A stretch of 25,000 nucleotides of DNA from a virus. The position numbers were made by a program, and so were the translations under genes. Within the stretch, counting starts at the first letter, position 1, and each line of letters opens with the position of its first letter. Positions 1-25,000 of this stretch are shown piece after piece. The DNA lies in the IMG/VR virus record IMGVR_UViG_3300042691_045951, positions 1 to 25,000 of that record; one strand, written 5' to 3'. The notes below the pieces were generated by a model. It made no database searches, was not told where the DNA came from, and saw nothing but the letters and a program-made list of their open reading frames with translations.

Positions 1-139
1 TTGTGTATAGATGAGATATTGGTTCGATTCCATTTGCTTTAAGGGAAGAAGCTTCAGTAATGAATCGTTTGTCTTTAGGTGAATAGGTTACGAGATTGGT
101 ATCTCGAGGATCAATTGTGTTTTCGTCGTGTTTATACAT
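1..139 (-). CDS. Hypothetical protein, N-terminal fragment (cut by window edge)
   Basis: An open frame begins with ATG (complement of 137-139) and runs without a stop to base 1, giving 46 residues of the N-terminus, starting MYKHDENTIDPRDTNLV. I do not recognise the family; the visible part is polar and has no signal peptide. The start is supported by position: one base upstream of the ATG lies the 29-bp near-palindrome of the 77-bp repeat, which has the same relation to two other start codons in this window. A terminator for the preceding gene lies inside the same repeat, so this gene probably heads its own transcription unit. Confidence 0.7.
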   Translation of the reverse strand, partial: MYKHDENTIDPRDTNLVTYSPKDKRFITEASSLKANGIEPISHLYT

Positions 140-140
140 T

Positions 141-169
141 GTATTAAATTTATAGTATAAAAATAATAC
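141..169 (-). promoter_or_regulatory. 29-bp near-palindrome upstream of a start codon (copy 1)
   Basis: Arms of 14 bases surround a central G, and 12 of the 14 positions pair. The outer ends are GTATTA and TAATAC, and the core is TTTATAGTATAAA. The same 29 bases occur at 14794-14822 and 17419-17447, each time 1-7 bases upstream of a minus-strand ATG. It is likely a promoter core or an operator. If the TATACTATA core acts as a -10 element, the mRNA would start at or very near the ATG. Confidence 0.5.
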
Positions 170-174
170 AAAAA

Positions 175-199
175 AACCACAGAAAAAAATTCTGTGGTT
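175..199 (-). terminator. Rho-independent terminator after the glycosyltransferase gene
   Basis: Perfect 10-base arms (AACCACAGAA and TTCTGTGGTT) enclose a 5-base loop. On the minus strand a run of T follows the stem. It sits just downstream of the stop of the 222-1112 gene. Confidence 0.8.
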
Positions 200-221
200 G
201 AAAGTTATTAACAATTTGTTG

Positions 222-1112
222 TTATCTATTAGGAAATACCCCTTCAGCGTTTCGATAAAGACTGGTTAGCTCAGGAACATAAACGTATTTGTAACCTTTA
301 TCCTCAATTCTTAATTTGATTAAAGAATAAATGTCAGCATCTACAGGGACAACTTCAGATCTTTTAGGTTCTGATGTTTTTTGATCGGTAGCTCCTCTAT
401 AACGAACTCCTTTAACTCCAGGCAATAATCTCCATGAAATAGCTGAGTGAGAAGTATCACCACCTTTTGCAAAGTGATTATCTTCTGTTACCGTCTTTAC
501 GGTTGCTTGATTTGGATAGTAAAGGATTCTCTTATTGGTACCTCCTCCAATAGGTTTCTTGGCTGCTTTAGTGAAAACGAATGCAGCTTCAGGGAATTGA
601 GTATAGGCTTTTGCTAAACACATTAAGTGATTGGTTTTCCATTTATCATCATGGTCAATTTTAGCAATAACATCCATACCTGCATTTTCTGCCATTACAA
701 TTCCTTTATTCCAAGCAGTGGTACCTCCGGTGATTTTCTTTTCGTTTGTTGGTATATCTAATTCTCTTTCTCCTGGTTTGGATAGATTATGATATTCATA
801 TTTGCCTTTAACGCAAGATTCCATAATTTCTTTGATTTCATCATCTCCATCATAGCAATCTGCTACAATGAAAACTTTCCAATTACCAAAGGTTTGTGAT
901 GCGATAGATTCAAGACATTCCTTCAATACAGTAGGAGTGTCCATGTAATTTGATCTAGCATTGTCAATTTTATGAGTGGCAATTACAATACCAATTTTAA
1001 GATTTTTATCAACATCGTTTGATAACGATTCGGCTATAATACCATATTCGTCGATGCTTTCTTTAATCAAACTCAAATGCTGAAAATCATCGAAGCTTAG
1101 AATGTTATTCAT
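222..1112 (-). CDS. Family 2 (GT-A fold) glycosyltransferase with a capsid-targeting-like N-terminus
   Basis: This 296-residue protein likely transfers a sugar from a nucleotide sugar. After an N-terminal extension, a GT-A domain begins around residue 39: the strand KIGIVIATH (39-47), the GT2-like SQTFGNWKVFIVAD (72-85), and the metal-binding acidic cluster IDHDDKW (152-158, a DxD-type motif). No membrane segments are visible, so it is soluble. The first 18 residues (core ILSFDDF, then LIKE before Ser19) match the peptide shared with three other proteins here and resemble T4 head-targeting sequences cleaved after [L/I]-x-E. A second possible site, IAE before Ser, lies at 26-29. It is the last gene of a GalE-methyltransferase-glycosyltransferase group, 27 bases after the methyltransferase. 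The acceptor is unknown: DNA, host surface sugar or virion protein are all possible. Assignment to GT2 is firm; packaging in the head is inference. Confidence 0.8.
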   Translation of the reverse strand: MNNILSFDDFQHLSLIKESIDEYGIIAESLSNDVDKNLKIGIVIATHKIDNARSNYMDTPTVLKECLESIASQTFGNWKVFIVADCYDGDDEIKEIMESCVKGKYEYHNLSKPGERELDIPTNEKKITGGTTAWNKGIVMAENAGMDVIAKIDHDDKWKTNHLMCLAKAYTQFPEAAFVFTKAAKKPIGGGTNKRILYYPNQATVKTVTEDNHFAKGGDTSHSAISWRLLPGVKGVRYRGATDQKTSEPKRSEVVPVDADIYSLIKLRIEDKGYKYVYVPELTSLYRNAEGVFPNR

Positions 1113-1130
1113 AAGAGAAACTCTTTTTAC

Positions 1131-1138
1131 TATATATT
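1131..1138 (-). promoter_or_regulatory. Candidate late-promoter-like TATATA box
   Basis: On the minus strand this reads AATATATAGTAAAAAG about 18 bases before the glycosyltransferase ATG. Nearly the same string (ATATATAGTAAAAA) precedes the Dps-like gene, and related boxes precede the genes starting at 7102, 11959 and 24833. T4 late promoters consist of a single TATAAATA box, so a similar role is possible, but the DNA is AT-rich and chance is a real alternative. Confidence 0.25.
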
Positions 1139-1139
1139 C

Positions 1140-1742
1140 TTAAGCGTTATATTTTCTAGCGAAACGAAGGATCTTAAGCTCTTTGTCTAATTCAATTTCC
1201 TCGATGAGGATGTAATTAGGAAATAGATCTACGATATCTTGAGTACGGAAATCGTGAGCATGGAATGGATTGAAGTGTGTACTTTTCTTTGATGGGAAAG
1301 AAACAATAACGGTCTTGGCTTTGCAAAGATCAGCAACTCGAGGAACGATAGAAGTATCTTCAATATGTTCAATAGTTTCTAAGGAAACAAGAACATCAAC
1401 CGAATCAATACCTTCCTTAGCCATCATTTTATCGCTATTCAAAGCATCTCCTAAAATGAATTTAACTTTGGGCTCTTCGAAATTTTCTTTTGCCCATTCA
1501 ATAGCACCTTTGTCAATGTCGATACCAAATACTTGCTTAACATCAGGGTTATGAGAAATCATCCAAGTTCCGTAACCACATCCACTGGCAAAATCTACTA
1601 CGTTACCAAAACACCATTGTCTTACCATACCATATCTAGCGATATGTCTTTGATAGGAAATTTCAGAAAGAATATCTTGTACATCTTGTTTTTCCAAATA
1701 GATTCTTTCAGCAGCTTTTTTAATTCTTTTTGTCTTAATCAT
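1140..1742 (-). CDS. Class I SAM-dependent methyltransferase
   Basis: This 200-residue protein has the Rossmann-type methyltransferase core: motif I VVDFASGCGYG (48-58), the acidic SAM-ribose loop GIDID (73-77), the GDAL strand end (98-101), and the LETIEHI segment (121-127) typical of motif IV/post-IV regions. The short basic N-terminus (KTKRIKKAAER) may contact a nucleic acid or only help solubility. The substrate cannot be read from the sequence. Sitting between galE and a glycosyltransferase, it most likely methylates a sugar or a glycan intermediate, but DNA or a small molecule is possible. The ATG is preceded by GCATATAAAAAAG and no Shine-Dalgarno sequence. Confidence 0.8.
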   Translation of the reverse strand: MIKTKRIKKAAERIYLEKQDVQDILSEISYQRHIARYGMVRQWCFGNVVDFASGCGYGTWMISHNPDVKQVFGIDIDKGAIEWAKENFEEPKVKFILGDALNSDKMMAKEGIDSVDVLVSLETIEHIEDTSIVPRVADLCKAKTVIVSFPSKKSTHFNPFHAHDFRTQDIVDLFPNYILIEEIELDKELKILRFARKYNA

Positions 1743-1788
1743 TGTTACTATTTATTTTCTTTTTTATATGCTTCAAAACATGAAAGGA

Positions 1789-2802
1789 CTAGGATATTTT
1801 GTTATTATGCCACTTCCAAGCTGATTTTACTATGTCATTTATAGTCCTATTAGCAAACCATCCTAATTTAGAATTAGCTTTAGAACTATCTGAATATACC
1901 GCTATAATATCTCCTTTTCTTCTAGGACCTATTTGAAAATTGACTCTTATTCTATTCTCCCTTTCAAACGCATAAATCAATTCAAATACCGAGATTCCTT
2001 TATCACTACCAACATTGAATACATCATATGATATATGGTTCTTCAGAAGATACTCTAATGACTTGGTATGTGCATTTGAAAGATCCATTACATGTATATA
2101 GTCTCTAATACATGAACCATCTCGAGTCTCATAATCTTCTCCAAATACCGTGAGATATTCTCCGGTTTCTGCAGAATTACAAATCACGGGTAATATATTA
2201 TTTGGACGGTTAATAGGAGATTCACCAATTTCACCACTTTCATGTGCTCCAACGGGATTGAAATATCTAAGTGAAATTATGTTGGCCTTAGGATTTGATT
2301 TAGAATAATCTTCTAGGATTTGCTCACATATCAATTTGGTATAGGCATATGGAGATTCCGGTTGAGACAAAGGTGAATTTTCTTTAGCAGGAAGTTCTTT
2401 AAGATTACCATATAAAGAACAAGAAGAGGAAAACACTATATTATTCACTTCATATTTTTCGGCAAACTTTAGCACATTTAGAAGAGAATTTAGATTATTG
2501 TCGTAGTATTTTATAGGCGAATTTACTGATTCATTTACAGCCTTAAATGCAGCAAAGTGAATGATACCGCTTATAGAATACATTTCAAATATATCACTTA
2601 GGTCATCTTGACAAGATCTTTTGATAAAGTGAAGATCTTGATTAACAATCTTCTTAACTCTTTTTAGAATTCGATGATTGGAATTGGAATTGTCATCGAG
2701 AATTATCGGCGTAAATCCATTATTGATTAGATCTACTACGGTATGAGAACCTATATAACCGCATCCTCCAGTGACTAATATAAATCGTTCGGAAGTACTC
2801 AT
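1789..2802 (-). CDS. galE: UDP-glucose 4-epimerase (GalE-type extended SDR)
   Basis: This 337-residue protein matches the usual GalE length (about 338) and carries the whole set of signatures: the NAD-binding TGGCGYIGS (11-19), the HFAA strand (82-85), the catalytic serine in SSSCSLYG (125-132), the Y152-x3-K156 dyad within SPYAYTK, RYFNPVGAH, and IRDYIHVMDL. It interconverts UDP-glucose and UDP-galactose, or the N-acetyl forms, in the cytoplasm. It heads a three-gene group with a methyltransferase and a glycosyltransferase, so it probably supplies a sugar donor for that transferase. Related SDRs such as other nucleotide-sugar epimerases or dehydratases cannot be fully excluded, but the IRDYIHVMDL and YFNPVGAH segments favour GalE. 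Confidence 0.88.
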   Translation of the reverse strand: MSTSERFILVTGGCGYIGSHTVVDLINNGFTPIILDDNSNSNHRILKRVKKIVNQDLHFIKRSCQDDLSDIFEMYSISGIIHFAAFKAVNESVNSPIKYYDNNLNSLLNVLKFAEKYEVNNIVFSSSCSLYGNLKELPAKENSPLSQPESPYAYTKLICEQILEDYSKSNPKANIISLRYFNPVGAHESGEIGESPINRPNNILPVICNSAETGEYLTVFGEDYETRDGSCIRDYIHVMDLSNAHTKSLEYLLKNHISYDVFNVGSDKGISVFELIYAFERENRIRVNFQIGPRRKGDIIAVYSDSSKANSKLGWFANRTINDIVKSAWKWHNNKIS

Positions 2803-2872
2803 TAGATTAACTTATTTTTGTAGGGAGAATTACCTGTTTGAACATGAAAAACTATATCATTTCAACTTGAAC

Positions 2873-2886
2873 AACCATTAATGGTT
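2873..2886. other. 14-bp perfect palindrome AACCATTAATGGTT
   Basis: This perfect 14-base palindrome lies about 70 bases upstream of the galE start in the 238-base gap between tail tube and galE. It could be an operator for the galE group. Apart from it and the terminator at 2962-2981, I see nothing recognisable in this gap. Confidence 0.35.
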
Positions 2887-2961
2887 ATATGAAAAAATGA
2901 TCCGGTCAGTTTCAAATAAATCTTCTCATACTTATTATATGCATGTAACATAAAATAAAAA

Positions 2962-2981
2962 AGGAGCCATTACTGACTCCT
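2962..2981 (-). terminator. Rho-independent terminator after the tail tube gene
   Basis: On the minus strand AGGAGTCA and TGGCTCCT form an 8-pair stem with one G-U wobble and a GTAA loop (a GNRA tetraloop in RNA), followed by a run of T. On the plus strand the wobble would be a C-A mismatch, so the hairpin serves the minus strand. It ends the late structural transcription unit and separates it from galE. Confidence 0.85.
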
Positions 2982-3040
2982 CTTTAATCAAGTTATGATT
3001 ATGGACCCTAATTTTCCTGGGTACCAAGGCTACAAAGTTA

Positions 3041-3595
3041 TTAAACGATATTTTCTTCCCACCAGTCGCATCTCCAACCAATACCGGCCATTTCAAGTTT
3101 CTCACCACCACCGTAATCAAGTGCTAATTCAGGAAGATCACCTTTAGGAACGCAATCATGGAATGTACGTTGCCAGAAAATATCTCCTTTACGGTTGAAG
3201 TTAGTAACAATAATTGTACCAATATAGTCTTTTTTAAGACCTTGCTCACCAGTAAGAGGATTCCAAATGATTCTCCACCAATCACGTATAGTTTTGTAAA
3301 CGTAGAGTTCATTTGCATCATTTAAGTTCAATGAGAAGTCGATCGTTAAATCAACGGTAGTTCCTGTAGGAGTACCGTTAGCATAAGAACGAGTTGCCCA
3401 TTTGTATTTTTGTTCAACGACTTCTGAACCTTTATCTTGGTTAAGACCGCCAATCTTATTGACATGTTCAATAAGTAATTCACCTCCGGAAATTGAAGGA
3501 GGAGGAAGGATCGTAACCTCGAAGAGGTTTTGGTACATTGGTTCGTAATACTTAGTAGCGGCTTTGCTATTAAGAAAGTGTGATAAACCTGCCAT
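3041..3595 (-). CDS. Tail tube protein (T4 gp19-like)
   Basis: This 184-residue protein (T4 gp19 has about 163) would form the inner tube of the contractile tail. The recognisable part is the long central stretch from DLTIDFSLNLNDANELYVY through TIRDWWRIIWNPLTGEQG to the FNRKGDIFWQRTFHDCVP segment, which has the pattern of T4-like tube proteins: a helix with a Trp-rich end, then paired beta strands. It follows the sheath gene, as gp19 follows gp18 in T4, but here a small membrane-protein gene stands between them. A terminator follows about 60 bases after the stop. The start is the only reasonable ATG; upstream is A-rich with no Shine-Dalgarno sequence. Confidence 0.88.
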   Translation of the reverse strand: MAGLSHFLNSKAATKYYEPMYQNLFEVTILPPPSISGGELLIEHVNKIGGLNQDKGSEVVEQKYKWATRSYANGTPTGTTVDLTIDFSLNLNDANELYVYKTIRDWWRIIWNPLTGEQGLKKDYIGTIIVTNFNRKGDIFWQRTFHDCVPKGDLPELALDYGGGEKLEMAGIGWRCDWWEENIV

Positions 3596-3601
3596 TGTGT
3601 T

Positions 3602-3772
3602 TTATTTGTTTTTTGCGATTATTGACCAGATCGTACCGGTAAGAGTCACAATTCCACCAACGATTTCAGTCATTGTTCCTTCATCGATAAGTCCTTTCAT
3701 AACGACTATACCACCAATAAAAGTCAAAGTGTGACGTACAATACCTAGTATTTGTTCTCTTGTTAATTTCAT
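3602..3772 (-). CDS. Small holin-like membrane protein
   Basis: This 56-residue frame starts at ATG 3772 and begins MKLTREQILGIVRHTL. It holds two hydrophobic segments (about 12-27 and 38-52) separated by a short charged turn (KGLIDEGT) and ends in a basic tail (AKNK). The pattern, including a Gly-rich second helix ending in IWSI, resembles the small putative phage holins of the Pam3-gp28 type. A holin would form lesions in the inner membrane and set lysis time. Its position between sheath and tube genes is unusual, and no endolysin is seen nearby, so a structural or membrane role in tail assembly cannot be excluded. It lies 6 bases upstream of the tail tube gene. Confidence 0.7.
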   Translation of the reverse strand: MKLTREQILGIVRHTLTFIGGIVVMKGLIDEGTMTEIVGGIVTLTGTIWSIIAKNK

Positions 3773-3808
3773 AATTCTTTTATATTTTTATTTATCTAAG
3801 ATCAAATG

Positions 3809-3830
3809 GAGGAGATCCGAAGATCTCCTC
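3809..3830 (-). other. UUCG-capped hairpin between sheath and holin-like genes
   Basis: Nine-base perfect arms (GAGGAGATC and GATCTCCTC) enclose TTCG on the minus strand, a very stable C(UUCG)G tetraloop. It begins 8 bases after the sheath stop codon. No T-run follows (CATTTGATC), so it is a weak candidate for full termination. It may be a processing or stability element at the 3' end of the sheath mRNA, or a partial terminator. Confidence 0.65.
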
Positions 3831-3838
3831 TATTGATA

Positions 3839-6800
3839 TTACATAAAGTTTCCAGTAGCTATAGCACCAGTTTTTAGGATTGTAGTTCTGTGAACTAGGA
3901 TACCCATTCCTCTAACAGGTTCGATATAAGTATCAAGAATACCGATGTTAGAATCAATGATTTCTGGTGTATTGTTAGTAGTGTCCATGATATTTTGGAA
4001 ATCGTAAACTCCACCGTCAGAAAGAATTTGCGTTAAGAAGTTATCTGCCAAAGTTTTAATTTCTAAACGATTTTGAGCAGTATTGAATTCCCAACGGTAA
4101 TTTTTAAGAATAGCTTCAATTCCGTCTTGGATGTAGATTAACAATTCTCTAACATGGATTTGAGATAGAGCAGACTTAACATTTTGTTGAGCAGTTTGGT
4201 TAGCGTTAATAACTAGTCCAAATCCTCGTTTGTTAAGGATAGCATTGTAACCAAATGGTTCAATTGCATCTAGATCAGTTCTATCGAATGCATATTCAAC
4301 TCCAACAAGTCCTTGACCGGTTACTACTCCTCTACGAGGTCCAGCAACAATCGAGTATGGAAGAGCTAAATTGTATTTGTCAATATACAAGTTGGATATA
4401 TGAGCAGCAGGTGGAACAGATTTGTTAGATCCATTTTCTCTGATAACCAAGTTAGGTCCGTAGAAGGCAGCATAGTTAGCTCCATCAGCAATTCCAGGTA
4501 AAGTGAATATATTTGAAGGGTTCAATGCAAGGTTACCTCCAGTTGCAATATAAGTTGCATCAAAAGAGCTCGTAGAATCGTATTTGAATAAAGGATTTGT
4601 AGAATCTCTAAAATCTTTTACTGAAGGCATGTTACAAATTGCAAGAGAAGATTGTTGAGCTTTTGCAAGTCTAGTCAATCTAATCTTAGATGCAGGTTCG
4701 ATACCTCCTTCGAATGAATCTACTATATAACGGAAAGTAATTACCTCGCGATCTTCTAGAGCACTAGCGATATTAGTGTCGTACATAACATCTAGAATTT
4801 CGTTTTGACGAGTTAATGTACCATCAGGCATTTGAGCAGCTCTTAAGGTATAACCTGAAAGTTTATGGATATGGTAATGCTCTACAAAGTTATCAATTGA
4901 TTTGTATCTTTCAAGCTCTAATGTAATTCCATTGTTTCTTAAATAAACTGGCTCATTAGTAACAACTTTAATATATCCGTAGTAAGTATTAAGCGGATCT
5001 ACTATTTCTTGTACAGAAATTACTTTTGTTAATCTTGATTTTCCCGTTATTGGACTGATTGGATCAGCAGCTCCGGTTCCTCCAAAGTTCATTACCAAGT
5101 AATCTCCTTTAACAATCTTACCTCTATAACCTCCAGCTCCGAAAGGACCAGTAGCTGTGTTATTTAACCAAACTGTAGTAGTTGGGTCAGAAGGAGTAAG
5201 TGTTTGATCTACAATAAATGATTCGTTAATAGAACCAGTGAAAGTATTTACTGTGTAATTAGTCTGTGAAGTAATGGCTGTAGGACCAGTTACTAGATCA
5301 TCATTAGTGTAGGCTTTAACATACAAGTAATTGATATTAGAAGCAAATCTAGGTTGAATAGTTCCAAAAGCTCCAGCAGTATTTGCAGTTTGACCGATTG
5401 CAGTTGCAGTTGTAAAATCAGTTTGTGAGAATCTAGTGAATTCAGCATATGCAAATGCAGTACCACCAATAGTAATTCTATCACCATCAGTAATTAAACC
5501 TGAAAGTTCATCTTGATAAAGATCATTATGAACAAAAGAATATAATTTAGTACCATCACTAAAGTTGGCATCTAGATCTTTGAAGTAATTCAATGATGCA
5601 GTACCACCACCTGTTACACCAGGACCTCCAGCTAAATAGTAATAAGCATAATTAGAATCTGTAGGACCAGTAACTCCAGTATCTGCCGTTAAAGAAACTT
5701 TAACAGTCAAAGTATCTGTAGATGAATCATAAGATTCAGCAATCATTTTAGCATATGTTGCATAAGTAGTTCCTCCGGTTTGACCAACATTAAAGAATGT
5801 TTGACCAAGATCGATTTCTGAACGGAAGGTTGCAAATGCAGCAGGTGTTGCGAAAGCAGATGAGAATAATGAAGGAGCTGCAGCAGAAGGACCATAGATC
5901 AATAAAGTATCATAATGTCCTAAGTTTGCATTCCAACCATTAGTTGCAGATCCACCTTGAAGGTTATCAGAAGCAACCAATAAAGCATTTGCTCCAGTTT
6001 GTCCGGCAGTAGCAGCAATAATGATTGAGCTGTTAATACCAGTCATTCCAGGATAAACTAATGAATCAATGATTGGACCGTAGTAAGAAAGGAAATCAAT
6101 TGTTGTTGGTGCTTCACTTTCTAATGTATGTCCAACAAGGTCAATTAGATCTCCAGAAATATCTTCAGGATCATCATCTAATTTTTCGTTATCAAAACCT
6201 AAAAGTAAACCAGTTTTAGAAGTTTCTAGGTTAACTAGATCTTCGATATACAAGTTATCTCCATTTTTGTCTTGGAATTCAGGAAGAAGTGCTCCAGTAT
6301 AAACTCCTAATACATTAACCGTATCAAGGTTTAAGAAAGCATTAAGACCATCTCTTTCAAAACCATATTCGTCGATATAAGTCTTTTTAAGACCTGTTGT
6401 ATCGAAATAAGTTCCAAATACTGGATCGATAGATAAAGAAGTGTAGTTTGAGAAGTCACCTTCAATTACGATTAAATCGATCATGTAGTCGATAATATAA
6501 TCGTTTTCATTCATATACTCAGGAACCTGTCCAACGGAGAACCATTCTTTAGCAAGAATATCAAAACCTAAAGCGGTTGATTTTCTTGCAATAACAGAGA
6601 TAGTTTTTCTACCAACGTTTGCAACGTTAAGTAGTCGTTGATTTGTTACTGACTGTGAAGTTCCGTTGTTAGCATAGTCAACAAGAGCATTTGGATCAGT
6701 GAACCAAAATTTATCTTGATTAAAGAAGCTAGACACCGGAGAAGTTACTGTAGGTGAATTATCCTGGTAAGCCGATGTAGAAATAGATTTGAACTGAGAA

Positions 6801-7102
6801 GTATCAACATTCTCAAGGTTTAACAGGTTAAGTACAATAACAGGTCCTCTATCTAGACATGTTAGAGCCGTTCTGTGGAAGAAAGAACCTTTTCTTTCTA
6901 GAGCGGTATCAATATCTCCAAATACAGTTCTGAAGAAAACTGAGTCCTGAACAAACACAGGTGTGTTGAAAGGACCTTTCTTAGAGAATCCGATAATCAA
7001 TCGAATAGTCTCCGAAGGGATATTGATAATTTGGCTCTTATCAAATTCTAGACGGTAAACACCGGAAGACTTGAATTGTTGTAAGCTTGGTGAAAGTGCC
7101 AT
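3839..7102 (-). CDS. Tail sheath protein (T4 gp18-like), enlarged
   Basis: This 1087-residue protein is the contractile sheath subunit. The N-terminal 100 residues fit sheath proteins: a short strand, then IIGFSKKGPFNTPVFVQD and FFRTVFGD, followed by VIVLNLLNL. The C-terminal part from about residue 940 is the conserved sheath core: NKRGFGLVINANQT, a helix with VRELLIYIQDGIEAIL, the WEFN strand and IEPVRGMGILVHRTTI near the end. T4 gp18 has about 659 residues; the extra length is a Gly/Thr/Ala-rich beta-type middle (roughly 340-760), likely one or more domains on the outside of the sheath. It lies 53 bases downstream of the large terminase, as in T4. Confidence 0.88.
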   Translation of the reverse strand: MALSPSLQQFKSSGVYRLEFDKSQIINIPSETIRLIIGFSKKGPFNTPVFVQDSVFFRTVFGDIDTALERKGSFFHRTALTCLDRGPVIVLNLLNLENVDTSQFKSISTSAYQDNSPTVTSPVSSFFNQDKFWFTDPNALVDYANNGTSQSVTNQRLLNVANVGRKTISVIARKSTALGFDILAKEWFSVGQVPEYMNENDYIIDYMIDLIVIEGDFSNYTSLSIDPVFGTYFDTTGLKKTYIDEYGFERDGLNAFLNLDTVNVLGVYTGALLPEFQDKNGDNLYIEDLVNLETSKTGLLLGFDNEKLDDDPEDISGDLIDLVGHTLESEAPTTIDFLSYYGPIIDSLVYPGMTGINSSIIIAATAGQTGANALLVASDNLQGGSATNGWNANLGHYDTLLIYGPSAAAPSLFSSAFATPAAFATFRSEIDLGQTFFNVGQTGGTTYATYAKMIAESYDSSTDTLTVKVSLTADTGVTGPTDSNYAYYYLAGGPGVTGGGTASLNYFKDLDANFSDGTKLYSFVHNDLYQDELSGLITDGDRITIGGTAFAYAEFTRFSQTDFTTATAIGQTANTAGAFGTIQPRFASNINYLYVKAYTNDDLVTGPTAITSQTNYTVNTFTGSINESFIVDQTLTPSDPTTTVWLNNTATGPFGAGGYRGKIVKGDYLVMNFGGTGAADPISPITGKSRLTKVISVQEIVDPLNTYYGYIKVVTNEPVYLRNNGITLELERYKSIDNFVEHYHIHKLSGYTLRAAQMPDGTLTRQNEILDVMYDTNIASALEDREVITFRYIVDSFEGGIEPASKIRLTRLAKAQQSSLAICNMPSVKDFRDSTNPLFKYDSTSSFDATYIATGGNLALNPSNIFTLPGIADGANYAAFYGPNLVIRENGSNKSVPPAAHISNLYIDKYNLALPYSIVAGPRRGVVTGQGLVGVEYAFDRTDLDAIEPFGYNAILNKRGFGLVINANQTAQQNVKSALSQIHVRELLIYIQDGIEAILKNYRWEFNTAQNRLEIKTLADNFLTQILSDGGVYDFQNIMDTTNNTPEIIDSNIGILDTYIEPVRGMGILVHRTTILKTGAIATGNFM

Positions 7103-7123
7103 TTTTTATACTATTTTTTTAGG

Positions 7124-7131
7124 TATATATC
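7124..7131 (-). promoter_or_regulatory. Candidate late-promoter-like GATATATA box before the sheath gene
   Basis: The minus strand reads GATATATA about 22 bases before the sheath ATG, in a non-coding gap of 53 bases. The same octamer precedes genes at 11959, 15304 and 24833. A role as a late promoter is a guess from its recurrence. Confidence 0.3.
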
Positions 7132-7155
7132 TTCGTTCAACATTATTTTATGAAT

Positions 7156-8946
7156 CTACATGAAGTCATAGATTTCTTCTCCTGGATCGGATCTTTCGAT
7201 ACTTTCGTCAATGGCTTTTTGTCTCAGAGGATCAATAAAATCATAGTACTCTTCAACAATTTCGGCAAAATCCAAAGTATCAAAGAAGGATGAGCTATTG
7301 ATTACCGTCATCATAATGTCGTCATTTCCGGTTTGTGCTGAGTAGGTTCCGTTAGGATTCCTCGAAAACAATTCGGCTTCTTGTATTGATTTCTTTTCTT
7401 TGATAACTATTCTACCTTGAGATATGAGCTTTTTGGCCTTTTCACAGAATAACTTTTTGGAATCTTTTTGAATCCTTAATCCTGGATTTTTAGCTTTAGC
7501 ACCAACTCTATGATAGTATCTGACTATGGTTTCCTCATCAAAATCATTTGATGCCGGATATAAAGTAACTAAATTTTTGAGTAAATGAGATCCATAAGTG
7601 TTGTATTCTACAACCAAGCGAAGATTTTCTTGATTGAAAACGTTAACGACTAATGCATAAAGTATCTTAGAAACATCATCGATATTGTGTAAATTAGATC
7701 GGAATATACCGACTTGTTCGATTCCGAAGAAGTCCGAAATAGATCCTGGAGAATTTATAGATGATATGCTATTTTCATCTAGGCAATCCACTTTGAATAT
7801 ATTGAAAACCGTATAGTCTCTTCCAATTCCTTCAGATAAATCTATCGTCATCATAAAGAAATTCTTTTCACTTTCAATTTCGTCCATATCGAAATCCGGA
7901 TCCCATCTCAATCCACTATAATCAATACACAAATCGTCTAAAGGATCTAATTCTCTTAACTCAAAGTCTCTTTCAAATCTCTTAAGTCTCAACAATTCTT
8001 CCGATGAAAGTAATAGTGAAGATGCAGAAAGGAATTGACAACCGTATTGTTGATTGAAGGCTTCTTCGGATCCCAAATTGGCTATCTCTCTGGATTTCCA
8101 GGCTTCATCTCTTCCTGGAACTTCCCACCAATCCACTCGAATTCCAGTGTATTCGTTCATTCCATTTATAGCACCTTCATAAAGATCATGGAATAGATCG
8201 TATCCATTAGGTGTACTGGTTATGATAACTCTTGATATTTTGGAAGATGAAAGCGTTGGATATACGTTTTCATAAAACGGTCTTTTTATACTTTCTTGAA
8301 TATGAGCAAACTCATCTAGGAATAGAAGGTGAATGGTAAAACCGATACCTCCGGTCTTGGTAGTATTCTGACCAATGATTCGACATTTATTATCAAATAT
8401 CATAGTCATAACGTCTTTCTTAATAACACCAGGCTTTAGGAAGAAAGGAAGTCCTTCCATAATGGCCTTGATTTTGTCCATAATTTCCTTTGTGGTTGCT
8501 CCTTTGTTAGACATTAGAAGAACGTTCTTGTCAAAGTGAAATAGCAAATACCAAGTTAAAAATATAGATGAGGTGATTGTTTTACCAATCTGTCTTGGTG
8601 CTAAGAAGATATTCCATCGATTGTCTTGGTAAGATCTAAGAACTTTTTCTTGATAGGGACGAAGTTTAATTTTCATATAACCCTCATCCGTCATAACCTG
8701 ACAATAAGTGTTTGCAAAATGCACAATATCTTTTGCACATTTCTTTAATTCTTCGTATTCCCAATCCGTGTATTCGAATGTAACGTTTCCTCTCCTATAA
8801 TCAGGATTCCCCTCATAAAAAGGATGGTCATTAGTTGCATAACCTTCCTCCATAGCTTCCAATAGTTTATCAACCTTTTCGGTTGTCCATATTAGTCTGC
8901 CGTCATCTTCTTTTTCTTCCTTAAATTCTTTTACTTTGAATGACAT
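7156..8946 (-). CDS. Large terminase, ATPase and nuclease (T4 gp17-like)
   Basis: This 596-residue protein (T4 gp17 has 610) pumps DNA into the prohead and cuts the concatemer. The ATPase has Walker A APRQIGKT (116-123), Walker B HLLFLDE (206-212) and the coupling motif TSTPNG (243-248). The RNase H-fold nuclease has its acidic residues at D369 (MTIDLSEG), E448 (VVEYNTYG) and D542/D543 (GNDDIMM). All key residues are present, so it should be active. It follows the small-terminase candidate and precedes the sheath gene, in T4 order. No Shine-Dalgarno sequence precedes the ATG. Confidence 0.95.
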   Translation of the reverse strand: MSFKVKEFKEEKEDDGRLIWTTEKVDKLLEAMEEGYATNDHPFYEGNPDYRRGNVTFEYTDWEYEELKKCAKDIVHFANTYCQVMTDEGYMKIKLRPYQEKVLRSYQDNRWNIFLAPRQIGKTITSSIFLTWYLLFHFDKNVLLMSNKGATTKEIMDKIKAIMEGLPFFLKPGVIKKDVMTMIFDNKCRIIGQNTTKTGGIGFTIHLLFLDEFAHIQESIKRPFYENVYPTLSSSKISRVIITSTPNGYDLFHDLYEGAINGMNEYTGIRVDWWEVPGRDEAWKSREIANLGSEEAFNQQYGCQFLSASSLLLSSEELLRLKRFERDFELRELDPLDDLCIDYSGLRWDPDFDMDEIESEKNFFMMTIDLSEGIGRDYTVFNIFKVDCLDENSISSINSPGSISDFFGIEQVGIFRSNLHNIDDVSKILYALVVNVFNQENLRLVVEYNTYGSHLLKNLVTLYPASNDFDEETIVRYYHRVGAKAKNPGLRIQKDSKKLFCEKAKKLISQGRIVIKEKKSIQEAELFSRNPNGTYSAQTGNDDIMMTVINSSSFFDTLDFAEIVEEYYDFIDPLRQKAIDESIERSDPGEEIYDFM

Positions 8947-8949
8947 AAA

Positions 8950-9117
8950 TTATTCATCGATCGGAGACCAATCATCGTCATCGAAACCATATTCTGATTT
9001 GTTATCCAAATGTCTTTGGTAATCCCATGATTCGTTATTCGATGGAGGTTCCTCTGTTTTTTCAAAAATCGGTTTGTTCTTCTGAGTCGAAGTCGTCTGG
9101 GTCCGTTTTTTCTTCAT
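8950..9117 (-). CDS. Small hypothetical protein overlapping the end of the small-terminase gene
   Basis: This 55-residue frame starts at ATG 9117, inside the last 56 bases of the upstream gene in another frame, and stops 3 bases before the terminase start codon. It begins with a basic stretch (MKKKRTQTTS) and ends with an acidic patch around DDDDWSPIDE. Without it, the 115 bases between the two terminase genes would have no gene, in a genome where gaps are short. Product unknown; an accessory to the packaging motor is only a guess from position. Confidence 0.6.
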   Translation of the reverse strand: MKKKRTQTTSTQKNKPIFEKTEEPPSNNESWDYQRHLDNKSEYGFDDDDWSPIDE

Positions 9118-9691
9118 TTCCTATTTCTGCCTGTATTTCTTTCATTAGGTTCCTGGTACCACGGTTAACGGTACCTACAGATTTTGCTTCAATTATTTTT
9201 GGTTGAGGGTCCGAGTATATATCGATATCTCTCTTAAGTTTTTTCATGTTTTCTTCTGAAGCCATCATATGAAGAGTTTGATGTTTCATAATATCCAACA
9301 TGGTTTTTTGTAAACCTCCTAAAACTTCGAACATTCTAGGAGAAACCTCACCAGCATCTATACTTCTCATAAGTATAGTTATTGCATGTTCAGCTGTTTG
9401 CATTTGATAGATCAATTGAGCCATTGTCATTACATCGACTCTGGCTTTCAATTGAATATATTCGTTCTTTTGAATAAGTTCTTCTGAAAGATAGAATTTT
9501 AGAAGCGAATTCATCAGCTTTTTTGCGGAATTCATTGAAGTGTCTTTGGCTTCAACGTAATTCATAGGTGTATGCTCATTGAATGCTGGCAATCCACTAC
9601 CTGAATTGGTTGAAGGAAGATCGTCTTTTAGTAGATCATCGATAGATCTTCTGACAGGGTTTTCATTTGTATTTTCGTTCTGATTCTCCAT
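9062..9691 (-). CDS. Probable small terminase subunit (T4 gp16-like)
   Basis: This 209-residue, mostly helical protein stands where T4 has gene 16, just before the large terminase. From memory of T4 gp16, two stretches resemble it: SPRMFEVLGGLQKTMLDIMKHQTLHMM (start near 117), where gp16 has an SPRHMEV-like segment leading into a helix with LHKDM, and the C-terminal GTRNLMKEIQAEIG, where gp16 has PTELMDEIGDA. Both proteins begin with short acidic leucine motifs (here SIDDLLKDDLP, 16-26). The long central helices (about 55-160) would form the oligomeric ring; the last 20 residues are acidic. It would recognise phage DNA and stimulate the large subunit. The ATG is preceded by GCATATAATAG. Confidence rests on synteny plus these motifs. 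Confidence 0.72.
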   Translation of the reverse strand: MENQNENTNENPVRRSIDDLLKDDLPSTNSGSGLPAFNEHTPMNYVEAKDTSMNSAKKLMNSLLKFYLSEELIQKNEYIQLKARVDVMTMAQLIYQMQTAEHAITILMRSIDAGEVSPRMFEVLGGLQKTMLDIMKHQTLHMMASEENMKKLKRDIDIYSDPQPKIIEAKSVGTVNRGTRNLMKEIQAEIGNEEKTDPDDFDSEEQTDF

Positions 9692-9709
9692 AAACTATTA
9701 TATGCTTTT

Positions 9710-11569
9710 TTATCTAACGTATTCCTTAACCATTCTCAATGGAGGTATAGCGTTGTCTATTAGAAGAGCATATCTAGATTCTCTAACCACATATTGATTA
9801 AGAGTTACTGGTTGAACTTCTTCCTCTAAAGGCTCTGACCAAATTCGGAGATTCGTTAAACCAAAGGTTCCGGATCTTAATTCGAAAGTTCCTCCGGAGA
9901 CTACCGATTGAGGAGTTAAATTAACATGGTCGGTATACAATAGCTTAAGGTCCGTAGTCTTGTTCTGAGTTGGTTGACTTGGATTGTATTTCATTTCCCA
10001 AATATGAACAACCAATTGAGAGTATTCGCATAATTGATTAACCACTAAAGCATACCAAGTTTCTGGTTTTAATTGAGGTATTAAGAATTGGTTTGATGTA
10101 TTATTAACCTTGATCGTTAATGACTTGGTTATAGCGGAATTTGCGGTAGTACCGGGAGCATAATCTAAAGATATTCTATATCCTTTTTCGGTTGTGTCGT
10201 TGTAACCTTCAAGGAGAATATCATAGGTATTAGGTGATTGATTAGAGAAAGTAGTCTTTGTTGTTTTGAACCACATACTGAATGCGGTATTTTGCTCTTC
10301 TGGTCTATTTACCTCTAATTTATATTTTACTGCCAGGTCTCCCCAACTTAAATTGGTTTTCATATCGTAAAAGTATTTTCCTACTACCGTAAAGTAATTG
10401 GTTAGATCTTTAACCTCAATTCCTAAAGACGAATTTACATGAGATCTGACCTTATCGAAACCTCCAACCGAAGTGGTTGTATATTGAAGAGGTTTTGTGA
10501 TATCCACAAATTCTTTATCTGTCTCTGGTTGTAGAACTTCATCAAAGTCTTCAACTAAATTATCGATATATTCGGCAATCTCCGGTTTCTCTCTCATTAC
10601 GTTTTCTTTGTCTTGCCATTTATATAGCATAACTTTGTAATAGGCTTCTTGTGCCATGAAATCTCTATACAAATAAGCCGAATGAACTTCAAAAAGACGA
10701 TCAATTATAGGAAAGTACATATAATCTTTCTGTTCAGGCAAATCATCAAAACCGAATGCTCTTTCAAAGTGTTCTTTAACTATATGAACTTCAATACCAT
10801 CACCAAAGTCCATATCGTAAGGAATAAACTTAATGGCATTGTCAGGAAAGGCATTGTCGGGAACTAAAACTTTGATGTCTTTAACATCTTCAACCGTGAA
10901 TAAAGAGTATTCCTTTAGGACGGTATCAGCAGATTCCAAAACCGCCTGAGTTTTGAAATATCTAACACAATGACCAAACATCTCCGATACCGCACAAGAT
11001 AAATCTTTCCATAGTTGTATACCAGGTCCCATAACGTCATAAGGACGAAATAGAGTATCTTTACTACAATTCAGAGTTATTCCGCTACTAAAATTTGGTG
11101 TAACACATGATATAGCTGTACATGAACTTTGTGTTGGAAATTGCTTTCCTATAGGTTTCTCAGGAGGATCATGATGAGTTATTTCTATAACTACTCGATC
11201 AATTCTTCTAGCTCCTATTTCATCACCTCTTCTAACCAACCTAAATTGAATATCAATACTAGTTTGCTTCTTTAGAATTTCTCGATAAATGGATTGAAGA
11301 TTGGGATTAAGAACTTCGTTTATTTTGAAGTCTTCCCATGCTGACCAATTGACATGAGGCTTTCCGGTAGCTCTGTCTAATTGGGCAATATCATATGACC
11401 ATCTAAAATAGATGTCATGTCCGTTTTGTGCAGTATTTAATGGAACAAAGTCGAAGGATACGTCATCAATTGAACTAATATACGAAAATGGATCTGTGAA
11501 AGAAACCATCAACGTATCTCCTTGTTTATAGGTTACATTATTTGCTGATATATTAAGGGTATACCTCAT
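9710..11569 (-). CDS. Virion structural protein with a lectin/laminin-G-like C-terminal domain
   Basis: This 619-residue protein is probably a tail, neck or fibre component. Residues 1-135 form a beta-rich domain (ISANNVTYKQGDTLMVSF and RVVIEITHHDPPE) like an immunoglobulin-type fold. The middle (about 170-370) is mixed, with a helical acidic stretch. Residues about 430-600 have the strand order of a concanavalin/laminin-G jelly roll: FSMWFKTTKTTF, then LKPETWYALVVNQ, and LTNLRIWSEPL near the end. It precedes the small-terminase gene, where T4 has the neck genes 13-15, but I see no sequence similarity to those. The start is 9 bases after the preceding stop. Confidence 0.55.
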   Translation of the reverse strand: MRYTLNISANNVTYKQGDTLMVSFTDPFSYISSIDDVSFDFVPLNTAQNGHDIYFRWSYDIAQLDRATGKPHVNWSAWEDFKINEVLNPNLQSIYREILKKQTSIDIQFRLVRRGDEIGARRIDRVVIEITHHDPPEKPIGKQFPTQSSCTAISCVTPNFSSGITLNCSKDTLFRPYDVMGPGIQLWKDLSCAVSEMFGHCVRYFKTQAVLESADTVLKEYSLFTVEDVKDIKVLVPDNAFPDNAIKFIPYDMDFGDGIEVHIVKEHFERAFGFDDLPEQKDYMYFPIIDRLFEVHSAYLYRDFMAQEAYYKVMLYKWQDKENVMREKPEIAEYIDNLVEDFDEVLQPETDKEFVDITKPLQYTTTSVGGFDKVRSHVNSSLGIEVKDLTNYFTVVGKYFYDMKTNLSWGDLAVKYKLEVNRPEEQNTAFSMWFKTTKTTFSNQSPNTYDILLEGYNDTTEKGYRISLDYAPGTTANSAITKSLTIKVNNTSNQFLIPQLKPETWYALVVNQLCEYSQLVVHIWEMKYNPSQPTQNKTTDLKLLYTDHVNLTPQSVVSGGTFELRSGTFGLTNLRIWSEPLEEEVQPVTLNQYVVRESRYALLIDNAIPPLRMVKEYVR

Positions 11570-11578
11570 ATTTTGCCT

Positions 11579-11959
11579 TTATTTGAGATTCAAAGCGGCA
11601 AAGATGAGAGAAATGATTATACCAACCAAAGATGTGTATACTATCCATAAAGCTTTACTTACTCCATCTTTCCACTTTTCAAGATTATCTACTTTATTTC
11701 TTAAGTCTGGTAAGTCTTCCACGGCATCTTCGTTTCTTAGTATAGAATCTGTATTTTTGTTTATTCTAACAATAACTCCGTCATCCGGATTGAATAAACG
11801 TTTTTTGAAGTACTCCAAGTCTTCCTTAATAGATCGTTGATCTTCACTAAGACTCTGGATAGAATTTTTAATGATTTCTAATTCACCATTAGGGAGCTTC
11901 TTTTTTATTATGTCTAAAGAAGCTAGAATTTCTTCAATTCTCGGATCTTGAGCTGCCAT
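11579..11959 (-). CDS. Coiled-coil protein with a C-terminal membrane anchor
   Basis: This 126-residue protein has a heptad-rich helical region (about 5-97) and one hydrophobic segment at the end (WIVYTSLVGIIISLIFAAL, 104-122) followed by NLK. The layout of a soluble coiled coil with a tail anchor resembles small phage membrane proteins such as hemolysin XhlA-like or spanin-like proteins. Function unknown; a lysis or membrane-tethering role is possible. It sits between two late genes, with GATATATA about 22 bases before its start. Confidence 0.6.
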   Translation of the reverse strand: MAAQDPRIEEILASLDIIKKKLPNGELEIIKNSIQSLSEDQRSIKEDLEYFKKRLFNPDDGVIVRINKNTDSILRNEDAVEDLPDLRNKVDNLEKWKDGVSKALWIVYTSLVGIIISLIFAALNLK

Positions 11960-11981
11960 TTATTAGTTAAAGTCTTTTGAG

Positions 11982-11989
11982 TATATATC
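11982..11989 (-). promoter_or_regulatory. Candidate GATATATA box
   Basis: The minus strand reads TGATATATACTC directly at the stop codon (TGA) of the upstream gene, 22 bases before the next ATG. The same TGATATATA arrangement occurs at 15322-15330. Confidence 0.25.
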
Positions 11990-12656
11990 ACAAATCGACA
12001 ATAACAAGTATCACGGAATTATCCTTTTCTAGCTTACTACCGAATAAAAATTGAAGACTTAAAGCATATTGATGCTCTTCACTTTCAGGTTCTAGTGAAT
12101 TAACATACATCCTTAATTTGGATATTAGATCTCTAGCAGAAGCTTCGAAATAAGGAGATTTTTCAAAAGGACCTCTAGAAACAAAACCGAGTTTGGTTAG
12201 TATTCTTTTAGATTCTGCTAAAAAATCTGGTGTACATATAGAAGGCAAATCGACTCTTGAGTGGAGTATTCGATATTGGAAAGAGATAACGTCTTTAGTT
12301 TTTCTACTATAGACTTGAGCATCAGAAACATTAATTCGAAAGTATTTTAATTTATCAAAAGACTGTATCATGGAATCTATAAAAAAGATTGATGTGACTG
12401 AATCCTTTAGATTCTCGGTAGGAGTTGAATCAAAGTCACGTAAATCTTTTTTGAACTTGGTATTTAGAATATCAAGCATATCGTCAGTCCTTACAAAGAA
12501 GGAAGACTCATCAATTCCAGGAATATGCACGGTATGAGCTTTTTCCTTTAATTCGGAAATAAGCAAACGATCTTTATAGTTGTTTTTGTAAAGAAAAATC
12601 TCAAGTATAAGAGGATCAATAGCATTTGTAATCATATCATCTTCTTCGTCAATCAT
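11988..12656 (-). CDS. Hypothetical protein in the late operon
   Basis: About 222 residues from MIDEEDDMITNAID. I do not recognise the family. It is a mixed alpha/beta protein with several strand-like stretches (KYFRINVSDAQVYSRKT; HQYALSLQFLFGSK; the hydrophobic end NSVILVIVDL). I prefer ATG 12656, which overlaps the preceding stop by 8 bases (ATGATTGA), an arrangement seen at two other junctions here. An ATG at 12677 would add 7 residues and overlap by 29 bases. Its place among structural and packaging genes suggests a virion or assembly role, for instance a neck, tail-completion or baseplate part; this is inference. Confidence 0.6.
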   Translation of the reverse strand: MIDEEDDMITNAIDPLILEIFLYKNNYKDRLLISELKEKAHTVHIPGIDESSFFVRTDDMLDILNTKFKKDLRDFDSTPTENLKDSVTSIFFIDSMIQSFDKLKYFRINVSDAQVYSRKTKDVISFQYRILHSRVDLPSICTPDFLAESKRILTKLGFVSRGPFEKSPYFEASARDLISKLRMYVNSLEPESEEHQYALSLQFLFGSKLEKDNSVILVIVDL

Positions 12657-13056
12657 ACATTTTGATTTGTTTCTCAATAGATGAAATTATTCGCTTCATT
12701 TCATCAGGGTGGAAACGAATAGCTTCTTTTAATTCTTTTTCTCCTACACAATTTCTATCCATCCAAACTTTGGAAGCTTCTGGATCAGGTTTCCAATTCT
12801 TTTCGGTGGAAGCTCTTTTGGTTTTTGTATATATCCATCCAGGGACTCTATTAAACCTAGATGCAACCATCTGCCAAAGATCAACAACAGCGGAACCATT
12901 CATACCGACTCGATTTAATTGTTGAGCAGTCGATGGATATTGAATAGACATAAACCTTTGTATCATAAAGAAATGTCGAGCTTTATCCGAGTTCTTTAAT
13001 TGTTGGTATTTTCGTTGGTCAGTAAACATGACCTTTACGAAATCAAATAGTTCCAT
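12649..13056 (-). CDS. Possible clamp-loader small subunit (T4 gp62-like)
   Basis: This 135-residue protein has the pattern MELFDFVKVMF, then KARHFFMIQRFMSIQYP (26-42), then VVDLWQMVASRFNRVPGWIYTKTK (57-80). This is similar in layout to distant phage clamp-loader subunit A proteins, which have a short helix, a YMINRFLSM-like motif, a helix, and a pair of prolines and lysines before an aromatic patch. The C-terminus (KELKEAIRFHPDEMKRIISSIEKQIK) is helical. The partner gp44-like ATPase is encoded at 15831-16784. Recognition is from memory of motif layout only, and the gene could be something else. It overlaps the upstream gene by 14 bases and the downstream one by 8. Confidence 0.45.
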   Translation of the reverse strand: MELFDFVKVMFTDQRKYQQLKNSDKARHFFMIQRFMSIQYPSTAQQLNRVGMNGSAVVDLWQMVASRFNRVPGWIYTKTKRASTEKNWKPDPEASKVWMDRNCVGEKELKEAIRFHPDEMKRIISSIEKQIKMYD

Positions 13057-13249
13057 CTTCGTTTGTGGTTTCTTGAATTGATTGTTTATTTTCTTTTATG
13101 AACTTCTTTTGTTCAAGTAAAAGTCGTTTTTCTTCTATTAGATTTTTCTTTTCCATCGCTTCGGCAATTCTTTCTAATTGAGAAGCAATCTTAGGTAAAT
13201 CTAAATCGAAGAACTTGGTCCCTCTTCTGGTTTTTGAGAAATCGTCCAT
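13043..13249 (-). CDS. Small coiled-coil hypothetical protein
   Basis: This 68-residue protein is rich in Lys, Glu and Leu, with a heptad pattern from about residue 18 to 58 (LPKIASQLERIAEAMEKK and on), predicting a single coiled coil. It begins 10 bases after the RNase H stop and overlaps the next gene by 14 bases, so translation is probably coupled. Family not recognised. It could be a binding partner of its neighbours. Confidence 0.6.
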   Translation of the reverse strand: MDDFSKTRRGTKFFDLDLPKIASQLERIAEAMEKKNLIEEKRLLLEQKKFIKENKQSIQETTNEDGTI

Positions 13250-13259
13250 GTTTGTTTTA

Positions 13260-14507
13260 TTATTTTATGAGGTTATTCCAAAAGTCGTCATCAAAAGACG
13301 ATTCTTTTTTATCAACAATTTTAACATCATTTTGACTATCAGAAATTGGTTTGAATAGTCCTGATTCGTTAAACTCGTTTCTTTTTTCTTTCTTGTATGT
13401 AGTTCCTGAAAGTATTTTTTCTTTATCCATGATTGAATGAACTTCATTGCCGGATAGAGATTTTGTATTTCCTTCAATTGATGAAAACATATTTTCGCAA
13501 ACTTCAGATGGAATACAATTGACATGTAAGTAAACCAAATCTCGATTGGTTTTCCATCGAGTGATTATTTCGTCGATAGGATTTTCCATTTTAATAACAG
13601 ATTTAGCTATTTGACAAATTTGAGTAATGTGTTCATCGTTAAATAGATGAGATTGATTAACAAAAACCTTGTCATCTTTGAATTGGTTAAGAATTTCCAT
13701 TGCTTGTCTATCAGTTACTCGATATGTAACCGGACCTTTTTTGGTTTCTTTAACTTTGACATGTAGAGGTGGGACATTATCGCCATTATCGCCTATAAGA
13801 ATTTTCTTGAATATGAATTCCATTACGTTTACTTCATGAGATTTCATTTTATTTGCTTTGATGATATCTCGTAGATTTTGCTTGGTATTAGAAAGCAAAT
13901 CTACAGGTAAATTGAATATATCGTTAGTAGTTGCATGTTCCTCGAGATCTAGCCAAGATTGGAATTTAGGAAATACGTGAATATCCTTATCGAATTTATT
14001 GTAGTAAATAGTATTTGCACCGGACGATTGGTCCATATTTACTAATTGTAAAAGGTCATTATCGCCTGAGATGATGATTGCATTTTGACCTTGTTGATTT
14101 AGATGAGAAGACCAAGCAAAGATTAAATCATCGGCTTCGGCATGTTGAATTCTAGAAATTATGATTCCCATTTTTTCGAGAGAACCTATAAATTCGTTAT
14201 GAACGTTGTAGATTTCGCCCCAATTGATAGAGGTTGATTTTACTCGATTGGCTTTGTATTCGGAATCCAAGAATTTTTTACGCCAAGATGATGAGTCTAC
14301 TGTGTAAACTATACGATTAACAACGCCTTCGAAACGTTTAATTTCTGCAGCAAAATCTGTAGATAGTTTCCAAAGAAGGAGATTTTTATCGGCTTCGGGT
14401 TCATCGATAAAGTTGAATGGTTTTCCTGTTTTGATTTTTTGACCTATGAAATAGGTTTTGTGTAACCAAAAGTTACCATCGAAAATGAGTGTATACTTAC
14501 CTGTCAT
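13260..14507 (-). CDS. RNase H / 5'-3' exonuclease of the FEN family (T4 Rnh-like)
   Basis: This 415-residue enzyme likely removes RNA primers and 5' flaps during lagging-strand synthesis. The PIN/FEN acidic residues are visible: D10 in IFDGNFWLHK, D71 in VYTVDSSSWRKKF with the following EYKANR, E124/D126/D127 in HAEADDLIFAW, and D149/D151 in ISGDNDLLQLV. The helix-turn-helix metal-binding loop LIGDNGDNVPP (238-247) matches the GDxxDNIPG loop of the family. T4 RNase H has 305 residues; the extra C-terminal 100 or so residues are polar and may carry a binding peptide for single-stranded DNA protein or clamp, which I cannot confirm. Confidence 0.9.
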   Translation of the reverse strand: MTGKYTLIFDGNFWLHKTYFIGQKIKTGKPFNFIDEPEADKNLLLWKLSTDFAAEIKRFEGVVNRIVYTVDSSSWRKKFLDSEYKANRVKSTSINWGEIYNVHNEFIGSLEKMGIIISRIQHAEADDLIFAWSSHLNQQGQNAIIISGDNDLLQLVNMDQSSGANTIYYNKFDKDIHVFPKFQSWLDLEEHATTNDIFNLPVDLLSNTKQNLRDIIKANKMKSHEVNVMEFIFKKILIGDNGDNVPPLHVKVKETKKGPVTYRVTDRQAMEILNQFKDDKVFVNQSHLFNDEHITQICQIAKSVIKMENPIDEIITRWKTNRDLVYLHVNCIPSEVCENMFSSIEGNTKSLSGNEVHSIMDKEKILSGTTYKKEKRNEFNESGLFKPISDSQNDVKIVDKKESSFDDDFWNNLIK

Positions 14508-14535
14508 GTATATGATTTTTTTATTATATGAATGC

Positions 14536-14787
14536 TTAGTTAAGACAGATTTGTGAAATCAATTGTCTTAGAGGTTCTTTTTGAAGATATTGATGCAATT
14601 CTTCAGAAGACATGATTTCAACGTCTTCCATGTGGTTTTCATCCCAAACTTCGTAAAGATTTTTTCCATTATCGAGGATGGAAATAATACCACCTGTAGG
14701 GCGTTTGTAAATATAGTTTGTTGCAAACTCTAGGATTTGATTTTCGATAACTCGGAAATCGATTGGGAATTGAATTGACTTTGTCAT
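14536..14787 (-). CDS. Hypothetical protein, first gene after the second 77-bp repeat
   Basis: This 83-residue acidic protein has a predicted N-terminal helix, a central beta hairpin (GGIISILDNGKNLYEVWDE) and a C-terminal helix (SSEELHQYLQKEPLRQLISQI). No family recognised. The ATG is 6 bases downstream of the 29-bp near-palindrome, so it probably heads the RNase H transcription unit; the RNase H gene starts 28 bases after its stop. Confidence 0.65.
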   Translation of the reverse strand: MTKSIQFPIDFRVIENQILEFATNYIYKRPTGGIISILDNGKNLYEVWDENHMEDVEIMSSEELHQYLQKEPLRQLISQICLN

Positions 14788-14793
14788 AATTGT

Positions 14794-14822
14794 GTATTAA
14801 ATTTATAGTATAAAAATAATAC
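14794..14822 (-). promoter_or_regulatory. 29-bp near-palindrome upstream of a start codon (copy 2)
   Basis: The same 29 bases as at 141-169 and 17419-17447. It lies 6 bases upstream of the ATG at 14787, and the conserved TGTTAATAACTTT element lies 31 bases upstream of it on the minus strand. Likely a promoter or operator. Confidence 0.5.
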
Positions 14823-14827
14823 AAAAA

Positions 14828-14852
14828 AACCACAGAAAAAAATTCTGTGGTT
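14828..14852 (-). terminator. Rho-independent terminator after the Dps-like gene
   Basis: The 10-base arms AACCACAGAA and TTCTGTGGTT with a 5-base loop are followed on the minus strand by a T-run. It is identical to the hairpin at 175-199. Confidence 0.8.
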
Positions 14853-14875
14853 GAAAGTTATTAACAATTTTATGT

Positions 14876-15304
14876 TTATGACATTGTGATTAGGTATCTC
14901 AATTTGTTGATATCACCAATCAATTCATCTAACTTGTTTTGAATATCCGAATCGTTTTTGAAAACCGTTTTTCGGTAGTTATCATACAATTCAACATAAG
15001 ATGCTAGATATTCTTCGAGATTAACATCAGATAAGTCTACTAAAGGTGGAGGTGTTCCAACTCCTTTAATTGAAACTCGTCCATATTTACCCATTGACAT
15101 TTCCATGATATTGTCGATGTCTCCAACAACGCTTTCGTAGAATGCTCCAAGAGCCTTGTGTAGATCGCCTACTTCAGTTTGCCAATGCCAAACGTGTATT
15201 TGGTCTCTAAGCGAAAAGCTTTGCATAGCAAACATTGAATGGTTTCTGTCTGTTGTGTATTTAGCTGCTTCGTTTAGAAATTCGTCGTAATTTAGAATTT
15301 TCAT
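14876..15304 (-). CDS. Dps/ferritin-like protein with a capsid-targeting-like N-terminus
   Basis: I start it at MKILNYDEF (142 residues) rather than 9 codons earlier, because this puts it in line with the N-terminal peptide of three other proteins here; an LNE site precedes Ala13. The core IHVWHWQTEVGDLHKALGAF (36-55) and VVGDIDNIMEM (59-69) is Dps-like. H37, H49, D64 and E68 have exactly the spacing of four of the five Dps ferroxidase ligands (H51, H63, D78, E82 in E. coli). The fifth (D67) would be Gly53, although Glu57 is near. Related ferritin-like proteins occur in other T4-like phages. Dps proteins bind iron and DNA and protect DNA from oxidants. The last helix region (ELYDNYRKTVFKN to the end) completes a four-helix bundle. 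The CTS-like start suggests packaging with the DNA. Confidence 0.72.
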   Translation of the reverse strand: MKILNYDEFLNEAAKYTTDRNHSMFAMQSFSLRDQIHVWHWQTEVGDLHKALGAFYESVVGDIDNIMEMSMGKYGRVSIKGVGTPPPLVDLSDVNLEEYLASYVELYDNYRKTVFKNDSDIQNKLDELIGDINKLRYLITMS

Positions 15305-15321
15305 GACTTTGTTATTTTTAC

Positions 15322-15329
15322 TATATATC
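15322..15329 (-). promoter_or_regulatory. Candidate GATATATA box before the Dps-like gene
   Basis: The minus strand reads TGATATATAGTAAAAA, starting at the stop of the upstream gene and about 17 bases before the ATG at 15304. ATATATAGTAAAAA also precedes the glycosyltransferase gene, another gene with a CTS-like start. Confidence 0.3.
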
Positions 15330-15816
15330 AAATCTTTTTAAGGCACTTAATCATTGGAGCAGGATCCATAGTCACGTCTTCCATTACCCAAACAAGTCCT
15401 CTTTTTTTACAACCGGCATCTTCAAAAACCTGGTCGAATCTTTTAGTAAATTCGGTTCTTTCTTTTGCATTACCAACTACTCTATTTACAAAGTACAATT
15501 GAACTCCGAGAACATCAAAATATATTGGATTCGAATGGTTTTCAATAGTTACTCCATATTTCTTGGAGATAGGTTCCATTTCCTTCGAGATCATATCGAG
15601 TAAGAAAGGAGATGCACTTACTAATTCTATGCCTTTTGTTTGTATACATTCCAATAAAACATACAAATTCAAATGGTCATCATCTTCTGTGGTATGGCAA
15701 CCTATAATGAAATTGTATTTTGGATGCTCGGATCGCATATTAACTGCTTCCCACATATCGAAGAATTTAGTCTCCGATTCTCCTATAAATTCGTTAAATG
15801 ATAAAAAGCTTTTCAT
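15328..15816 (-). CDS. Hypothetical protein with a capsid-targeting-like N-terminus
   Basis: This 162-residue protein has an unknown function. The start MKSFLSFNEFIGESETK fits the shared peptide, with an IGE site before Ser14. The rest is alpha/beta: KYNFIIGCHTTEDDDHLNLYVLLECI, a helix (PFLLDMISKEMEPISKKYG), the strand pair IYFDVLGVQLYFVNRVVGN, then ERTEFTKRFDQVFE and a final VWVMEDV strand. The strand-helix arrangement and the word VVGNAKERTEF hint at a nucleotidyltransferase- or nucleotide-hydrolase-like fold, but I cannot name one. It lies 14 bases after the clamp-loader gene, with the inverted repeat GAGATAAATATCTC just before its ATG. Confidence 0.6.
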   Translation of the reverse strand: MKSFLSFNEFIGESETKFFDMWEAVNMRSEHPKYNFIIGCHTTEDDDHLNLYVLLECIQTKGIELVSASPFLLDMISKEMEPISKKYGVTIENHSNPIYFDVLGVQLYFVNRVVGNAKERTEFTKRFDQVFEDAGCKKRGLVWVMEDVTMDPAPMIKCLKKI

Positions 15817-15830
15817 GAGATATTTATCTC

Positions 15831-16784
15831 TTAGGATCTGACAATAACTTGTATCTTATAGACCAAAGAAAGCATAGCTATTACTGGATCAATAACAAAT
15901 CGGGATTCGTAAGAGTGTTTGTTTACTTCGTAACAAATTTCACCAACTTTACGCATTAGTTGAGGTTTTTCAGATTGAATATATTCGATGAAATCTGTTC
16001 CTAAAGCCTGAATAACATCATCGACTTTTGCTGAATAATTTGATACAAGATATTGGTAATTCTTGATTTCGTTATTGCCTGGATTGAAGATGTGTTCATA
16101 AAGATCCTTGAATACACCATGGAATTTTCGAACGTCATCTAATGTGATTTTAGTTCTTCCTTCGGCATGATAACCTTGAAGGACATTAATAGTTGCTCGA
16201 AGATCTGGGAATTTTCTTCTTACCAATTCAATAAGAGCATCCTTTTCGATATCCATTCCTTCGGTCTTGATTATTTCGTAGACTCTTTTGAAGTATTTCT
16301 TTTCGATTTCTTGTTCTTCAATATCAGAAAAATCGAAGTTGATGCATTCAAATCTGGATTGGATGTTATCAGGAATCTTATTGAAATAATTGCAGGTTGC
16401 AATAAATCTCGCGGTTTTTTCGAATTGTTCGATAGTACCACGAAGAGCTTTCATATATTGATCTGATACACCATCAAACTCGTCTAGAATAACGACTTTT
16501 AATTTTCTTTCTCCGTCGATTACAGAAAGAGTTGAGCAAAATTCAGTAATTTTTGTACGAACAACGTCAACTCCAGTTTCAGATGAGCAGTTGATGTACA
16601 TGTGAGGATGATTCGACGCAAGAATCTTTGCCGAGCTTGTTTTACCTGACCCAGGTCCACCATAGAATAAAAGATTTTGGTATACACCATTTTTTAGTTT
16701 GTTGAATACTCGATCTGGAACAATCAATTCATCTAGATCGGTTGGACGATATCGTTCCGTCCATAGTAATTTTTTTGGATTCAT
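15831..16784 (-). CDS. Clamp-loader ATPase subunit (T4 gp44-like, AAA+)
   Basis: This 317-residue protein (T4 gp44 has 319) loads the sliding clamp onto primed DNA. Motifs in order: LWTERYRPTDLDELI (7-21), typical of RFC/gp44 N-termini; Walker A GGPGSGKTS (42-50); Walker B VVILDEFDG (97-105); sensor 1 IATCNYFNKIP (128-138); and the SRF motif (143-145), which in clamp loaders supplies the arginine finger. The C-terminal helical collar domain follows from about 230. The small partner subunit may be the 12649-13056 gene. All ATPase residues are present. Confidence 0.93.
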   Translation of the reverse strand: MNPKKLLWTERYRPTDLDELIVPDRVFNKLKNGVYQNLLFYGGPGSGKTSSAKILASNHPHMYINCSSETGVDVVRTKITEFCSTLSVIDGERKLKVVILDEFDGVSDQYMKALRGTIEQFEKTARFIATCNYFNKIPDNIQSRFECINFDFSDIEEQEIEKKYFKRVYEIIKTEGMDIEKDALIELVRRKFPDLRATINVLQGYHAEGRTKITLDDVRKFHGVFKDLYEHIFNPGNNEIKNYQYLVSNYSAKVDDVIQALGTDFIEYIQSEKPQLMRKVGEICYEVNKHSYESRFVIDPVIAMLSLVYKIQVIVRS

Positions 16785-16802
16785 ATTATTTATATGTGGT
16801 TT

Positions 16803-17027
16803 TTATCTTTCTAGAATAACAAAAGTTCCGAATTCTCTATCAAAAACTTGTAGCAGATTTTCGTAATCACCGGACATCATTTCGGCATTGATTTCTCCTC
16901 TTTTCTTTGGATCCCATCCCAATTGACGTCCAAAGTCTTGTGCCATCCCTAGTAAAACGTAGGCATTACCTTGAGGGCCTGTTAAGTCTATGACTATAGG
17001 GCCAGATTTTTCTTTTTTACGAATCAT
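16803..17027 (-). CDS. Conserved phage hypothetical protein
   Basis: This 74-residue protein has the core GPIVIDLTGPQGNAYVLLGMAQDFGRQLG (9-37) and a C-terminal DREFGTFVILER. From memory, small proteins with an IDLTGP-x-GNA core occur widely in large phages with no known function. The first half looks like a strand, Gly-rich turn and helix, perhaps a nucleotide or small-ligand pocket. It overlaps the upstream gene's stop by 4 bases (ATGA) and precedes the clamp loader by 18 bases. Confidence 0.7.
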   Translation of the reverse strand: MIRKKEKSGPIVIDLTGPQGNAYVLLGMAQDFGRQLGWDPKKRGEINAEMMSGDYENLLQVFDREFGTFVILER

Positions 17028-17218
17028 GATAGTTTTTGTTTGATGTTTCTACGATTGATTGATAGATCGAAAATAAAGCCAGAGAGAAATAGCTTCATAG
17101 AAATCGATTTTCTACAATTTGCATCTACATACTCGATGGTTTTATTCCAATCTAGATTGTGCTTGGTAACTAACATATCGATTAGCTCCAATGTTGGGTT
17201 AGTTGTTGGGTTTTTCAT
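17024..17218 (-). CDS. Small hypothetical protein
   Basis: This 64-residue protein starts at MKNPTTNPTLELIDML. The start at 17218 sits one base before the preceding stop; a start 9 codons further up would overlap that gene by 26 bases. It is helical, with the segments LELIDMLVTKHNLDWNKTIEYVD and SISMKLFLSGFIFDLSINRR. The first part resembles a small helical DNA-binding or ubiquitin-associated-like helix pair, but no family is recognised. Confidence 0.55.
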   Translation of the reverse strand: MKNPTTNPTLELIDMLVTKHNLDWNKTIEYVDANCRKSISMKLFLSGFIFDLSINRRNIKQKLS

Positions 17219-17219
17219 A

Positions 17220-17411
17220 TTATTCAGATACGGTTTGATAAGCAAAGATTAGAGTTAAGCAAAGGGACATGAAGGTAAACCCAATTTCATTGAGTACTCC
17301 AGCAAATTGAATATGATTTTGCACGGTACCTTGCATCATTCCGAGAGTAATGAAAATGAAGAAGATAGTAGCAATTAAATTTCCGGTTCGTTTAAGTGTT
17401 TTGTTTTGCAT
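17220..17411 (-). CDS. Small membrane protein with two membrane segments
   Basis: This 63-residue protein has two hydrophobic stretches (about 11-28, LIATIFFIFITLGMMQ, and 38-58, GVLNEIGFTFMSLCLTLIFAY) joined by a short polar loop. No family recognised. It is the first gene of a minus-strand unit: its ATG is 7 bases downstream of the third 29-bp near-palindrome, back to back with the plus-strand decarboxylase-Rieske operon. Confidence 0.6.
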   Translation of the reverse strand: MQNKTLKRTGNLIATIFFIFITLGMMQGTVQNHIQFAGVLNEIGFTFMSLCLTLIFAYQTVSE

Positions 17412-17418
17412 ATATGGT

Positions 17419-17447
17419 GTATTAAATTTATAGTATAAAAATAATAC
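17419..17447 (-). promoter_or_regulatory. 29-bp near-palindrome upstream of a start codon (copy 3)
   Basis: Exact third copy of the near-palindrome at 141-169, 7 bases upstream of the ATG at 17411. That it survives where the neighbouring terminator does not argues that the palindrome has its own function. Confidence 0.5.
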
Positions 17448-17501
17448 TTATTTTCTAAATAAAAAAATTTTCGGTCACTTTTTTTTCAAAAGTTATTAAC
17501 A
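17419..17501. repeat. Diverged third copy of the boundary repeat
   Basis: The 29-bp near-palindrome (17419-17447) is exact, and the AAAGTTATTAACA element (17489-17501) is kept. The terminator hairpin between them is replaced by unrelated sequence. The distance between the two elements is 41 bases here and 31 in the two other copies, about one helical turn more. No gene ends here, so no terminator is needed. Confidence 0.75.
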
Positions 17502-17532
17502 TTTTTATGTTAACTAGTTTTCCGCGGGAAAA
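17496..17532. promoter_or_regulatory. Two inverted repeats in the divergent promoter region
   Basis: TTAACAT and ATGTTAA (17496-17513) surround TTTT. Five bases on, TTTTCC and GGAAAA (17518-17532) surround GCG in TTTTCCGCGGGAAAA. Both lie within 70 bases upstream of the plus-strand decarboxylase start, so one may be an operator for that operon. The G/C-rich centre stands out in this A/T-rich gap. Confidence 0.4.
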
Positions 17533-17565
17533 AAGGATAAATAAAACAAAAAATCTTATTGCCTT

Positions 17566-17982
17566 ATGTTTAACCCAATTCATCAGCACTTATTAGTAAA
17601 GTGCTCAATCAAAAAAACCATTAGAGAAGTTGAGGTACTTAATCAATGGTTTAGAGATCTAGTTGCAAAAGTTGGAATGAAAGTCGTTGCCGGACCTACT
17701 TCTGTAATGGTAGATGAACCTGGAAACGAAGGATTGACCGGAACTGTCACACTGGCAACATCCCACGCATCCATTCATATCTGGGACGAAGCGGAAAATC
17801 CGTTTCTTCAATTTGACATCTATTCATGCAAATGTTATGAGACTTCTGTTGTACTAGAACATATAAATAATGCATTCGAAATCGATGAGTATGAATATAT
17901 GCTCGTAGATAGAAATGACAATTTAACTGTGGTCGATCAAAAGGCCGGTAAGTACGAACAAAATTTAATAACAAATGAATAA
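17566..17982 (+). CDS. speD: S-adenosylmethionine decarboxylase-like pyruvoyl enzyme
   Basis: This 138-residue protein has the bacterial SpeD pattern: QHLLVKCSI at the start, TGTVTLATSHASIHIWDE (58-75) and LQFDIYSCKCY (81-91). Ser66 is the expected self-cleavage residue that becomes the pyruvoyl group, His71 is the processing histidine (5 residues after the serine, as in Thermotoga S63/H68), and Cys88 is the proton donor. The residue before the serine is Thr65, where classical enzymes have Glu. The family makes decarboxylated SAM for spermidine synthesis, but SpeD homologues have also become ornithine or arginine decarboxylases, so the substrate is uncertain. The next gene overlaps it by 8 bases (ATGAATAA), implying coupled translation. 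speD is a known auxiliary gene in T4-like cyanophages. Confidence 0.82.
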   Translation: MFNPIHQHLLVKCSIKKTIREVEVLNQWFRDLVAKVGMKVVAGPTSVMVDEPGNEGLTGTVTLATSHASIHIWDEAENPFLQFDIYSCKCYETSVVLEHINNAFEIDEYEYMLVDRNDNLTVVDQKAGKYEQNLITNE

Positions 17983-19084
17983 CATCGAAAAAACTTCAAT
18001 GAATTTGCCCTACCCAAAGATCAATATAGATCGTTGGTTTTCTCAGGAAGTACATGAAGAGGAATTGAAACACCTATTCAATGCTCCTAACTTACTTAAA
18101 TACTCAGGTCATGAACTTATAGTTCCTAATAATAATGATTACTGGGTTCCGCCTCAATTAGACAACCGTTGGATCGTAGTTAACAAAGACGGTAAAACTG
18201 AATTGGTTTCTAATGTATGTCTTCATAGACAAGCTCCTATTGTTGAAGGTAAAGGAAATTCAGCATTCTTTACATGTAAAGTTCATTGTTGGAATTACAA
18301 TAACAAAGGTAAGTTACGTTCTGCTCCTTTATTTAATGATGTTGATGGAGAATTAGAAAAGAAAGAACTTTACAATTGGAATGGACTTTTGCTTCAAGGA
18401 GGAGTTCCAGGATTCACATTAAAGGACGCAGGAGTTGACGATATCGTGGATTTCTCTAAATATCATTATGCATTCACTGACACTTTAGAACAAGATTACA
18501 ACTGGAAATCTTTCTCTGAAATCTATCTAGAAAACTATCATATCTTTGCAATCCATCCAGGATTTAACGGATTCGTTGATTGTAATAATCAAAGTTGGTT
18601 TATGCATGAAAGCGGTTCAGTACAAAGAGTTGGTATGAAAGAAACTCTAGATACTATTGCCGGATCTAAATGTTTTGAAGATTACCAAAAACTTCTTCTA
18701 AAAGCGTTTGAAGGTAGAATGCCTAGATTAGGTGCAGTTTGGATCTATTTATATCCGAACATTATGATTGATTGGTATCCTGGAGTTATTGTAGTATCGA
18801 CTATTCATCCAGTATCTCCTCAAAAATGCGTTAATTTAGTAGATTACTTCTTTGAGACTGAGATTTACGAAAAATGCCCTGAATTCTTTGAGGCTTCAAA
18901 AGTTATGTATGACGAAGTTGCAGTAGAAGATTCTTTTGCTTCCGGATATCAAGATAAAGGAAGACGAGCTCTTTATTTGAATGGAGAAACTCTTTCAGGT
19001 CCAATGGAACTTAATCAAGAAATTGGAGTTAAAGGTCTTTACGAATGGATTCGTAAAACTCATCCAAGACAATCTGAACAATAA
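17975..19084 (+). CDS. Rieske non-heme iron oxygenase, alpha-subunit type
   Basis: This 369-residue protein looks complete and active. The N-terminal Rieske domain has C82-x-H84 (SNVCLHRQAP) and C101-x2-H104 (FTCKVHCWNY), binding the [2Fe-2S] cluster, with 16 residues between. The catalytic domain has the mononuclear iron ligands H189 and H194 (ENYHIFAIHPG) and probably D319 (EVAVEDSFASGYQ), the usual two-His-one-carboxylate set. Such enzymes hydroxylate, demethylate or dealkylate small molecules and need a reductase, which is not encoded here and would come from the host. The nearest relatives probably act on aromatic, choline- or carnitine-like compounds, but the substrate cannot be read. 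It is translationally coupled to the decarboxylase, so an amine-related pathway is a reasonable guess. A strong terminator follows the stop. Confidence 0.9.
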   Translation: MNNIEKTSMNLPYPKINIDRWFSQEVHEEELKHLFNAPNLLKYSGHELIVPNNNDYWVPPQLDNRWIVVNKDGKTELVSNVCLHRQAPIVEGKGNSAFFTCKVHCWNYNNKGKLRSAPLFNDVDGELEKKELYNWNGLLLQGGVPGFTLKDAGVDDIVDFSKYHYAFTDTLEQDYNWKSFSEIYLENYHIFAIHPGFNGFVDCNNQSWFMHESGSVQRVGMKETLDTIAGSKCFEDYQKLLLKAFEGRMPRLGAVWIYLYPNIMIDWYPGVIVVSTIHPVSPQKCVNLVDYFFETEIYEKCPEFFEASKVMYDEVAVEDSFASGYQDKGRRALYLNGETLSGPMELNQEIGVKGLYEWIRKTHPRQSEQ

Positions 19085-19103
19085 AACTTATTGATTATAC
19101 AAC

Positions 19104-19129
19104 AAAAGGTCAGCGAATGCTGACCTTTT
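19104..19129. terminator. Bidirectional rho-independent terminator
   Basis: Perfect 11-base arms (AAAAGGTCAGC and GCTGACCTTTT) enclose GAAT. On the plus strand it follows the Rieske stop by 19 bases with T-rich sequence after it. On the minus strand it follows the RimK-RimB stop by 17 bases and ends in TTTTGTTG. It likely serves both converging units, more strongly the plus strand. Confidence 0.88.
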
Positions 19130-19145
19130 TTATTTTGATTTGATC

Positions 19146-20636
19146 TTAATCTTTTTTGAACTTAATACCTGCATGCTTTTGGCCTTTAGCTTCTCCGGCA
19201 GAGTATTCTCCGTCAAATGAGGTAGAAACGAAAGTTTTTGTCGGTGATACTGAACATCCGATCCTTTCCATGAATTTTCGGTTAACCAAGAACTTAGTAG
19301 ATTTGTCAGTTCTATCAACCAAAGATACGTGAACTCCTTTGTAATTTTTGCCAGCAAATTGAAGGTCTAATTCTATAATAGGTCTTTCATGAGTTTCATT
19401 ACCTACTTCAGCATTTGCATATCCGATAATTTTATTTTCGAATTTATTTCCACCTAACTCCCATTTTACCGTTTTATCTAAGACTTCCATTTTATCATAA
19501 GTCATTGAACAGGAAAGAGAACCATTACCTGTGTCAAATTTAGCAACTATATCGCCAATTCCTAATACATGAACAACTTCTCGGAATCCTACAATTTTTC
19601 TAGTGCGTATCCAGTTGGATTTGTCTTCTAAAAAGTCTAGGATATCGGCAACCACATCTATACCAGTTGCTTTCTTAAGACCTTGAGTTCCAGGAGAAGC
19701 ATTAACTTCTAGAACGTAATTTTTACCAGTCTTCTTATCAACTATAATATCAACTCCGCACCAATTACATCCAATAGCTTTTGCCGCATTAATAGCGATT
19801 TCTTCTTGTTCTTTTGATACCTTGGTTTTTTCGACGGTACCACCTAAAGAATAATTAGTTCTGAAGTCTTTCTTAACTCGATTCCTTCTCATGAAACCTA
19901 GAAGAACTGCATCAGTATCTTCCGGCTTTGGCGCATTGAATTTTCTAGAAAGTACATGAATTCTTAAATCATATTCAGAATCGATTTTCTCTTGAATAAG
20001 AACTTCTAATTTAGAATCCAGTTTCCAAAGAGTCTGAAGAACGGATTTCAAAGATGCTAAAGATTCAACTATAGAAACTCCAATTCCTTGAGATCCGGAA
20101 AGTAATTTAAGAACTACAGGAAATTTTCCACCGGTTTGTTTAACTGCTGAATCGATATTTTCTTCATTTTCAATGATAGCCATTTTAGGAACAGGAATAC
20201 CTGCATCTTGAAGAATTTTAGAAGTAACATACTTGTTTTCGCAAGCTAGAATTGAATCTAAAGTGTTAACAACAAAGAATCCAGCATCTTCTAATTTGGT
20301 TACTGCATCTCTTGTAAATGTAGATCTAACAACTCCTCTACGGGTCATAATTGCAGTATCATCTACTGAAATTCCCATAGGTTTTTTGTTATTTTTGTCA
20401 TATATAAGGAAGTCATTTTTCATGGTTTTATCTTCCTCAACTACACATGAATTGATATCGACGATACGATATTTGATTCCTCTTTTATCACATTCCTGGG
20501 CAACTGCTGGAACCGTGTAGGATTCTTCACTCATATTAGAAAGAAGAATCAATTTGATTTTGGGTTTCTTGGCTTTGGCTTCTTTAGCTTCATTCAAAGC
20601 ATTGAATTCGTCAAAGTAGAGAATTTGTCTTTTCAT
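19146..20636 (-). CDS. RimK-type ATP-grasp ligase fused to a RimB-type retropepsin-like domain
   Basis: This 496-residue fusion has three parts. Residues 1-16 (MKRQILYFDEFNALNE before Ala17) are the CTS-like peptide. About 28-345 is a RimK ATP-grasp ligase: KLLSGSQGIGVSIVES, the DLRIHVL strand, MRRNRVKKDFRTNYSLGGTV, and the metal-binding EVNASPGTQGLKKATGID. About 348-485 is a RimB-like domain (often annotated as ATP-dependent zinc protease): RKIVGFREVVHVLGIG, the aspartic protease motif KFDTGNGS, a RPIIELDL strand, and SLVDRTDKSTKFLVNRKFM. In bacteria RimK adds glutamates to ribosomal protein S6, and RimB is a separate aspartic protease acting in the same system. A writer and possible eraser in one chain is notable. 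Its start overlaps the zinc-ribbon gene by 26 bases. Confidence 0.85.
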   Translation of the reverse strand: MKRQILYFDEFNALNEAKEAKAKKPKIKLILLSNMSEESYTVPAVAQECDKRGIKYRIVDINSCVVEEDKTMKNDFLIYDKNNKKPMGISVDDTAIMTRRGVVRSTFTRDAVTKLEDAGFFVVNTLDSILACENKYVTSKILQDAGIPVPKMAIIENEENIDSAVKQTGGKFPVVLKLLSGSQGIGVSIVESLASLKSVLQTLWKLDSKLEVLIQEKIDSEYDLRIHVLSRKFNAPKPEDTDAVLLGFMRRNRVKKDFRTNYSLGGTVEKTKVSKEQEEIAINAAKAIGCNWCGVDIIVDKKTGKNYVLEVNASPGTQGLKKATGIDVVADILDFLEDKSNWIRTRKIVGFREVVHVLGIGDIVAKFDTGNGSLSCSMTYDKMEVLDKTVKWELGGNKFENKIIGYANAEVGNETHERPIIELDLQFAGKNYKGVHVSLVDRTDKSTKFLVNRKFMERIGCSVSPTKTFVSTSFDGEYSAGEAKGQKHAGIKFKKD

Positions 20637-21114
20637 TTTTTCTGATATATTTTAGAAACTTTCGTTGGTTTTCTTTAAGCAATTTTTTGTAATGGTCGGT
20701 AAAATTAACCATGGATTCTAGGACTGATTGACTTACACTTTTAGAATCCTTTACATAATATGTATAACACTTCTTACACGTGAAATTGTCTACTTTGAAA
20801 TTATCTATCCTAGATTTTATCGGTCCTTTGCAATATGCGCAATTCCAATCTAATATCTTATAGATATCCTTAACGTGTGAATAAGTGGATATCTCTCGTG
20901 TCTCTGGGTTGATGTAAGGTCGATATAAATGAGATACCTTTATCCTAGAATCTTCGATCTTAAACAAACACTGAATGAACCTGTCATCCGTCGAATTTTT
21001 GGATATGACAGGATTTTTCAGTAAAACTCTTTGATATCTTGGTTCTAGATTTTTTAGAAGAATACCAAAGCGAGTTCTTGCTTTACCTCGATTTTGTCGT
21101 ATAATTTTAACCAT
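20611..21114 (-). CDS. Zinc-ribbon protein of unknown function
   Basis: This 167-residue, basic protein starts at MVKIIRQNRGKART, overlapping the upstream stop by 8 bases (ATGGTTAA). A start 8 codons earlier is possible but overlaps more. C92, C95, C113 and C116 (NCAYCKGP and FTCKKCYT) form a four-cysteine zinc ribbon. The basic N-terminus (about 1-35) and C-terminal helix (KKLLKENQRKFLKYIRKNEK) suggest nucleic-acid binding. It could be a transcription or translation factor; I recognise no family. Its neighbours are the very charged 1044-residue protein and the RimK fusion. Confidence 0.6.
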   Translation of the reverse strand: MVKIIRQNRGKARTRFGILLKNLEPRYQRVLLKNPVISKNSTDDRFIQCLFKIEDSRIKVSHLYRPYINPETREISTYSHVKDIYKILDWNCAYCKGPIKSRIDNFKVDNFTCKKCYTYYVKDSKSVSQSVLESMVNFTDHYKKLLKENQRKFLKYIRKNEKTNSLL

Positions 21115-24100
21115 GTATAGGTAGAAATTCGTTATCAAGATCCCTCATTTGACCTTCAATTATAGCTATTATAGCTCCAATGGTCCATAAGTCAGTATCG
21201 GTTGCTTCATTCTGTTTAGCTTTTGCATCTTCTACTGCTTTTTTACCAGCTTCAAGGTTCTTTTCTATTGCAGATATAGCTTTTTGAATTGATTCTTTCT
21301 TATCTTCCGGAGCTTCTGCTAATTGAGATTTTTTATCACCTAAAGCTTTTTCGATACCTTTTAATTTATCTTCGGCAACTCTAATTTGATAGGCTTTCTT
21401 TTTAGCTTCAATTTCTTCAGGAGTATCTCCTTTTTGAGGTTGTTCTTCCGTCTTAACTTCTTTCTTAGAAGGTTCAGAAACCGAGGAACCTTTAAGTTCT
21501 TCTTTTTGTTTCTGGTTTATTTTCTGATTAAGCTCGAATTCTTTTTTAGAGTCCTTCTTCAATTGCTCTTTCTGATCTGCTATTTTATCAGCCTGTTCAG
21601 GCGTAGCATTCTTATCTGCATCTTCATCTGAAGCAGCCTCGTCGGCTTTTAGTTGCTGAGTTTTTTCTTTAGATTCACCTTCGGCATCTTTTGCTTTACT
21701 TTCCAATTCTTTCTTTTGATCAGGATCTACCGTCATAGCGGCTAATTGCTGATTAAATTTAATTCTATTTTGGAGTCTCAATCCGGCAACGAATTTCTTA
21801 AGCATACCATTGTTACCAACTATTTCGTCGGTTTCTGCCATTAAAGCATTGATTTCTTCATTTCTAGCTGTTAATTCGCCACTAAGTCGATTTTCTATAT
21901 CGCTTATTTCTGCTTTAATTTTATCAATCTCCTCTTTTTTATTCTTTTCTTCGTCTGCATCAGCATCCTCTTCTTCCTTTTTCTTCTTCGCTTCTTCTTC
22001 AGCTTTAAGTTTATCTTCTTCCGATTTAAGATCTACACCAGTAGCTTTTTTAACTGATTCTTGCTCTCTCATTTTCTTAACTCGGAGCTGGTCTATTTGA
22101 TTCTTTAATGCAGCCTTTTCTTTAGGATCTTCTGTATTTTTCATTTCCTCCTCTAGACCTGCGATTTCATCGTTAATCTTTTGGATCTCTTTGAAAGATG
22201 CATCCGCCTGAGCCATTTTCTTGGCTTCTTCTTCTTTCTCTTTTGATAATTTTACATCTCCTTCTAATTTGGCTTTTGCACCAGTTAATTTAGCTTTTTG
22301 CTGTTTAAGAGGCATCTCTTTTGCCGTATATGCAGCCATCTCTTTATTAAATTTCTCAGTTGCGGCTCCGTCTTTGGTAGCATCTCCTGTAGTTGCAGGT
22401 TTTTCGGGTTTTGATGTAGCCAAATTGGCTAATTCTTGATCTACCTTATCGATTTCGTCTTGAAGTTCTTCGATCTTCTGCTCTTTAGATTTTGTATCAT
22501 CTCCAGTTATATCGTCTGCAGTAGTTTCTTCTCCTGTCTTATCATCGGTGGTTTCTTCCCCTGACTTATCATCAGTAGTTTCTTCTCCCGACTTATCATC
22601 TGATGGAGGTGTAGTTTCTTCTCCTGATTTATCGTCTTTAGTTTCGCCTGACTTATCGTCTGATGGAGGAGTAGTTTCTTCTCCCGACTTATCATCTTTG
22701 GTTTCTCCTGACTTATCGTCTTTGTCTTCTTTGTCGTCTTCTGGTTCTTCGGCAGGTGCATTAGCAGCAACATCAACATCAGAAGATTTACCGCTCTTTA
22801 ATGCGGCAATTTGATCTTCTAGCTTTTTAATAGTATTTCCTATAGAAGCTTTTGAATCTCCTTCTGCAGTTTTTTCTCTTTCTTGTGCAGCGGCTAATTC
22901 AGCTTCAAGTTCTTTGATCTTTAATTCCGTAGCTTCCGCTTGAAGTTTTTCTTTTTCAGTTTCTTCTAGAATCAAAGAATAGGATTCGAGTATTGATTTT
23001 CTCAATCTTAATGATGCTCTTAATCTTTCCGAAATTAGTGATCTTTTATATTCTATATCGTCTAGTTCTTCGTCTAATCGATCCAATGTATTACCAAAGT
23101 TAGGACATATAGCATCAAAATCGAAAGATTCGTTTTTCTCTAGTTTCTTCTTAATCTCTGCCTGTTTGTCGTATATAGATTGAAGCTTATCTTCATATTC
23201 CTTTTTCATGTCAGATATAGCATCATACATATCCATATCATGGTTATCTTGTTGATCCGCATCCCAATCAGGATCTCTTTCATCATCGAATTTCTTACGA
23301 ATCTCGTCTTCTTTATCTGATTGCTCTTGGTTTATAGATTCTTCTTCAGCATCAAGCTTTTCTAATTCAGCTTTTAATGCTTCTTCATCATCACCGCCTT
23401 CATCTTCCTTTGGCTCTTCAGCAGGTTCTTCCTTCGGTTCTTCCTTCGGCTCTTCAGCAGGTTCTTCCTTTGGCTCCTCTTTAGGTTCTTCAGCAGGTTC
23501 TTCCTTCGGTTCTTCCTTTGGCTCCTCTTTAGGTTCTTCTGCTGGTTTTTCTTCAGCTTCTTTATCTCCTTCAGGACCTAAGTCTTTTATTTCTTGTCTT
23601 TTATCTACCCATTGTGAATAGAAATCGGCGGCGGTCTTTAATTGTGCAGCAACTGCCAAATCAGTTTTAGCACCTTTATCGCCTTTAAGTTCTTTGATTT
23701 GACCGCTAAGTTCTCTATTCTCAGCTCTAATAGTTTTAATCTCTACATTAAGTTCTCGTCTTTTTTGTAAAGGTTGTCCTTGCTTTTGGTCTTTAAGACC
23801 TTTTACCTTTTCTCTATTAGATTTCTTTTGTTCTCTTAGCTTCTCAATCTGAGCATCGATTTTCTTGTTTTTAGCAGCTTCTTTTTCCTTGTCACTAGGT
23901 CCGCCTTTAGCATCCGGTTTGCCTTCAGGTTTTTTAGGTCCATCAGGTTTTTTAGGTCCATCTTTCTTCTTTGCAGCAGGCTTCTTCTTCATAGCCGGCT
24001 TTTGTGGTCTGGCAGGTTTTCTCTTTGCTACTTCTAAAAGTCTAGTGTAATTTTCGTTTTCTGATAGATCAAATTCAGAAAAAGCTTCTATAACTTCTTC

Positions 24101-24241
24101 TGCACTCATTTGATCGCTAAATTCAAACTCATATTCACTAGAAACGCTGTCTATAAATTTGGATATCAAATTCCTTTCCTCCATGAGCTTATACTCCTGT
24201 AGCATTTGATACTCCAATAACAATTTATTTAGGTTTTCCAT
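21107..24241 (-). CDS. Very large charged coiled-coil and low-complexity protein
   Basis: This 1044-residue protein starts at MENLNKLLLEYQML. ATG 24241 lies 11 bases after the preceding stop; an ATG 26 codons earlier would overlap that gene by 68 bases. The composition is extreme in Lys, Glu, Asp, Ala and Gln. Order: a helical N-terminus (1-70), a Pro/Lys-rich stretch (about 75-115), long coiled coils, an acidic EEPKEEPAEEP repeat (about 230-280), more coiled coil, a DDKSGEETT repeat (about 500-570), then coiled coils to a compact C-terminus with a hydrophobic patch (LWTIGAIIAIIEGQM). No enzyme motif and no cysteine-rich region is visible. Such a protein could be a scaffold or core protein of the prohead, an internal head protein or a cytoskeleton-like filament. 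No family recognised. It stands just upstream of the zinc-ribbon and ligase genes. Confidence 0.65.
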   Translation of the reverse strand: MENLNKLLLEYQMLQEYKLMEERNLISKFIDSVSSEYEFEFSDQMSAEEVIEAFSEFDLSENENYTRLLEVAKRKPARPQKPAMKKKPAAKKKDGPKKPDGPKKPEGKPDAKGGPSDKEKEAAKNKKIDAQIEKLREQKKSNREKVKGLKDQKQGQPLQKRRELNVEIKTIRAENRELSGQIKELKGDKGAKTDLAVAAQLKTAADFYSQWVDKRQEIKDLGPEGDKEAEEKPAEEPKEEPKEEPKEEPAEEPKEEPKEEPAEEPKEEPKEEPAEEPKEDEGGDDEEALKAELEKLDAEEESINQEQSDKEDEIRKKFDDERDPDWDADQQDNHDMDMYDAISDMKKEYEDKLQSIYDKQAEIKKKLEKNESFDFDAICPNFGNTLDRLDEELDDIEYKRSLISERLRASLRLRKSILESYSLILEETEKEKLQAEATELKIKELEAELAAAQEREKTAEGDSKASIGNTIKKLEDQIAALKSGKSSDVDVAANAPAEEPEDDKEDKDDKSGETKDDKSGEETTPPSDDKSGETKDDKSGEETTPPSDDKSGEETTDDKSGEETTDDKTGEETTADDITGDDTKSKEQKIEELQDEIDKVDQELANLATSKPEKPATTGDATKDGAATEKFNKEMAAYTAKEMPLKQQKAKLTGAKAKLEGDVKLSKEKEEEAKKMAQADASFKEIQKINDEIAGLEEEMKNTEDPKEKAALKNQIDQLRVKKMREQESVKKATGVDLKSEEDKLKAEEEAKKKKEEEDADADEEKNKKEEIDKIKAEISDIENRLSGELTARNEEINALMAETDEIVGNNGMLKKFVAGLRLQNRIKFNQQLAAMTVDPDQKKELESKAKDAEGESKEKTQQLKADEAASDEDADKNATPEQADKIADQKEQLKKDSKKEFELNQKINQKQKEELKGSSVSEPSKKEVKTEEQPQKGDTPEEIEAKKKAYQIRVAEDKLKGIEKALGDKKSQLAEAPEDKKESIQKAISAIEKNLEAGKKAVEDAKAKQNEATDTDLWTIGAIIAIIEGQMRDLDNEFLPIHG
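22519..22740. repeat. In-frame tandem repeats coding for DDKSGEETT-type units
   Basis: About 220 bases within the 1044-residue protein gene carry about ten imperfect units (mostly 24-39 bases) that encode DDKSGEETTPPS, DDKSGETK and DDKTGEETTA. They are coding low complexity, not a CRISPR array: the units are contiguous and keep frame. Confidence 0.85.
23403..23545. repeat. In-frame tandem repeats coding for EEPKEEPAEEP units
   Basis: About 140 bases encode alternating EEPK and EEPA units, a Glu/Pro/Lys low-complexity linker in the 1044-residue protein. Units of 12 bases differ at wobble positions, so the protein sequence rather than the DNA seems to be kept. Confidence 0.85.
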
Positions 24242-24251
24242 TAAAGGTTTA

Positions 24252-24833
24252 TTATTTTTCTGCTTTATCTCCACCTCCACCAGGTGCCATTCCAGGCCAT
24301 TCAATCTTTTGAATCTCACCTAATGCAGCAAGTTTCTTTTTCAATGCTGCTAGATCTTTATAGCCGGCATTTAATTTATTCATTTCGGCTGCAAATTCAG
24401 CATCTACTGCTTTTTTAGCTTTCTTCTTTTTGAAGAGATATTGAATCCATTTACCAACACCGATAGCCGCACCGGCAACTCCGGCAGCCACAGCAGCACC
24501 ACCGGCAATAACAAGTCCAGTGGCAGATTCGGTATCTTTTTCAGGATTGTAAGGTACTTGACCTTCACCGGCCTCAATGATTATTTCGAAATCTTCATGA
24601 TCTCTTTCATTGAATCCAAAAGATTCATATAGGTGGTCAAGAATTGGGAATGGGTTTAATTCGTAAGATTCGCACATATGTCCAACTCCAGTAGAACTTA
24701 ATAGTAAAAGGAATCTGATAGCATCATCAAATTCTGCACGTTTAGGTACGTAGTTGTAGGTATTACACAATACCACATATTCATTAAGTTCGTCTCTGAG
24801 TTTAATATATTCAGAAGGCTCTATTAGTCTCAT
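24252..24833 (-). CDS. Protein with a central Gly/Ala-rich membrane-type segment
   Basis: This 193-residue protein has an N-terminal helical part (1-95), a Gly/Ala-rich hydrophobic stretch (GLVIAGGAAVAAGVAGAAIGVGKWI, about 106-130), a very basic patch (LFKKKKAKKA) and a coiled-coil-like C-terminus ending in GMAPGGGGDKAEK. The stretch could cross a membrane or pack in a virion shell. No family recognised. The next gene (1044 residues) starts 11 bases after the stop. GCATATAACTAG and a GATATATA box precede its start. Confidence 0.6.
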   Translation of the reverse strand: MRLIEPSEYIKLRDELNEYVVLCNTYNYVPKRAEFDDAIRFLLLLSSTGVGHMCESYELNPFPILDHLYESFGFNERDHEDFEIIIEAGEGQVPYNPEKDTESATGLVIAGGAAVAAGVAGAAIGVGKWIQYLFKKKKAKKAVDAEFAAEMNKLNAGYKDLAALKKKLAALGEIQKIEWPGMAPGGGGDKAEK

Positions 24834-24857
24834 ATCTAGTTATATGCCTATTTTTTC

Positions 24858-24865
24858 TATATATC
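24858..24865 (-). promoter_or_regulatory. Candidate GATATATA box
   Basis: The minus strand reads GAGATATATAGAAAAAATAG about 25 bases upstream of the ATG at 24833, between a terminator and the first gene of a unit. This is the best-placed of the recurring boxes, since a promoter is needed after the terminator. Confidence 0.4.
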
Positions 24866-24884
24866 TCAAAAAAATCAAATAAAA

Positions 24885-24912
24885 AAAGAGCCTCACCGAA
24901 GTGAAGCTCTTT
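24885..24912 (-). terminator. Rho-independent terminator with UUCG loop
   Basis: On the minus strand AAAGAGCTTCAC and GTGAGGCTCTTT form a 12-pair stem (one U-G wobble) closed by TTCG and followed by a run of T. On the plus strand the wobble becomes a C-A mismatch, so it serves the minus-strand gene ending at 24933. Confidence 0.88.
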
Positions 24913-24932
24913 AATATGGTTAAGTATAAAGA

Positions 24933-25000
24933 TTATACTAGTGAACCAAGTTCAGCAGCAAGGTTAACTCCTGAAGTTAAGTACATAGTTTCTGGGTGGA
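24933..25000 (-). CDS. C-terminal fragment of an unidentified protein (cut by window edge)
   Basis: An open frame enters at base 25000 and ends at a TAA (complement of 24933-24935), giving 21 residues, HPETMYLTSGVNLAAELGSLV at the C-terminus. A terminator 20 bases downstream supports it as a true gene end. Too little is visible to name it; a late structural protein is plausible. Confidence 0.65.
   Translation of the reverse strand, partial: HPETMYLTSGVNLAAELGSLV

Follow-up and report, generated by a model that had tools for sequence, protein, structure and literature searches.

What do the two plus-strand genes in a phage stretch otherwise read from the minus strand do, and do their products work together? 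The window, i.e. the whole stretch of DNA analysed here, was taken from an IMG/VR virus record, spans 25 kb and represents a fragment of a large freshwater phage of the jumbo T4-like type, with T4-like terminase, sheath, clamp loader and exonuclease. Its closest named kin are unannotated jumbo phages, the Tenacibaculum phages PTm1 and PTm5, Sphingomonas phage PAU, the Prevotella Lak phages and Flavobacterium phage MaF61, and because of these relatives the host is likely to be a member of the Bacteroidota. The two genes encode a SpeD-like decarboxylase and a Rieske oxygenase (Table 1) and have a codon-position composition similar to that of the adjacent phage genes. The initial annotation had described them as the sole plus-strand genes of the window, overlapping by 8 bases, preceded by inverted repeats and closed by a terminator, and this description holds. 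The other plus-strand ORFs of at least 60 aa all lie within or across longer minus-strand genes, which leaves the pair as the only genes on that strand, and the overlap follows exactly from the ORF coordinates. The terminator was found directly after the Rieske gene and its core sequence occurs a single time within the window; the inverted repeats are present at 17400-17570, though they are A+T-rich and imperfect. Five promoters were predicted compared to 8.0 in shuffled sequences, i.e. there is no excess, and a divergent promoter region finds no support other than these repeats. Because of the gene overlap, translational coupling of speD and the Rieske gene is likely.

Table 1. Features of the slot in the window, and positions of the coupled membrane-protein gene in related loci
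Feature	Position	Strand	Remarks
Small membrane-protein gene, left border of slot	17220..17411	-	
Divergent intergenic region	17412..17565		Conserved in part with L084
SpeD-like pyruvoyl decarboxylase, 138 aa, putative ornithine/arginine decarboxylase	17566..17982	+	S66, H71, C88 kept; T65, D74 replace E, P
speD stop / Rieske start overlap	17975..17982	+	8 bases
Rieske non-haem iron oxygenase, 369 aa, putative putrescine 2-hydroxylase (AlcE family)	17975..19084	+	
Intrinsic terminator	19104..19129	+	AAAAGGTCAGC GAAT GCTGACCTTTT; 11-pair stem and T tail
RimK-like ATP-grasp gene, right border of slot	19146..20636	-	
Coupled small membrane protein, L071	9494-9802		
Small membrane protein coupled to the ornithine decarboxylase, L167	6501-6821		
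Coupled small membrane protein, L068	10210-10566		
Coupled small membrane protein, L100	4335-4673		

The comparison set consisted of 54 related viral loci retrieved via the terminase; scans of viral contigs with a single window protein (SpeD or Rieske) yielded no relatives, which were found by profile-based scans. The comparison revealed a slot with changing content near the clamp loader, bounded by the RimK-like gene and the small membrane-protein gene. In L084, whose clamp loader and RimK are 91% and 84% identical to those of the window, the slot contains SpeD without Rieske at about 105 bases from RimK. The slots of L066, L071 and L094 hold SpeD and other small genes and are likewise free of Rieske, those of L006 and L168 contain neither gene, and that of L167 carries a PLP-type ornithine decarboxylase and a membrane-protein gene. 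The SpeD genes of L084 and L066 are immediately followed by a terminator of the window kind (GGTCAG stem), so the Rieske gene of the window sits between SpeD and the terminator of the slot. Elsewhere the Rieske gene is located between an HNH-like and a gp32-like gene (L065, L075, L077 and L080) or close to an endolysin cluster (L067 and L069), and in relatives that have both genes on one record it lies about 18-45 kb from SpeD. A conserved coupled pair was therefore not borne out: since the Rieske gene of the relatives lies elsewhere or is missing from their slot, the coupled pair is confined to the window phage within the phages searched, and the direct coupling is a rearrangement found only there. 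A recent move of the Rieske gene from the gp32-side locus within the lineage was considered and is unlikely, because the window protein is 44-45% identical to the gp32-side copies, as against up to 84-91% between other window proteins and their nearest relatives. The two genes do co-occur, as all five relatives above 120 kb that have the Rieske gene also have SpeD (G011, G017, G038, G046 and G389), with G017, G038 and G389 being near relatives of one another. SpeD occurs without Rieske in G014 and is much the commoner of the two genes among phages.

At the right border of the slot, the RimK-like protein has an additional C-terminal region of about 150 residues. The 1070-aa gene at 21107-24319 on the minus strand, which adjoins the RimK gene cluster, is without a PHROG match, and Yersinia phage homologs of the RimK-like protein have been annotated as structural proteins.

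The Rieske protein has the hallmarks of an active enzyme. It matches the Pfam families Ring_hydroxyl_A (3.2e-22) and Rieske (1e-11), both beyond the curated cut-offs, and the iron ligands that the initial annotation had called intact are indeed in place: the [2Fe-2S] ligands C82-x-H84 and C101-x2-H104 and, for the mononuclear iron, H189, H194 and D319 all occur and do not vary across the relatives, and the bridging acid E186 is present as well. An AF2 model (pLDDT 89.7) predicts a Rieske and a catalytic domain, together a complete oxygenase subunit; a search of BFVD with this model gave only two matches, both weak and unnamed. The best fold match, and the nearest solved structure, is the carnitine monooxygenase CntA (Z 31.2 over 325 residues), an amine monooxygenase that shares the Glu bridge E186. 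However, the two proteins are about 18% identical in the structural alignment, CntA has N at position 266, and clustering with CntA-type proteins was not observed, the CntA-like L279 and L285 falling outside the Rieske clade. When the phage copy is set beside AlcE and its stand-alone homologue, no dedicated reductase gene is recognised adjoining it, which makes the proposed use of host electron transfer plausible.

The phylogeny of the family suggests what the substrate may be. The phage, Alteromonas and betaproteobacterial proteins form one clade with AlcE (support 100/99 and 99/98 in two trees), separate from the carnitine, benzoate and other oxygenases (99-100/98-99). A 2016 study by Li et al. 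reportedly identified AlcE as a putrescine 2-hydroxylase of the Rieske type. The window group is the sister of Alteromonas (100/100) and forms a sister subfamily to AlcE that is not nested within it; the window protein sits on a long branch, and its sequence identity is about 32% with AlcE and about 40% with the copies of the betaproteobacteria. Phage Rieske, AlcE and the stand-alone betaproteobacterial homologue share the metal ligands as well as W208, Q217, Y268, R330 and E/D266, residues that are conserved in the clade and mostly not outside it. Position 266, which is D in the window protein and E in nearly all other members checked, is a candidate for binding the diamine ammonium. In contrast to AlcE, the phage enzyme is phage-borne and adjoins a decarboxylase instead of siderophore genes.

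The bacterial members add to this. A profile of the phage members matched at least 564 bacterial stretches, best in Alteromonas and Betaproteobacteria, and the family gene is present in 278 of the 299 Burkholderiaceae genomes sampled. In many genomes a stand-alone copy adjoins xseB-ispA-dxs (e.g. L282:4932-6062), neighbours that offer no clue to the substrate. Two copies were found in 18 genomes, 15 of which also belong to the 18 that have an alcC-class IucA/IucC synthetase (Fisher 9e-20), and by inspection the second copy is the final gene of hydroxylase-MFS-acetyltransferase-IucA/IucC-reductase-Rieske operons, i.e. alcABCDE. According to two papers, 2-hydroxyputrescine is a betaproteobacterial polyamine and a component of alcaligin, and is produced in Bordetella bronchiseptica and Ralstonia solanacearum by putrescine hydroxylases (PMC10385936; PMC7857480). 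Distribution, operon and phylogeny agree with this hydroxylase being a Rieske protein, and we consider it fairly probable that the substrate hydroxylated by the window enzyme is putrescine or an amine very similar to it.

The alternative that has to be taken most seriously is that SpeD does feed putrescine while the Rieske enzyme has a different amine as its substrate, be it agmatine, cadaverine, spermidine or a quaternary amine of the host, the two sharing the slot by chance. The adjacency that is unique to the window, the large distance between the genes in other phages, the strong divergence of the subfamily common to the window and Alteromonas, and the existence of at least one further phage group with a Rieske gene and without SpeD would all fit such an arrangement. 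Yet the Rieske protein groups with AlcE and the betaproteobacterial copies, the pocket candidate E/D266 is common to the whole clade, and SpeD accompanies the Rieske gene in each of the five large relatives. On balance we regard this alternative as rather unlikely, though by no means negligible.

For the first enzyme of the pair, the claim of a SpeD-like decarboxylase could be upheld with respect to the intact catalytic residues and narrowed with respect to the substrate, which is probably ornithine or arginine rather than AdoMet. The protein matches Pfam AdoMet_dc (7.3e-16) beyond the curated cut-off, whereas on the AdoMet decarboxylase equivalog TIGR03330 it reaches 44.7 of the 75.65 bits required. 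The processing and catalytic residues S66, H71 and C88 are kept in all 86 aligned phage sequences. Two positions distinguish the phage clade from true AdoMet decarboxylases: the residue just ahead of the cleavage Ser, where T65 replaces Glu, and position 74 after HxW, where the conserved Pro has given way to D (82 of 86 sequences) or E (4 of 86). This Pro is conserved in true AdoMet decarboxylases and lost in the arginine-decarboxylase forms (PMC10407285); its loss, the mark of SpeDA, is found in the window protein and is not specific to arginine decarboxylase activity. Of the Gln/Thr/Phe/Tyr set diagnostic of SpeDC, the window protein has at most some: T65 and Y86 agree, V61 and I70 differ and Q82 and F83 occur, the column assignment being approximate. 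The SpeD homolog of pelagiphage HTVC201P is an assayed arginine decarboxylase, and five homologs of freshwater phages decarboxylate ornithine (PMC9992855). Phage homologs with these activities have the class 1b pyruvoyl fold in common with the window protein, as well as the retained Ser/His/Cys, the lost Pro and the Thr before the cleavage Ser (PMC9992855, PMC10407285). HTVC201P in particular shares T65 and D74, but its protein is about 34% identical, the C-terminus of the window protein is longer, and the latter has V61/I70 in place of Q/F; the genes to which it is coupled are different as well.

The strongest functional hint comes from a single case, the slot of L167, where SpeD has been replaced. 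The gene at L167:6799-7908 on the minus strand encodes a canonical PLP-type ornithine decarboxylase of the AR fold, which matches 7odc at 4e-77, has matches of 2e-73 or better to the ornithine decarboxylases of mammals and trypanosomes, and contains the motifs NDGVY and TCDSLD. Its fold is unrelated to that of SpeD, yet it occupies the same slot, and it is followed by an overlapping gene for the same small membrane protein that is found 3' of SpeD in other phages. The membrane protein is about 105 aa long (102-118 aa), and in about 10 of the 74 loci its gene overlaps that of SpeD or lies directly against it. It lacks a match in PHROG and has none in Pfam above cut-off; it is possibly linked to polyamines. 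Because of the replacement in L167, ornithine appears to be the favoured substrate of SpeD, with arginine in second place. Judging from these comparisons, the SpeD-like protein most likely decarboxylates ornithine (or arginine) and not AdoMet, and there is a good chance that it feeds putrescine.

The SpeD-like protein might nevertheless be a true AdoMet decarboxylase that boosts spermidine synthesis of the host, with the Rieske gene as unrelated cargo. Its predicted fold is the same as that of the Thermotoga AdoMet decarboxylase (Z 14.3, 111-112 residues aligned), and some phage SpeDs are bona fide members of that class, one of them from a Bacteroidetes phage (PMC9992855). This explanation has to contend with the failed equivalog cut-off, with the substitutions at the two distinguishing positions and with the ornithine decarboxylase that takes the place of SpeD in L167. 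In addition, a search of 35 related phage records, the majority of which carry SpeD of the window type, gave no spermidine synthase (SpeE) that passed the family cut-off. Many Bacteroidota synthesize spermidine via the carboxyspermidine route, in which AdoMet decarboxylase is not used, and this also counts against it. Altogether, we consider a true AdoMet decarboxylase quite improbable.

The probable ornithine/arginine decarboxylase activity of SpeD and the placement of the Rieske protein in the AlcE/putrescine 2-hydroxylase family make it plausible that the two act consecutively. The balance of the evidence tips slightly towards the pair being a small polyamine module, inserted where the phage carries changing cargo, that converts ornithine via putrescine to 2-hydroxyputrescine. 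The SpeD-like proenzyme would cleave itself at S66 to generate the pyruvoyl group, and would then decarboxylate L-ornithine, or less likely L-arginine, thereby raising putrescine during infection. The Rieske oxygenase would subsequently hydroxylate carbon 2 of putrescine with electrons from redox partners of the host, yielding 2-hydroxyputrescine. What supports this scheme at the level of sequence is the intactness of the catalytic residues, the family placement, the slot exchange with ornithine decarboxylase and the co-occurrence in relatives, whereas both substrates, the electron donors and the benefit to the phage are what we infer from these. The earlier suggestion that the phage remakes an amine in its host is thus supported in its direction, a small amine being the likely common theme, and not in its reliance on a conserved pair.

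The benefit may lie in charge neutralisation of the packaged DNA, in a polyamine that is beyond sensing or degradation by the host, or in DNA modification. A bolder and decidedly unlikely reading is that several phage groups divert ornithine or putrescine of the host into 2-hydroxyputrescine, a compound normally absent from a Bacteroidota host, which would then pack, protect or covalently decorate the phage DNA or evade the polyamine control of the host. That the polyamine product hypermodifies the phage DNA, as in PhiW-14, where host putrescine is attached to thymine and the host contains 2-hydroxyputrescine (PMC5977210), is highly improbable, as no modification gene was recognised beside the pair, even if a thymidylate-synthase-like gene was seen by eye in L067/L069. 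A search of 12 records for HMUDK_hel gave no matches, and the control was likewise silent.

Polyamine genes of phages were already known, and so were the putrescine hydroxylases of betaproteobacteria. A survey of virus polyamine enzymes makes no mention of Rieske, and in the literature searched we found no phage-encoded putrescine hydroxylase. What is new here is that phages carry putative members of the putrescine hydroxylase family, possibly as part of a route that yields a hydroxylated polyamine in two steps. If true, this would be the first sign of a putrescine hydroxylase carried by phages, and would imply that phages alter which polyamine is present, beyond raising polyamine levels. It would also make the role of 2-hydroxyputrescine, a taxonomic marker whose general function is unclear, testable in a phage system.

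In a second scan, the Rieske family, for which the present assignment would provide a candidate name, turned up in more than 20 additional phage contigs (L298-L322) outside the window group. Most other phage records with a Rieske gene lack SpeD, and an AdoMet_dc gene, of a different kind, was present in one of the 17 further contigs tested. Rieske matches labelled 'Acinetobacter phage MD-2021a' were rejected as phage relatives and used as outgroups only, since the contigs look bacterial; these CAKLQF/CAKLQH records carry benA, hcaR, antA and gabD and resemble a bacterial chromosome. Finally, IscU- and IscA-like iron-sulfur assembly genes were recognised by eye at L092:368-1130, with a SpeD gene of the phage about 3 kb further downstream.

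What the first reader, a model, noticed from the sequence alone, without database searches (positions are those of the whole stretch)
19146..20636. A RimK-type glutamate ligase and a RimB-type retropepsin fused in one phage protein
Residues about 28-345 match RimK ATP-grasp ligases, and about 348-485 match the RimB-like domain with a DTGN aspartic protease motif. In bacteria these are separate proteins acting on ribosomal protein S6 glutamylation. A fusion, with a predicted head-targeting peptide in front, suggests a virion-delivered tool that adds and perhaps removes amino-acid tails on a host or phage protein.
Basis: partly seen in the sequence, partly recalled or inferred. Interest (0 to 1): 0.8.

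Follow-up and report, generated by a model that had tools for sequence, protein, structure and literature searches.

The report
Phage head-tagged RimK–RimB fusion enzyme
Many aquatic phages carry one protein that joins an enzyme predicted to add glutamate tails to proteins to a protease predicted to cut such tails, behind a short tag that probably packs it into the virus head for injection into the host; cells have similar fusions, but the virus-packed form appears undescribed.

Summary
ORF 19146-20636(-), 496 aa, is a RimK-type ATP-grasp ligase (residues ~28-343) fused to a RimB/RloA-type retropepsin (~344-472) behind a 16-residue N-terminal peptide. The ligase passes curated cut-offs. The retropepsin is marginal in Pfam for this protein alone, but its family profile hits solved RloA2 at E=3e-10, and its AlphaFold2 model matches RloA2 and HIV protease. 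In 39 viral homologues the catalytic Asp, the three poly-glutamate-binding positions tested and most RimK ATP/glutamate residues are conserved. All viral fusions tested form one clade, apart from cyanophage RimKs (no retropepsin). The tag has the layout of T4's capsid-targeting sequence (F-x-x-F-x-[LI]-N-E|A) and recurs on many unrelated ORFs of two related genomes. The distant YerA41 homologue carries a different tag, shared with other virion proteins of that phage, and was reported in purified particles by mass spectrometry. Best reading: a head-packaged, injected writer/eraser of glutamate tails on a host protein; ribosomal protein S6 is the favoured but unproven target. The fusion itself is not wholly new: a bacterial RimBK (opposite order) is published, and a haloarchaeal K-B fusion was found here. 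New variant of a known kind.

The parts
19146..20636 (-). whole fusion gene, 496 aa, ATG start
20589..20636 (-). predicted capsid-targeting peptide, residues 1-16 (MKRQILYFDEFNALNE), predicted prohead-protease cut after E16
   Evidence: disordered in the model; E16 37/39, hydrophobic 14 39/39, F8 30/39, F11 32/39; shuffle test; same layout as T4 ipII/ipIII MKTYQEFIAEA
19608..20555 (-). RimK-type pre-ATP-grasp and ATP-grasp ligase, residues 28-343
   Evidence: catalytic residues K135, K177, R225, D296, E310, N312 39/39
19149..19607 (-). RimB/RloA-type retropepsin domain (residues 344 to about 472) and C-terminal tail to residue 496
19524..19535 (-). DTGN active-site motif, residues 368-371
   Evidence: 39/39 invariant in alignment A2
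20611..21114 (-). upstream neighbour (cluster C6, 167 aa, CxxC pairs), overlaps the fusion start by 26 bp; syntenic in the window's clade; role unknown
21107..24241 (-). charged Lys/Glu-rich neighbour (cluster C12, 1044 aa from its first ATG), between the capsid genes and the fusion; possible head-core or substrate protein
24252..24833 (-). neighbour C10, directly downstream of the major capsid gene in relatives

Best explanation
A T4-like phage packs this enzyme into its head through an N-terminal capsid-targeting peptide that the prohead protease removes after E16. The enzyme enters the host with the DNA. In the ATP-rich cytosol the RimK domain ligates glutamates onto a host protein; the tethered RimB-like retropepsin, probably acting as a dimer, trims or removes such tails and/or stimulates the ligase, so that glutamate tails can be set or reset before any phage gene is expressed. 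The favoured target is ribosomal protein S6 (translation take-over), by analogy with RimK/RimB. Shown by computation: domains, folds, conserved catalytic and poly-Glu-binding residues, the tag, the single clade. Inferred: packaging in this phage, injection, glutamate as donor, proteolysis. Conjecture: S6 as target.
For: RimK fold and residues. Retropepsin fold, invariant D-T-G. Published poly-Glu-contacting residues RloA K46, R114, R137 (PMC12239564) map to K366 39/39, R418 38/39, R442 38/39; RimK R64, R189, N262, K141, F210, N213 (PMC10092738) map to 39/39 conserved positions. Tag; gp21-like protease and gp23-like capsid genes in related genomes. YerA41 homologue reported in particles by LC-MS/MS (PMC7354516) with a start shared by five other ORFs, four of them annotated structural. 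One clade. In the window's clade the gene lies three genes after the major capsid gene.
Against: No activity or packaging data for this phage. YerA41 particle lists also hold replication proteins, so contamination is possible. The S6-ligase equivalog cut-off is not met (103 against 331). RimK R8 and S68, which contact the glutamate chain, are not conserved. DTGN replaces the DTGA of the three solved relatives. The purified Desulfotalea RimBK hybrid did not glutamylate SBW25 RpsF (PMC11957791). In marine clades the gene lies among replication genes, so it may also act when newly made.
Confidence: 0.55

Rival explanations
1. Head-morphogenesis enzyme: it is packed into the prohead, or acts on head proteins in the producing cell, and adds or trims glutamates on a phage core or internal protein (for example the charged neighbour at 21107-24241), with no role in the next host.
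For: Gene order capsid - C10 - charged C12 - C6 - fusion in the window's clade; the charged neighbour contains many acidic stretches; YerA41 homologue listed as middle-expressed.
Against: In other clades the gene lies in the replication cluster without these neighbours. No RimK-type substrate tail was identified in a head protein. RloA did not cleave an encoded acidic stretch (PMC12239564).
Confidence: 0.2
2. Poly-glutamate synthetase with a built-in regulator: the retropepsin domain works mainly to stimulate or limit the ligase, and the product is free poly-alpha-glutamate or an auto-modified enzyme rather than a modified host protein.
For: RimB stimulates RimK poly-Glu synthesis (PMC11957791); RimK makes poly-Glu chains (PMC10092738); the changed active-site surroundings (DTGN; NR or DR in place of GR) could mean reduced proteolysis.
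Against: The catalytic Asp and the poly-Glu-contacting basic residues are kept in 38-39 of 39 members, which fits an active protease.
Confidence: 0.12
3. Ordinary auxiliary gene made and used only in the infected cell; the N-terminal peptide is not a packaging signal and the YerA41 detection is contamination.
For: Location next to DNA polymerase and clamp-loader genes in marine clades; many replication enzymes in the YerA41 particle list.
Against: Tag enrichment and conservation; the same start on many unrelated ORFs in G007 and G004; a different shared start in YerA41; cyanophage S-RIM12 RimK starts directly at the domain.
Confidence: 0.15
4. Small-molecule glutamate ligase of the wider RimK family (cofactor or peptide synthesis, like MptN, CofF or LysX) rather than a protein modifier.
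For: Among equivalog models MptN scores highest (142 bits, cut-off 350); all equivalogs are below cut-off.
Against: Structure and profile searches rank RimK first; the fused domain belongs to a family that cuts poly-Glu.
Confidence: 0.05

Closest known systems
RimBK hybrid of Desulfotalea psychrophila (PMC11957791)
   Same: RimK and RimB domains in one chain; RimB part active as a protease on polyglutamylated RpsF (published)
   Different: RimB is N-terminal there, C-terminal here; bacterial, no head tag; no RpsF glutamylation was seen for it
Haloarchaeal RimK/LysX family fusion (L213, WP_338918291.1)
   Same: Same K-B domain order in one chain; RimK and PF05618 hits
   Different: Canonical DTGA and LLGRD, no tag; on a long branch, not with the phage clade
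RimK and RimB as adjacent genes (Pseudomonas; Vibrio plasmids L212, L214)
   Same: Same two activities; K then B order in Vibrio, same frame
   Different: Separate proteins; no tag
RloA/RloA2 periplasmic retropepsins of Pseudomonas (9g58, 9g59; PMC12239564)
   Same: Closest solved fold for the second domain; conserved Asp and poly-Glu-binding basic residues
   Different: Secreted, stand-alone, DTGA motif
T4 internal proteins ipII/ipIII and Alt
   Same: N-terminal peptide with the same layout (MKTYQEFIAEA in ipII/ipIII) and L/I-x-E cut site (PMC9026906); Alt is a host-modifying enzyme injected from the head
   Different: Unrelated mature domains; packaging here is predicted, not shown
Cyanophage RimK-like genes (S-RIM12, S-CAM8, S-RIM8, S-RIM32)
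   Same: Phage-encoded RimK-like ligase
   Different: No retropepsin; S-RIM12 checked and untagged; outside the fusion clade

Membership tests
RimK family alpha-L-glutamate ligases | RimK-like ATP-grasp domain over curated cut-offs | tested here: met
   PF08443 124.8 against 21; TIGR00768 166.7 against 143.4
RimK family alpha-L-glutamate ligases | RimK fold with ATP- and metal-binding residues | tested here: met
   Foldseek TM up to 0.89; K177, D296, E310, N312 and others 39/39
RimK family alpha-L-glutamate ligases | Glutamate-chain contacts of Pseudomonas RimK | tested here: inconclusive
   R64, R189, N262 kept 39/39; S7 and S14 mostly S/T; R8 and S68 changed
S6:glutamate ligase proper | Equivalog cut-off of PRK10446 | tested here: not met
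   103.2 against 331
S6:glutamate ligase proper | ATP-dependent glutamylation of S6 | not testable with these tools
   needs an assay
RimB/RloA retropepsins (PF05618) | PF05618 over its cut-off in the window protein | tested here: not met
   14.5 bits full chain, 17.6 bits domain alone, against 27; Mosig and YerA41 homologues pass at 28 and 29 bits
RimB/RloA retropepsins (PF05618) | Fold and family profile | tested here: met
   profile E=2.9e-10 to 9g59; Foldseek TM 0.75-0.78
RimB/RloA retropepsins (PF05618) | Catalytic DTG | tested here: met
   39/39
RimB/RloA retropepsins (PF05618) | DTGA as in the three solved relatives | tested here: not met
   DTGN in 39/39
RimB/RloA retropepsins (PF05618) | Basic residues that hold poly-Glu (RloA K46, R114, R137) | tested here: met
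   39/39, 38/39, 38/39; R114/R137 mapped through the profile alignment and spacing
RimB/RloA retropepsins (PF05618) | Dimer with cleavage of poly-Glu | not testable with these tools
   no complex model or assay available
Published RimBK hybrid | RimB N-terminal to RimK | tested here: not met
   RimB-like domain is C-terminal
T4-type capsid-targeted internal proteins | Short N-terminal propeptide ending in L/I-x-E before a small residue | tested here: met
   L14-N15-E16|A17; family conservation
T4-type capsid-targeted internal proteins | gp21-like prohead protease in the same phage | tested here: inconclusive
   not in this 25-kb fragment; present in relatives G004, G005, G007 and in Mosig and YerA41
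T4-type capsid-targeted internal proteins | Presence in virions and injection | tested here: inconclusive
   only published mass spectrometry for the distant YerA41 homologue; injection untested

The most novel reading that the evidence does not exclude
A widespread group of aquatic phages delivers, in the virion, a self-contained writer/eraser of protein polyglutamylation that resets host ribosomes (S6) at the start of infection: an Alt-like strategy aimed at translation rather than transcription.
Probability: 0.3. Interest if true: 0.87.

Novelty: new variant of a known kind. Interest (0 to 1): 0.7.

Why it matters
Polyglutamylation in bacteria is barely charted (PMC12239564 names only RpsF and Legionella SdeA as known targets). 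A phage enzyme with predicted writer and eraser in one chain, probably injected, would be a tool for finding targets and would show phages editing host proteins, perhaps ribosomes, by glutamate tails. The lineage-specific head tags also give a sequence handle for predicting virion-packed proteins in uncultured phages, testable by proteomics in cultured YerA41 and Mosig.

Tried and rejected
Two scans of genome contigs for cellular relatives found none, so the cellular survey is thin and rests on one plasmid search. A tag scan of Mosig found no other convincing tagged proteins. Paper searches found no description of a phage RimK-retropepsin fusion; a jumbo-phage review proposes R2K-clade ATP-grasp ligases for modifying host proteins, a different clade. 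Chance tag: rejected by shuffles and by the start/internal comparison. Many independent fusions in phages: not supported, one clade at 100/99, though YerA41 and Melnitz sit on long branches. DNA hypermodification was considered only because YerA41 DNA resists sequencing; nothing here supports it. One family search used wrong coordinates and failed. Pfam named almost none of ten tagged G007 proteins.

Full report
Observation. The ORF at 19146-20636 on the minus strand is 496 aa with an ATG start that overlaps the upstream gene by 26 bp. Its ligase half is clear: RimK PF08443 at 124.8 bits (cut-off 21) and TIGR00768 at 166.7 (cut-off 143.4), while the S6-ligase equivalog is not reached (103.2 against 331). 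Its second half is weak in single-sequence searches (PF05618 E=0.034, or 0.0036 for the domain alone) but solid as a family: a 39-member profile hits RloA2 at 2.9e-10, and 25 of 39 members hit PF05618. The AlphaFold2 models are confident (pLDDT 86.9 full chain, 92.2 domain), and Foldseek finds RimK (TM up to 0.89) and RloA2 and HIV protease.

Catalytic residues. In alignment A2 (39 viral homologues, 32-80% identical to the window protein) ATP-grasp K135, K177, R225, D296, E310, N312 and retropepsin K366-F-D-T-G-N371, L450 and R453 are invariant. I mapped published contact residues. Pseudomonas RimK R64, R189, N262, K141, F210 and N213 (PMC10092738) fall on positions conserved 39/39; R8 and S68 are not conserved. 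RloA K46, R114 and R137, which contact poly-Glu in its model and belong to the set whose alanine changes lowered cleavage, R114A and R137A most (PMC12239564), are 39/39, 38/39 and 38/39. The mapping of R114 and R137 rests on spacing and on the profile alignment. The phage family differs from the three solved relatives by DTGN in place of DTGA.

The tag. Residues 1-22 are low-confidence in the model. The family keeps F-x-x-F-x-[LIV]-N-E-[A/S/G] at the N-terminus: residue 16 is Glu in 37 of 39 although its surroundings vary, and 33 of 39 fit the pattern against 1.8 on shuffling. T4 ipII and ipIII, fetched here, begin MKTYQEFIAEA; T4 gp21 cuts after L/I-x-E, and 10-19-residue propeptides target internal proteins into the head (PMC9026906). 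In relatives G007 and G004, pattern scans found 25 and 15 ORFs with such starts, a few of them probably chance, with no detectable homology among the mature parts. Strict hits near ORF starts are 21/458 and 11/402 methionines against 1/562 and 1/546 internal ones. These genomes have gp21-like and gp23-like genes.

YerA41. Its homologue (YerA41_066; matched by gene order and description to g112, 'ribosomal protein modification protein') is marked as found by LC-MS/MS in particles (PMC7354516). It starts MNTLNQSPARRLLNKFEAADEK. Six YerA41 ORFs carry this kind of start and five of them, the homologue included, are annotated structural; the hypergeometric P is 0.001 (40 CDS counted by hand as structural) to 0.009 (63 particle proteins). 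The pattern was written after seeing the sequences, so these P values are optimistic. A phage with a diverged head system thus carries a different tag on the same enzyme.

Context and spread. In the window's clade the order is major capsid - C10 - charged protein - C6 - fusion; in marine clades it is clamp loader - RegA - fusion - ferredoxin - DNA polymerase. One scan found 548 relatives among 600 matched stretches, a lower bound, not all checked for the fusion. Of the 149 proteins extracted all but the Melnitz one show the DTG motif. Among 50,697 phage records only Mosig, YerA41 and GN1 match the retropepsin domain. The tree groups all viral fusions tested, with Melnitz (RimK only, nested, so RimB probably lost), at 100/99, apart from cyanophage and Vibrio RimKs; YerA41 and Melnitz are long branches.

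Cells. A published bacterial RimBK has RimB first and was active as a protease (PMC11957791). A haloarchaeal plasmid has a K-B fusion with DTGA, and two Vibrio plasmids have rimK directly followed by rimB. So the fusion as such is not new; the phage clade, its tag and its motif variants were not described in the papers searched.

Mechanism. Shown by computation: domains, residues, tag, clade. Supported by one outside dataset: presence of a distant homologue in particles. Inferred: packaging here, injection, glutamate donor, proteolysis. Conjecture: S6. My own estimates: packaged in heads about 0.8; glutamate ligase about 0.7; active poly-Glu protease about 0.6; S6 as the target about 0.35.

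Noticed in passing
L034-L040 (G007) and L025-L032 (G004): About 25 and 15 ORFs with near-identical tag-like starts (MKNIPxFEEFVNEA; MKHIKLFEQFINEA) and no detectable homology among their mature parts: a candidate set of virion-packed proteins.
   Followed up: partly
window 14876-15304(-), 15328-15816(-), 222-1112(-): Three more window proteins with tag-like starts: a DUF5856/rI.-1-like protein (MKILNYDEFLNEA), an unknown (MKSFLSFNEFIGES) and a family 2 glycosyltransferase (MNNILSFDDFQHLSLIKES).
   Followed up: partly
L218 23860-24204, 29211-30629; L220 39744-40082, 40088-40507, 42564-42959, 43455-44054: YerA41 has its own shared N-terminal motif (MSRISxLNKKFEAAD), mostly on proteins annotated structural; it may be that phage's head-targeting signal. 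Positions here are within L218 or L220.
   Followed up: partly
L096 908-3073; L097: A 724-residue frame adds an N-terminal nucleotidyltransferase-like region (FGRFQPPTIGHEKL) to RimK-RimB; G007 has a separate tagged cytidylyltransferase-like protein at L034 14449-15252.
   Followed up: partly
L069 6403-7389, L070 6434-7405, L080 6373-7338: A second, RimK-only gene lies right behind the fusion in three freshwater-type loci; it forms its own distant branch.
   Followed up: partly
window 17566-19084(+): A plus-strand pair, S-adenosylmethionine decarboxylase and a Rieske ring-hydroxylating oxygenase, inserted between minus-strand genes next to the fusion; unusual cargo for a phage.
   Followed up: no
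L015 4503-4712: Pelagibacter phage Mosig encodes a putative ribosomal protein S21 about 5 kb from its fusion gene.
   Followed up: no
window 21107-24241(-): Very charged, repeat-rich 1044-aa protein without family match (EEPKEEP and DDKSGEE repeats), syntenic behind the capsid gene in relatives and of very different length there.
   Followed up: partly
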